Shown here: positions 1-64,000 of the stretch, in pieces | Layout: every line of letters starts with the position of its first letter | Position numbering within the stretch: position 1 is the stretch's first letter | Source: Rhexocercosporidium sp. MPI-PUGE-AT-0058 | Lineage: Eukaryota > Ascomycota > Leotiomycetes > Helotiales | Reading direction: 5' to 3' | DNA: 64,000 nucleotides | Assembly (NCBI GenBank): GCA_020746875.1 | Contig: JAGTJL010000002.1 | Location: 930,001 to 994,000, forward strand | The notes under the pieces: generated by a model | Database searches by the model: none | The model's input: only the letters and a program-made list of their open reading frames with translations | Told to the model about the DNA's origin: nothing | Translations under genes and position numbers: made by a program

Positions 1-961
1 GTTTATGGACACTCCAGGTATACAACCTCTTGCCGCAAATTCTTTGCTGAGTACTAATATATTCGCAGACACAATGTCTACTTCAAATCATAGCCAACAG
101 AGTTGGTCTTATCATGGTCGACAAGCGGAAAGCTAGGGCTTTGAAATGGACCTTATTTGGCTTTGTAGGCATTATTAATATCTCGGTGTTTGTCATTTGG
201 ATCCCGGCTCGCATGAATATTTCCCACACCTTTGCCCATGTTAACAGTATATGGGATAGGATTGAAAAAGTCCTCTATCTCATTATTGATGGTGCTCTCA
301 ATGGATACTTCCTTTACCTGGTCCGAGCTAAGTTGATCTCGCGTGGTCTCAACAAGTACAAGCCACTTTTCAACTTCAATGCTGTTATTGTGGGCGTGTC
401 GTTGTCCATGGATGTAAGTCATCGGATGCCAAATTGTGCCCAGCTACCAGCCACTAATCGTTCTTTTAGATCTTAATTATCGGCATGATGTCTCTCCCAA
501 ACGGCTTCATGTATGTTTCACCGCTTCATTAAATGCCCCTTTTGCTGTTTGCTAACCTATATCTCAGCTACGTCCAATTCCATCCACTGGCATACATTGT
601 GAAACTCAACATTGAACTCTCAATGGCAGACCTCATTTCCAAGGTCGTCCGCAGCCACGACCGTGTGGATGATTCGACTTCGAACAACAACCCCACCGAA
701 CTCACGTCGACTCCACGCAAAACCCAGTTCGGCTCAAAGAGCGACGCCTTCTTTGGTTCAAACAAGCTGGGACAGGTTGCCCACGTCTACGCTAGCAATA
801 CGCGATCCGAAGGCTACCCCGACGAAGGCGAAATGGGGATTCACGACCAAGACGGTGGGATCTTGAAGACTATTTCTACTGTAGTACTGATGGAGGGGAA
901 GGGTGACGGTTCGAGCGCTAGTAGTTCTATGAGGCATCTGAATGAAAGCAGATGTGTGTGA
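1..961 (+). CDS. Fungal integral membrane protein, 3' part
   Basis: Partial gene that begins before the window. Inferred exons are 1-17, 69-413, 470-510 and 568-961, joined by GT-AG introns of 51, 56 and 57 nt that keep one open frame; the stop is at 959-961. The protein shows several hydrophobic segments, with NISVFVIWIPARM and ILIIGMMSLPNGFIY as recognisable blocks. A polar Ser/Asp/Gly-rich cytoplasmic-type tail starts near TSNNNP. The pattern matches a large fungal family of multi-spanning membrane proteins of unknown role, and I cannot assign a substrate or ligand. The upstream exon is needed because the frame stays open through the acceptor at 67-68. Family assignment rests on general resemblance; exon joins rest on phase. 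Confidence 0.7.
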
Positions 962-1084
962 TATAGTTGGTCCAAGGAAGTGAATTCATTAGACAAGCGC
1001 GGATTGAGAGAGGGATGACTTTGTCACTAGTACTATTGTAACAACAAAATATCATACCATTCATATCTACGAATAACGAACGCT

Positions 1085-1474
1085 GTGCGAGACGTAGATT
1101 CTAGAAAGCATATATCAGGCACCTTCCTCCCAAATACTTTCGCTTCCTCAAACAATAATATCTCCAAGACGAAATCGCAAGGGAGAGAACAGCAGCTTAT
1201 TAGCATCGACTCAGACATGGAAGCGTGGTCGGTTGCATCTGGAGAAGGACCGCACTGGCTGGTTAATGAGAACGAGTGTGGTGTAGCCTCTGGAGATATA
1301 AAGCAGAGTTCAGGTGAACACGGGAAGTTGGAGATGGATGGGCAGATAGATGAGCAGGCAGATAGGAAAGTCGAGGACTTATTAGTGTATCAATCTGGCA
1401 GCATTATGGATAACTTTATTGATGTAGACGGCTGTGATTGGGTTCTGGTAGAGCTACCAGGACAGAAGAAGTAA
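1085..1474 (+). CDS. Hypothetical ORF remnant, Glu/Asp-rich
   Basis: Open frame with no ATG at its 5' edge; the first in-frame ATG is at 1218. The C-terminal half (MDGQIDEQADRKVEDLL) is conserved in frame with a second copy near 62158-62215, which suggests ancestral coding. No family is recognised. It lies between a membrane-protein gene and DUF3435 relics on the other strand and may be a leftover of the same repeat family. Confidence 0.25.
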   Translation: MRDVDSRKHISGTFLPNTFASSNNNISKTKSQGREQQLISIDSDMEAWSVASGEGPHWLVNENECGVASGDIKQSSGEHGKLEMDGQIDEQADRKVEDLLVYQSGSIMDNFIDVDGCDWVLVELPGQKK

Positions 1475-2160
1475 AACCGAGTGGATATCTGCGATACTCA
1501 AATATCAAGCAAGACATGTCTCGTCCTTTACCTCCATTACTAGTAATACAATCAATACTTGCATCACAATAGTAAGGTCCTTGCCTCCAAACATAACACA
1601 AAAGTCACCGGCAAGGCCAGAAAAAAATAAAAACAGGAGTAAAAAGGGGTAGTACTTTAATTAACGATCGAAATATAAAATAGAACGTAAGTCTATTCTG
1701 ACGGGACGTACAAACCCTGGTTCCCGAAGCTCAATGCCGTGCACAATCTGCACATGGCCGTTGAAATCCTGCTAGTCTTTGAGAACAAGCCCTTGAGAAT
1801 TACAAGTTGGATGATAGCGTTCAACATGGTCCACCACCTTTACAGGGAAGCAGAAAGAATCCATGCGTGCTTCGTAGCTCCTTGATTCGTCTGTAATACA
1901 GAACAAGCACTCCGTCCGTCGCAGCTAAGGAGAAAGACAGGAGCCATGGGCCCGACCATTGGAAACTCTTCCTTGAAAAAAAAAAGAGCTCGTGGAGGTT
2001 ATGAACGCGAAGGCGGTAGCGTGAGGCGATCTCACGATAGCCGCAGAGAGCTTGCATCACTCAGCGGTCTCAATCCGGCGGTTGTCATGCGGGGTGACAT
2101 CCGTGATGTCCTGATGGAATACTCAGACCACGATCATGGAGTGAATACCTCAACCCACAG
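1318..2160. repeat. Dispersed repeat A, left copy
   Basis: The sequence from about 1318 to 2160 aligns, in the same orientation, with about 62150-62860. Shared stretches include the gagcaggcagataggaaagt block, the cttgcctccaaacata block and the segment coding for a DUF3435 zinc-finger tail. This copy is clearly the more diverged. It contains the truncated DUF3435 tail described separately. Confidence 0.75.
1680..2160 (-). pseudogene. DUF3435 protein, C-terminal relic
   Basis: Reverse-strand translation in pieced frames gives segments that line up with the C-terminus of the protein at 62390-64000. Examples are DVTPHD, REIASRYRLRV (REVPRRYRLRV in the other copy), VVDHVERYH, SQGLVL and LREPGFVRP. 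At least one stop (in LKD*QDF) and several frameshifts interrupt it. In intact members this part carries zinc-finger-like Cys/His motifs. Only this tail is present, so it is a truncated copy of the same subfamily as the gene at the right edge. Confidence 0.7.
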
Positions 2161-2302
2161 CAGAGCATGAGATGTTGAGACAATGCGATCACCTTTGCGC
2201 CTACTGAAATCAAAACAAAAATAGAAAGTAGCCAAACGATGCTGCACGGTTCAGCTCTCGTTATTGCTCTCAAAGTCATGGTAATCAAGAACAAACGGCA
2301 AT

Positions 2303-4450
2303 CTAAACAATCAGTCGCTCGGTCGGAACTCGTGAAACTGTCCCGTGAAACCTCTCTGCGTGGATCAGCAAGTCTTTTCTGGTCTTGAGCCGCATACCAC
2401 AGTCCATGCAATCAATAAACTGCCCAGCGTGCATTTGCTTACGTGCTTCCTCACAAAGTGTCGACACAGGGAGCCCGGGGTTGAATATTCGGCAACCCTC
2501 TCGCGCATTGTCAGGTGCGGATTTCCAATACAGCAAAAACACACTTTGGGCCTCTTGTCGGTCTTGATAGAAGATATCGCCTGGCGGAGTGCGACATCTG
2601 GCTCAGCGGCTTGCACGGGGGGACCGACAACCGTGCCGGGAGGACCACGCCGAACATGGCGAAACGGTGCCCCCTCTTCTACGCCGCAGTACAACGTGAC
2701 CGCGTTGATAGCCGTGATTCTCCGTTGCAGTTCTTATTCTGGTGACTTCCCAGGTAAGGTGAGGATCGCATCTATCAAGCCAAGCTGCTCGGCCGACATG
2801 TCTGCCCGAACCAGGGTATCTCGCGTGTCCTCGTCGACCACCATACCTGATAGTTGCCGTTCGCTATCCTTCACCGGCTGCTCTGACTTGTACCGTTCCT
2901 TGATACGCTTGAGGAGTTCTCTCCGCTTCCGCTGCTTCTCATTATATAGTCGCTTAATGGCTTCTGGAGCCTATCATCTTTCCGGCTCCTGACAGGGGCG
3001 TTGGACAGGTCGTTGACTCGTTTGTGCAACTTCAAGATATATGGTAGGTCGTTCACAGATGCGGTTTGTTCCGGTGTCAGCTTCCGCGGACGGCGGGGGT
3101 CGATCGACCGGCTCATGGAGCATGCAAACCGCATCAGGTCCTTTTGAGTGTCCAGCCTTCGATACACGCCCTGAAGGTCAACGTTGATGTCATTGAGGTA
3201 GTGTTTCAAGAACGTGCCGATACTTGCATGCTGCAGGATTTTATTCTGTAGGGAATCGCTAACATCCGCTATTTGGAAGACCTCGAGTCGGTATGATGCT
3301 GGAGTAATGGATGATCGGGCACTTACGACTCTCATTCAGCCCTTTGGCTGCACCATCTCGAAGGTTGTAGGGCTTCAACACCTGATCAAAGCCGGTGATC
3401 TCGCCCCCACCTTCGGTACCGTACCGACCCAGATGAGAGCTGCGGCTCGCGAGCAATACGAACGCCTTGTGCTTCACGAACCGCCTCACAGAAGATGAAC
3501 CCGTCGTTCATCTCGTCTCGTAGCGGCAGTGGCTGCTCATTAAGTCCCTTGAGGACTTTGAGGCTGTATAACCTTTCCGGACAATCAATACTCGGAGACT
3601 TGAATGCGCGAGCCTTAAATAGCATGCCGAGCAGGAAGACGTGCGGGCTGAGCACAAGGGTTGGATCGTAGATAATCTCGGGAATTTTGAACTCGTTCCT
3701 GGCAGGGTCAGCAGAGTATATCAGTGTAGCTAGAGGCGAAGGAAGGGAACGTACACATCTTTTGAGCCGAGAAATCCTTTCGTGAATTCGGGCGTCAATT
3801 CAACAAAAAGACGAGGACGACCACGTCCGTCGGGATCTCGAATCAAGGTCAACTTCAGGTGTCGATACCGAAGCTCACCAGAGCCTCTGGTCGATTGTCT
3901 GTGATACCTGCAAGCTGACAGAATAGGACGAGTTGGATTCGGAGCCATCCGATGTCAAAAGTCATCTCGGTCGTAGCTAGAAGGACTTGCGCAAATTCAG
4001 CTAGATCCTCCGCATACATAGTCGCACTCGGCCGCTTGGTGAAATCGAGGTCCTTTTCTACTGCTACGATCTTGACGACCTAAGGATCTCGTTAGCGTAA
4101 ACCACAACCATAGAAAGGTGTGGGAGGGTTCACATCTTGACCATTCACTTGAATCATAGGATCGAGCTTCCTCCCAGTTTCAATCTTGTATACTATCAGG
4201 TAGCACTTCCAAATTGTCTCCAGCAAGCTCGCATATTTGATTCCTGACCGCCTCCGGCCACCTTTCCCTCGTCGTTGATCGCATACCCAGCTCAGGAAGC
4301 CGTGGATAAAATGGGGCGAGATTTCCTCGGAAAGTGCAGTATCTGAATGCGAAACACAGGTCAGTTGAATTTCTTCAATGCAGATGAGATAGATATTGCT
4401 CATACTGTTCATGGTGCTCCTTCACCCGGTCAAGCTGAGCCTGATGATAG
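2303..4450 (-). pseudogene. DUF3435 tyrosine-recombinase-like protein, frameshifted
   Basis: Almost full-length relic of a DUF3435 protein, the family that includes the captain recombinases of Starship elements. In order on the reverse strand: N-terminal block FLSWVCDQRRGKGGRRRSGIK (about 4300), TKRPSATMYAEDLAEF (about 4020), RYRHLKLTLIRDP (about 3860), SPHVFLLGMLFKARAF (about 3640), KPYNLRDGAAKGL with a candidate catalytic Arg (about 3370), ILQHASIGTFLKHYL with His and Tyr (about 3210), MSRSIDPRRPRKLTPEQ (about 3090), and a Cys/His C-terminus with CFCCIGNP and HAERFHG ending at 2303. Frames change at least four times, for example near 3850, 3420, 2950 and 2430, so it cannot encode the protein. 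Likely introns at about 4080-4132 and 3260-3325 are still visible. It is a different subfamily from the relic just downstream. Confidence 0.85.
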
Positions 4451-5581
4451 ATTGGTCTTGTGGAGCTGACCTCTGAATATTAAGAAATGAACGCTCTTTG
4501 AATGCAGATCGAATCGAAGTCAGAAGGCAACATCCATATCTGTATCCTCACACCAAAGAACGCCACAGGGTTAACGCAGGTGCTGGCGCGGTTGTCAATA
4601 ATAATGGGTGGTCAATCCGGGGAAGGCACCCAGCCAATCAGAGATTCGAACACAACAAGGACCGAAGAAAAAAAACCAAAAATGGAAGATGCCACCAAGA
4701 ATCACACCACATAACATACCGGCTGGTAGATGGACGAACGGTTAGGACACTGGTGGCATTTGCTTCCGAATTCCAGTTATTTCATGTCACCACCCAAGCC
4801 GACCTCACATGTCTCCGACGAACGCCATTGCCATCGCTGGATGCTTCCCCGCGAACCTTGTTAAGCCACCTCTGAGCAAATGGCGATCCAGCATCGAGGG
4901 ATCGACGGGCTGAATTTCCCGCTTCGCAGACAGGATCCTAAACACGGGAAGGCTTCCAGAAGACGCACGGATCGTTTTTTTATTGACTCTTTGTCTTGCT
5001 TCTGGCCCAGGTAGAAGTGATAAGTTATATTTTAGCCACGTACTGTGCTAGTTCCAGAATTCCGGCGTCTTCCGTCACATAATCTTAAATCCAGCAACGA
5101 GTCCATCTCGAAAGGGGCTTCGAGAGAAACTAATTGTCTGTCCACCCATGCTCTCCTCTACCACTGCAAAAGGAAATAAAAAGGGTGGAAGAACTTCCTC
5201 TCCGTGTTCTGTGTGTAGTGATGTGTCGTGTGTCGAGATCGTGCGGTCTGGTTGTTGTCACTAGCTTGAGATTTTGGGAGGTTTGGTCTCTGGTGAAACG
5301 TGCTGCAAATGCTATGTACCAAATCGAGCAAGCCGCTGTTCATAATTGGTGGATAGGGGCCAGGAATCAAGCCACACATGGCAGGGAATGATTGACAATG
5401 GCCTGATTTGAAGACATCCTATTGAAACGGGTCTTGCATTACAGAGTACAGCGGACTTTTATCATTAATAACAGAGCCGATTTCAAACTTCTTCCAGTCA
5501 ACCAGCAGCTTCGGATTTACTTCATATTTCGTCTACCGCACAGCGGATCCTGCTTGCACGACTACCCTGGTCTATGAAAGC
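4451..5581. other. Intergenic, no gene seen
   Basis: Open frames here are short and show no family resemblance or codon structure. The stretch separates the DUF3435 relic from the first bHLH gene and presumably holds that gene's promoter; CT-rich sequence occurs around 5140-5220. Confidence 0.6.
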
Positions 5582-6530
5582 ATGACCTCGAACAGTAGCC
5601 AACGATACACACCGATTGGTCCACAGACGCCTACTGGCTTTGCGAGCCTCGACGATACCGCTCGGCATAATCGAGGCCTGCGCTCAATTCCACAGCCCCC
5701 AGAACCTCCAAAAACAGGTCTTTCCATAAGAGAACTTATTCACCATCCCGGAACAATCAGCAGCGTCCTGACTCTAGCGCAGCACGAAAAGCTCCGCAGC
5801 ATTCCCGCGCCTCAGCATCTCCAACATCAGCCCGACCGTAGCTCTCAGTTGATGAGTCGCACCCGAGAGAGTACCATCTCCGACGGCGGCGACAACAGCA
5901 GGAGGCGAAAGCGGAAGATCTCAGAAGTTGACTCCGATGACGAAGACAACGCGAATGGCAGATATCCTTTCCCAAAGAACACAGCGCACAACAGGGCCGA
6001 GAAACTCTATCGGTCAAATTTGAATTATAAGATTGCCGAATTGTGCAAGAGCGTCCCAAGCCTCCGCATGTTGGAAGAGAGCGCTCGAAGCGAATATGCC
6101 GTCGGAAGTAGAGAAGACCTGCAAGGCTCGACTCGCGCACGCAAACTGAGCAAGGTATGATGTTGTCTGGTATTTCTGTAAGGAGATACTAATATAATCT
6201 AGGCAACCGTTATAGCAACCGCAACGGAATATATCCATCAGCTAGAGGAAAAGAACGCAAGGTTGGCCGAAGTGAAAGCCGCAACGCAGGTTCGCATTGT
6301 CGCGTTCGAGAAGGTACGCATAAAAATGAGAGCCTGTCGTTAATAGACTGACAGTTGCATAGCTCTATATGTCCAGCCTACTGGATAATAATCCCACTGC
6401 TGGCCGATACGGTGCGCAATGCGGCATTTATCAACCTCACGACACGAATCTCTCACATACCGATACGTATATGACCGAAGTGCAAGGAGATAAAGATGGG
6501 AGGACAGTGTTGGAAGGCGACCCTGTTTGA
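5582..6530 (+). CDS. bHLH transcription factor
   Basis: Exons 5582-6154, 6203-6313 and 6363-6530 join in frame to 283 residues. The start is the first ATG. The basic region and helix 1 (AHNRAEKLYRSNLNYKI, residues 135-151) are followed by a loop of about 35 residues. Helix 2 plus a short leucine-zipper-like extension (ATEYIHQLEEKNARL, about 198-212) lie in exon 2. A serine-rich N-terminus and a basic RRRKRK patch near 107-112 precede it. The Tyr in KLYR recalls SREBP-type bHLH proteins, though the basic residues differ from the usual EKRYR. A second bHLH gene lies 2.2 kb downstream on the other strand. Exon 3 is unusual: it reads through DNA that also resembles a methyltransferase in another frame, so the C-terminus may be acquired, or exon 3 mispredicted. 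Confidence 0.75.
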
Positions 6531-6560
6531 CGGTGCTCACCGATGGCACCTGAATGACTG
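6384..6560 (+). repeat. Methyltransferase-like relic overlapping bHLH exon 3
   Basis: In a frame different from the bHLH exon this stretch reads LLADTVRNAAFINLTTRISH before a stop. It aligns at DNA level with 6731-6860 (shared ctgctggccga, atgcgg/atgcagg, acgacacgaatct, tgacggtgctca). It appears to be a duplicated methyltransferase fragment onto which the last bHLH exon has been laid. Confidence 0.6.
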
Positions 6561-6689
6561 GGCCCACAAGGATGTTTGGTCACTTCAAGATATTTAGTCA
6601 CTAAAGGGTGCTCAGTCATGCCACAGTAATTATATTCGACAACACTCGACAGCGGATGAGAAACGCCTGGGATACTGGAAGGGGAGAAA

Positions 6690-6940
6690 GTTGCCAGCCT
6701 GGGTGTCGACTTCGACGCGACATTACTGCTGGCCGACATGATGCGCGATGCAGGATTCATCAACGTAACGACACGAATCTTCCACATATCGATAGGCGGG
6801 TGGCTGAAGAACAAGGGCTGTCCTGGAGGGCGATCCTGCTTGACGGTGCTCAGTCGATTGCGCTGGGGCCGCTGACCAGAGGCCTGAAGTGGAGTCGAGA
6901 ACAAGTGGAGATGCAGCTAGTGGAGGTTAAGGAGGCATAG
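6690..6940 (+). pseudogene. LaeA-type SAM methyltransferase, C-terminal relic
   Basis: LLADMMRDAGFINVTTRIFH and GGWLKNK lie in one frame. GLSWRAILLDGAQSIAL, LTRGLKWSREQVE and a terminal EVKEA lie in another, ending at the stop at 6938-6940; a frameshift near 6815 separates them. The order matches the C-terminal half of LaeA-like class I SAM-dependent methyltransferases common in fungal secondary metabolism, where the segment after the Rossmann core has a G-W-x-K element. The SAM-binding N-terminal half is absent. It is probably the remnant of a lost metabolite locus near the two bHLH genes. Confidence 0.6.
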
Positions 6941-8507
6941 GTGGATGAGTGGGTTCATAGTTATATGCTATTACATGTAATCTATCGGCAGAAACCTGAG
7001 GAGGGAATGGGCATGGGTACGGAGATGGCAGGGGTGATGTGAACAGAGAAGACCGCTGGCAGCGCAAGTTGGGGTTGGTGAGTTACTGTATCTGGATGTA
7101 ATGGTTTAGTCCAAACACCAACTGGTTACTTTATCGCAATAGGTAGGTCTCTGAAGTGGAAGCAGGTACGCAAATACTCAAGGTACAATATATAGGTCTG
7201 GTGATACTGCAGTGGCAATACTTCTTTTTCAAAGCATTCGCAAATGGCTTTTGGTGATCCTTGATTGGAGAGTCAATTGGAGATCTCGTGCTGCCACGCA
7301 TCATGACGATGGACCTCAGAAAGAGAAAGGCAACCATCTGGAAGTTTTATCTTCCGTTTAATCCGTTCGCACTTTTGAGTCTATTTCCTCAAGCAAGATC
7401 CATTATCGAGGATGGTATGTTAACCGTCCTACACACTACTTCAGACAGGATGTCCCAATGCTGTTTTTGGGGCAAGCCTGACTGGATTAGGTTTGAAGAA
7501 GCAAGGAAAGATATTGAAGAACTTAAGATCAAGGACCTCTCACCAACCACAAGCGGTGGGTGCCAGTCCAGGTCCCATGGAGTCTCCCCATACCCTGGTG
7601 GCATGCGGAGCACCCGCAAGAGTCCGTTGACCTTGATATCGATCGTCAAAGGTGAGGACTCTGCACCTTGGTCCCCGGCGAGGTTTTGATACCCGCAATG
7701 AAGACCAAAGAGCATTTCGAAGTCGGGACGTGCCTTTAAGGGGCTCACCAAGGTGGCCTCGTCCACAACAGCAATAAGCGAGCAGATGACTTCCACTTTC
7801 CACGTGTTTCTAGTCGCCAGTACTGTCCGCTGAGCTTCTGCATCCAAAGGCTTAGGCGTCTTAACTGGTCAAAAGGAGGGCTGCTAGATGCGGTTTCGTT
7901 ATTCAATTCCAAAAATTATGTTCTCGCTGTTTGTAAAGTTTTTCTCTAACGTCCCTCCCTACATCGCGAGAACAGTTCGATCCCAGATCACGTGAGATTG
8001 CCTAATAGGCAGTCGTAGGCAACTATGGCTATTGCCAGGCCAGCAAAGTCGAACTCCCACCTGTCCATGGTGCTGGCTACGAGCCTACGATTGCAATATT
8101 ATTGTAGAGTCGACGGGAGACGAACACATACAGCTGGAGCTGGTGCGGTTGTAGTGTGGTATTAAGGCTGTGGTCGCAATACCGTGGCATGGCCTTATTC
8201 AGAACAGAGGACTACTAGCAAAATGGGTATTAAAACCATCCGACCATTTAATTCCCCGCCTCGCAAACAGGTATGCTACTCAGATCTATGCCAATGGTAG
8301 CCCAGGGAGCAATGCCCGCATTGGATGGATAGGACACCTCGGGGGTGACGCTGCAGAGTTTTCACCAACCGGCCGGGGCTTGGAGGGTGTGCGCCCTCGT
8401 CTTGACGGCAGCATTCAGTAAAGGGCGAACGTAGTCGGGGGGGTTGATATAGGAGAGAAGCAGGGCAGCTGTTAAAGAAGGAGGAAGCCCACATCTATGC
8501 TCTTTCG
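6941..8507. other. Gene-poor stretch with one weak open frame
   Basis: The only long frame is 7389-7847 on the minus strand (152 codons, including RMPPGYGETPWDLDW), overlapped by an equally long plus frame. I recognise no family and cannot choose between strands. A CACGTG E-box lies at 7989-7994. The rest shows nothing recognisable. Confidence 0.4.
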
Positions 8508-8564
8508 ATGACTCAACAGCTACCGAGAACCCTTCCTCCTGCGATCCTCGAACCTAGTCGAATA

Positions 8565-8729
8565 ATGCGTCTGCTACAGTACAATAACGATGGCGACTTC
8601 AGCCTGACTGAGTTCTATGAAGGTGATATACCCAAGAAGTATGCTATACTTCCGCACAGATGGCGAGCGGAGGAGGTCACTTTCAAGGATCCGACTAACG
8701 GTAGAGCAGGAAGACAAGCCCAACAATGA
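8565..8729 (+). pseudogene. HET-domain protein, 5' fragment
   Basis: From the ATG at 8565 the frame gives MRLLQYNNDGDFSLTEF, then KKYAILPHRW and EEVTFKDPTNG. This is the characteristic start of fungal heterokaryon-incompatibility (HET) proteins, normally MRLL...YAILSHTWG...EVTFKDL. It ends at a stop at 8727-8729 soon after the first conserved block, and no later HET motifs follow. It is therefore a truncated relic, with Ser changed to Pro in the SHxWG-type motif. Confidence 0.7.
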
Positions 8730-8775
8730 AGAACAGTTTTGGTATTAGATTTAGATTAAAACTAAAGGGATCCTC

Positions 8776-9943
8776 TTACGCATACGCCATTGCCTTACCA
8801 AGTCCCAACGTGAGATAATTAGGGATCCAGCCTTTAACAATCGTTTCCAGTCTCGAATTCTCCTTCGACAACCTCTGGACTTCCTTTTCCAGCTCCGCGA
8901 TATATTGAATCGCTTTGTCGAGGATTATGCCCTGGTTTTCTTGTCAGCAACGGCATTATTGAAGAAATGATAATGGATTTATTTACCTTATTGCACTTCT
9001 GCGCCTTCCTCATCCCGCCAGAATCACTATCCATGGCATCTTCGCCTTCCTCTTCTTCCTTCACTGTCGAACAGAGACTAGGGATGCTGTCGCGCAAAGC
9101 ATTGATCTTGCTGTTCAGCTTATTCCGATACCGCTTCTCGATCAGGTTGTGCGAGTTCTTTTGGCCCTTGCCTATAGGCGAAGCCGATTTGCCACGAGAA
9201 GTTTCCGATAGCTGATTCTTCTTTCCTGTTCGCAGTGAGACTGTTGACTTCGACTTCTTTGGTTCCACATCACTGTCAACGCCCCATGATGAATTGGACT
9301 CCGAGCTACTGGGAGATGAAGCCAGGCTGGGAGCAGAGAGGGTGGGGCTGTTGCATGGAGCTGCTGGGGTGGCGGTGCTGTTTTCGAAAGCGGTGGGGAT
9401 GAGCCATGGTTCGATGAACGATTTTTGATCGAAGAGGTCTTCTGCATTCAGAGGAGAGGCATCTGATATTGGCGATGGCAGTGCAAACTCAGGCGGACTT
9501 GAAGAGTTTGATAGGTTGCATGATTCTAGGTCGTCGAGGCTTTGCAGGTCCTCAAAATCGAACGCTAGTGGGTTGTACTCTGGACCGTAGAGTTAGTTCA
9601 ATTCTCTAAGGGCTTGGGTGAGAAACATACGGTTGAGCCACATATAGTTTGTGCATAGGTCTGAACCTATGTTGACAGGCTTTAAGTCACAGGGGTCTGC
9701 CGACCAGCTGTCTTCCAAGAATTGATCGAAAAGCTGATCCAGGAGAAAGTCAGCAGCTGTAGTTTGAACTGATGAGACGCAAAAATCCAAATATTTCTAA
9801 CGAACGAGGCGGGCCATTTTTCGTAAAACTAACGTCGCTTGCACAAGGCAACCAGCGAGTTTATGGCACACAAATGACCCTTGCATAGAGAAAACATATA
9901 CACAATTGATTGAAAAGAAATGGTGGCATACCTGGGAGTCCAT
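8776..9943 (-). CDS. bHLH transcription factor, SREBP-like
   Basis: Complement of exons 8776-8931, 8987-9579, 9631-9796 and 9932-9943; the phases join to 308 residues with a 4-codon first exon (MDSQ). The basic-helix 1 block NSHNLIEKRYRNKLNSKI lies around residues 200-217 and has the Tyr typical of SREBP-type bHLH domains. An acidic loop insertion (KEEEEGEDAMDSD) follows. Helix 2 and a leucine-rich coil (KAIQYIAELEKEVQRLSKEN) come after the last intron. The N-terminus is acidic and Ser/Pro rich, like an activation domain. There is no C-terminal membrane segment, so it is a soluble regulator rather than a sterol-sensing SREBP. It faces the bHLH gene at 5582, and E-box sequences occur upstream of the Zn2Cys6 gene at 13077. 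The target pathway is unknown. Confidence 0.85.
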
Positions 9944-10681
9944 GGCTTTTGAATGGCAAACGCAGTCAAGGGTTGTAAATACCGGTGGTTGAAGTAGAAT
10001 CCACAAGTTATGCGAAGTTTCGGGGAAGCCGATTGCTGAAGCGGGTATCTGGCTGGTGTGTTCTGTGTGGACAGAATGGCGTGGTAGTGCATATGCCTCC
10101 TTTTAAATCTTCGAGTTACTGGGCTGGCATTTTGGGGTTCCTCGTCCACGCCGAGGATTCCGTCGCGGGGGGAACACGCCAGCCTCGCGGAAGGTGCGGC
10201 GAGGCAGCAAAATGCCCCACTTTATTCCGAGGGCTTGGGTTTGCGAGGCGATGAGGACAAACACCTGACTTTCTGGGTTAGCTTTTGCTGTCTGAGGCAT
10301 TGCAAGCGCAGGGGCAGAGACCCGTCACCTACGGTGCGGGTAATTCCCGCGGTCCCACTTTTCAAACCCCTGATTTCCGAGGGGTTTTGGAAGCCAAGGC
10401 GCGTCGGGCACACAAAAAGTCCCCGAGGCATCAATAGAAATCTGCCTTGCCTCGCGCCAGTGGGAACGCGGAGTCTGGGAACGGCCGCTGAACATTTCCT
10501 GTGCGTTTCCCCGCGGACGAAGCGTCTGATTGTTGTTTTCCCCATGGCTTTGATAGGAGCGAGAAGATATGCACATAAAGATGTACGGTCGCTAACTCTA
10601 CTCTACATACTCTACACGTCAATCAAAGACCTCATTTTCGAAGAATTCCTGCTTCCGATCGCTGCAAAGTCTCACTGCACA
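9944..10681. other. Divergent intergenic region
   Basis: GC-richer than its surroundings, between the minus-strand bHLH gene and the plus-strand acidic-protein gene. Open frames here run on both strands without family resemblance. Probably the shared promoter region; no specific element is identified. Confidence 0.45.
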
Positions 10682-11287
10682 ATGGCAGACATATATTCAC
10701 TCGCAGAACAAGTGCGCGGCAAACTGACACAGGTGGCCTCCCGCAAGGATCCGCATCTGCGCCTCGTCTTGGGTCACGCCAAACTCCTCGACCATCTCTT
10801 CATTAAGCTCTCAGCTACAGAACCCACGTGGAATAAAAGTGACGCTCATGACGAAGTTGTTGTAGGATCTCAGGAAGACAGATGCGACCATAAGGATTCG
10901 GATGATTCAGACTCGGACTCAGACTCGGACTTGGACTTGGACTGGGCTTCCGACTCAGAGAGCGATTCAGATACCGACTCAGAGAGCGATTCAGATACCG
11001 ACTCAGACAGCGATTCAGACTCGGACTCAGACTCGGGTTCGGAATGGCGCGCTTACGCCCACAGCGCTGATGTCGAAAGCGCTGCATGTGACCTGGCCCG
11101 CTGGGAATCAGCAAAGTCAGCAATTGTTGGCGAGCGACCTACAAAAGTCGTTGTTCAGGAAGTGCGGATGAGATTGAGACCTGATTGGAGGAAAGGCAAG
11201 TCCTGTGGGGCGGGGCGGGGCGGGGAGCAGCTGAAAAGTCCTCGGGCTCGTAGCAGTTTCCTCGGAATCCTGACTAAGCGTGCATAA
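10682..11287 (+). CDS. Conserved small acidic protein with Asp-Ser repeats
   Basis: The ATG at 10682 starts MADIYSLAEQVRGKLTQVAS, a helical N-terminus that looks conserved among filamentous fungi (about 40 residues up to LLDHLFIKL). The frame is open farther upstream to 10235, but that part has no conservation I recognise, so the internal ATG is preferred. Residues about 70-120 are an Asp/Ser tract built partly from a 24-bp DNA repeat (gactcagagagcgattcaga unit) around 10965-11020. A basic C-terminus follows (RMRLRPDWRKGKSC). Total 201 residues, no intron. Function unknown. Confidence 0.65.
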   Translation: MADIYSLAEQVRGKLTQVASRKDPHLRLVLGHAKLLDHLFIKLSATEPTWNKSDAHDEVVVGSQEDRCDHKDSDDSDSDSDSDLDLDWASDSESDSDTDSESDSDTDSDSDSDSDSDSGSEWRAYAHSADVESAACDLARWESAKSAIVGERPTKVVVQEVRMRLRPDWRKGKSCGAGRGGEQLKSPRARSSFLGILTKRA

Positions 11288-11416
11288 CGGCACGGTCCAT
11301 CCGCCTCCCCAGCGACATACATATCCTATTGGCCCTGGCTTGGTGGTCTGCGGCTTGCAGGTGTCGCTCAACATTTCTACCAGATCATCTAAGGAACACG
11401 GGCAAAGGGAAATGAC

Positions 11417-12755
11417 ATGTCTGCGCCCGAGGGAAAACAGAATATTGTTGTTATAGGTATGAAGTCCGACACACCACTATGTCGAGTAGGCTTTGCTAAC
11501 ATGACATCTACCCCAAGGAGGTGGAATTATTGGATGCACTGCCGCATACTACCTCACCCATCATCCTCAGTTTGATCCCTCCGTCCACACCGTCACGGTC
11601 ATTGAAGCTGAGAAGCTGGCCAATGGAGCTTCAGGCAAAGCTGGTGGGTTAGTGGCTGCCTGGGCCAACCCAAGCAATCTTGCCAGGCTGAGTTTCGACC
11701 TTCACGATCAACTGGCCCGAGACCATAATGGTGCTGAACGCTGGGGCTACCGTCGCGTTCGATGCGGACAACTGACCGCTGTTGTGTCCCAGCGAGGGGC
11801 CGGTTCCAAGCTGGAATCGAGCAGCCATCCGAATATCGAGCTGGGGAAATGGTGGGCTCGAGACCTCAAGGAACCGTCGGTGCTGCCATATGACCTGGAC
11901 TGGTTTGACACCGAGAGCGCTCAAGCCTACGAAGAATTCGCCGATACCAGCTCCACTGCACAGGTGCATCCTTTTCAATTCACAAGCTCCATGGCGAAGC
12001 TGGCAGAGCAAAGAGGGGCAAGGATCATTATGGGAACGGTGGAGAGTATCAACTGCTGCAATGCGGATGGCATGTCCGAGAATGCTTCACCACTGACGGC
12101 CTTGGACAATTTATCGCAAAAGAAGGTCGTTTCGGTCACTTATGTGGACAAAATTATCTTGCAACAACATACCCTTCCAGCAACCACTGTTGTGCTCGCC
12201 GCAGGCCCATGGACCCCCGCACTGTTTCCAAAAGTCCGAATCCACCCACTCCGCGCACACAGCGTGAGTATCAAGCTCCCAAGGCCAGTGTCCGCTTATT
12301 GCTTGTTCTCTGAAATCCGCCTCGGCGACTCCCGACAGACGGTTAGAGCAGCGAAATCCATCTCGTTGGAGATATACGCACGTCCCAACAACGAGGTTTA
12401 CATATGTGGCCAAGGGGATCTGGATATTCCCTTGCCAGCCCCTGGTAATGCTGTGGAAATTTCCTCCGATAGTTGCCATGATATGATCAACGCTGCCATG
12501 AGTGTGTCGGACGAGTTGCGGAACGGCAAGGTGACTGGAAGACGTGCGTGCTACCTGCCCACGTTAGATGTTGGAGCTAGCAGCGATCCGCTAGTAGGCC
12601 CTACGGAGCTGGCGGGACTTGTTCTAGCCACAGGACATTCGTGTTGGGGCATCTCTAATGCACCTGCAACAGGAAAGGCTGTTAGTGAGCTCGTACTCGA
12701 TGGAAAAGTTAGCTGTATGGATGTGGAGAGTTTAGACCCTAGAAGAATTCGTTGA
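11417..12755 (+). CDS. FAD-dependent oxidoreductase, TDA3/DAO-like
   Basis: Exons 11417-11456 and 11518-12755 give 425 residues. The intron splits the dinucleotide-binding motif: NIVVIGGGIIGCTAAYYL is restored by joining exon 1 to exon 2. The VIEAEKLANGASGKAGGL block that follows is typical of the D-amino-acid-oxidase superfamily (DAO fold) and close to yeast Tda3-like proteins. A C-terminal FAD-binding segment LATGHSCWGISNAPATGKAV contacts the flavin in this family. No signal peptide or membrane segment is seen, so a cytoplasmic or endosome-associated soluble enzyme is likely. Substrate cannot be told from sequence. The Zn2Cys6 regulator starts 321 bp downstream on the same strand, which is suggestive but not evidence of control. 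Confidence 0.88.
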
Positions 12756-12902
12756 CAAGAAGACCCATTGATAGGCCCCAAATAACGAGGCCGTGGCAGA
12801 GGGAGCCAGCCCACTTTGCCAGTAGTATGCTGGGCAATATCTGACCATTGGCACCTATCTATCTTGCTATTGATCCAGAAGGCTCAATAAGGTAAATAAA
12901 AT

Positions 12903-12908
12903 CACGTG
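12903..12908. promoter_or_regulatory. E-box CACGTG within palindrome atcacgtgat
   Basis: Perfect 10-bp palindrome 170 bp upstream of the Zn2Cys6 gene. CACGTG is the classic bHLH target, and two bHLH genes lie within 8 kb. A second CACGTG is at 13067-13072. Binding is inference. Confidence 0.35.
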
Positions 12909-13066
12909 ATGAACACTCCAGAGCTTTGCTCGATTTGTGCCTCAGGCAATAACATGGGTGGCGACCCCTGAATAACCTTAATTGGAGTGTATAGCGCCGT
13001 GGTCTGACTGCACCAGAAACTGACCTGAAGGAAGGTATAAACATACGACATTCTTTCACAATCCAC

Positions 13067-13072
13067 CACGTG
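13067..13072. promoter_or_regulatory. E-box CACGTG just before the start codon
   Basis: CACGTG ends five bases before the ATG at 13077 of the Zn2Cys6 gene, inside the likely 5' leader. It may be fortuitous; noted because of the upstream palindromic copy. Confidence 0.25.
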
Positions 13073-13076
13073 TACC

Positions 13077-15818
13077 ATGGAATCAGGCAATAATTATCGG
13101 GTGAGTAAGCCCACACAGCGTACGCCAACATGCGACCTATGCAGGTCCAGGCACCAAAAGTGCGGTGGGGAACAGCCACGGTGCTCGAATTGCAAGCTAC
13201 GGGCCATCAACTGTTCCTACAGCGGCGCGAAGATACGAGTGTCGGAGACTCATAGATCGCCTGAATCTAGCTTTGCACTGCCGTAAGTTCCCAGCGTCCT
13301 CCTCTTGGCACAGACCAGACTAATCGCCCCATACTGTAGATCGAGCCGCCCTTCCATTTCAGATACCGACTACGACCGCCTTTACGCAGAGATATTCGGT
13401 GACATCGTGGGTTACATATGCCATTGCGGAATACGCGCCAAGGCTGATAACGTGCCACAGGTTCGACGCCTTGATTTGGATAGAGGTGGCAGATCGGGTT
13501 CTCATGAAAATGCTCTTCTGGATGCGCGACCAGGCAATGCGAGCTTGCCAATGTTTCATCGCGAGGTTTCCTCCATAGTCAGGGAGCAGGTCTCATATGA
13601 CAGCGGGCTTCCCACCTCCCAATCTGATGCCAACCCCGTCAGAGAGCCCGGTCTTGAGCGGAGCCCGGATCATGTCCGGAAGATCCTAAGGGACTCCCTC
13701 CCATCGCAGGAGGTCTCTCGGCACCTTCTCGATATGTTTTTCGACTATCAGAACTCCATTTTCTATGTCTGTAATAAAGAAGAAGCGCTGGCACAATTGG
13801 CCCTCATGTACGAAGAGCCAGCGGGAGTCAGCATATCTTGGTTTTGCCAGATGTTCTTAATCTTCGCTGTAGGTGTCCAATTCGATGATGTCTACGACAC
13901 CGATGGAGCAACCTACCACGAGATCGGCCAAAAGTACATCGATGATGCCATTGATGAGGACCCGCAAAACACGATATGGATTATTCGGGCAATGGTTCTC
14001 CTTTGCCTCTTCCAGCCACCAACGAAATGGAACTCCGTATGGATGCACCTTGGTAACACCCTTTGCTCGCCGCAGAAATAACAATTAAAGCTCACAATCG
14101 ATAGATGCCGCTATTCGGGGCGCCCAAAGATTTCAGCTAGATGTGGGGCATAATCTTCTGCAAGAATTATCAGATAACGAGTATCAGGAATGGCGACAAC
14201 TATGGTTAGCTATAATCTCCTTTGACCGGTATGTCTTACGTGCGAACTTTTACCGTAATTATTCATAACTCATTGTGCTTCAATAGCTGGGTAGCAATTT
14301 TCCTGGGACGGCTACCACGCATCAAGGAAAGTATTTCTAGAGATCCGATTTTCAGGGTAAGAGACATGAATTTTCAATTACCGTCATTTCATAACAGTCA
14401 CTAGGACCCAAACTTCAGATTCACTTTGACGGACACTATTCAAAATAATATCACAACGTTAGCGATAATATCGGGTGACATTTTACGCGATATGTATTTT
14501 TCGGAGCAACCCAGTCTCAACACATGCCGCCAATACAAAACTGAGCTCGAAAAATGGAAATCCAGTTTACCGAATCCTCTTCAGCAATACATGAAATCGG
14601 GCGAAGTTCCAAAATTCTCCAAGGACCAGAGTGAATCGATAGTTAGTTTTGAAAGATGAAGTCTTAGGGATTCATCTGACACAGTTTTAGTTCAATTTAC
14701 ATTTCATGCACCTAGGGGCGTGGATGTTGATAACAAGGCCATTCTTATTGAGGGCTTTGAAAATGGAGACTTCAGGTAACTTCGGGGGTCCTATTGTATC
14801 GGCGATATCGTCTGAAGCGAGTCTGTGGTAAGTAGCGCTATCGGATCTGAGCATGATGCATACTCTGTACAGGGGACAGCAAATGTTAAATGGTCGAGCC
14901 AATTAAAGAGCAAGATCTAGTATCTTGACTAGATGATTGGTCTGTACAGGCTCAAAGCCCCACCGCAACTGGTGACATTTAACATTTGCTATGGCCTGTA
15001 GGTAGTATGTCTTGGTATGAACAAGACTAACACCTGAGTTCAGCATTGACTTTGCATCTCGCCTAATCAATATCGCCTCCGCAATGTTGGGTTTACCATC
15101 TGCACCAAGGAAGTCATTCATGCCAGTGTACGTCGAACCATTCCCATCCCTGTCTCAGTTCATATCACTGATACCCTAAACAGGTTTTCCTTGATCAACG
15201 CAGCCCACATCATGATTCTTGCAGCTGTCTGGAAGCTACAGCAAAGCGGAGGCGGTTACGGGATGCCAGGACCACACAACCAGTCCCGCGAGCTCGCCGC
15301 AATCGACGCCTCGATTCAAATCCTCGAGTTCTGCGGCCACAGAAATCCCTTTGCGCGCAGGTACTCAATTCTGATCAAAGACCTCCAACGACAATTAGTT
15401 TCCGGCCTCTCAGCCACGACCTCTCCGGGTTCGGGTCCGGGACCTCCCCTCTCCTCCATGTCGTCTTCAGCCTCTGTAACAGATTCCGATCCAGCGGCAG
15501 AAAGCCCCTATTTCCAGAATCTGAGGATTTCGGTTGAGCAGAGTGGTAATGCGCCTACGATGGGAGCCTCGAGACCTTCTTTTACTGCGCAAACATCGTA
15601 TACATCTGAGAATATTAGCCTTGAAGGCTGGTTGCCGGTTCAGTTTGGGACGCTGAGTCCTGGGGATGAGGATCCTTACGGTATGTCTAGCCTAGTCCTT
15701 CTTTATGATGATGTTTTGCCCGATAATGTGAGCACATACTGACGGGAGAGCAGACCCTACATCTTCCTTTGGGCTCCAGCCTGATGAGCATAACTTCTGG
15801 AGCCAGATGAAGGAATAG
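13077..15818 (+). pseudogene. Zn2Cys6 transcription factor with internal stops
   Basis: Exon 1 (13077-13282) encodes a complete zinc cluster, CX2CX6CX6CX2CX6C (CDLCRSRHQKC then CSNCKLRAINC). Further exons at 13340-14052, 14105-14228, 14287-14356, 14405-14641 and 14691-about 14826 keep one frame and carry the fungal-specific regulatory domain (LLDMFFDYQNSIFYV, WVAIFLGRLPRIKES, LHFMHLGAWMLITRPFLL). Exons ending at 14997, then 15044-15127, 15184-15680 and 15757-15818, also join in frame to a normal C-terminus (INAAHIMILAAVWKL, then FGLQPDEHNFWSQMKE). Between 14827 and 14935 the frame is not continuous: TAG codons at 14918 and 14930 stand where CAG would give KIQYLDQMIGLY, and the exon before them does not join in phase. 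This looks like decay, though an unrecognised splice is possible. It would regulate genes in the nucleus; a neighbour such as the FAD oxidoreductase is one candidate. Confidence 0.7.
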
Positions 15819-16289
15819 GATTTTGATTTGTATCTTACATTCAATAGTGTAAGGCGTTTCACAGATCATGAACAACACGTGACTACTTCAGCCCTAGGGG
15901 CATTGCGTGAGCAGATGTTGCGTTGTGAATCGTTAATTATTGAACTTCTGTTGTAAGAAGGATTGTACTTTTCGACGCTTTTGCCATAGGTGAACAACAA
16001 TATGGAATGGCGATTAGTTACCAACCTAGGGTTAACAATGTTGCTTCTCCTTTCATCTTGCCAATGGTGGGACAATATCAGTGCTAGAGATTTGATAGTC
16101 TTAGGATCCCGACTAAAGGTATCCTCTACTTGCTATCGAGTCTCTAGCAGCACGGTCCCAAATTGAGTAAGGACCTTTGAGGATGATCTACTGGGTCTCG
16201 TTCTCGATGAGCAACCATATCACGGAAAAGAAGACATGGCCAGTAATAATGGCTGAGATGGATGAAGCTACAAGAACTAAGGTTAGCTG
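15819..16289. other. Intergenic, nothing recognised
   Basis: AT-rich sequence after the Zn2Cys6 gene; a CACGTG occurs near 15878. No credible coding frame. Confidence 0.5.
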
Positions 16290-16383
16290 CGATCGAGCAA
16301 AGGACGAGGAAGGCTTTTGCGACGAAGCGGTTCAATGGAACCCACTATATGGTATGGGGTCGAGTTCGAGGTCGATTCAAGAT
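16290..16383 (+). pseudogene. Gene fragment shared with 54056-54150
   Basis: Reads AKDEEGFCDEAVQWNPLYGM in the frame that is also conserved in the reverse-strand copy at 54056-54150 (AKDEEGFCEEAVQWNPPYGM). Most differences between the two keep this frame, which suggests an ancestral coding segment. It stops abruptly at dispersed repeat B. The family is not recognised. Confidence 0.5.
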
Positions 16384-16763
16384 GAATCTAAAATGTGCAA
16401 ATGATATGAATCTATGTCATATCTGCGACATATAAATACCAAGGCCACAGGGAGGTGAAATTAAAGTAGAAGCACTATTAAACCAAAAGTACAATCAAAT
16501 CAGAAACACAATACGATTAAGTAGAAGTACATGAGTTGAGCTCATGAAGCGAGGCGGTCACTGTGGGGCGAGGTGGTCTGTTAAGCGATACAGTCAACTG
16601 CCCTTTTCTTCATCAAATACATAATTCACAGTGCTGTGGCGTCCTGCATCAAGTCCATCTACCCATGAAATCTCATCGACAAACTCGTTTTCCACGCCTA
16701 GAGGAGGACCAAACTAAAGCCGTCACGCTTCAGGGTATGAATTCGTTGCAAACAAATTGCTGG
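16384..16763 (+). repeat. Dispersed repeat B, left copy (380 bp)
   Basis: Starts gaatctaaaatgtgcaaatg and ends gcaaacaaattgctg. The same sequence, 490 bp long because of an internal minisatellite, is at 61457-61946 in the same orientation. The left edge falls exactly where the gene fragment at 16290 breaks off relative to its other copy, so B behaves like an insertion. No terminal inverted repeats or coding capacity are seen; it may be a short non-autonomous element. Confidence 0.75.
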
Positions 16764-17800
16764 GCACTTTGCTTCCAACTGCGCGACAGTTCGCCAAGAC
16801 GGCTACTGCCGCCAAGCTGCCAACGAAAGCTTGTTTCTGGACCGCGCATTTTCTGCTCAGCTTCACGAGACCATCGTTAGGAAAGATTCTTTCATGCGAA
16901 GCCTCCATACTCTCAACCACCTCCGTCAAATCTTCCTACACGAAATACCTCACGAATACCACGCTACCCGAAACCATGCCTCCTATATTCAGCCGGGTAG
17001 CCGAGAGAAGGTACCATATAATAGTTGGGGGGGGGATTTAGCTGGACAATTGGATTACATCAACTTTGGGGTCGAAGTTATGGGGAACAGACGCCTGAAT
17101 TGTGCCCAACATCAGTTTATGTTGGAGAAAGTGCGGAGCCACCCACACATCGAGAATATGCGAGACTGGTGGGCATGCGAAAAATCCAGTTCGCATGGCC
17201 GCCATACCAGCACGCGACCACAGCATAGCTACTTCAATGGAGGAACAATACTTTAGATTTCGAGAGAAGTCCAAACCGGTAAGAGCCTCTCTACCACATC
17301 GACACTCTTACATCAATCCTCTCCGCCTGCGAACGTCTTCTCTGCACCCCCAATTCCCTAGGATACAACATCGCCATCTCGAGAATTGTATGGATTTTCA
17401 TCTTCACGTTACCTGGCCAGCTGTGGGCGGAACTGAGGTGGTAGAGTGTGGCTGTTACGGGGTCACTGCGCATGTGCTCTTTGCCTTGGCGGAAGTGGGG
17501 TTGGAGATTGAAAGTGCAAGACTTCCTTTCCCTCTCTTTGGCACGTTTCAGTTGCTGGGATTTGACGCTGACTGGATTCGTATTAGCCATGGGGGCGAAG
17601 GACCTAATGATTTAAATCTAGATCGATATTGCAACTTGCTGGCGCTTGACTTAGATAAGATTATGGTGCTTCCGAGGGCGGGCAAAGTGACGGAAAGCAT
17701 TGCTAGCTCCAGCTCGACTACTATTTCGCTGATGGCTGGGCATGGCAGGGAGATATTCGGGGACTTGGTGGATGTTGAAGTTGAAGAGGAGGCGGTATAG
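16764..17800 (+). other. Degenerate coding-like region
   Basis: Several open frames overlap. One (16831-17256) reads FSAQLHETIVRKDSFMRS; another ends with YHIIVGGGI at 17041, which resembles the start of a flavin-binding motif. The frame 17102-17800 encodes 232 codons ending EVEEEAV. An opposing minus frame (17548-17868) is nearly as long. I recognise no family in any of them. It is probably a decayed gene or genes; I would not call a protein here. Confidence 0.3.
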
Positions 17801-19129
17801 AAACTGACACCGAGAATCGTGCATGATAAGACACATAGACAGACACATAGAGCTGGAATAGACAACACGACAGTAAACTATGGTACAGAAATTCAAAGAA
17901 TATATATACCAAGCGCACCCCCACACAAATGTTCACCCAACCCCACACTATGTCATTGAGGTGTTCGTGCATGGCAACCTAATTGCATCTCATGCGAGGC
18001 ACGTAAAAAACACGGGAGGACCTGAATGTACGGCTCGAGTAAGGTAGGGAGGGTGGTGTGATCGCGCTCTGGGGGAAGCAATCGGAATGAATAAACTAGT
18101 TGTGAAGGAGATCTGGTGGGCTGACCGCTTAGCAGCATGCCCCTCGGATGCCTAGTCAAAAATTTGGATATCCCGACGTTTCTCACGCCACCTTTCGTGC
18201 TTGGCAATTGTCCCATATCAGACCATGAATACATTGATGTTCTCTCTCAGCATCAGGTGAGCTTGCCACCACGGCACAATAACGTGCGATAGCAGGTCCA
18301 ATGGTGAAATGTAGAAGTAGAACATCCTGATAAATTTTCCTCGTCACACCATTTTCTGGCGGCTTGTGCCGCTTGGGTGTTCTACTGAGAGCTGGGTGGT
18401 TTGCCGAAGTTGGTTGCAGGGAAAGGCTGAAGTTGAAAACTTGCTCGCATCCAGACATTTAGCTTAATCGGATGTCTTATTGATTGTGGTTGGACGCCGC
18501 GATTCCGCGTAGTTATATTCACTTGGTGCGCCCGACGTTTATTGTCGACAGGAGAGGGCGCCACAAGTTACAACCCAATCCATTGCTCTCACCCTTTTAC
18601 AACACTTGCAGCCTGCCATTTGCCTTGCATCCATTTAATTTGGTCCACTTTTCTCAATTGTAATTCTCAACCAAACCTGTAAACTGTAAAACGTACTTGT
18701 CGATAATTGCGATGGACCGCCGAAAGGCTGCTGGTTGTGCGATCCCACCCAACCGACAAAATCATATTTTCTCCCAAAACAAAGTAAGAGTGCATTTTGT
18801 GGCTTTTGAGGGCCGCAATCGCAACTAGACGAGAGGAGAGTATCACCAATCAGGTAAATATTTAGATCGATTTGGGTATGACTTATGCATGGTTGCGCTC
18901 AGCCGCAAAATTAGCCATGGAATTTGACAACCCTTCTTTCTACTAGATGTGGCGTCAACAGTCGACGCCTTGACCAATTAATAGCCAGTGGAACACTTCA
19001 TGAAGTGTTTTGATCTGATCATCACACCACGACTCCCCTCATCTACAAATTCCCATCCCGTGAACTATCTTGCTTCAATTCAATGTTGCAGCTCTTCAGG
19101 AAGCTTCATTTTAGGAGTTTAAACACATT
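17801..19129. other. Intergenic, nothing recognised
   Basis: AT-rich stretches, for example tatatatacc near 17900, and only short frames. The last few hundred bases presumably hold the promoter of the gene at 19130. Confidence 0.5.
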
Positions 19130-20260
19130 ATGTCCCAAGCATGGCTTATCTCGCGTCTCCAAAGGATTCGCTCACCTCAGGGCCGTGCCTTGGTGTTCTT
19201 CCTCACCACTCCCTGCTTCAACCACTTCCTCGAACAGAGCGTCACCTCCTATCCGTCAGCTCTAGATGAAAATGCCCCTTTCTTCGCGAAAGTGATATTG
19301 CTGTTCGTGGCTGGCGTCTACGAGTATTTTATGTGTGCTGGGATCATCGGTTCAACTGCCTTGTCTGTCCAAACCATCAGATACTATTATACTCTTTTTA
19401 TTCGAAATGAGATCCTCACCGATGATCAGACAGCAGCATGTGAAAAGGCGATGCTTGTACTTTTCATGTTCTTGAGCTTCGCACTCAGAGCGAAGTCCTT
19501 CGCAAACACCGTTCGACGTCGAACGCCACGAATCGATAATGGAGAGGCTCCGAACATTTGGACTTTGCTGTCGCTACTTCTCTGGTACAATCCAGCTGCC
19601 TGCTGTCATGCTGTTGCCGGTTTCATTGCATACCATTCCACTCAACGCGCCATCTCGCCATCCGATCTGGTATCGCTGTTCTGGAAAGTCTTGTCGCCCG
19701 CGAGCCAGATCTTCAGCCAGATCTTCAGCCACTATCAAAATTCCCCGGCGATACCTTTCTTCTCTTTCCGAAACCTGCAGCAATCAGTCTACCATGGTGT
19801 TAAACTCCAGTTCCAAATAGTGATGATCCAAAATCTAGTTCGAAAAATACCAGAGACTTCGATCGAACTAGCCGTTTTTGCTCAGAGTTTCACCCACTGG
19901 AGGCCCCAGAACGTCAACACAGATGCAAATCAACAGCAGATGGAAGCAGCTAATATGTGGAGAGAACCATTCAAGTTCAATGTACAGATGTTGCATTTAG
20001 CATCAAATATGGTCAACAATTGCTTCTCAATAATATGGACCTTTGGCCGGGAACTCTACATCTATGAAATCCAGCGTCATCAGAAAGCTCCCGTCCAGGA
20101 AGCCATTCAGGAAGACGAGGAAGACGTTAAAAGTGCCACTCTACATGACGGTTTACCTCCAGCCGATGTTTCTCCAACACGTCGCTCTTCGCGAGGTGTG
20201 GAGGTAGGAGTAGGTAAGCTCGGTCGTGGGATGTTTCGAACGGCTGCCACGACTTCGTGA
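19130..20260 (+). CDS. Hypothetical membrane protein
   Basis: Single-exon frame of 376 codons from an ATG. Hydrophobic stretches at about residues 58-90 (VILLFVAGVYEYFMCAGIIG), 115-133 (LVLFMFLSFALRA) and 150-172 (LLSLLLWYNPAACCHAVAGF) suggest three or more membrane segments. A hydrophilic C-terminus ends GVGKLGRGMFRTAATTS. The family is not recognised. The final 25 codons and the 3' flank belong to dispersed repeat C, so the native C-terminus may have been replaced: the other copy near 59544 carries the same GVGKLGRGMFRTAA peptide at the end of an unrelated frame. Confidence 0.55.
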   Translation: MSQAWLISRLQRIRSPQGRALVFFLTTPCFNHFLEQSVTSYPSALDENAPFFAKVILLFVAGVYEYFMCAGIIGSTALSVQTIRYYYTLFIRNEILTDDQTAACEKAMLVLFMFLSFALRAKSFANTVRRRTPRIDNGEAPNIWTLLSLLLWYNPAACCHAVAGFIAYHSTQRAISPSDLVSLFWKVLSPASQIFSQIFSHYQNSPAIPFFSFRNLQQSVYHGVKLQFQIVMIQNLVRKIPETSIELAVFAQSFTHWRPQNVNTDANQQQMEAANMWREPFKFNVQMLHLASNMVNNCFSIIWTFGRELYIYEIQRHQKAPVQEAIQEDEEDVKSATLHDGLPPADVSPTRRSSRGVEVGVGKLGRGMFRTAATTS

Positions 20261-20545
20261 TAAGTAGCAGGGGGGCTTTCAATATAGCGGACCAGATATT
20301 GCACTACCTATGAGACATTAGAAGATACCATTAAGGAGGATAGATCAACGGAACGATTCTTAACCTGGTCCACGTCTGAGTTCAAGTCTAATTCGAGCTC
20401 TGAAGTAACATGCGGCATCTCTCAACTGGTTTTTGAGGTCGTCGGGGTGCTGCAGATGACAGGCAGTCAATGCCATAGATGTGAAGAGTTGGAGGTGCGA
20501 AAGAGTGCGAACGGATGTAAGCGATTCGCACTTCCTTCCCCCCCT
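20194..20545. repeat. Dispersed repeat C, left copy
   Basis: From ggtgtggaggtaggagtagg onward this matches 59544-59835 in the same orientation. Shared parts include ttaacctggtccacgtctga, the gcggcatctctcaac block and tgtgaagagttggaggtgcg. This copy has about 40 extra bases around 20250-20290 that bring in the stop codon of the gene at 19130, and a further insertion near 20430. Confidence 0.75.
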
Positions 20546-20767
20546 CCCCTTCCGTTCCTGCGCCTCTAGCGGCACTCCCGAACCGATATCACCTTGGCAA
20601 CTGCCTGAGGTTTAGCCGACTTCCGCAGCTGCTGACTTAACGGCGCCTTAAATGTGTAATCCTCTTTGTGATTTCTTCACTAATACACGATCGCTGCCTT
20701 CAAACTCCCGGCAGTTTGTGGAAGCATGTCATAAATATACGCCAGGATTCTACAGTATTACGAGGAG

Positions 20768-21413
20768 ATGGATGCACTTTGGCATCGAACGTGGCCAGAG
20801 ATGGCGGAGCTACACGTTTTTGACCCAGAAGGCGACATGCTTTTGATACTCGAACGTTATCAGGAGGATGACTTGGCTCCATCCGACGCGGCACCTCCAC
20901 TATCGGCAGGTGTCTCAGATTGGCCTGAGCCTGAACCGGAGTCTGTACGATGCGAGTCTCGAGCAGAGACCGCCGAAGCTGAAGTGGATGGCCTGAGGAA
21001 GCCAGAAACTTCCTTGTCTACTTGCTTAGCCAGGCGGGAGTCGAAACCAAGGGTTGAAAAGGTTCAAATGCGAGTCTCATCAAAGCATCTTATCTTCGCA
21101 TCGCCGACTTTTTCGAACTAGTCTAGGCTCTGATACATACCCCGAAGGTCGAACTCTTCAAAACGAAGGTAACCTTGTTATCCCTCTGCCTGATGAGGAC
21201 CCAGATGCAATGATCATTCTCTTGAATATTATCCATGGACTGTCAAGTAAAGTCCCTCGTCGGGTCGACTTGAATATGTTGTGCAAAATTTCTATTGCTG
21301 TCAACCACCGGCAGATGCACGAGGCTGTTGGAATTTGGTCGGACACATGGATAGAAAACTTGAAGAGAGACAAGGGGTTGCCAAGCAGCTATACGCCTGA
21401 TGCACTTCTCTCA
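20768..21413 (+). pseudogene. BTB/POZ-domain protein, frameshifted and truncated
   Basis: The ATG at 20768 opens MDALWHRTWPEMAELHVFDPEGDMLLILERY, then a Glu-rich linker and VQMRVSSKHLIFASPTF, the start of a fungal BTB domain (DVxLxxxxxxFxVSSxxLxxASPVF type). At a run of five T (21109-21113) the frame is lost. One base over, it resumes as RTSLGSDTYPEG, IPLPDEDPDAMIILLNIIHG and MLCKISIAVN, the rest of the BTB fold, up to a GT donor at 21415. No convincing downstream exon is seen. BTB proteins act as adaptors, for example for Cullin-3. A homopolymer sequencing error could explain the shift. Confidence 0.65.
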
Positions 21414-21515
21414 TGTAAGTACCTCGTTGTTGGGCTATCAATAGGCAAGTTTTGAAAACACGACAAAAAGCTGGGCTTTCTCGTTCCACTCCCTGTCGTC
21501 GACCACCCAACTCCA

Positions 21516-22972
21516 TCACTCCTTCTGCATAGTCTCAATGACAGCCTCACTCCCACCCCGCTCATTCCTCCAAATCTTTATAATTTCGAGACCTATCCTC
21601 CCCAATAAGGTCCTCCACTGCATCTCCGTTCTTTCCATCGCATTGAAAAACGTCATCATCATTATATCTAGCGACGCAGGTTGGAGGTCCACTCCCACAT
21701 TAGGCAGGACCTGGTCGTTAATCAACAGACGCGAATAGCCTGGCTTCATCGCCTTCACGGTATTGCTGAGGAATTTCACACACTCCTCGTCAGGCCAGTC
21801 GTGACAGACAGCGCGGAATATGTAGAATTTCGCACCTGGAGGAAGTCAGAAGGGGAGAAGAGGAAGGGGACAGGAGGGAAAGGGGAATCTCTCACCGACA
21901 ATGGGCTGCGGAGTGAAGAAATCATACTCCACCTTCTCTATCCCAACTAACGGACCCTTGATCTGCCTCAACACCACCGGCAAATCCATCAACACCACTT
22001 TCCCAGGAATTTCAGGACATCTCTCCCGAAACAACTGAAGATCATGCCCGAGATTCCCTCCGACGTCCACGAGTGTCACGGCATCTTCAGCGATACTGAG
22101 ATCGCTTACTTGCGTTGAGATGGGGAAGTAGTCGAGCCAGCGAGGACTTCCGTCTTTACGGCCACGCATGTAGACCGAGAAGTCTTGATGGAGAGATGGG
22201 CGCTCTTTTAGGAATGTCCAGAAATCGACGCCGGTGGCGTATTCTATTGCTGTTATTCCCGAGGGGAGGAAACCGTTTTCGCGGTAGTATTCTGGGAGTT
22301 TGGCGTAAGTGGGGATGAGTGTGTCGTGTCTGGATGGGTGTTAGTATACCAGCATCATGACGTTGAGGATAGTGTGTGAAGGATGATTATCTGAGAGGGT
22401 TCAGACGGACGAACTTACTGGAATCGAACAGTGCCTGTCCATGCTACTGATGCGAGGGCTTCTGTTGTTGGGCTGGCGCGGTATTGCTCTTCGCCTGTTT
22501 CGTCGACGATATCCATTGCTGCGAGAACTCGCATTACTCGGACTGTAAGGGCTATCAGCTAGATCTCCTCTCTCAAACTTCCATGCTAAATTCAGACAGC
22601 ATCGACGAAAACATGACACGGGAAACCTTACCAACCAACAGCTTATCAGCACCACATTTCATCGCAAGCTCGTCGGCGCGCATCTGCTTCGCCTCGACGA
22701 GAGTAGGCGGTAGACCCATCTCAACTGCTAGTCTGACGATTGCATATTGTACTGGCTATTTTCTGTCAGAAATTCAGATCCGTAGCTGTTCATGGTTTTG
22801 CTTGACAGACCTGAAAATGGATTCTCTTCAACCGTTCAGCAGGAGATTCAGCGACACGGTTCAACTTTTGTATCGCTCGCATCAGCTGCAAATCATCGCC
22901 TCCTCCATTTCCAGATGCCACGGCTTCAGCAGCGATCTGCACTTGCTGGACTAGTTCGAGAAGACTCGCCAT
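21516..22972 (-). CDS. O-methyltransferase, plant/fungal type 2
   Basis: Complement of five exons: 21516-21835, 21896-22329, 22419-22542, 22632-22755 and 22811-22972. Phases join to 387 residues from MASLLELVQQVQ. N-terminal winged-helix dimerisation domain (residues about 50-130). SAM motif I is LVDVGGNLGHDL (about 225), followed by VVLMDLPVVL and the post-core block FRAVCHDWPDEEC, whose His is the usual catalytic base. The last exon carries SRLLINDQVLP and the C-terminal WRTLLGRIGLEIIKIW typical of the family. No break is seen. Such enzymes methylate phenolic hydroxyls of polyketides or related metabolites in the cytosol. It lies tail-to-tail with the BTB relic and upstream neighbours are unrelated, so no cluster partner is evident. 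Confidence 0.92.
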
Positions 22973-23579
22973 ATCTCCAGATTCTCGAATTGCGAGCTTT
23001 TTTCTTGGTTGTGAGACGTGAGACACCTCAGGTGAAGTGATGTTGGATCAAATCTCAGGCTATATACTGACCAGTACATGCATTAACGCTACAGTCAAGC
23101 ACTAGCTACAACCCCGCGTTGTCTTTGCTATGAGAGTATTTATGGCGGATAGGCCTGGTGCGAGTTCGTGGTGTGTGGTTGGAGATGCATCATGCATCCG
23201 CACTTCCGGGTTACTTTCTCACTTTCCTGCTAGCTGCATTAGCAGAAGTTTCGAAACGTGGGAGGGGTCCGGTACTTTCCAGGCTTTTCGAGCTAATGAG
23301 CTGCTGAGGGGCTAGGGGAGTGTTTAATACGTCGAAGTATATCATGTGCACTTGAGTAACACACAGCACTGTTTTACTCCTTGACGAATTCGTTCCTGTT
23401 ACCATTTGTGCTCTTATTCTCGTCTACGACCTTTGCTCTTCATACCGGCCACTAAAATGAGATATGGCAACTGCTCTGCTACTGCATGTATTGTATATTC
23501 TCACCCAAAATTACCCGATTTGCCAGCACGCCGAACCTTATTACGACACCAAAACTCTGTTGTATGTCAACCAACCCCA
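22973..23579. other. Intergenic between methyltransferase and desaturase relic
   Basis: Only short frames. Presumably the O-methyltransferase promoter. Confidence 0.5.
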
Positions 23580-25005
23580 CTAAACATTCTTCGTCAACAT
23601 CTGACTGCGCTTCCAAGCTTCGACTTCCTGACCGCCTCTCAAAACACTTATCCTCATCGTTGAGAGCAGATTATACGCTGCATTCAGATGGTTATAAACA
23701 CCGCCATTGAACATCGCCGTAGCATCCTTGCCAATGGCCGAAGTAATCGAAGCCTTCCCACCAGGATGATCCTTCACAAACCCCCCGACATCGTGAATGA
23801 CCCCTCCAATTGCCACCAATATCTCTCCCTCCCTCGCTCTCGTCACAAAGCCCTCCCAGTCAATCAGCGGCAGCTTCTCCAACGGCACGCCCCAATTCAA
23901 TTCAGCACGGTTCCGGTCAATCTTCTTCTGCAGCTGTTGCACGCGACCCTTCTCGATTTCATTTCCGGGGAAGGTCTTCAGGTTGCTGGCTAGACCGAGC
24001 TGTTTCCAGAGGTAGATGCACCACTTCGTTGGGCCGTATTGGTGCCATTGGATGGCGTTGCGGTAATCGGAGGGGAATTCGTGGTGGAAGTTGCGGTACC
24101 CTTCGCCGAGGGTGACAAGGGCTGTGATAACATGGTCACGGGGTGAGTTGCGGTCGTCGAAGGGCTGATCTCCTATCCCTATGGACCAATTCCATGTCAA
24201 TACTTGCATTGCTTGGGTTGCAGAGGCAAGAGGAGTTTAAACTTACAATGAGCGAGCGAGTTCACTCAGAATGTAGCTTGCTGAACGACCAAAAGTATCA
24301 GTATACCAGCATATATTAGACCTCCTTTTCAATCGCCCCAACCTAGCCCTGCGACGACACATGGGAACAGGGACGACATTGACAGCGCGATGGTGACAAA
24401 ATTCCGGTGCTGCCACATGACTACGGTATCATTGTTCAGGTCCGTTATATCTACACGTCCGATCCTCTGCGGGTCTTGCTTCAAAACCAATCCATTCCAT
24501 GTGGGAATACAAAAGGCCTTTCTGGACTGAATATGGATCTTTGAGGCTATCAGTGTATCGGTGGTGGGCGCGGTGATTTCGAGACTACCATCTATTGAGC
24601 TTGAATGGCACCTCCTCCAAGAAGGGTGAGGATTATCTGGATGGGGAGTGTGGCGGTATATGAGGTATGAGACCAGAGTCTATGATAGCCTATTCGTTTT
24701 GTCAGTACTCAACCTCCGATAAGCAACAGCCAGAAATTGCCATCAGATCTGTGAGGCTTACCAGCAGTAATCCCCAACCCAGTCACGAAATAATACGCAA
24801 ACGCCCAAATGGCAGTCTTCGTTAGCAGCGGCGTAGAAAAAGCTGGGTAGATCCCGAACAGCGGGATTCCTACCACGAAGACGGCATTGATCCATGCGAT
24901 ATGCTCGTACCAATTTGCCCATGTGAAAGGCTGGTTTCCGATGTGTGTCTTCTTGAGAGTGGAACTTGGTCTGAAGCGTGACGTTGAGGCTGTTGATGGA
25001 GCCAT
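23580..25005 (-). pseudogene. Delta-9 acyl-CoA desaturase with cytochrome b5, decayed
   Basis: Reverse-strand exons show the OLE1-type layout: N-terminus MAPSTASTSRF to GLGITAG (25005-24753), first His box [11 protein letters not shown] (about 24690), second box [12 protein letters not shown] (about 24575), third box [16 protein letters not shown] (about 24080), then a C-terminal cytochrome b5 with [13 protein letters not shown]. In intact enzymes the His boxes bind the di-iron centre in the ER membrane. Here stops occur at 24585-24587 (Trp to TAG in RW*SRN), 24329-24331 (Trp to TGA in GD*KGG) and 24266-24268 (in F*VNSLAH), and at least one frameshift separates the first and second boxes. Splice sites remain recognisable. 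It is clearly non-functional; G:C to A:T changes suggest RIP of a duplicated housekeeping gene. Confidence 0.9.
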
Positions 25006-26054
25006 AATCAAATCGTTGTGATCAAAACAAAAGGATCCACGTTATGCCAGCGAGAGAGAAAATCAAAATGACTGCGATTGCAAATGGAAGTAGATGTAAA
25101 GAAATGAAATGGAGACAGCCGAATCACTTACACTTCTGGGAGACGAAGTTCTGTCTCATATACTCACCTGAAAACCCATCACGACTCCTTTGTCCGAAAT
25201 GACGTTGAATTTTGTTGGGAGTTCAAACGCGACGCTTCTTCCAGGCTGCTTCTGTAGGGATGGGGATATATGGGGTCATTCGTCACGCTTTGAGACATGG
25301 GTCGATTACGCCGCCTCGGCTGATGTCCTTCGTGGGAAAACAGTTCACAAATTGACCCATGAATGAGGTTACCATGTGACGCCTCGGTTCATCTTATTTC
25401 AGGATGGTGATTTTTTAGGGTATTACGGAAAATAGAACTGGGAAGTGTCTCTCTTGAGAAATTTTCCAATGTTGAGTTGGGATGTCGGAAACGTGGAAAT
25501 GTGGATGGATGTTCAGCTGAACGAGAACGTGTGACAGGGTAAATTGCAAAAGTAGATAGCCCAACAAGTTGCTAAGGGAGATATGTAAAGAACTCAGTAT
25601 GCTAGTCGCCCGATTGAGGTTGAAACGGATGACCTAGTTTAGTAAAAGTTAGACCCTGGACGTGATGTTTTCGGGTGAGAGGGTATTCGGCTAGTTCGGT
25701 CGCTAAATGCATGCTGCTCGAGCGTGAAGATGAGCAAGCCGCTTTACCACGGTTAAACATTTGCGCAACTTCCCAGTTAGAGGGAATATTTGAATGCAAG
25801 TGACACTCTTTGTAATTAGCAATTTGTTTAGCTCGCAGCCGCATAAGGCCAGAGGTTTGTCATTTTTATATACAATGGCCTGAATGTAAGCCGGAAAGGA
25901 CTCATCCCATATTCCGGCCTCCTGTCTCTCTCTATATCCCACATTTAAACACCCTGACGATTGGCATTCGATCTCTAGATAGATCATCTTTATTGCGAAA
26001 AGTAAAGAAACTGGTCTATTAGTAGCATTAGACGCAAGCAGCTATATATTGCAA
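25006..26054. other. Intergenic, nothing recognised
   Basis: A 94-codon minus frame (25703-25987) shows no family resemblance. Otherwise AT-rich, non-coding-looking sequence downstream of the rhamnosidase gene. Confidence 0.45.
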
Positions 26055-28766
26055 TTATGAATCTACCTTATATTCAAATAAATAGCTTCCAGATCCTAGA
26101 GTTTCAACCTTGGGGCCTGCCAACACCACCTCAGCTATGGCACATGGCGGAATCACAACCTCAAGCCTCACTGTTCCTGCCTCTTTATCCAAACTCCAGG
26201 CACACTTCGCGAAGCCCAATGGCGTCTCTAAAGAAGCCTCAGCGTGCGTTAATCCGCCCTCAACCAAAGGCTCTACCCTGATCTTCCTGTAGCCTGGCTC
26301 GACTGACTTCAAACCCGCCACGCTCTCCTGCAACCATTGTGCCACAGTGCCAAACGCATAGTGATTATGCGACATCTTCGCGTTGCCTTTGCCGTCATAT
26401 CCTTCCCAGGTCTCCCAGAGAGTCGTTGCGTCCTTTTGGACAGGATACAGCCACGATGGCACCGTGTCTTGCATCAGGAGACGGTATGCGATGTCTGCCC
26501 TGCCGTATTCGGCAAGTACAGGGAGCAGCAACCCGGTGCTCATAAAGCCAGTTTTCAGATGGTAGCCGGCTTGCGCTATGAGTTCTACGAGGCGCCCTAA
26601 AGCTGCTGGTTTTTGCTCTGGCTCAATGAGGTTGAAGGCGATGGCGCGGACGTAATCGTCTTGGTAGTCTCCTGCGACGCGGGCACCCCGTCGTCGGACA
26701 AAAGCAGTGCGCCACGCTTCAGATGTTCTTTTCGAGAGTGCGAGATAATGTTCTGCGTCCTCCTGTTTGCCAAGGATATTGGCGATGTTGGAGAGCAGAC
26801 GAGCCGAGTGGGCCAAGTAAGCGGTAGAAACAGCGGCGCTAGGGAACAAGACGTCTTTGATTATTGTGAGAATCCCGCTTCCAGCCCGAAGCCATTCACC
26901 ATAGCTGAAGCCAGTATCCAAGATGTACCGCTCGAGGTCGCCACATCCAGCACCGAATTTGGTGAAGAGCCATCTTCTCCAGCTCATCTTCTCTCGTGCT
27001 CGACGTGCCAAGCTATTCACCCACCTCTTCATGCTGTCGTACTGTCGCGAGAGGACTACTTCGTCATTGTAGTGCCGATACAGAGCCCAAGGCACCATTG
27101 TAGAAGCATCGCCCCATCCAGTTGATCCCGAGAACATCCTCGTCATGAACGATAGCTGGCTACTGAACTGTGATGCACCGCTGGGGATGTATGATGGGAT
27201 GGTACCGTCGGCATGTTGCTCCGCAGCCAGGCAACGCAAGTACCGACGCAGGAAAGTCTGACTGTCGAATAGCAAGGTCGCAGTAGAAGAAAATACTTGA
27301 ATATCTCCAGTCCAACCTATTCGCTCTCGAGTCGGACAGTCAGTTGGTGTATCGGTGAAATTGCTGCGGGCACTCCAAACAATGTTCTGATAGAGCTTGT
27401 TAAGGCGGGCGTCTGAGCAGGTGAAAAATCCTACGATTGGGATGTTGGAAGCCAGGACGACTCCTTGGACGTCAGAGGGACTAAGTTCGTAGTCCAAGCC
27501 TTGAACTTCAGCGTAGCGAAATCCATGGATGGTGAACCAAGGCTGAAATTCGGCTGCTTGGTCTCCAAGGGTTACGACGTCCCGTTGTACGATATGCGGA
27601 ATTATGGGAAGCTTCAAGTAATCGACATCAAGCTCTCCGTCGCTGGACAGGACTTCGCTATATGTTATGGCGATTTTGGAACCCGCCCGGCCATGGAGCT
27701 TGATTGCCATGATTCCGGCAAAGTTTTGACCGAAGTCGACTAGTTGTGCCCCTGACGGTGCACGAAGTACGGCCTTGGGTGGCAAGCGCATCACTTCTTC
27801 GACGCGTTCGACTTCTTCTGCGATGAGCTTCTTCGTCAAAACTAGGACCTTTTCGGCAAGATTAGAAGATAGAGCATCGCACTTCCCCAGCCATTCGTCA
27901 GAGATTCGAAAGTCGGTATGTTCGCCCCATACGGGGTCTGATCGAACGATGGAACCCTTTAGAGATCTCCATGTCTCGTCTGTACAGAATGTAACAGTTT
28001 TTCCATGATCTGTATTCACCTCGAGCTGTAAAAGTGCAGAAAGCCGATCTCCGTATCGACAGCGCCCTTCGGTGACGCCTATCTGCCCTCTGAACCGCCC
28101 ATCCGCAACAACGACACTGATCACATTCACGCCAGTCTTCATATACTTCGCAATATCGTAAGTCTGGTATTCAGTGAACTGATCAAAAGGCGTCCAGCGT
28201 GGCACCAACGCCGTACCAGTGACATTGTTTTGATTGATGAAAAGCTTGTACCATCCACAAGCCGTTACGTAGGCTCGTCCGCGGACTGGTTCTCGCGCAA
28301 GCTGCAAGCTGCTGGAGAGGTATATGACTCTACCATCTTTTGCCGAACGCCCAGTTGTTGTCATCGCAGGAGCGCTAATCCAGGACGCTTTCCAGTCCGA
28401 TGGCAGCAGCAACCCTGTTTCGAACCATGCTTGCTCGGCCGTGTCCCAAGTGTCGTCGCTAGGCTCATCGAATTGGTCCCATATGCGGAGGCGCCAATAA
28501 TACCGAGTGCGGCTTTTCACGCTGTTTCCCGCATAGATGGCGGTAAGTGATGGATTTTTGCTTGTAGCCGACTTTCTGCTGTCCCAAACGATATTTTCGG
28601 AGTTGAAGGATGGAGATGTGGAAACTTGAAGTTCGTAGGAGGACTGGGTGACATTACAAATGCCTTGCTTAGCTACCAGCTGCCAACTGAATTCCACGGG
28701 GAACGCATCGATCCCAAGCGGACGTGAAAGTCTGTTGGTGCGCAAACTGTACGGTCGTGCAGTCAT
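26055..28766 (-). CDS. Alpha-L-rhamnosidase, GH78
   Basis: Intronless, 903 residues from the ATG at 28766 (MTARPYSLRTNRLSRPLGID). The frame extends nine codons further up but without an ATG. Layout follows GH78: N-terminal beta domains (WSWQL-type start, YYWRLRIWDQ, then RGRAYVTACGWYKLFIN around 160-180), concanavalin-like domain with VDFGQNFAGIMAI (about 343-355), the (alpha/alpha)6 barrel with DCPTRERIGWTGD at about 476-488 carrying acidic catalytic residues, a later WETWEGYDGKG block with another conserved Glu, and a C-terminal beta sandwich. No signal peptide, so it probably acts inside the cell on rhamnosylated plant compounds such as flavonoid glycosides after uptake. The OPT transporter is too distant to link. 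Confidence 0.95.
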   Translation of the reverse strand: MTARPYSLRTNRLSRPLGIDAFPVEFSWQLVAKQGICNVTQSSYELQVSTSPSFNSENIVWDSRKSATSKNPSLTAIYAGNSVKSRTRYYWRLRIWDQFDEPSDDTWDTAEQAWFETGLLLPSDWKASWISAPAMTTTGRSAKDGRVIYLSSSLQLAREPVRGRAYVTACGWYKLFINQNNVTGTALVPRWTPFDQFTEYQTYDIAKYMKTGVNVISVVVADGRFRGQIGVTEGRCRYGDRLSALLQLEVNTDHGKTVTFCTDETWRSLKGSIVRSDPVWGEHTDFRISDEWLGKCDALSSNLAEKVLVLTKKLIAEEVERVEEVMRLPPKAVLRAPSGAQLVDFGQNFAGIMAIKLHGRAGSKIAITYSEVLSSDGELDVDYLKLPIIPHIVQRDVVTLGDQAAEFQPWFTIHGFRYAEVQGLDYELSPSDVQGVVLASNIPIVGFFTCSDARLNKLYQNIVWSARSNFTDTPTDCPTRERIGWTGDIQVFSSTATLLFDSQTFLRRYLRCLAAEQHADGTIPSYIPSGASQFSSQLSFMTRMFSGSTGWGDASTMVPWALYRHYNDEVVLSRQYDSMKRWVNSLARRAREKMSWRRWLFTKFGAGCGDLERYILDTGFSYGEWLRAGSGILTIIKDVLFPSAAVSTAYLAHSARLLSNIANILGKQEDAEHYLALSKRTSEAWRTAFVRRRGARVAGDYQDDYVRAIAFNLIEPEQKPAALGRLVELIAQAGYHLKTGFMSTGLLLPVLAEYGRADIAYRLLMQDTVPSWLYPVQKDATTLWETWEGYDGKGNAKMSHNHYAFGTVAQWLQESVAGLKSVEPGYRKIRVEPLVEGGLTHAEASLETPLGFAKCAWSLDKEAGTVRLEVVIPPCAIAEVVLAGPKVETLGSGSYLFEYKVDS

Positions 28767-29091
28767 GGAGGAAAGGCGGCAAGGGAAGACCACATGTGCG
28801 GATTGACGAAGTAAATGGTCATGAATCTCAATCTTGGAGTAAAGCTTTTATATTTATATATACCGAGCTTGCCTATTATTTGGTCTTGAATGTTGCTGCG
28901 ACGGCCGTTCCCCTTGATGCTAACGTCGCCGACGTGTTCCCCGCTATAACTCGTAAATAAGCTTCGACTCGGAAATTTTCTTCCGATTGGAGATTTCTCG
29001 CTCTTCCTCCATGCTGCAACATTCTTCAATTGCGCCCACGGAGCAAGCGCTTTCCGGTCCCGGGCACAGCTGTCCTCCGTCCCCGAAACCA

Positions 29092-29151
29092 GGGCTCGGC
29101 ATGGATGGAGGTACTCCACATTTGTTGGACACCTCCATCCGTGCCGAGCCC
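29092..29151. repeat. Long inverted repeat / hairpin
   Basis: Arms 29092-29112 (gggctcggcatggatggaggt) and 29131-29151 pair over 21 positions with one G-T mismatch, around an 18-base loop. GC-rich and stable on paper. It lies between the rhamnosidase gene and LINE-like sequence, outside any gene I recognise. Confidence 0.85.
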
Positions 29152-29304
29152 TGCCCGAAACGCCGCAAGCTACAGTATCACCGACAGCGGCCACTGCTGC
29201 CTGCTGATTTGTCGGTTGCATGAGCCGCCATAGTTAGTTTAGCGCTGAAAAGGGCATGACCGTGGACCACGCAGCGCCACCGCGTGGGCCTAGGTTCACC
29301 GGTA

Positions 29305-29736
29305 ATGTCCTCAAAGACTGGCACTTGCCCAACGACCGGTACTTGCCCAAAGGCCGGTAATTGTCTACAAACTGGTACCCAAGACTGCCAGCCAGTCGAG
29401 TCCCAGTCTTCCCACGAGCTACTGCTTCGCTATAGAGTTCGACTTGCCCGTTTGACGGGTGATCAGCCTTCTCATTCCAAGGAGTTACCTAGTTCTCAAG
29501 AGTGGCAAGAAGACATGGTCGCAGTCCGAGGTAAATCCCGGGAGCTAGCCCGCGCACTTTGCGGCTCCGTTGAAGCACTTATCGGCAGGGCTAAAGGCGT
29601 GGCAGTTATGCACATCCACATTGAAGCACAGAAAAACGACCCACAAAAATTCGTCAAGGTGGTTTTCGAACAGCTCCATGGTTCCTTCTTGAGCCGCTGG
29701 AGCATTGACTCGGCAACTCTTCTTAAACGACGATAA
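29305..29736 (+). CDS. Hypothetical ORF with six-residue repeats
   Basis: Open from the ATG at 29305 to the stop at 29734-29736. It begins with four imperfect 18-bp repeats (about 29318-29390) that encode TGTCPT/TGTCPK/AGNCLQ/TGTQDC units. The middle includes GKSRELARALCGSVEALIG and QKFVKVVFEQLHG. The family is not recognised. It could be the degraded first frame of the LINE that follows at 30.1 kb. Confidence 0.3.
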   Translation: MSSKTGTCPTTGTCPKAGNCLQTGTQDCQPVESQSSHELLLRYRVRLARLTGDQPSHSKELPSSQEWQEDMVAVRGKSRELARALCGSVEALIGRAKGVAVMHIHIEAQKNDPQKFVKVVFEQLHGSFLSRWSIDSATLLKRR

Positions 29737-30092
29737 CGACTTGTAGAGGCACTTATTCAGATGGTCCTCGTCATCTAGATAGTTGCATCATCCACATAAT
29801 ATCCAGCCTTCAAATGAGGGGTGTGGGGTGGTCTCAACCATCAATAATAAGAGGGGGATGATCCGGGCCCATTGCAGGCGCACTTCCTTTACCCTTCACC
29901 AATCTGCGGATACTGTGCCCGCCATAAGCTCTGGGTTGATTTTCTAGGGAACTAATTTTATCTCTCTTTAGTCTACCTCAAGAAAAATAAGACAAGAGGT
30001 ACCGGCAGGTATTAAATGCGGGGCAAAACATGATTTATTAAGTTTCCAAATTGACACTGATTTCGACGTCTGTGTTTACTTTCTAACACATC
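29737..30092. other. Intergenic, nothing recognised
   Basis: No frame of note; possibly internal LINE sequence. Confidence 0.35.
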
Positions 30093-30780
30093 TTGTTTTC
30101 GCAATCGGCAGCGTCCTCGTCACATTTATCTTTCTCAACCATAGGATCAATGTGGTTAATCATGATACAGGCCATCATCGCTGACGCCAACACTACCACC
30201 AGGCAGACAGAACTCCAGGAGCAAGTCCCCAACGAAAGGAAGAGCCCCAAAAGGGTCCACTTGGGAAACGGGCTCGACAACATGCAAGATGAGAACGAGG
30301 ACGCAATCATGGTCGAGGACAGCCAGAGACCGCGGAGGCTACACGTGCCTTCAAGACGAGCACTGGAGTCAATCACAACGAACTCACTACTCAGTTCCCA
30401 ATGGAGTACAGATGAACCATGAACTACAGCGAAGAAGGCATAAAGATCCTACAGTACAACGTCATGAAGTCGAGGGACGTAGTTATGGCAACACTGTTAC
30501 GCGACTCAAGGATCCGGGAGTACGATATTCTAGCGCTCCAGGAACCATGGAGGAACCCCTTTATCTCGACAACCCTCAACCCAATCACTCACTCTTTTCA
30601 CCTTTCCTTCCCCAACGATAGCAGCTGCCTCTGTTTTGTGGCCACGGTGGCCACAACTCCAACCGATTGTGACTCAATCTTAGCTCTGCAGATACTCAAA
30701 AGAGTACTGGAGGTTCGTAGGATGCACCGCGTACAGGTGTTGAGTCGTCGCATCCCTTCTGGTCACCATTACTGAACGTC
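30093..30780 (+). mobile_element. Non-LTR retrotransposon (Tad-like) fragment: endonuclease start
   Basis: The frame ending at 30420-30422 contains SQRPRRLHVPSRRALE and stops right where the next begins, the usual ORF1/ORF2 junction. The frame from 30419 reads IKILQYNVMKSRDVVMATLL, YDILALQEPWRNPF and HLSFPNDSSCLCF. This is the N-terminus of the apurinic-type endonuclease of LINE ORF2 (QYNxxxS...DILALQEPW). It breaks off at about 30770, before the reverse transcriptase. A 5'-internal fragment only. Confidence 0.75.
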
Positions 30781-32592
30781 GGAATAAGCTTTCTATAAAG
30801 TTAATTGAAGTATTGGAATGCTCACGATCATGGTATTAGGTGGAACGGTTTGACTTAGAGGATGTGGCGGAGCAGTCAAAGGAATACGTGGGTGGAAAGG
30901 AGGAGGAGCAAGAGGGGAGGTCATGTGGAGGAGTGTAGCTCTATTGTGCTGTATTACGGCTATACGTATTCTATAGGAGTTATTTTACGGCCCTGCTATC
31001 GAGTTCGTAATGAATCCATAATTCTTTCAACAACAAAAAAAGCCATGGCGGTTTTCTTGTATTCTTGTGGACAATAAAGGTTGAACACGCGACCCCCAGC
31101 TACTCAGTGGCAGTTCGCACCACGGAGTTTTCCAGCTTAGAAAACTTGGCACTAAGAGAATCAGGCCATCCTACCACGTAACTCGATTTGCCGAGTTCAG
31201 CTCAACGCTGTTGTGGAAGAAGGAAAATCAATACATCCATTTTGGATGCTAGCACAATGCAAGCCAAGGCGCCAAAAAGACAAGCTTACTTATTTTTCCC
31301 CTTGTTTCTTTCTCTTAACATCCCAGCTGAAAAGATTCAATAGCGTCCTCGACCCCGCATCAAGAACGCAGATGCTAGTGTCTGCAGTAGGGCCACGTCT
31401 CGACCGGTCAAGTTGGGAGTTGGTTCGCTTGACGAGATGTGCCTACAGGATGTGCTGGCGGGAGGATCTTTACATCGACTTATCCCTGGGCGCATCGCTC
31501 TTCGTTTCGCTTGAGGCTGAAAAGATAAGCCTCTGAATGTCACAGGTGATCTACGAATGGTATTGTTTCATAAGCAAAGCTGGACTTGTGGATCACATGA
31601 ACGCGTTGTCATTGTTAGGACAGGGAACAATTAAGCTACTTTGAGTTATCTACCAGTCCAAGTCTGAGGAGGAATTCTATTGATCTTCGTTCACTCCACG
31701 TTTTCCAAATCCGGCCGTTTTCGGACGCGGTGGGCCGCTTGGGTACTAATTAATATAGCGCCCAGTGGACAAAGAAGGTGCCAAGTATGCAAGTCTACTG
31801 CATGGAGGTCCTCCATACAGCAGTTAGGTCTTGTAGCGATAACATTGCTAAGATTATATGTGAGCCCGTGCTTGACTATTACCGTGGTATGGAAAGTTTA
31901 GTAGAGCTCCCTGCTAACACTTGAACAAGGTACAATACTTCGCTGCTGTACCTCTGTAAGGTGGACGGAATATTGGCATGCGTGCAAGCACGATATACTG
32001 GGCTTTTCTGATCGTAATTCGCTGTGTGAAATTTAGAAAAGTCTCAAGTAGTACTTTTGTCTTCGCCACTCCCAATGATCTCCTGAACCTACGTCCACGA
32101 CTGGTGCTGTTGGTTCGCTGGACACCAGTGACTCCAAAGTGTGAAAATTTAGAGAATGATCAGCTACGCCATTTTCTTCAAGCAAAGGCTTGAGGAGCAC
32201 ATGGGGCGCCTAGGCCTTCAATGGCTTGCTCCTCATGGAGGCTTCGATAGGCGAGGGCAGGCTAATATGGCATTTGTATGACAATTTAATTCACTTTACA
32301 AAAAAGCAAAGATTAATGGGAATTATGTATTTGTCTCGAAGCTTGAAGCATGATTAACTTATGCGTTCGCAAACTTTCTTTGCCAATGATCCAATGCAGT
32401 TGGTCCAAGGGTGTTACCACTGTCAATAATGCTTCACTTTAGCCTCATGCAGACATCAAAGTGCTCAGGCCTCGAACGCCGAAAACCTCCTGCCACCACT
32501 CAATTATCAGGCGCCATCAGGCTGGAAGAACAAAGAGTTCGGTGAAGGTACGCCCAATATCTAGAAAGAGGATGAGGGGCGAAATTTGAGGG
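30781..32592. other. Gene-poor stretch
   Basis: One frame of 107 codons at 31213-31536 has no recognised family. The sequence is otherwise AT-rich with short frames on both strands. Confidence 0.45.
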
Positions 32593-32600
32593 TTTATAAG
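32593..32600 (+). promoter_or_regulatory. TATA-like element
   Basis: tttataag sits about 95 bases before the ATG of the secreted-protein gene, a usual spacing for a TATA box with a short leader. The Cys-rich (48189) and WSC (35454) genes have similar elements at similar distance. Confidence 0.4.
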
Positions 32601-32692
32601 AGGTAGAGACATCGCCCAGTCTTTTTCTGCTTCACTAACACATAGGCACATCAACAGAATATTCTCTGTACCGAAAAGCATTCAGCGCGAAA

Positions 32693-33822
32693 ATGGTTCT
32701 TCAACTCCTGCACAACGTGCTCATCGCAGCCGCAATCCTCACTCCTACGGCGGTGCAAGCCTCACCATTCTACAATGTCGACACTCGGGACATATTGAGT
32801 CTCCAGGCTCGAGACGTGTTCGTGGCAACAACGTGCGATCCCCTTGTCTATGGTGCAACAGCAATACCGATGGGTGGGACCTGTGTCGGCATCTCTGATG
32901 GCACTCTAACTATCAACTACACTGTAAACTCGGGCTGGGCTATTAACAAGGTTCATGCCCTAGTGAGCACGACCGTACCGACTCTAGCTATCCCTGGCCA
33001 ATTCCCACATGCAAGCGACAAAGGGACACCACCGGCTTGCACTGTGGCTGGAAACAATCTTACCGCTACATGCACCATCCCTCTACCCAGTTCATTGAGA
33101 GGCTGTGACAGGACGCTCTACATTGTTACACACGCTGATGTGACCTCAACGACCGTTGGGGGACAGACGGCGTGGGGAGCAGGGAAGTGCTATGACACCA
33201 AAGGCAACTGTGCCAAGTATTGGTCGTTCAAAGAGCAATGCGCCTGTCCCTTGGAGATTGATTTCTTCCCAATCACATACACCGTATGTTCAAAGGCCCT
33301 TTTGTGCAACAGCGCAGCATGCTGATGAGTTATATAGACCACATCTGTCACCACAATCGTAGGAGAATCTACCAGCTCATATTTGATATCGACAACGGTG
33401 CGTGAAGCTTTTCCAGAAGATTATGTAATTCGATGCACGTCAGCTAAATACTCTACAGGTGGAATATGAGACCAGTTCTACGAGCACATATGAAACCTCT
33501 ACAATCGTACGTTCCAGCCCCCCCTTCTTGAAATTTGTTGGAAGATACGGACTCAGCTGAAACATTGAAGGTGACATATCTCACCAGCACCACAAGCGAA
33601 TACTCCACCATTGTACGTTCACTCTCTTACTTTCGTTTGCAAGAAACTCGTAAGCTGACTATGTGCTCCTCACAGGGATCATCCACCTCGACGATAATAT
33701 CGTCATCAATCTTTCCAGTTACCGCCACCTTCCCCCCTACAACCACCACTATTACATGCTCCAACCCCTCTGCTACAACTATTACGACGACCGTTGTAAC
33801 GACACTACCAACCACAGTGTGA
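32693..33822 (+). CDS. Secreted Cys-containing protein with Ser/Thr repeat exons
   Basis: Exons 32693-33283, 33338-33397, 33459-33506, 33571-33612 and 33676-33822 all meet in phase 0, giving 295 residues. A signal peptide (LLHNVLIAAAILTPTAVQA) precedes a Cys-containing globular domain with GWAINKVHALVST, IPGQFPHAS and YIVTHADV. The same domain, much diverged, ends the WSC protein at 35454. Four short exons then encode Ser/Thr-rich stretches (TSTTSEYSTI, TYETSTI) like the O-glycosylated stalks of cell-wall proteins. The three middle ones are 60, 48 and 42 nt and look like copies of each other, as if one exon-plus-intron unit had multiplied. No GPI signal is obvious. It probably acts at the cell surface or outside. 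Confidence 0.8.
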
Positions 33823-35342
33823 GACCTTGAAGATGTTGAGGCATAATGAATGTGGGTTGTGCCGGGTTTTCGAAAAATGATATTTGTGGTTCAGATTTTG
33901 TAATCAAACTAGTACCGAATTGATCTAATCTCAACTGGATACCCCAATAAGATGCCCGTGGTACTGTCCCTCAGCCATATGCTTTGCGATAATAATGTTG
34001 TTCTCGACTTTTGTTCAGCGACATCGAGTCAGGGCCGCTGCAACAATTGACGATGTACACACAGCGGTGCCCTTCTTTAGTGTTCGTCCAGGCAGAATAA
34101 TGGCGCTGCTACCAATCCGGCACCTCTTCAATGAGGATAGGCTTTACTTGATTCAAGCCCCCCGCTTTCTCGGATTTATAGGTAACATGGTAGGGGAAAA
34201 ATGCTTCCTTAAGAAGAAGTTTAATGAAGCGGGGACCTCAAGAAGGATGTGTCGGTAGGAAGGGAGTGTGGAAGCTCTTTGCGTGGGGCATGATTAAGTA
34301 TATCTTTTCCCTTGTGGTGGATACGGCATAGAAAGTCGGGGTCAAGGCTTTATATGTATGGAATTGGGTTCGTGGATCTAATTTCTGCAGAGAATAGTCA
34401 CGAAGCTCGCATTGTAAGGGCGCAGCCTGGTCTTCATTTGGCAAGAGACGAAGCAGGCGAATATTGTCACCCTCTGGTGAAAGCAAAGAATATGGGTAGG
34501 AAGACATAGCTCAAGATATTGCACACCAAATATTGAACTAGTGTGAATCAGCTTATTCCGATGAATGAGTCGGACGGAGGCGAGAGCGACAGGGTGGTGC
34601 GCCCGCAAGTGCGGAGACGTTCGCAACACGTGACTTTCCGCGAACCTGAGACCAAGCCTTGATTAATTCTAAGGCACGATTCGGGAAAAGCAAACGAATA
34701 ATTCGAGTAGTCCTACTTATACAGTACTTGCGTTGTGTTATTCATCTCGAGAAAGCTACTTTTGACTCAGCACTCCGTCACGTGGTTGAGATGAACCAAA
34801 CCTCTTCAAGGCTGACAGCTACTAGCCGTCCGCAAATCTCGGCTCTGTCAGCAGAGATTCCTCAGAAGATCTAAGGCCTGCAGGTACAAGCTTAATTGGA
34901 AATTAATTTAAGTCACATAGTGAGTAGAAAAGCTTGTTTGGGACAAGGATGCTTGCACTTCAGCTGAATAGAGACGAGGGGGCTAACAGACCCCTTTGCT
35001 ACTCATTTACTTTAGAAAGTAGTTGCGATAATATACAAAAGAAAGTGAGAACATTCTTGCATTATAATTCCAATTTCAATCTATCTACATATATAATAAA
35101 GTCAATGTTTTAATCAAGTGTTAGATAATTATCATAGGTTGTCAGAAGGCGACGTTCTCGGCTTCAGTGCGTGTGTTTCGCGGACCATCTACGGGGCGCT
35201 AGGCTAGAGTCTAGGCGTCTTTTCGCAATACTTTTCCCTGCACGCCCAAATCAATAGTTGGGAAAAGCCTTCAAGGCCATGTAAATGGCTGGAACGTGTC
35301 TCATGGCAGCTTCTACGGAGCCTTTCTGGTGCTCCACGAACC
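33823..35342. other. Gene-poor stretch
   Basis: Short frames only, for example 33995-34258, without family resemblance. A CACGTG occurs near 34626. AT-rich around 35030-35110. Confidence 0.5.
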
Positions 35343-35350
35343 TATAAGTA
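35343..35350 (+). promoter_or_regulatory. TATA-like element
   Basis: tataagta lies about 105 bases before the ATG of the WSC gene at 35454; spacing fits a core promoter. Confidence 0.35.
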
Positions 35351-35453
35351 CAGCAAAAACGCTCCGTGTCCTACAGTTCGACCAGGTCTTTATCTGTCTT
35401 TGCTTCCTATCTCTCACAGACACGTCCTGCTTGGTAAGAATCCTCATCACAAC

Positions 35454-36720
35454 ATGAAGACCTTCATTTCTTCTGCCATTGCGGCTGCAGCCCTCGTTTC
35501 TTCTACAACGGCGATACCTGCGTTCAACCAAGGGCCCAGCGAACTTCAACGCCGGACAGATGCTCCACCGCTTCCACCATGCTCGCAGAACAACTACGTA
35601 CCATTCACTTACGTTGGGTGTTTTATTGAGCCTAATCCTCAGACTCTGCAATACAACCCCAGTCTCGAATTCAGCACGATGACAATAGGGGCCTGCACTG
35701 CTACTTGCAAGGTAAGCATTACACCTTTCCAAATGTTGAAGTGTTTATTAACGAGTGGCTCAGTCCAATGGATTCAAATATGCTGGCTTGATCTATTATG
35801 GGAACTGCCAATGCGGAACAACGCTACCACCAACCCAAGCTCCCGACATCGAATGCAATGCCCCTTGCAACGGGAACCAAAACCAAATGTGCGGCGCCAA
35901 TCAACGGTTTTCAATCTACAAGGATCCCGCTTATTCTGCTGTGGATCTCTCTACAATCGCCTCACAGTACACAACAAAAGGTTGTTATTCTGAGGGTGTG
36001 GGCTACCGTGCTGTCCATTATCGCCAAGACCAACTTGAGTTCAACGGCCTCACCACTGAATAATGCCTGACAGCTTGCGGTAACAAATACTATCCCCTCG
36101 CCGCCACCGAATACTATGGAGAATGTTACTGTGGTGTTGCACTTCAAGGTGGAAGTGCACCTACTGACTCGTCCAACTGCAACCTGCCTTGCAGTGGCAA
36201 TCCTACGGAAATCTGCGGTGGCGCCGGCTACCTGAATCTCTACGAAGCACCGATACTCCAGACAACCCAGCCCTGCGGAACCTTACCACCTCCTCCGCCC
36301 AGCACTTGCGGTGGTACCGCCTACGGGTATGCCACCTCTGATGGTGACGTGGACAAGACGTTCATCTCGCTCGGCATTGGCAAGAACTGGGGATGGGTCG
36401 TCCAGGGCCCAGTCCCAGTCTCAGGGAACCTTTACATGGGAGCTGGAGGCAATGACATCTCTAAGGCCACCATTGTGGGCACTTTCACTATCGTAAAGGT
36501 CGGAGTTAACCTTGTTGTTACCTATACCACCAGTGCACCGTGGTATATCTTCGAGACACACTTCTACTATGGCACAAGCAACCCAAGCAAGATTGCACCA
36601 GGACAATTTGGGAACAAACACTCTCTTCAGGCGAGCGCAACGGAGGATACCTACACCATTCCATATGACGCCTCCAAGACGACATATATCATTCACGCTG
36701 CTATCAGTTATCGGTGCTAA
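35454..36720 (+). pseudogene. WSC-domain secreted protein with one nonsense codon
   Basis: Exons 35454-35711 and 35764-36720 share one frame of 404 sense codons, interrupted only by TAA at 36061-36063. Signal peptide (MKTFISSAIAAAALVSSTTA), then a first WSC domain (YVGCF, CTATCK, YAGLIYYGNCQCG, CNGNQNQMCGA) and a second (GCYSEG, then after the stop CLTACGNKYY, GECYCGVAL, CSGNPTEICGG). A Pro linker leads to a C-terminal domain with IAPGQFGNKHS and YIIHAAISYRC, shared with the secreted protein at 32693. WSC domains are carbohydrate-binding and often sit at the fungal wall. The stop falls where the family has a codon such as CAA or AAA just before the conserved CL.AC, so a single C-to-T (or A-to-T) change explains it. 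Everything after it is still well conserved, so the mutation is recent, or the stop is read through, or it is a sequence error. Confidence 0.85.
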
Positions 36721-36779
36721 AATATTCCATATGATGATTGGTAGATGTTCCCGTTGAGGGCCTGTACTACGGGGTTCTT

Positions 36780-37224
36780 TACTACGGGATTTGCCTGTGT
36801 CAGTTTTAATAGTGGGCTTTACTTCACCCAAGAAAAGAGTAGCTTTGATATGAGAAAGAAAGGCAAATTGTAACAGGTAGTTCGATATCGGAATCTCGAC
36901 ATGAGCAATTTCCATTTCCGTCTTTGGACCTGAGCCGTCGCTGCTATAGCCTGAGCTGTGGGTGAGCCAGGCTGAGCAGGAGGTGAACGAGACAATGTAG
37001 TAACGAGCATCTGTATTTATGAGGCTTTTGAGTTTGTCGAACCCGTCGGTCGAGAAAGGGATCTCGATACAGCGGAAGAGGGATGGCATGCATGCTTCTC
37101 TCACACTTTTGCTAGTACTAGATAAATCTTTGACGTTCCAGAGTGGGAGAAGGTCAATAATGATACGAGAAATCTCTGTTGGCAGACGTTCGAAGCGACT
37201 GCTTTTCGACGGCTTGATGGACAT
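36780..37224 (-). pseudogene. F-box protein, truncated
   Basis: Starts MSIKPSKSSRFERLPTEISR and continues IIDLLPLWNVKDLSSTSKSVREACMP. This is a good F-box (LP.EI...I...L...DL..LS...K), followed by RCIEIPFSTDGFDKLKSLI as in fungal F-box proteins. After about residue 80 similarity ends, and the frame runs into the 3' end of the WSC gene on the other strand. The substrate-binding C-terminus is missing, so it is a truncated gene. F-box proteins recruit targets to SCF ubiquitin ligases. Confidence 0.65.
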
Positions 37225-37755
37225 TCTGATTTCAGGGTTCGAATCAGTGGATCAAGATCAGGATGAGGGATAATGGATGAGGTTGCATTGATTGGAAAAC
37301 GAAGTTGCTGGAAAGTTTATATCAGAGCAGTCTCTCCCCACTGATAGCTCTCTTGGTGCCTCCAGCACCGTATGTGTTGCAGCACGGTCAAAGCGAAAGA
37401 TGACCACGAGTGGGCTGATAGACCGTCACCCTCTTGTTGTTGATGGTTACTACCTTGGCAATCCCCACACCCCACTTGGGGCCTGAGACCCACCTAGGAA
37501 ATGCAAAGCCATCTAGTCATTGAGGGCTTTACTCCCAGATGATAACGGTCGTCTGTGGTGGTTAGTTCAAATGTGGCTCCGTCTGAAGAGGGCCGGTTCA
37601 GGCTCCTCCAGGTGACAACCTTCGGAGCCGACGACTGCTAAAAATACACGGCCGAGAGCAGCTCTTGCTTTTGAGTTATAACTCCGTCCATGCTCAAACG
37701 GAATCGAAGTTGATCGGACGTTTTATTCGACATTTATCAGAACGATTGGACACTT
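37225..37755. other. Intergenic, upstream of MADS-like relic
   Basis: No gene seen. The stretch 37540-37640 (tggctccg... ggttcaggctcc) weakly resembles 51660-51800 upstream of the second MADS-like copy, so the duplication may include upstream DNA. Confidence 0.4.
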
Positions 37756-38190
37756 ATGGATGCTACGGACGTCAAACTCAACGACCAGGGGGAGAAGAGA
37801 AGAAGAAAAAGAGAAAATGAAGGGATCAACAGGAGGGTAGAAACATTAGTCAACAAGGCTTCTGAATTAGGGGAATTTGATGGTATCGAAGTAGCAATTC
37901 TCATACTACAAGCGTGGCCAGTATACGACCTTTTTATCCAGGGGTTATGCGTCACGGCAGCAGTCTTCCGCAGAGATAGTAAGTAGAGCGATGGTTTGCT
38001 TAAACTTCACGACAGTGCTGATACACATTAGCAAACCACCTATCCACTCCCGAAGCATTTTTTACCAGAAGACATCAGGAAGCGCCGTTCTGGAAAAGAA
38101 GAGAGCTCCACGATACGAGGGGAGAGAGTAAATTCCCAATATGATAAAGCGAAGCTGAGCGGGAGACGTGTGAAGAAAGCAAAGCGTTAA
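37756..38190 (+). pseudogene. Short MADS-box-like protein, copy 1 (frameshift)
   Basis: Exon 1 (37756-37978) encodes KRRRKRENEGINRRVETLVN and KASELGEFDGIEVAIL, the pattern of a MADS (SRF-type) DNA-binding domain (KRR...K.L.KKA.EL...D..VALI). Exon 2 (38032-38190) reads TTYPLPKHFLPEDIRKR and continues to a stop, in the same frame as exon 2 of the copy at 51980. Within exon 1 one extra base near 37905 shifts the frame: the downstream part matches copy 2 (GYASR) only in another frame. Short MADS-like proteins of this kind are common and repetitive in some ascomycetes; their role is unknown. Confidence 0.6.
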
Positions 38191-38724
38191 AGGCCAACTA
38201 AGCCCCCCAGGACAGTTCATGCTATCACGTACCTGTGGCTGGTAAGAGAATGATGGTTTCACATTGGAAGTCTGCCCAGGTGGGATAGAAAATATATATG
38301 CTCGGTTCTACTCCTTCCTACCTGGCAAAACTCGTCGCAGTGCCAGCGTGAGATCTCCATTTATGACCAACTCACCCTCTGCCTCCTACCAATCTCCAAT
38401 ACCTAGCATTCCTATTCCTCCACGCAAGATATTCATCTCTCGGATAACTGGAATCGATATTATCGATAATCCTTGAGTATCAACTTCACGCCAAAAGCGG
38501 TCTTTAAGTTATGCCTTTTGATCCCATCAATTATCGACGATTCTTCTCCATCTTCTTTCTTCCAAACATCTCATACTCAACCATCACAGTCACTCGCTCT
38601 GTCTCTCTCCTCCCCCTTCCTGGCTGCCATTGCTTGGGCAGCTGGCTCCTTCTTCACATCTTTTTCATTACTTCTTTACTCTTAATCGCCCTCGCCGTCG
38701 CTCCCTTCGGTTGATTCAGTCGAT
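38191..38724. other. Intergenic, pyrimidine-rich
   Basis: CT-rich sequence (about 38520-38690) leading to the DUF3435 relic; likely its promoter or leader. No other gene seen. Confidence 0.45.
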
Positions 38725-39545
38725 ATGCGTCGTCACCAACAACCAACACCAAGCTCTGCCTCATCCTCTGACAGTGATGGATCAGACATCGAGAGCTGTT
38801 TTGACACAGGGGATGAGCAAGAGGGGACCGACGCTGAGACCGTGCCGACGGACGTTGATACTGATGTGGATGGAGACGACGAGGCAGACCTGCCAGATCT
38901 GGAGTGGCTCGCTGGAGAGGAGAACGCCCACCCGCCAGAGTACTACCTCGACCAAGAGAATAACTCCGACGAATCCGAGGATGAAGATGAGGACTATAGC
39001 GATGGTAGTCTCCTCCTCCTGGATATGATCGAAGGATATTTCCATCGGTGGGTATCCTATTCTCTTCTTGCCTGCCATCTTCTGCCACTCTTCACAGGTA
39101 TTGCAAGTATGTACGAAGGATCCTGCCGAGGTGATGCAGGCCGTCTCTCGCCGTACCCTCAAGGCCTTCTTCGAGCGGATATCGAATCAACGTCAGGGGA
39201 AGGGTGGGAGGAGGCTTGCAGGCATTTAGTGGCTAGCACGCTCGGGATATACTGGAAAGTCTTCTGGCTCGTGTACGAACGAGCGACTGGAGAGAAGATC
39301 GAGGGGAAGATGAACCGTCACATGCATCGGGTAAGTAGCATTTCCTGTCTGCCCGCTCAGTCTAGACAGAATTATTATAGATGAGAGCTAATGAAATATT
39401 TCTCGCAGGTCCTCAAGAAACTGGCGAAGAAGTACCGCCTGTCAACCAGACCGTCGCCGACGGATCTGCAACGGAAGGTCTACATCGGGTTGCAATTGAT
39501 TATTAAAGCGGTCGTATCCCTTAGGCTTGGAAGATATATGTCGTG
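38725..39545 (+). pseudogene. DUF3435 protein, N-terminal relic
   Basis: The start MRRHQQPTPSSASSSDSDGS, a long acidic region and DMIEGYFHRW lead to an intron (39049-39098). Then, in shifting frames: CKYVR, DPAEVMQAVSRRTLKAFFE, NQRQGKGGRRLAGI, then VASTLGIYWKVFWLVYERAT and GEKIEGKMNRHMHR. After a second intron comes VLKKLAKKYRLSTRP, and a stop at about 39543. These are the N-terminal blocks of DUF3435 recombinase-like proteins. Frameshifts near 39120 and 39225 and loss of everything from the catalytic core onward show it is dead. Its subfamily is close to the one at 62390. Confidence 0.8.
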
Positions 39546-40323
39546 AAGTGAGTGTTTAGCTGGTGTCGGATCGAAGAGGCACTAGTGGTTGCAGAAGAGA
39601 AAGACGAGTATCATGCGGGTGTTGTTGTGGACTAGAGATACAGAGGGGGGACATTCAACGCATGAATAAGCTCGGTGGTGCAGCTGTGGTAGAGGAAGTC
39701 TGTGACGCGATAAAAGGAGACGCTTTGCAAATCAGGCGTAGGGCGACGATGCAAACATGATTTGTCCAGTCGGCGGCATTTAAGGTATCCAGGAGTGGCC
39801 ACGGACTATAATTTACAAAAAAGTATAAGAGATATTGCGGTGTGCATAGATTTAATGGTACTTGAAGTAACTCTTCCGCTACCAATTTATCAGAATGATT
39901 GGTGATTTGACCCGTGACCTGCTCTGTTAATAATTAGTTGGCCACCGATACGTCATGTGTTAGCCGATACCGCTGCCTACCCAACCCGCAAGGCACAATG
40001 AGCATTAGCCACGTTTGAGGCTGGTGTGGCGCAAAGGCGGTCTGGGGTGGGCTAGCCTGATTGAAGCACGGCAATAACTACCTTGTTGAGTGGAAGGGTC
40101 GTCCCGAGAGCGAGAATTCTTGGGAGAAAGAAGCAACCGTAAGCCGTGAACGAATTATGGAGTTTGGGCGAGCTGAAGAAGGAAACCATCACATTGTACA
40201 AAGTATTATTCTAACTTAGACAGTTTGCCCCTGTTTCAATCTCTGGCCTGGACGCCATACTGTCCATGTATACTCAATTTCCATCCACGACAGCTAACTC
40301 CTCATCTGTGATATAATTAGTGG
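39546..40323. other. Intergenic, nothing recognised
   Basis: Short frames only between the DUF3435 relic and the cupin gene. Confidence 0.5.
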
Positions 40324-40917
40324 TCAGAGAGTCTTCGGCGTCGGAGACAGTAGCTTCCTCAAAGCTTCTTCCGTGTCATATCTATCCAAAAGCTCCGTCT
40401 TGAGGGCTCGTATCTCACTCCCCCTAGTAGCATGAAGATCTTCAATCATCTTCTTGGTAGACCCAATCAGATGAGTGTCCGCGAGTTCATAGAAAACTCC
40501 CATCAAAATAACATCATCGCCATATTTTTCCAACTCTTTGTCATCAGCTAGACCAATCATGATCTTCAGTATTTGCTCAAAACCCAAATCACCTGGTGTT
40601 AACGTGACCCGAAGTGCTGTGACCTCATCCTCTACTGTGTATCTGTGATACATCAGAGGCTCAACTATCTTGGGATTTCCAATTTGCAAGGTCTGTGCAG
40701 ATGCTTCAAGTTTTTCCAGGTCTGGCTGATCGGTCTTGTAAACCTTCATCGATCCTTTGACTAAATCAAGAGTTTCCGAGAATCGGGTATGGAAATGCGG
40801 CGGCACTGTTGTCCCTGGGCTCATTGTCTCCACGAAAATGGTTCGCTTTCCTCCATTGCTGGTCGCAGACTCCTCGATCACAAATCCTCTTTGGTCCCAT
40901 CTCCTGTCTGTAGACAT
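40324..40917 (-). CDS. Cupin-domain protein
   Basis: Intronless, 197 residues from the ATG at 40917. Cupin motif 1 is complete: G-TTVPP-HFH-TRFS-E-TLDLVK-G at residues about 35-56, with two His and one Glu as metal ligands. Motif 2 is less clear (around PLMYHRYTVEDEVTAL, with one His). A helical C-terminus follows (KKMIEDLHATRGSEIRALKTELLDRYD). No signal peptide. Small single cupins like this may be metal-dependent enzymes such as dioxygenases or isomerases, but the substrate cannot be assigned. The frame is unbroken with normal codon use. Confidence 0.85.
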   Translation of the reverse strand: MSTDRRWDQRGFVIEESATSNGGKRTIFVETMSPGTTVPPHFHTRFSETLDLVKGSMKVYKTDQPDLEKLEASAQTLQIGNPKIVEPLMYHRYTVEDEVTALRVTLTPGDLGFEQILKIMIGLADDKELEKYGDDVILMGVFYELADTHLIGSTKKMIEDLHATRGSEIRALKTELLDRYDTEEALRKLLSPTPKTL

Positions 40918-41775
40918 TTTGCGTCGTGTTTATAAGGCCGACCGCTCTTGGTGACTGAGCCCAGCTTTTCGAATGAGCGAGGAAATTTTCAGTTCGGATG
41001 AGGGGTATATGATTAACCTTACGTACAAGGACAACAGACCATCTTATATTTACTTCGGTACACCGTATCTCAGATCAAATCGACTGCTCGGCTGTATACT
41101 AGCGATGATCTCTCTTTGCCATCTATATTACAGGCTCTTGGTGATTGGTTTTTGATATCTTGAACCCGCAGCACCAGTGCAGCAAGGTATTCGTTACGTA
41201 ACTCATTATATGTGATCTGCACAGTACTTTGGTAGTCTCGGGAATAGTTGTAGCCAAGACTTCTAGAGAGTTCTTCGATAACAGGGGAAATTATCCAATA
41301 GGGTTTCCAAATTCCGAGCATTATTCCCTACTTAAGTTAGAGCAACACCCCCTGGCCAGAGGCCCTTGTAAATTACGTCATATTATACGTCAGAGGTTCT
41401 AATTGTGATTGGTCCGGAATAATATAGCGCCGCTCCCGCACTCTTGAGGGAGAGGCCACAAGAGTATACAAAGTTACGAAAGTACCTGACGATCCCGGGG
41501 TCCAGTTATCGAATCACACTCATCAATGCAGAGGGACATGGGATGACGACCAGCTATGAACGGCTTGTAGAGTTTCGAAGGTGGACGAGAAACAACTTGC
41601 TAAAGTAGGCTAGAGTGTCACCAAAGCGTATATCAGAAGCGGGCAAGAGACAACTTCATCGCGCAAGTACTTGTCATGGAGGGGCGGGTGGCACTTGAGA
41701 AAGTATCTTGAATTCCTCAGGTGGGGTGGAAGGTGGGGAAAAAGCGGAGGAGAAAAAACCACCCTGCACTCCCGT
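40918..41775. other. Intergenic, nothing recognised
   Basis: AT-rich with short frames; holds the cupin promoter on one side and the OPT 3' flank on the other. Confidence 0.5.
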
Positions 41776-44280
41776 TCAGTCCAGATCCACCGGCCCTGAG
41801 GCGGCAGCCCCTGGATCTCTCATACAATAGTCGAAATTGCCGTCCGCATTATTACCCCAGTATTGAGGAAACTTGACTTCAGGACCAATCCCTCCTAGCA
41901 CCGTATACGTGAGCAGGAACACAAGAACCTGCGTTCCTCCATCGAGGGCTGCAGCAAGGACATAATTGTACTTGATGAACCATTCAGGCTTGTAGCGGCG
42001 CAACCAGAACTGGCTGGCAAAGCCGATGATGAAGTACGAAAGCATCGAAGAAGAAATTCCGACACTAAGAAATCCAGCATATGCAAGGATGATGGGCGTG
42101 TTGATTTTCCAGAAGCCGACCTTGGGGTAAGCACGATGCAGGGTGTGGAAGAGAAGGGGGGGCAGAAAGCCGAGCAGGAGGGCGATCGGTACCAGTGCAT
42201 ACCGGGAGCCTGGAGAGAACATTTCTTTGGCTAGCGCGCCCCACGCGATGGCCTGCGAAGGTGTCAGCAAATTACTGGAAATATACCCAAAATATGTAGG
42301 GGATAATAGCACTAGGTGGCATACTTGGGAGTTGAACTGCTGGATGTTTTGACCGGACCAAATATTGGTGCCTTGGATAGACAGGAGTATGTCCCTCTGA
42401 TTCGTCGTGATCTCAACCATCATGATATAATTGACAATCGAGCCAACCAAAGTCCCCACGACCTGCGCAGAAAAGGTCGTACGCGGTGGTATCTTTGCAT
42501 ACTGGCCAAACTTCAGATCTTGTACCATACTGATACCCTGAAGGACTGAATTGTAACCAAAAAGCGTGAAATACATGTTCGCCAAGGGCTGGCCGGGATG
42601 AAGATATCCCCCTATCATCTGCACGATAGGCTGGACGTTTCCTTGGAATCCTGTCAATGCAACTTGCGCGCCGAAGAAGAGTATAAAGGTACCAGCGACG
42701 GCAATGCTGGTAAGGAAGCCGTACCAGGGGAGCGTGGACTCCGCCGCATAGATGGCGACGAGGCCTAATATCACAGACGCAATGAGGATGGCGACGTACC
42801 ACCAGCTGGGGCATTCTGCATAGGCCAACATCAGTCGGTAATGGGGGTCCTTTTCCTTATCGTTCTGTCGGTTGACATGACTCGGATCTTGCCAGAACTT
42901 CAGGTTCCATGATCGAGGGGAGAGTGCCCTTCGGATACTGCTGGGCGACAGGAAGGAGTAGCCGGTCTTGACATCATCCCAATTCCAGAGCAGGAGATGA
43001 CTTATGGTTGCGGTGACTGCAAGGTTGTTGGTTAGGAGGAACATGGCATAGGTTCCAGCGAAATAGGGAATTCCCTCCTTTTCGAGTGCTGACGGTAGCA
43101 GGACGTTTCGATCATCAAGGATCTCAGTTTGGTTATATATGACATACTTCGAGCTTGTCGAGTCCTGGGAGAAAAGTAGCTGTGACAGGAAGGGGAAGTC
43201 TTGTGCTCTCCATATATTCATGTAGTAGACGCTGAGAAAGAGGATGATGCAACTGATATATCCAACCAGGCTGTTCGTCAGGGTTAGAAGAGGGGTCCAC
43301 AAGGGCTTGCTGGAGATAAACTGCCAGTCCAAACCCAAGGATAGTATTCCGAGGCCTTCGTTGCCGTTCGAACCTCCAAAGATATTCGTAAAGACCAGAC
43401 TGTCCCGCTTGACCAGGCAAAAGATACTGACACCAGTCAAGACTGGCATAATATACTCTGGAAATACCTCCCAGACGAAAATCCCTGCGAATATCCACCA
43501 GAAAAAGTGCAAGCGCTGCTTCGTTTCCTTCCTGTCGCGATGAAGTGTCTCAAGTAAAGTGTTCATTGGAAGCAGACTTGGCCAGATCATTTTCGTTGGG
43601 TAGACCAAGGCTCGGCGGAGAAGCCCTGCGAAGCCGTACCCAAGGCACTGAGACGAGAAGACGATGAGAATAGATATTAGGACACTTGGTGCTGTATCGT
43701 AAAAGAGCCTCTGAACAGCGATCACTTCCACTGCCAGCGCGGTCTGGGCTGATGATGAAGCTATCACGACCATTGCGGCGTGCTCCTTCATATTGAACGG
43801 GTGTGGATTGAACCAGCGACCAATGAATCCAGTCTTTGGAATAGCCCATTCCAAGAATATGCCGAATATATAGCTGAGCAACGCCAGAAATATGTTGGAG
43901 ACATCCAAAGTCACCGGTCGAAAGAAATAAATCGTCTCCATAATAGCTCCAAAGATTCCCAACCCGATTCCTAGGACGAGATTATTAGAACCGAGCCAAA
44001 AGATCAACGACTGTATGCAACACTCACCGATGAACCACATCCGAAAAGTCCACGGGTTGAGCGAAGGGTCATCATCGGCATGCAGCACTTTTGTGACGAT
44101 GTCGTCAAGACTCTCGACAGAGCTTGGCCGACTCGACCTGTCACTACCATCGTATCGGAGAAAATTTTCGTCTAAAGGTGTGAGAGGCTCCTTTTCGGAA
44201 TCATCTGAAAACCCCATCCTGCTTGCCGTCACTCGAAAACTGCTTCGCTTGTCGGTTCCCGGCATGCGGAGCAGAGTCAT
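41776..44280 (-). CDS. Oligopeptide transporter, OPT family
   Basis: Proton-coupled transporter of small peptides or related metal/thiol compounds in the plasma membrane. Exons 41776-42252, 42325-43970 and 44028-44280 give 791 residues from the ATG at 44280; ATGs at 44265 and 44217 are alternatives. Family blocks: NPWTFRMWFIGIGLGIF after splicing, KTGFIGRWFNPHPFNMKEHA, IFGGSNGNEGLGILSLGLDWQ, and near the C-terminus GYLHPGQPLANMYFTLFGYN, KFGQYAKIPPR and GGTQVLVFLLTY, spread over about 14 hydrophobic segments. Both introns (42253-42324, 72 nt; 43971-44027, 57 nt) are multiples of three without stops, so the unspliced frame is also open. They are called introns because removing them restores family motifs and both have good donor and acceptor sites. 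Confidence 0.93.
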   Translation of the reverse strand: MTLLRMPGTDKRSSFRVTASRMGFSDDSEKEPLTPLDENFLRYDGSDRSSRPSSVESLDDIVTKVLHADDDPSLNPWTFRMWFIGECCIQSLIFWLGSNNLVLGIGLGIFGAIMETIYFFRPVTLDVSNIFLALLSYIFGIFLEWAIPKTGFIGRWFNPHPFNMKEHAAMVVIASSSAQTALAVEVIAVQRLFYDTAPSVLISILIVFSSQCLGYGFAGLLRRALVYPTKMIWPSLLPMNTLLETLHRDRKETKQRLHFFWWIFAGIFVWEVFPEYIMPVLTGVSIFCLVKRDSLVFTNIFGGSNGNEGLGILSLGLDWQFISSKPLWTPLLTLTNSLVGYISCIILFLSVYYMNIWRAQDFPFLSQLLFSQDSTSSKYVIYNQTEILDDRNVLLPSALEKEGIPYFAGTYAMFLLTNNLAVTATISHLLLWNWDDVKTGYSFLSPSSIRRALSPRSWNLKFWQDPSHVNRQNDKEKDPHYRLMLAYAECPSWWYVAILIASVILGLVAIYAAESTLPWYGFLTSIAVAGTFILFFGAQVALTGFQGNVQPIVQMIGGYLHPGQPLANMYFTLFGYNSVLQGISMVQDLKFGQYAKIPPRTTFSAQVVGTLVGSIVNYIMMVEITTNQRDILLSIQGTNIWSGQNIQQFNSQVCHLVLLSPTYFGYISSNLLTPSQAIAWGALAKEMFSPGSRYALVPIALLLGFLPPLLFHTLHRAYPKVGFWKINTPIILAYAGFLSVGISSSMLSYFIIGFASQFWLRRYKPEWFIKYNYVLAAALDGGTQVLVFLLTYTVLGGIGPEVKFPQYWGNNADGNFDYCMRDPGAAASGPVDLD

Positions 44281-45473
44281 TGAATGTCGGTTCGGCGCCA
44301 GCGTCGTTGCAGAATGCAAAGAGAGAACGAGAAGAAGGGCGCCAGCGGCGGCAGAAAATGGAAATCGGGATAAACTAAGATGGGTAGCTACCAGAGCACC
44401 GACGAACAAAGAAAGAGGGATTACGAGTGAGAGAAATGCATGAATAGAACCGTCTATGTACTTCTAAGGATAGACCTTATGCAAAGTAGGTATAGGTGCG
44501 GCTCTAATCTGATAGTTTAAGTTAATAGGGCGATATTTAGCCCAAGTATGTTAATCCTTCGCATCCATTCCGAATTGTTTCTGATGGGTATGTCCGCGAG
44601 GTTTCGGCCGGTGTCAGAATTCTCTGGCTCTAGGTGATCAAACCGGAAAAGCACCAAGTTTTACGACCCCCATTCACCCCGCTTTCTCCAGGCTTGTTGT
44701 ACTCCTTCAAGCTAGAATGGTGAGACTTTGGCAGCATGCTACTGAGATAAAAAGCACTCGATACTTAGGGGACGGGACACTTCGGCGCCATCTAGTAACA
44801 TAGTTTCATACACGATAGAGATGCCAAACACGCCACGAGGGGGTAATTCACTTAGCTCTTTGGAACCCAAAGCTTTTTAGTACTATTTATAGGACTTTGG
44901 CTCCTTTCCAGGGTGTCTTAAACCTGAATCCTGTCGTTCGAGATAAGATTTCTGGGGTGGTAGTGGAGAGATAGTTCTATTGCTTAAATTTTGAAACAAG
45001 AGATCTTGCCAAGAGTCCGAGCTTTATTACCAAGTTCCCCGGACTTGGATTGACCAATGGGCAGGGGCGAAGTTCGGACGCTTGGCAACTGACGCCTTGA
45101 GCTTCAAAGAGGTCACTGGCAATTTGTAATTGGCAGCCTTCAACACTCTCAGGATCCTGAGTTTCTGCGGGGTCGGAGATGGAAAGAAAAGAAAGCTTAG
45201 CTATTATGACTACTGTCTCAAGCTCAGAAAGTGCTTCCCTTCTTACCAAACTCCTATTTTGGGATATCGACCAGGTGTCAAGTTTTCAAGGGTTGACAGG
45301 AGCCCGGCAAGAATTGCTTGCAACCAACAACGGCCCACAGCGTCAGGGCAATATGAAAGCTTTTATTGAACCTTTGAATTTTTATTCTCTCATAAACAGC
45401 TAAACACTTCTCTCTCTCCCTTCCTCTGCTCGTCATCTACTAGTCATCGCAGTCCAATATACTCTATTTTATA
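44281..45473. other. Divergent intergenic region
   Basis: Between the minus-strand OPT gene and the plus-strand exchanger. Short frames such as 44977-45249 (minus) look non-coding. Probably contains both promoters. Confidence 0.5.
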
Positions 45474-46733
45474 ATGGCGCAAGGAGAGGTCGTTGCGTAC
45501 AACATTGCCGCTTTCCTCGCCACTCTCTTTCTCCTCGAATTCGGAGCTGATAAGTTCATCGATCACACCGCCATCGTCGCGCGCCGCACAGGGCTTTCAG
45601 AGACCATCATCGGGCTGCTTACCGCTGGCGGAGAATGGGAAGAGGTAAGCACAAGTCCCTTTATATTTATACCATGAAAGAGCTTTGCTGATAGGGCGTA
45701 CTAGCTTGCAGTTGTGGTCGCGTCTCTTGCGCGAGGCCGCTCTTCTCTGGCGCTTGGAAACATTATTGGTGCAGCCGTCTCCAATATCCTAGGCGCATTC
45801 TCCCTCGGTCTCTTGTTCCATGAGAAGGGGAAGCCGATTAAGTTCGACAGAAGCTCGCGGATATACTCAATCGTTCTTCTCGTTCTGACGACTTTCATCA
45901 CGCCCATTACCTACTTTTCAAGGAAAACAATTTGGCTGGTTTGCGGGGTTCTTCTGATTACTGTTTTTGGGGCCTATATTTTGTCGGTCGGTATCGCTAT
46001 TAGCAGAGGGGTGCTCACTGCCCCCGAAGCTTCCGACTCTGATAGCAGTGACGATGACAGTAGTGATGGATCGAGCACGGTTGGTGGGGCTGAAAGGAGG
46101 TCTACCAGCCCTGATCAAGTTGGAATTCTGCCGAGTAACCCAGCTCTTCCCGACGAAGAGAAGCCTCCGGCGAGCGACGTAGTGGCACCACCACCTGCAC
46201 CACCACCGGCTCCAGTAACTCCAGCTGCGGCACCTCCATCGCGTGCTCCACGCCGCAAACGACATCATCTTCGATACCACGTTTTCTATCTCTTCCTCGG
46301 CTTCCTTGCCATCTGCCTTGCTGGCTACGTCCTATCCCAAGCCGCTACCAATATCATAGACCAATTCGGCATCTCGGACGTCCTCTTTGGCGTCATTATC
46401 CTCGCAATCGCTACTACTCTTCCGGAGAAATTCGTCGCCGTCATGAGCGGCTACCGAGGCCATACAGGGATTCTTGTCGCTAACACAGTGGGCAGCAACA
46501 TCTTTCTCCTCGCGTTGTGTGCGGGGATCATTATGGTTGATACCAAAGGCACGCTTGACGGGGGCAACGTGACGATCCCAGAGTTGGCGGTTTTGTGGGC
46601 TTCGACCCTTGGTTTTGTTTTCACAGTCTGGTTCGGAGGGAAACTTTGTCGGTGGATTGGAGCGGTGATGCTAGCCTGTTATATTGCTTTCATCGTATGT
46701 GAATTTACAGTCATCCACAGGATAGCAGACTAG
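45474..46733 (+). CDS. Sodium/calcium-exchanger family protein
   Basis: Exons 45474-45644 and 45705-46733 give 399 residues. Two inverted-repeat alpha motifs are seen: GLLTAGGEWEELAVVVASLA with GNIIGAAVSNILGAF in the first half, and ILAIATTLPEKFVAVMSGYR with ANTVGSNIFLLALC in the second. The acidic residue in each (GGEWEE, LPEK) corresponds to the cation ligand in CaCA exchangers. A hydrophilic loop with Asp/Ser and Pro/Ala runs (residues about 165-245) separates the halves. Eight to ten membrane segments are apparent. It is likely an organelle- or plasma-membrane cation antiporter exchanging Ca2+ or another cation; the ion cannot be told from sequence. No damage seen. Confidence 0.88.
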
Positions 46734-48068
46734 AGAGGAACGAAAAGTTGGTCGCTGGAGGGCCTGCCCACTTTGGAATTTCTTAGCTGAGTAGAGCAGC
46801 TGAATTTAAAATATGTTCTCGGAGACTGTCCAGACCGCGGGGCCCGGCCAGATTTGGTCCACCCTCCTCACCTGTGATGCGAAAGAACACTAGCCGGGAC
46901 CATCATCCGACTCCTGAGGTATTTCCTTAAGCTCCTGATGGACCTGCCGAGGTGGCAAAAATCTGTGTTTGTTTGGACAGCGTCTTAAAGCAGATATACT
47001 TGAATCAGTTACATATATCCCTCAGTGTCACGTTCCAAGTAAAGCAATGTATCAATAAGTCGATGTCGTCTACTACTATTATCCCCCTCAATATTCTGGA
47101 CATATTTCCAGTAATTTGCTGACCCGCCTTCCCAGGCCATCGCCCTAATATGGCGAGCTGTGCATCGTGGAATTGGATAAAGCTGTGGCCTGCTGGCTGA
47201 TATGGCGGTCCATTGTCCTGTGCCCTTGCTTGGAATCCTATCGTCTCCAAAGTTGCCTGATGTGCAACGGGGCGTCTGAGCGGAACGCCTGGTTGAGACG
47301 GAGCTCCACGGCTGAGGTTGAGGCGGGGAGTATTGTGCGAGTTGGTGATGATAGCTGTCTGATCAGCCTACTTCGGGGCCAGCAGTGTGCTGCTTGTTGT
47401 GAGTTACCAATGCAGCAGTGGCTACTAGAGCAGATGTAGGTCTTGTAAGCGTCGTTGATATTCCTGATCTTGTTGAATTAGATGTTGGCTTAGAAGACCG
47501 ACTGCTGTCGTTATCGTTATCGTCGTTATCGTTATCGCTCTTTTCGTTGTTGCCGTCATCCCGTTTATCTCCCTCGGGAAGCAGCATCTCTACTTGCAAT
47601 GATTCTATTAAGGACATTCCAATGATGTTTTCTTAAGGCGAGGATTGGGAGCCGGCTTGAGATTGATGTGCGATATGATGATAAGATGATGATGGTAGGT
47701 AGAGATATCATGAGACAGACTTAACTCGAAGAAGACACGGGCATTTCTGACAGGCGGCATTCGCCAAGACCTGAAACCTGCCATCCAAATATGTCTAAGT
47801 ATATCGTGTAGCAACCTAAAGCTCGTAGGAAGTAAGTAGAGCCGAGACTAGTCACGTCGCAAGATATGTACAGCAATCACTGTACTTGAGATGTCGCATA
47901 TTATAGCCCTTGAGCTTTGACACCTCGCCTTTCTTTAGCCATCCGCCCACCGATGTCAAACACTTCAACACTTGGCAGGTGACTTTGAAACTTCAATTTT
48001 TCGTCTTTGCGCTACTCTCGATAATCGCTGTATCTTGTTTCTGTTCATGAGTCTCGTATCCTCCGACC
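46734..48068. other. Intergenic with OPT scrap and microsatellite
   Basis: Contains the OPT-like fragment at 47085-47150 and a GATAAC-type microsatellite at about 47505-47545. A minus frame (47363-47617) encodes low-complexity Asp/Asn through the microsatellite and is probably not a gene. Nothing else recognised. Confidence 0.4.
47085..47150 (+). repeat. Fragment matching an OPT-gene intron and exon start
   Basis: tatttccagtaatttgctga, then a short divergent stretch ending in cag, then gccatcgc, matches the 3' half of the 72-nt OPT intron and the first bases of the next exon (reverse complement of about 42246-42285). It indicates a second, otherwise lost OPT copy 4.8 kb away on the opposite strand. 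Confidence 0.55.
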
Positions 48069-48076
48069 TATATATT
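48069..48076 (+). promoter_or_regulatory. TATA-like element
   Basis: tatatatt about 115 bases before the ATG of the Cys-rich GPI-type gene. Confidence 0.35.
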
Positions 48077-48188
48077 GCACCTGATCCCCATTAATAGAGG
48101 CCATTAGTCTTCATACTCTCCACTCCAATATTCTCATACATCACAAGTCTTGCAATTTTCTTCGACACTTTCGTGCTACATTATCAGA

Positions 48189-48771
48189 ATGCGTTTCTCT
48201 ATTGCTAGTCTCGTGGTCTTCTCCACTATCATGATCGGGCCGGTCCTCGCTGAGGAGCTCGACAGTAAAGACGTCCCTACCGCATGTACTACTATTTGCA
48301 AACCCATCGTCGACCTCACTTCGACCTGCGACGTCGACAACGACACCGACAAAACGGAATCCGACGATGCAATTGAAGCAACATGTATCTGTAGCAATAC
48401 ATCCTTTAACGTCGCCTCGATTGCGGCGCTGTGTGCGAGTTGTATCAGCCAGAATGGCGCGACCACTGATGGTACGTGCCTCCTGCTCTTCTTCCCGAGA
48501 ACCTTACTAATTAAACTACCTAGATATGCAGCAAATTTTGTCTGCGTGCTCTTTCACATCTACGTCGTATGCGCCCTCAGCAACCGCGCTTGTCGCTGCT
48601 GTCACTGTATCTGCGACTAAACCGACTGCTACGGGGTCGACCACAGGCACTGGATCGGCGAGTACGTCGACATCGACAGCCTCGGGTGCGGCAATAGGCC
48701 GGCATGTTGGCAACTTGGGATACATTGCAACAGCATGCCTTGTAGTTGGGTTCGGCTGCGGAATCATGTAA
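48189..48771 (+). CDS. Small Cys-rich GPI-anchored protein
   Basis: Exons 48189-48471 and 48524-48771 give 176 residues. Signal peptide (MRFSIASLVVFSTIMIGPVLA), then a domain with eight cysteines (ACTTICKPIVDLTSTCDVD, ATCICSNTSF, LCASCISQ, ACSF). A Ser/Thr-rich stalk and a C-terminal hydrophobic tail (LGYIATACLVVGFGCGIM) preceded by small residues fit a GPI-attachment signal. The eight-Cys spacing recalls CFEM-like wall proteins but lacks the exact CFEM signature. Likely a cell-surface protein; function unknown. Intact. Confidence 0.8.
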
Positions 48772-49548
48772 AATGTTGGATATACGAATACAGGACCGCG
48801 TGTAGGCCACGTTTCAAGGTGCAATCGCCTTGGGACCTGTAGTTATAGGGTGCTGGCATCAGATCAATACAGTAACCCTGACTTTCTAATTGCAAGAACA
48901 TTCTAGCGTGGCTGCGTAAGGGAACAGTGACTCACTAAACATAGAGGGGCATTTGCAACAGCTTCTTGTGCCTTCTGCGAACGTTTAGTAAGAATACCAA
49001 AGCTAGAGTCTCAAAGGTGGTCTCAGGCATTCATCTGGTTGGTCACCCAAGGTTGATTTGCTGACCTTGAGTATTTTCAATTCGGTTGCAGACATATCCA
49101 GCCAATCACGAGGCTTGGGTGACATTCTTTTGGGATTGCCTTCCCAGCACTTTCGTACCACGTCACAGTTCCTCTTCGTCTTCTTGCTCAATCACTTACT
49201 GTATTGTGAATTCCACAACTCAAAGTCTCAGAACGGATCCTCTGGACGATCACAACAGATTTACAAGGGTGTCGGTTGATATTCGACGCCATTGTTTTTG
49301 ATCCTGCCAAGCTTAGATCATCTGCAATCTTGGTGACGTACCGCTATGGAGAATTCCACTCTGCGTTAGGTTCAACCATCAAAAAGTTTGTGACATACAG
49401 CTGCACCTATCGCAAGGTACGAAAGAAATGCTCACGAAGAGCAGTTGCACTTAGTTCTCTCAGGCCTTAAAGTTACGCCAGGATTTGCCTCCGACATATC
49501 ATAAAGCCCTCCGGCATACCCGCTTTCAGTTTGTTTGAGCCCTCAAGT
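48772..49548. other. Intergenic, nothing recognised
   Basis: Overlapping short frames on both strands (49003-49301) with no family. Presumably includes the bZIP promoter. Confidence 0.45.
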
Positions 49549-50434
49549 ATGCCACGCAAGGTACATCAAGGAGAGTCCCACAATGATCTATGGAAATATG
49601 ACTAATGTATATGCTAGACCAACGACCCTTCAGCTGCTCGCATCCGTGACAACCAGAGACGATCAAGGAGTCGGCGGGCCGGCCTTATTCAAGAGCTTCA
49701 ACACCGTGTGCGGGAATACGAGTTGAAGGGCATTGCTGCAACCATGGAAATGCAGCACGCTGCGCGCAAAGTCCTACACGAGAACACTATGCTACGGAAC
49801 CTGCTTGCGCAGCACAATATACCACAGGATGTCATCGATTCCCATTTGCAATCCTTTGGGGGAAAGTAGGGCTCAAGATGTTGTCGGAACCGCCACTGCC
49901 AGCGAGGTGGCATCGCCCGAGGATGAACATTTGGTTGGATCAACATTCTCTCCACTTGCACCAACGGCAGCTTTCATAAACGCCCACCATATCGATCCAT
50001 CTCATGTTGAGAAGCAACGCACTGCACCACACTACGCCAGCGGCAGTTATTGCCAGAACAGTGCTGGACAGCACGGATCTCCAACTGAACATGATGCCGA
50101 CTTCCTTCTTTCACTTATACGCTCATCATCACCGATGGCAGAGCCCAATCGCCACGCTCAAGAGAGCGATGAATCCAATGATGAAGCTTGTACGTCGGAT
50201 ACCCCAGACCACGCCATATGTCCGAATGACGACGACTGCTTCTGTGCTCCCACGATTTCTCACGAACAAGGTCACGCGAGCCCTGCGACAGAAATGTCTT
50301 GTGAGACTGCAGCATCTATCCTCACCGATCTACGGGGACCTACAGACATATACTCTATCCGGATCTCGCTTGGATGTAGTGACACCGCAGAGTGTATGGT
50401 TAAGACGTCTACGGTTTTGCAGATGATGGAGTGA
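49549..50434 (+). pseudogene. bZIP transcription factor, frameshift in a G run
   Basis: A 4-codon exon 1 (MPRK, 49549-49560) joins over a 57-nt intron to 49618. Exon 2 begins TNDPSAARIRDNQRRSRSRR, a basic region of the fungal N.x.R.SR.RR type, followed by a coiled coil (LIQELQHRVREYELKG, ARKVLHENTMLRNLL) and HLQSFGGK, then a stop at 49867-49869. The frame one base over continues without a break to 50434 and ends with SCETAASILTDLRG, SLGCSDTAECMVKTST and VLQMME, the usual C-terminal Cys motif of this bZIP family. The switch falls at five consecutive G (49858-49862), so one extra G explains it. The gene is either a very recent pseudogene or intact with a sequence error. Confidence 0.8.
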
Positions 50435-51039
50435 TATGCATGAGGAGAAATCAAGAATGGCGTGATGCTGTGATGCCATTCGATCGTGAAGTAGGCAATT
50501 TAATATACGAGCATAACAAACGAGCTTCATATACTCGACCCCGGGCTAGTCATATGTTAGTGAAGCAATAGTTGTAGCACTTGTTTTTGATGGTTGCGCT
50601 CTCGGTAATCCCACCCCACACCCTTCACCTAACGGTGAGCGCAGTTTACAAGATGGGCTGCAAAGGTCAATAGCCCGAGCCATGACTCTTATCACGGGAA
50701 GTCTCCGGCTTCCTTCATCCTCAGGTCCTGGCAATGTCAAATTTAGGCATATTCTCTTTTGATGTGCGATATTAAGGAAACCCAGAAGCTAAATATCCCT
50801 GTTACTAGACTCAATTTTAGGCGTATGCCCTCGTATAAATGACGCCGAGGAAATCCACAGAAATAATTCAAGCATACGCAAATTAGGCATATGCCCTCAT
50901 AATAAATGACGCCAAGAAAATCCTCGTGTAAGTTACAGACTTTATTTTAGGCATCCGTAAATGTAGACAATGCCAAGCGCAAATTCGGACATATGCCCTC
51001 CTGATAACGCTGAGGAAATTCCTTAAGTTAGGTCGACCA
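50435..51039. repeat. Intergenic with three degenerate direct repeats
   Basis: Between about 50816 and 51025 the motif (t)taggcatatgccctc...ataaatgacgcc(g/a)a(g/a)gaaatcc recurs three times at roughly 65-100 bp spacing. It sits directly before LINE sequence and may belong to that element. No gene seen. Confidence 0.5.
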
Positions 51040-51455
51040 AAGGCCAATACCTACGGAGAATCGATGCGTCAATCCCAGTACCACATGTACGGAAGCTATA
51101 TGATCACCTCCCACGACAACGAGCAGGCCTCCTCGCTCAACTTAGAATCGGTCACAACTGGCTAAAAAGTTTCAGCAAACGCGTGAAGCACTCGGACAGT
51201 GACAGATGTGAGTGCGGAGCAGTAGAAACACTAGTCCATGTTTTCATCGACTGCCCAAATCTACGAGAACCAAGACGCCAATTACGCGAAGCGATCGGAG
51301 ACCGCTTCAACAACCTCACAACAATGCTAGGTGGTAGAACACAAAAGGGAAGCAAGATCACAGCCAAAGAACTCAACTCCGTTTTAGACTTTGCAGAGCA
51401 ATCTGGGAGATTCAGGAATAGGGACAGAGAACCAGACAACACCAACTCCGGGTAA
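51040..51455 (+). mobile_element. Non-LTR retrotransposon 3' end (ORF2 C-terminus)
   Basis: Reads LYDHLPRQRAGLLAQLRIGH, WLKSFSKRVKHSDSD, CECGAVETLVHVFIDCP and LREAIGDRFNNL, ending LDFAEQSGRFRNRD. This is the post-RNase H zinc-knuckle segment (CxCG...HxxxxCP) that ends ORF2 in Tad-type LINEs. The first part is in the same frame but lies upstream of a stop at 51163-51165 (WL then TAA). Only the 3' terminus is present, as expected for 5'-truncated insertion. Confidence 0.75.
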
Positions 51456-51550
51456 GAGAGGACCCACTTTCATGTAATCTTAGAACAACGAACTGTACAT
51501 TAGATCTAGAAGTGACTAGTATGTAGCCTGCATATCCCAAAAAGGGAGGG

Positions 51551-51655
51551 GTCAGGGTAAATGATATCCACATCCACATCCACATCCACCACTTGGATCC
51601 TGAGAAAGGATGGGTCAGGGTTAATGATATCTACACCACACCACACCACCACTTG
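51551..51655. repeat. Direct repeat with CACATC microsatellite
   Basis: Two tandem copies of about 75 bp (gggtcagggt(t/a)aatgatatc ... caccacttggat) each contain a short cacatc/cacacc run. Non-coding. Confidence 0.6.
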
Positions 51656-51979
51656 GATTCAAGGGGGCAGATTCAGGCCCTCCATTGCCCAATTAAGCCC
51701 TTCCGCTAAGATTTAAGGACTGACGGTTCAAATGCGGCTCCCCACTACTTTGGTTTGGAGGTGATCGATTTAGGCCCCTCATTGTGCAAGCAAACCATGG
51801 GTTCAAAATCGGCTCCTATGCCCCTGTGGGCCACCAATACGAAAGTCCTCATAAACAATCATCAAAACAGGGGCTCTTTGATAAATCACGGCTCAGAATA
51901 ACAGACGACTCTTCAATTCCTCAGGCTTAATGCTCGAAGTGCATCAACACTAACCTGAGCAGATCACTTTTTGGTATCA
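51656..51979. other. Intergenic upstream of second MADS-like copy
   Basis: Contains gcggctcc-type motifs also seen at 37540-37640; no gene. Confidence 0.4.
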
Positions 51980-52383
51980 ATGGATAGTGTAAACGTCAAA
52001 CGAAATGACGAGAGGAAAAGAAGAAAGAGACAGAATGAGGGGATAAACAGGAGGAAGGAAACCTTGATTAAGAAAGCCTATGAATTAGGGGAATGCGATG
52101 GTATCGACGTAGCTCTGATCATTTGCAAGCATGGCCGATACACTACATATAGCTCCAAGGGTTACGCATCACGCCCACCGTCTATGGGTAAGTAAAGCGA
52201 TTGCTTACTTGAAATACACGACCAGTGCTGATAGTCATTTAGCAAACTGCCTATCCTCTCCCAAAGAATTTGCTGCCGGAAGACGTCGAGAAGCGCCTTT
52301 CTAAACAAACAAGAGAAATAGATTGCCGAGAAAGAATAATGGGGAAGATGACTGGACTATTTGCAAATGATAACCAGAAATAG
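51980..52383 (+). pseudogene. Short MADS-box-like protein, copy 2
   Basis: Exon 1 from the ATG at 51980 encodes RKRRKRQNEGINRRKETLIK, KAYELGECDGIDVALIICKH and GRYTTYSSKGYASRPP, a well-kept MADS core plus the GRY.TY strand. A donor at about 52191 and acceptor at 52243 lead to TAYPLPKNLLPEDVEKRLSK and a stop at 52381-52383. Exon 1 ends in phase 1 while exon 2 needs phase 0, so the spliced frame does not join. The other copy (37756) keeps the junction but is broken in exon 1. Either both are relics or an alternative splice site is used here. Likely a small DNA-binding protein originally. Confidence 0.6.
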
Positions 52384-52885
52384 TCCGAAAAGGAAACTAT
52401 AACTATAAGTTAGATGTGGACGAAGTCTCGGCGTCCTCTTCTCGGATTTGAACTACCTGCTGCAGCAAAGGTAATCCGCTGTCGACCTATAGACAGCAGC
52501 ACCTGTAAGTTAGATCATGTATAATATAGAACCCATACTTCTTCGTCCATATGCACTTCCCGCTGTTGTATTCGTCAATTTCGGCGAGGATTGATCGTAG
52601 ATATATTCGCTTCGAGAATCAAGTCAGGTCGGTTTTGGCGTTTCGCCCTATAGGCATTTGGTCTAGTATTCTGCTATTAGCTGGGTCCGTCGTACGAAAA
52701 GTGATATGTATCGACACCGGGATATTCTGACAAGTATCGTCGCTTTCGCTGGACCTGGTTGTGGAGTCGCTGTTCTGCTTCTCGATGTCTTCAATTGCTT
52801 GAGCGGCTTTGACGAATCTTCATCGTCCTCCCAGGGAATCGCCTTGGCTCTTATCATCCCGGTATCAACGTAGCCAGTCTCTCTT
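52384..52885. other. Intergenic, nothing firm
   Basis: A minus frame (52663-52914) overlaps the kinase end and could be 3' sequence. A GTTCAAATC B-box-like motif around 52450 (minus) was considered as a tRNA and rejected. Confidence 0.4.
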
Positions 52886-53823
52886 CTAGGCGGAGAGAAA
52901 GATATAGAGCGCAAAGATTGAGAGGAGAGACGTCGTCAATAGCAACTTCGTCGAGAGGCACCAATTTCGTAGCTCCGGGCGAAGAGCTGAGCATGCAAAA
53001 TCTGGCAAGACCTTACGTAGGTCACAGACTACCTGCTCTGCAACAGCATAGCGTTCCGACCAGCAGCGTCTAATAATCTCGCCCAACCCCGGTGGTGAGA
53101 GCTGTTGTAGATCTGGGTATGTGTGGCTGCGAAACAACGCAGCGATGTCATTGTCCGATTTCCCCTTGTAAAGCGTTTGCCCGGTGCTGATTTCGTACAA
53201 AGCCGTACCTAACGCAAATATATCATCCTTAACGTCAGGTTTCTCGCCCAGCCTCGGTCGTGGTCTGGCATATCGCGGTTTAGGAAACTCGAGAATCTCG
53301 CTGCCATCGATGCTGGGTCCGCCAAAGTCGCACAGCGCAAGAGTGCCATTGTCTTGGACGAGAAAATTATGGCAGCCCACATCGCAGTGAATAACGGTTT
53401 TCGAATGAATGTATGCTACTGCTTCTGCTACTTGTAAGAGCCATCTCAATAATCAGGTGAGCATATAATATTGTATATCAATACAAAAGTTACTTACTCA
53501 AGTCTCCTTTGTATCCAACAAGGGGTATTGAGGCTCTTCTCCAATGTTCCTGCCTCCAGGAACTGCAGCAGCAGCATAGGCGTCGTTCGTCCTCCGGAGA
53601 GAAAGACTGCTTGCCGATGGTATTTCAGAATAAGATGATGCTCGCCGAGTCGTTCGTATATCCTTTGTTCGATGCGTATGTGGTGTGATGCCTCGTCGAA
53701 CGGAACCTTGACAGCAAGGCTGGTTCCAGCAATTCTGCTGACGCATGCGAAGGTCCCATACCCGATAGCAGGGTCAATCTGATCAGGCCTGATTTGATTA
53801 AGGTCGAGTGCAACGCAATTCAT
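52886..53823 (-). CDS. Protein-kinase-like protein with C-terminal membrane segment
   Basis: Exons 53498-53823 and 52886-53444 (complement) give 294 residues from MNCVALDLNQIRPDQID. Glycine loop IGYGTFACVSRI, Lys in LAVKVPFDE, hinge LLQFLEAGTLEKSL, catalytic loop YIHSKTVIHCDVGCHNFLV (HCD in place of HRD) and metal-binding CDFGG are all present. The activation segment is short and proline rich (EFPKPRYARPRPR). A D-DIFALGTALYEI motif follows. The last 20 residues (LLLTTSLLSIFALYIFL) are hydrophobic, suggesting a tail anchor. The fold is compact and resembles fungal kinase-like proteins often found near HET genes. Catalytic residues are kept apart from HRD to HCD, so activity is possible. It is divergent from the HET gene, with starts 370 bp apart. 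Confidence 0.82.
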
Positions 53824-54055
53824 GATCACACGGAGTAATGGAATCGTTAGGAATGAGTAAAGACGGTAGAAGTTCGTGGCTGAAGCATAAACAACACCAG
53901 AATGTTCAATTCGGCTGACTAAGACTCGCACATTGACCCCGCAGAGCCTCAACAGGCTCGGCTCTCAGTGGGACAGCTCCCTTTCTCTCTTCCCTTAGCG
54001 TTCGCCTTTATCGAGCCTTTCCCTACAAGTCGGACACATTTCATCTTGAACGGAC

Positions 54056-54150
54056 TTCGAACTCGACCCCATACCATATGGTGGATTCCATTGAACCGCT
54101 TCTTCGCAAAAGCCTTCCTCGTCCTTTGCTCATGAAAGGAAATACCACAT
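54056..54150 (-). pseudogene. Gene fragment shared with 16290-16383
   Basis: Reverse strand reads AKDEEGFCEEAVQWNPPYGM then GSSSKSVQDEMCPTCRERL and a stop. The left copy matches until repeat B interrupts it. This copy shows what the uninterrupted sequence looked like. Family not recognised. Confidence 0.5.
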
Positions 54151-54193
54151 CCAACCTTGTAGATAGTAGGCTGCAAATCGTGCTTAGTCAAAA

Positions 54194-57100
54194 ATGTCCG
54201 AGATTCTGACGCGATGGAAATCGCTCCTAGTCAGACAGCGTTGGAGAGAAGCGTTGTTCGTGGTACGTTTAGTTGATACGATAAGAGGATATAGACACGC
54301 TAATTATTTGGCTGTAGGACGTAAGTAGACTTGAATATCGCAGACATGCGGCTTCTGCTGACCGTGTCTTGCTCGTGGTTGTAGGACGTAAGTAGACTTG
54401 AATATCACAGACGTGCGGACCCTGTTGACTGTGTCTTGCTCGTGGTTGTAGATCGTAAGTAGACTTGAATATCACAAACGTGCGACTCCTGCTGACTGTG
54501 TCTTGCTCGTGGCTCTAGCGTGTAAGTAGACTTGAATATTACAAACGTGCGGCTCCTGCTGATCGTGTCTTGCTCGTGGTTGTAGGATGTAAGTAGACTT
54601 GAATATCACAGACGTGCGGCTTCTGCTGACCGTGTCTTGCTCGTGGTTGTAGATTGTAAGTAGACTTGACTGTTATAGATTTGCGGCTCCTGCTGACTGT
54701 GTTTTGCTCGTGGTTGTAGGACGTAAGTAGACTTGAATATTATAAACGTGCGGCTCTTACTGACTGTGTTTTGCTCGTGGTTGTAGATCGTAAGTAGACT
54801 TGACTGTCACAGACGTGCGGCTCCTGCTGACCGTGTCTTGCTCGTGGTTGTAGCGTGTAAGTAAACTTGAATATTACAAACGTGCGGCTCCTGCTGATTG
54901 TGTCTTGCTCGTGGCTTTAGCGTGTAAGTAGACTTGAATATCACAAACGTGCGGCTCTTGCTGATCGTGTCTTGCTCGTGGTTGTAGGACGTAAGTAGAC
55001 TTGAATATCACAGACGTGCGGCTTCTGCTGACCGTGTTTTGCTCGTGGTTGTAGATTGTAAGTAGACTTGACTGTTATAGATTTGCGGCTCTTGCTGACT
55101 GTATCTTGCTCGTGGTTGTAGCGTGTAAGTAGACTTGAATATTATAAACGTGTGGCTCTTGCTGACTATGTCTTGCTTGTGGTTGTAGGACGTAAGTAGA
55201 TTTAAATATTACAGATGTGTGGCTCTTGCTGACCGTGTCTTGCTCGTGGTTGTAGCGTGTAAGTAAACTTGAATATTATAAACGTGCGGCTCCTGCTGAC
55301 TGTGTCTTGCTCGTGGCTCTAGCGTGTAAGTAGACCTGAATATCACAAACGTGCGGCTTCTGCTGACTGTGTCTTGCTCGTGGTTGTAGGACGTAAGTAG
55401 AGTTAAATATTATAGATTTGCGGCTTCTGCTGACCGTGTCTTGCTCGTGGTTGTAGATTGTAAGTAGACTTGACTGTTATAGATTTGCGGCTCCTGCTGA
55501 TTGTGTCTTGCTCGTGGTTGTAGCGTGTAAGTAGACTTGAATATTACAAACGTGTGGCTCTTGCTGACTGTGTCTTGCTTGTGGTTGTAGGACGTAAGTA
55601 GACTTAAATATCACAGATGTGTGGCTCCTGCTGACCGTGTCTTGCTCGTGGTTGTAGCGTGTAAGTAAACTTGAATATTATAAACGTGCGGCTCCTGCTG
55701 ATTGTGTCTTGCTCGTGGCTCTAGCGTGTAAGTAGACTTGAATATCACAAACGTGCGGCTCCTGCTGACCATGTCTTGCTCGTGGTTGTAGATCGTAAGT
55801 AGACTTGACTGTTACAGACGTGCGGCTCCTATTGATCGTGTCTTGCTTGTGGTTGTAGATCGTAAGTAGACTTAAATATCACAGATGTATGGCTCTTGCT
55901 GACCGTGTCTTGCTCGTGGTTGTAGCGTGTAAGTAAACTTGAATATTATAAACGTGCGGCTCCTGCTGACTGTGTCTTGCTCGTGGCTGTAGATCGTAAG
56001 TAGACTTGAATATCGCAGACGTGCGGCTCTTGCTGATTGTGTCTTGCTCGTGGTTGTAGCGTGTAAGTAAACTTGAATATTACAGATTTGCGGCTCCTGT
56101 TAACTGTGTCTTGCTCCTGGTTGTAGGGCGTAAGTAGACTTGAATATCACAAACGTGCGGATCCTGTTGACTGTGTCTTGCTCGTGGTTGTAGATCGTAA
56201 GTAGACTTGAATATCATAAACGTGCGACTCCTGCTGACTGTGTTTTGCTCGTGGCTCTAGCGTGTAAGTAGACTTGAATATTACAAACGTGCGGCTCTTG
56301 TTGACTGTGTCTTGCTCGTGGTTGTAGATCGTAAGTAGACTTGAATATCATAAACGTGCGGCTCTTACTGACCGCGTCTTGCTCGTGGTTGTAGGACGTA
56401 AGTAGACTTGACTGTTATAGATTTGCGGCTCCTGCTGACTGTGTCTTGCTTGTGGCTGTAGAACGTAAGTAAACTTGAATATTATAAACGTGCGGCTCCT
56501 GCTGATCGTGTCTTGCTCGTGGTTGTAGGACGTAAGTAGACTTGAATATTACAGATTTGCGGCTCCTGCTGACCATGTCTTGCTCGTGGTTGTAGCTCGT
56601 AAGTAGACTTGAATATCACAGACGTGCGGCTCCTGCTGACCGTGTCTTGCTCGTGGCTGTAGCATGTAAGTAGACTTGAATATCACAGATATACTTCGAC
56701 CTGTGTTTATTTATTAATTCAACGCAGGCTTCTCGACAGTGGCAGTATACGATTGATAATGAATTTGCTACTGCTTTGTTTACGACATCCTCCTGGAATT
56801 TCTCTTTGCAACAGCCCCTGTCTGATGAATTTTGTATCGCATGCAATAATATCCTTGGTTATAGTCGTCTTGTTATAGTCTCTGAATTTCGGACAAGTAT
56901 GAGCAATTGTCCGCTCTGCAGACTCCTTCTTTCTGCTCTTGAAAATGTCAATACCATAGATAGCGCGGAAATTTGTATTCTCAGAGAGGGGTCTGCTTTG
57001 AAAGTAAGGGGCGGGCCACGACTGCTTAGAATTTGTTCTAACTCAGGTATGAGTGCCTTTTTATCACTTTCAGCATATCAATTTCTAACTCCTACTAATA

Positions 57101-58668
57101 GGATCCTCCGATACGAACTACAACGACGTTCAGATCGGATTCCCGGTATTGCCTGAGATCGCAAGTCCTATCTATTTTGACTTGCTCCGTGCATGGCTTC
57201 GTAGGTGCGATGAGTCCCATGAATGCAATGGCGATGGCGCAGAGTCGGAGAGAACATTACCGAGCAGACTCCTGTACGTTGGAAATTCCGACCCGAATAT
57301 CTTGGCTCTCCACAGCACTGCAACCCAAATCGAAATTGAACGTTATGTTGCTCTGTCGCACTGTTGGGGTGATTTATCTGAAGAAGTCAAAGAACAGTTT
57401 TGCAGTAGTACCAAAAATATCTGTAATCGACAGGAAGGATTCGGTATCGAGGTCTTACCCAGAACTTTCCAGGACGCCATTCGAGTAACCCGAGAGCTCG
57501 GCCAGCAATATCTCTGGATTGATTCACTCTGTATACTCCAAGATGACAAAGGAGATTGGGAACGTGAATCTAAGCTTATGGAATGTGTCTTCTCCTCGGC
57601 TTACTGTGTTATCGCTGCAAGTTCAGCTGTCGATTCTGAGGCAGGATTCCTCAAACGAGACGTTACCGGCCGCTATATCCCGATTGTAGGTGCTATGGGA
57701 AGACAGATATACATCTGTGAAGATATGGATGATTTCGAGAATGATGTCGATAAAGCTCTGCTCAACACAAGAGGGTGGGTACTGCAAGAAAGAGTCTTGT
57801 CCCGTCGAACTATCCACTTCAGCGCCAATCACACCTATTGGGAGTGTGGGGAAGGAGTCTGTTGTGAGAACCTGAATAGGCTAAAGAGGTGAGATGATCT
57901 TGAGATATTCGTGCCATAATCGCTGTTCTGACTCTAATGTCGTCTTTTAGTCCAAAGTGGAAGCAATACTTTGTGCTGGACCCGATCTTCCCGAAGCGTC
58001 TTCTGGAAGCGGGAACTGAACGTACTGTCGACTTTCTCAACAGTCTATTCGAAGGCTATTCAATGCGTGGCCTTACACAGCCAACGGACAGGGTCACTGC
58101 AATATTTGGGTTACAAAGTCGTATTGAAAGTACCTTGGGCTGTGAAGGGAGGTATGGAGTTCTAAAAGATTTTTTGCACAGAAATCTTCTGTGGCAGCGG
58201 CACGGCACGGAGAAGATGGAGCGGATCGCATACAACAATCTGAAGGCTCCGTCTTGGTCTTGGATGGCATACCGAGGAGGCATCAAATTCGTCGACGTTT
58301 CCTTCGCTACATCGGATGACATTCGCTGGCAAATAGAATTGATATTCGACGGGGAGCGGAACTACGCTTTAACTGGGTCTTTAGGCAAGTTTTGGAAGTG
58401 TACCATAATCCAAAAGGGAACGCGATACGCTATATTGAACTGGAGAAAATCTGAAAGAGGATGGCTGCAATTCGACGTTGAGGGTAGTACGGATCTTAAT
58501 ACGCAGAGATGTGTTGTTGTTGGACGTGCAGGCCGAGGACCAGAGATCAAGTACTTCATATTGGTTGTACGGCCGACAGTCATGAATGGAGAGTACGAAA
58601 GAGTTGGTGTTGGATTGATTCAGGAGAGCCATGTGTCGAAATTGGAAGGCGCTATACGAATTGTTTAA
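54194..58668 (+). CDS. HET-domain protein with a 5' region made of intron-like repeats
   Basis: Certain part: exons 56728-57046, 57102-57888 and 57951-58668 join in phase to 608 codons including the stop. They carry an N-terminal Cys cluster (CIACNN, CPLCRLLL), the HET core (YVALSHCWGDLSEEV at about 57344, IEVLPRTFQDAIRVTRELG, YLWIDSLCILQDDKGDW, SAYCVIAASSA, RGWVLQERVLSRRTIHF, YWECGEGVCCE) and a C-terminal region with SWSWMAYRGGI. HET domains trigger programmed cell death when incompatible partners meet. Inferred part: the frame is open upstream to the acceptor at 56726-56727 but has no ATG before MSNCPLC. The ATG at 54194 opens MSEILTRWKSLLVRQRWREA and ends in phase 0 at a GTACGT donor (54263). 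Between lies the 67-bp array, whose 64-nt units look like introns separated by single codons, all in phase 0. Any combination of splices keeps the frame. The 5' exon and splicing need transcript evidence. Confidence 0.75.
54321..56665 (+). repeat. Tandem array: 35 x 67 bp intron-like units
   Basis: Units start at 54321 + 67n (n = 0-34) with no indel; a 36th donor at 56666 leads to an acceptor at 56726-56727. Each unit begins GTAAGTA, ends TAG at position 64 and has CTGAC, CTGAT, TTGAC or TTAAC with A at position 41 (all units inspected). That is the order and spacing of a fungal intron: donor, branch A 23 nt before the 3' G, acceptor. Positions 65-67 are a 3-base spacer. Counting the one before the first unit, the 36 spacers are CGT 12, GAC/GAT 10, ATC/ATT 10, and one each of GGC, AAC, CTC and CAT, none a stop. 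A 402-bp higher-order period (six units) is visible: units 11-15 and 17-21 (numbering from 0) differ at 13 sites, all transitions. Confidence 0.95.
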
Positions 58669-59370
58669 TCGTTGCTCAGTGTTTTGAACACTTGCACTTC
58701 AGGCCTGAGGCTCGGCAACGACTGTTGCACAGAGAACCCGAAGGGGTATCACGGGATTAGGGGGCTACGGTCTTGGGTCACGGATGGAGCTTATGGCCCC
58801 GGGTCGTTGGTTTATAGGCTCAAGTGAATCTGCATTCTATGACTTTGATAGCCTTATTGACTACTCTCCTCGAACTACACCCTGAGTCACGTCCATACCC
58901 GCAAATTCATCTCAGATCGGAGTATGTCAGCACCTCTGGTGGATATGCCGGAGCTTCAACGCCGCCACAATTCTTTGGTGTAATCACTTATTGATCCACT
59001 CTGATCATTGAACCTATGCTAAATCTTCGGCTCTTGTTGATGCCTGCGAAGATGAAGCCATGGACTCCCAAGCCTTGGGCAGGAGCAGAGACAGGAGCAG
59101 AGACAGGGTCCAAATCTTTTTTTTAGTTTAATGAAAGCGTAATGCAACAAAGTTTTACACACAATCACCATTTGTATTGCTAACCCTGAAATTACTCCTT
59201 TACCGTACACTTATAACAACTTCACATACAGACCTGGGCCAAAGATACAAGGCCGATGAAGGACACTTTCTGGTGTGGACGGCTCAAGAGTGGATGCTGC
59301 AACTGTCAGGGAAAGCCACTTGCGGTGGAGATGGAATATACCTTGAGCAGCTCTGCTGCAGAAGCGGCAG
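58669..59370. other. Intergenic downstream of HET gene
   Basis: No credible frame. A short imperfect repeat ggagcagagacaggagcaga occurs near 59083-59105. Confidence 0.5.
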
Positions 59371-59543
59371 ATGTCGTTGCGGAAAGAAATCCGAGAGCGT
59401 CTGAATTTGAAGGCCAGTGATGATGTTTGGCTGATGCCGGATCGGAGAGGCGACAGTCTTTCCGGGAGAATGCTTCTCTTGAGCATCATCCTGACTTTCT
59501 CTGTCGTTATTGTGATGAAGAGGAGGTTTAGCACGCTTTTGCT

Positions 59544-59835
59544 AGGTGTGGAGGCAGGAGTAGGCAAGCTCGGTCGCGGAATGTTTCGAACAGCTGCGGA
59601 CCAGATAATGCACTAAGATACCTACCTATGAGACGTTAGAAGATACCACCAAGAAGGATAGCTTAGCGCAGGAACAATTCTTAACCTGGTCCACGTCTGA
59701 GTCAAGTTTAATTCGAGCTCTGAAGTAAAATGCGGCATCTCTCAACCTGGTTTTGCCCCATAGATGTGAAGAGTTGGAGGTGCGAAAGAGTGCGAATGGA
59801 TCTAAGCGATTCGCACCTTTCCCCCACACTTTGCG
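59544..59835. repeat. Dispersed repeat C, right copy
   Basis: Matches 20194-20545 in the same orientation (see left copy). The upstream frame 59371-59616 has an unrelated start (RLNLKASDDVWLMPDRRGD) and a hydrophobic segment (LLLSIILTFSVVIVM) but ends with the same GVGKLGRGMFRTAA peptide encoded by the repeat, so repeat C has twice supplied a C-terminus. Confidence 0.75.
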
Positions 59836-60336
59836 CGATGGTTCGAAAACGATGTTCTTGACCAACACGGCCCCAATCATGTAGTGAAGGCATCCAACCT
59901 GACCATTCGGGGAATTAAGAAAGGCACAGCCGGGTGCCATGGCGTCTTCCAGATCCACATTTAAGGCTGCAAATGTGGGGACCTGGACGTCCAAGTAGGG
60001 GCGGAAAATCCCGTCCCGAGGGAGCCGGAACGCAAGTCCAGATGCAGAGCTTGCCTTTCCAACCAAGATAACAAGAAAAGAGGGGTTTTTTTGGGAGCAC
60101 AAAGTCAGCATCACATGTCTGCGGCATCTATGGATCTCCCGTGCCAACTATTCACATGTAAATATTTGACTCGCTACTGAAAGCTGCATCTCAAATTGTG
60201 GGAGTGAGCCCACTGGATCATGTGTCTCCTTTTTCAATGTCATGTGAAAGCATGAGCAAGTAAAGCTTAGGTGCTCTCACAGGGACATACTGTAGTTGTA
60301 CAACAGGTTATTCTACAGCAAATGGTTGTGCAACGG
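59836..60336. other. Unidentified stretch with open minus frame
   Basis: A minus frame (59626-60147) runs through repeat C and reads VILVGKASSASGLAF and PYLDVQVPTFAALNVDLEDA in its upstream half. It looks protein-like but I recognise no family; probably a fragment. Confidence 0.3.
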
Positions 60337-61210
60337 CTAGTTATGTAACAGGGTGTTGTGCAACAAGCTATGAATAAAGCGTGAGTGAGGGCTCATGATC
60401 GTTTTCAGCCCAACATTTTTCTGAGTAGAAATTTTCATAATATTCAGCTGAGCAAGGTACATTGGTGGGGCCAATTGTTCCACTTTTTCCAGAGGGCTCC
60501 ACGTCCAATTCGCCTTCTCCCACGGACCGTGCGCGATGCGACGCCTTCGGGGTACCCTTACGTCTTTGATGTACTGGTAGATGGGGCTGGTTCTGATTCG
60601 CATTGCCGCGTCCCAGAGGTGTTTGTCGAGCTGTTGGGGAATTGGTTTGACATAGCATTCTATTTCCAGTGCTGCCGTGGAGGTTGCCTTAAATGCTCCG
60701 GCTACCACTTTCAGGCCCTTGTACTGTATAGACTTGATCCAGTCTGCCACTTTCTTCCTATGGCTCGCTTCTCCGGCGGGAATGTACCACGCCGAGCACC
60801 CGTAGAGTACTTGTGGGAGGATCACTGCTTGGTACACTTTCCTTAAGTTCAGCAAGGTCATTCCCCACGTCGAACCAGTTATTCGGGATAGCATTTTGAG
60901 GCTGTTGTGTGCTTTGACTCGTAAGGACTCCAGGTGGCCGTTCCATAGCAAGCTGGTATCTAGGGTGAACCCCAAGTACTTAGCCTGCGGTGTTGGTTTG
61001 ATCGTCCTCCCTTCATCCAACTCTAGTTCTTGGTCGAGGTCGAATTCCTTTGGTTTCTTTGTGAGGTGTAAGAGCGTGTACTTGTTTGGTGCAAACACCG
61101 AGGCGTGCTTCTTTGCCCAGGCTTCACATTCGGCGTGCACCTGTTTGAGCCTTCTGCAGTTCTCCTCCGTTGTTCGGCTGGGCACGAGGATGGCTACTAC
61201 TGGACAATGA
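60337..61210 (-). mobile_element. Non-LTR retrotransposon ORF2 fragment (reverse-transcriptase thumb)
   Basis: From about 61205 downward: PSRTTEENCRRLKQVHAECE, WAKKHASVFAPNKYTLLHLT, AKYLGFTLDTSLLWNGHL, STWGMTLLNLRKVYQAVILP, QVLYGCSAWYIP and QYKGLKVVAGAFKATSTAAL. This is the end of the reverse transcriptase and its connection to RNase H in Tad-type LINEs. The active-site YxDD region lies upstream and is missing, and the frame stops at 60337 inside the RNase H linker. An internal fragment cut at both ends. Confidence 0.85.
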
Positions 61211-61456
61211 AGGTTGGTGGTATTTCCGGGTCCCTGTGAGCGGGCGGTGTGGTTCTGTGACCATCGTTCAAAACAAAGCTAAGCGAGGTGGTAAGGTGAC
61301 GACCTAGTGTGGGGATAAACTTCAAGCGAGTTGGTGATGGTAACCCCCCAAAAAACCTCACTGTCTAGACTTTGCCTCTATAGCTAGTTACAGTGGCATA
61401 ATGTGATCAGGGTTTTCTATTGCTAGTCATTATATCCGTAGCCTTTGAATAATATA
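61211..61456. other. Intergenic, nothing recognised
   Basis: Short spacer between the LINE fragment and repeat B. Confidence 0.4.
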
Positions 61457-61946
61457 GAATCTAAAATGTGCAAATGATATGAATCCATGTCATATCTGCG
61501 ACATGAAAATACCAAGGCCACAGGGCGGTGAAATTAAAGTAGAAGCACTATTAAACCAAAAGTACAACTAAGTTAGAAGTACAATCAAATCAGAAGTACA
61601 ACTAGATTAGAAGCACAACCAAATCAGAAGCACAATCAAATCAGAAGCACAACTAGAGTAAAAGCACAACCAAATCAGAAGCACAATCAGATCAGAAGTA
61701 CAACTAGATTAGAAGCACAATCAAATCAGAAGTACATGAGTTGAGGTCATGAAGCGAGGTGGTCACTGTGGGGCGAGGTGGTCTGTTAAGCGATACAGTC
61801 AACTGCCCTTTTCTTCATCAAATACCTAATTCACAGTGCTGTGGCGTCCTGCATCAAGTCTATCAACCCATGAAGTCTCATCGAGAAGAAGAGCAAACTA
61901 AAGGCGTCACGCTTCAGGGTATGAATTCGCTGCAAACAAATTGTTG
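61457..61946 (+). repeat. Dispersed repeat B, right copy, with 17-bp minisatellite
   Basis: Same element as 16384-16763. Here it carries about ten tandem copies of a 17-bp unit (agaagtacaactagatt and variants) at 61568-61735, against two or three in the left copy. The right edge is again ...gcaaacaaattgttg. Confidence 0.8.
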
Positions 61947-62149
61947 ATGGAAGTGGTCGGGCCCTCAGTATCTAGATGGTTATACTACCTAAACACCACT
62001 GATGCAGAAAGGCGGCTTGGCTAAGACGTCGAACTTCTCGGTCGACCTCCGTTCCACGAGGGCGTGCTCTAGTTGGTCCAGCTTCGGCGCAAGTTGCCGA
62101 AGTGCGCCATACCATATTGGGTAATCGCGACCTCACTTCATCACTGGAC
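61947..62149. other. Spacer, nothing recognised
   Basis: No gene; sequence between repeats B and A. Confidence 0.4.
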
Positions 62150-62860
62150 AGCTGGAGATGGATAAGCAGATGGATGAGCAGGCAGATAGGAAAGTAGAGG
62201 AGTTATCAGTGTATCAAGCAAGACAACCACTGCCTCGTCCTTTCCCTCTATTACTAGCAAGATACAACATTTGCATCACGATAGTAAGGTCTTGCCTCCA
62301 AACATAGCATAAAGTAACTAGCAAGGTCAAAAAGAATCAAATCAGATAGGGATAGCAATTTGATGATCTAATATGAAATAGAACGCAGTCTATTTTGTCG
62401 AACGCACAAACCTTGGTTCCCGGAGCTTGACGCTATGCACTGTCTCTACGTGGCCTTTGAAATGCTCTAAGTGTTGGAGAACAAGCCCCTGAGACTTGCA
62501 GACTGGGTGATAACACTCTATCTGGGCGTGTGGATCTCTTCCTTTGAGGTGAATCCGTTCAACGTGATCCATCATCTTCGCAGGGCGGCAAAAAGAGCCT
62601 ATCCGCTCCTCATAGCTCTTCGATTCGTCGCCAATACAAATTGGGCACTGGCTCTTGGCAAGGACAAGAGGGAATGGCTCGAGATCGGGTGATTCCTCCT
62701 TGATGAGAGGTGGCTGCGGTAGGGCAACCCGGAGTCGATACCGTCGGGGCACTTCGCGGCGGCGGCAGAGGGCGACCATAAGACCAGCAGAGTGGATCCG
62801 GCGCGCGACAATATCTTGTGGGGTGATATCCGCGACATGAGTGCAGATAAGTTCGGCCAG
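62150..62860. repeat. Dispersed repeat A, right copy
   Basis: Same orientation as 1318-2160. Covers the 3' flank and the C-terminal coding part of the DUF3435 gene at the window edge. This copy is less diverged, and its coding frame is intact. Confidence 0.75.
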
Positions 62861-64000
62861 CTGCGCCCGTTCGGGAATCTGATGTTCAACCACAGGCTCG
62901 ATATACTCATCCTCCTGCTGTCCACAGTTCTGCCTCTCAATATCTTCCAGCGGGCGACGGCGGAAGTAGTCGGCTCGGTACTCCTCAGAGATGATATTTC
63001 GCCGCCGAGTCCGGGCAGTACCGATCTCCGCGGTAAGACGCCGAACTTCCGCCTCGACCTCCGTGCCCTGGATCCTGTAAGCTCCAGCTTTTAGCTGAGC
63101 CCGTTGCTCCTCGAGATCGACGATACTGGGGTCTGGGGGAAGCGCTGCAAGAACGTCGTCCGGCACGTGAACTGGAGCGCGAGGATCACGCATGAGGCTC
63201 ATGTGAGTAAGCATGCGTAGGATGCCATCTGCAGATGGTCGCTCGAGGACAGCAGACAGGACGTCGAACGGCACCCTTTCATTGATGTAGGCTCCGTTAT
63301 ACACTGCCGAGTTCGGGTTGTGTCGCATAACCTGATCTCGAACCGCATCCGTGGCAGTACCTAGACACAGAGAAAAGGCTCCATTAGTAGAGTGGTCTAT
63401 ATTTGTCATGCCACTGAACACTTACGGTCAACGACATTGGCCGTCCCACGACGGAAGCAATAGCTGGTCAGCTTCTCCAGGAAGCCCGCCGCAAGCCCTA
63501 GGCGGTTCAAGCAGTCCCTGAATTGAGAGTAGGTGAGAGCGGGCGTCGGAGAGGTACCCACACCGTCAGCTGCCTTCTCATCCTGACGGAAAATTGGAGT
63601 CTTGAGCATTTCTTGCTTCCAGGATAGTGGTGTAGACACAACCGGGCCCCACACCTTGTGCTCAAAGACCCGTTCGGCCGTAGTCAGGCTCGGTGCCTCG
63701 AAGGCCTCATCTGCGATAACCAGGGAGACGAGGTGGGTGATCGGACAGAAGATTGGGTCGTCTACTTCAGTGAAGAAGAATATGGTGCTGCCATAGTTTG
63801 TCAGTTCGCTTTCGGAACACATATGGTAGAGAATGGGTTCGTTGACTCACGGCTTTGGGCGTCTCTTGGCTCCCTTGTGGTGGGCCAGCTTGACCTCCAT
63901 CGCAAGCAGATCCAGCTCTCCCGCTACAGGGTTCCGCACCACCAGGAGGCGGACGTCTTCGTAGCAGAGCGCGTCGAATTGTCTGAGTTCCGTTTCAACA
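62390..64000 (-). CDS. DUF3435 recombinase-like protein, C-terminal part
   Basis: Complement of exons 62390-63360, 63426-63787 and 63851 to beyond 64000; introns of 65 and 63 nt. The frame is unbroken. In order: LRQFDALCYEDVRLLVVRNP (window edge), FTEVDDPIFCPITHLVSLVI, LTSYCFRRGTANVVD with the conserved Arg of the recombinase core, AVRDQVMRHNPNSAVYNGAY with candidate His and Tyr, MSLMRDPRAPVHVPDDVLAA, a basic coiled region (EVRRLTAEIGTARTRRRN) and a C-terminus with CPICIGDE and HVERIHLKG zinc-finger-like motifs ending FVRSTK. The family includes captains of Starship elements, but many degenerate copies exist outside them. Whether the N-terminus is intact cannot be seen. A truncated relative is at 1680-2160. 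Confidence 0.85.

Follow-up and report, generated by a model that had tools for sequence, protein, structure and literature searches.

The window analysed here, the whole 64,000-nt stretch of the Rhexocercosporidium sp. MPI-PUGE-AT-0058 genome (contig JAGTJL010000002.1, positions 930,001 to 994,000), contains a HET-domain gene with an intact frame, inside which lies a long tandem array of intron-like units. The parts of the gene model are listed below in window coordinates.

54194-58668, + strand: HET-domain gene, intact frame, with the array inside
54194..54262, + strand: exon 1, 23 codons (MSEILTRWKSLLVRQRWREALFV), ending in phase 0
54263..54317, + strand: intron 1, 55 nt, unique (GTACGT...TAG), only its last bases resembling the unit
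54318..54320, + strand: first 3-nt microexon, GAC (Asp)
54321..56665, + strand: 35 units of 67 nt, each a 64-nt intron (GTAAGTA ... A41 ... TAG) plus one codon
56666..56727, + strand: last intron of the array region, 62 nt, its 5' 24 nt matching the unit and the rest diverged, ending in CAG
56728..57046, + strand: first large exon 3' of the array, starting in phase 0 (ASRQWQY...)
57047..57101, + strand: ordinary intron, 55 nt (GTATGA...CTAAC...TAG), predicted by eye
57102..57888, + strand: exon with the HET domain
57344-57790, + strand: HET domain, PF06985, 104.9 bits against a cut-off of 22.5
57889..57950, + strand: ordinary intron, 62 nt (GTGAGA...CTGAC...TAG), predicted by eye
57951..58668, + strand: last exon, up to the stop codon at 58668

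The 35 units follow one another with donors at 54321 + 67n, the last at 56599, and the initial annotation was right in describing their number, their intact donors and acceptors and their constant length. Every unit begins with GTAAGTA, has an A at position 41 and shows TAG at positions 62-64, and the intron body is exactly 64 nt in 35/35, each time followed by a spacer of 3 nt. An independent run of Tandem Repeats Finder delimited the repeat at 54309-56689, with a period of 67, 35.5 copies and 0% indels. The branch had been given as CTGAC-type with its A at position 41; while the A is present throughout, the exact CTGAC occurs in only 23 of the 35 units, the remainder reading CTGAT (7), TTGAC (3), TTGAT (1) and TTAAC (1). 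Similarly, the range of 54263-56727 assigned earlier to the array covers the full units at 54321-56665 but also includes two introns that are not units (54263-54317 and 56666-56727). A length of 64 nt is typical for a fungal intron. A GT donor, a branch A, an AG acceptor and a fungal length, the features of a spliceosomal intron, are thus found in all 35 units, and the earlier view of each unit as a plausible complete intron stands. Stwintrons (nested twin introns) are described as introns of which a splice element is interrupted by another intron, whereas here the donor, branch A and acceptor are complete within every unit. The 35 bodies are mutually different sequences, which makes an assembly stutter unlikely, and an unspliced coding repeat is ruled out, since none of the three forward frames stays open across the array for more than 25 codons. 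The unit has 36 matches in the 62.7-Mb assembly, all within its own array; the multiplication is therefore tandem and not dispersed, as had been proposed, and a dispersed introner is rejected.

Including the one at 54318-54320, the array region has 36 three-base spacers, and the corresponding codons (the first microexon and the 35 unit codons) are DDIRDIDIRRDIRDRRDIRDRRIIRIRGIRIDNDLH, with 12 Arg, 10 Asp and 10 Ile among the 36. A higher-order pattern is present at 6 units, the lag with the lowest mean body difference among lags 1-14, and at this lag 13 of 29 codons are equal; the pattern is a sign of exchange in blocks. Downstream of the array, at 61535-61736, the window holds a second, unrelated tandem repeat with periods of 17, 34 and 51 bp.

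An in-frame TAG, read directly, lies upstream of exon 1 at 54185-54187. The array has phase 0 on both sides and the gene model is in frame throughout, encoding a protein of 630 aa without and 666 aa with the 36 microexons. The 36 single-codon exons that one-by-one splicing had been predicted to yield would thus, at the level of the sequence, fit in frame with an intact HET gene. Any set of units can be skipped with the frame kept, while a single retained 64-nt intron shifts it, and the frame alone cannot tell splicing one by one from removal of the whole array. HET is the sole Pfam match in the 630-aa protein (residues 211-359), and the composition of a NACHT-ANK protein is thereby not seen. 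At its 3' end the array appears to meet a genuine exon: the protein similarity of a decayed paralogue, C16, begins at residue 24, where the array ends (weak, E 0.004), and is followed by a W and a CxxC...CxLC motif (Cys 59, 62, 84 and 87) common to six aligned sequences, C16 being without one Cys. A kinase-like gene (Pfam match at 52886-53449, minus strand) is located just upstream of the array gene in divergent orientation, and an open frame with a DUF3435 match (PF11917) is found at 62390-63421 on the minus strand; DUF3435 is linked to mobile elements.

Six HET paralogues in the same genome have the plan of the array or its remains, with other unit sequences (periods of 71 and 74 bp) and other copy numbers, the copy number across paralogues ranging from 1 to 35. 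The earlier view of intron multiplication in tandem is supported for the window but incomplete, given these six paralogues, one of which has unrelated introns. On the reverse strand of L051, C4 contains 12 units of 68-74 nt and a truncated last unit; C12b (L052) contains 25 units of 74-90 nt and a last one, and C23 (L054) contains 8 units and a last one. The arrays of C4, C12b and C23 are of a common 74-bp repeat type different from the window unit, and the C4-type unit has 50 matches, all at four HET paralogues. A distant link between the window unit and the C4 unit was considered, yet the aligned 3' halves gave P 0.03, uncorrected for 78 pairs, which is too weak. In all units of C4, C12b and C23 the spacer is 3 nt, and in C12b this holds for 25/25 units even though the body length differs from 71 nt (78, 80 or 87) in 9 of the 25. 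According to the codon lists, the segment would be Pro-rich in C4 and Glu/Arg-rich in C12b. Of the more eroded members, C58 has one decayed unit and one partial unit, while C16 (L053) has an AT-rich decayed array of another kind with a period of 71 nt, in which 23 spacer sites were scored with a pattern that assumes the 3-nt spacer. The C16 array is split by an insert of ~2 kb (L053:5500-7556) with near-perfect terminal inverted repeats at a TA-like site, which looks like a DNA transposon.

When aligned to the window protein, C21 has no in-frame stop and C4 and C12b have stops only at residues 392-401, the site of the last intron of the window gene; in the window, C4, C12b and C21, the aligned HET region is therefore without a stop outside a predicted intron site. 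The same region has 3 stops in C23 and 18 in C16, and in C58 stops run through most of it; many splice sites are altered in C16 and C58. Within ~10 kb of the C4 and C12b HET genes, arrays of a 126-bp repeat (WD40 in L052) and NACHT or NACHT-like matches are found. Overall, the Rhexocercosporidium genome has at least 150 HET and at least 73 NACHT matches, a large self/non-self repertoire.

Single-codon exons are also predicted outside the arrays. No tandem repeat array was found in C21 (L055), and four 3-nt exons (TAC, AGA, TTT and ACT) lie there between unrelated introns. This chain is preceded by a 448-codon frame that encodes a protein-kinase domain and reaches a donor in phase 0, and the kinase frame is seemingly joined to the HET body through the chain of single-codon exons (L055:7397-8740). 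The kinase and HET parts of C21 apparently form one gene, the splice from the last codon into the HET body being putative. In C4 and C12b, 3-nt exons (GAG, GAA and GCG) occur beside introns that are not repeats, and an ATG exon in phase 0 lies ahead of the arrays. Because of the C21 chain without a repeat and the non-repeat neighbours in C4 and C12b, the single-codon exons appear to exist independently of the arrays, which themselves look like the product of amplifying one codon-plus-intron unit.

The 3-nt spacing was examined with a scan for acceptor-donor links of the form YAG-N(k)-GTRNGT on both strands of 28 non-overlapping sequences (209,059 bases), from which L001-L020 (inside the window), L021-L028 and L033 (which overlap with the window or with L051-L056, or represent fragments of the same genes) were left out. 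There were 113 links at k=3 versus 12-23 at each other k from 0 to 12. Of these, 96 belong to the family (36 in the window, 27 in C12b, 15 in C4, 10 in C23, 4 in C16 and 4 in C21), and the 17 elsewhere are at about the background level of the other k. Chains of at least two k=3 links with a branch-like motif numbered nine (36, 16, 15, 9, 6, 5, 2, 2 and 2 links), the longest being the array of the window, whereas at the other values of k only two chains were seen, a 2-link one at k=2 and another at k=11. All nine k=3 chains map to the window or to the C4, C12b, C16, C21 and C23 loci. No k=3 chain was found in 21 other HET loci (L029-L032 and L034-L050, with ~1.5 kb of flank each) or in L056, and none in six NACHT loci (30 kb, drawn from the at least 73 NACHT matches).

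Conservation of the splice sites was assessed by comparing ten splice columns (donor 6, branch 2, acceptor 2) with base-matched other columns of the same array. In the window, 0 variant splice cells were observed versus 19.0 expected (P 0.0034); the corresponding values were 1 versus 2.8 in C4 (P 0.36), 1 versus 11.4 in C12b (P 0.016) and 0 versus 5.8 in C23 (P 0.033). The combined P for the window, C4 and C12b is 0.0014, although the common ancestry of C4, C12b and C23 means that these tests are not independent. The irregularities in C12b are one broken donor (ATAAGT) and one CTGAG branch. At the 23 sites of C16, acceptors are intact in 9, donors in 14 and pairs in 5, counted with a loose pattern that can miss units, and 2 of the 23 spacers are stop codons. 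In C23, with its stops in the HET region, conservation of the splice columns does not track an intact gene; C23 may be a young pseudogene, or the contrast with pseudogenes may be weaker than it looks. Among the 72 unit codons of the window, C4 and C12b there is no stop, which is weak evidence, since column shuffles expect 2.1 stops in C12b (P(0) 0.05) and 0 in the window and C4.

Averaged over sites, variability within the unit is highest at the codon, although single body columns can equal it. In the window, per-site diversity is 0.68, 0.68 and 0.51 at codon positions 1 to 3, whereas the body averages 0.142 and reaches at most 0.51; the C12b codon gives 0.70, 0.60 and 0.53, with a body average of 0.125 and a maximum of 0.65. 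The third codon position is invariant in C4 (0.17, 0.64 and 0.00; body mean 0.041, maximum 0.55) and in C23 (0.64, 0.75 and 0.00; body mean 0.159, maximum 0.75). The kind of substitution differs as well, with transversions making up 558 of 1117 spacer differences (50%) versus 654 of 4548 in the rest of the unit (14%) in the window, 352/547 (64%) versus 454/2307 (20%) in C12b, 43/53 versus 67/178 in C4 and 24/39 versus 48/271 in C23. Even between units with 1-3 body differences, the amino acids differ in 21 of 36 pairs in the window, and between C4 units with identical 71-nt bodies they differ in 4 of 7; few codons in the window fall between GAC, ATC and CGT in sequence. Such behaviour is not expected of a neutral stretch in one big intron, and the simplest reading of these patterns is that selection acts on the codons. 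Part of the diversity could stem from exchange breakpoints close to the codon, or from founder codons that have been separate from the start. Given this highest average variability of the codon, the repeated entity is better seen as a codon plus an intron than as an intron with a leftover spacer.

The best explanation, to which we assign a probability of roughly 70%, is that the HET-domain gene is intact and that 36 single-codon exons encode its N-terminal linker, the codon-plus-intron unit having been amplified in tandem to 35 copies. It has to be weighed against an arrangement in which the array is one composite intron, exon 1 being joined to 56728 or most microexons being skipped, so that the 2.4 kb are removed whole or recursively and no codon is left. 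Here too the frame is kept, and the outer introns are the most diverged members, as expected if only the outer sites mattered. However, the internal donors and acceptors vary less than base-matched columns do, the codons have a substitution spectrum that differs from that of the bodies, and a codon chain exists in C21 without any repeat array. Moreover, internal sites have decayed in C16, though not in C23, and 2.4 kb is far longer than the predicted 55- and 62-nt introns of the window gene, which together make a composite intron unlikely. HET domains trigger cell death in fungi, and it could be speculated that the introns are removed singly but act as a throttle, their number ensuring slow or leaky expression of a potentially lethal protein with the codons as mere by-products. 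While the variation in copy number among paralogues would agree with such a role, it predicts neither the top average variability and transversion richness of the codon nor the single codons of C21 without an array, and we consider it slightly less likely than the composite intron.

It is improbable that the array belongs to a 5' untranslated region or falls outside the gene, with translation starting from Met 81, the first in-frame Met after the array, even though the HET domain (residues 211-359) would still be whole. This is opposed by the similarity of the C16 protein from residue 24, weak as it is, by the shared W and cysteines, and by the phase-0 ATG exon before the arrays of C4 and C12b. 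A plain minisatellite that looks intron-like by chance would account for a tandem repeat with a 6-unit higher-order pattern, but hardly for repeats in paralogues that are unrelated or nearly unrelated and yet share splice signals and 3-nt spacing, nor for the excess of k=3 links in the spacer-length control; chance was rejected on these two grounds and retains a very small probability. A structured RNA was likewise rejected, as Rfam gave no match for the array, inverted repeats of 16 or more were absent, and four of the 35 units, when tested for folding, did no better than shuffles.

For the 36 single-codon exons to be read, a stepwise course of splicing can be proposed. Fungal introns are recognised as short donor-acceptor pairs. 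By such recognition, each donor would be paired with the acceptor 64 nt on and the introns would be removed one by one; since a 3-nt exon leaves hardly any room for two splice complexes, removal is probably stepwise, and each splice would set a fresh codon before the next GTAAGTA. The mature protein would in this way gain a segment of 36 residues, mainly Arg, Asp and Ile, ahead of the HET region. Skipping of any set of microexons would leave the frame intact, while retention of a 64-nt intron would disrupt it. The segment looks like a linker, because the C21 chain sits between a kinase frame and a HET body. At the DNA level, unequal exchange probably alters the number of codons, given the 6-unit higher-order pattern and the copy numbers of 1 to 35 across paralogues, and the outcome may be a fast-changing modular recognition or linker segment. 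The sequences show directly the anatomy, the open frame, the arrays of the paralogues, the conservation of the splice sites and the diversity of the codons; from these we infer splicing, inclusion of the codons, their alternative inclusion and a role in recognition. A more far-reaching version, in which the introns serve as a recombination substrate that adds, loses and shuffles codons frame-safely, the codons are diversified by selection, and alternative splicing yields many in-frame variants, would amount to a codon-by-codon diversity system; it is offered tentatively, at somewhat less than an even chance.

Several known systems resemble parts of this organisation. In Tuber melanosporum, NACHT-ANK (nank) genes are reported to have codon-sized (3-bp) microexons, by the tens in one account, and alternative splicing (Iotti et al. 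2012, Fungal Biol. 116:261, as cited in PMC10197012, PMC4986451 and PMC3689799). As in these citing accounts, many 3-bp exons occur here in a fungal gene family of the self/non-self type, 36 of them predicted in the window, while the family is of the HET-domain type, with an apparent kinase exon in one member, and not of the NACHT-ANK type, with splicing deduced from sequence features. The initial statement that no equivalent has been described was therefore too strong: going by these citations, codon-sized microexon genes are already known from Tuber, and it is the genomic form that is unusual here. The micro-exon genes (MEG) of schistosomes have exons that are mostly a multiple of three and mostly 15 bp, with introns of 0.1-5 kb, in the account of PMC10526429. 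They share with the window gene, as predicted, a series of very short exons in multiples of three that could be skipped in frame, but the introns of the latter are 64 nt and tandemly repeated, and its exons 3 nt.

With introners and introner-like elements, described in PMC4457414 and PMC9860276 as near-identical introns dispersed in unrelated genes, the arrays have in common near-identical introns of spliceosomal type in many copies, whereas the window unit is confined to its own array and the C4-type unit to four HET paralogues. It has been demonstrated that introns can arise through tandem genomic duplication, in which, as reported in PMC3443670, an exonic segment with splice sites is duplicated. 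Here, too, a segment carrying splice sites was apparently duplicated in tandem and its introns multiplied with it, yet this segment is a codon-plus-intron unit, present 35-fold in the window, with other units in the paralogues. Fungal NLR/NWD genes have repeats under concerted evolution and positive selection (PMC4986451), and the likeness extends to tandem units in recognition genes, polymorphism in number and diversity at chosen codons. Unlike the protein-coding WD, ANK and TPR repeats of that account, however, the window repeat is almost entirely intron. Among the open-licence literature matches listed, no report of tandem codon-plus-intron arrays or of codon-sized exons in HET genes was found, and both the arrays and the HET setting appear new within the open-licence literature searched.

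Should the codons be included by splicing, the gene's 36 exons of 3 nt would represent an extreme architecture and would put the spliceosome to the test on exons too short for binding on both sides. The arrays show intron multiplication through tandem duplication in several paralogues with different units. As gene predictors probably miss such arrays, related cases may be present but unannotated. For the HET genes of Rhexocercosporidium, the arrays suggest a route by which a protein segment may evolve codon by codon in a self/non-self gene family, with introns serving as frame-safe recombination spacers.
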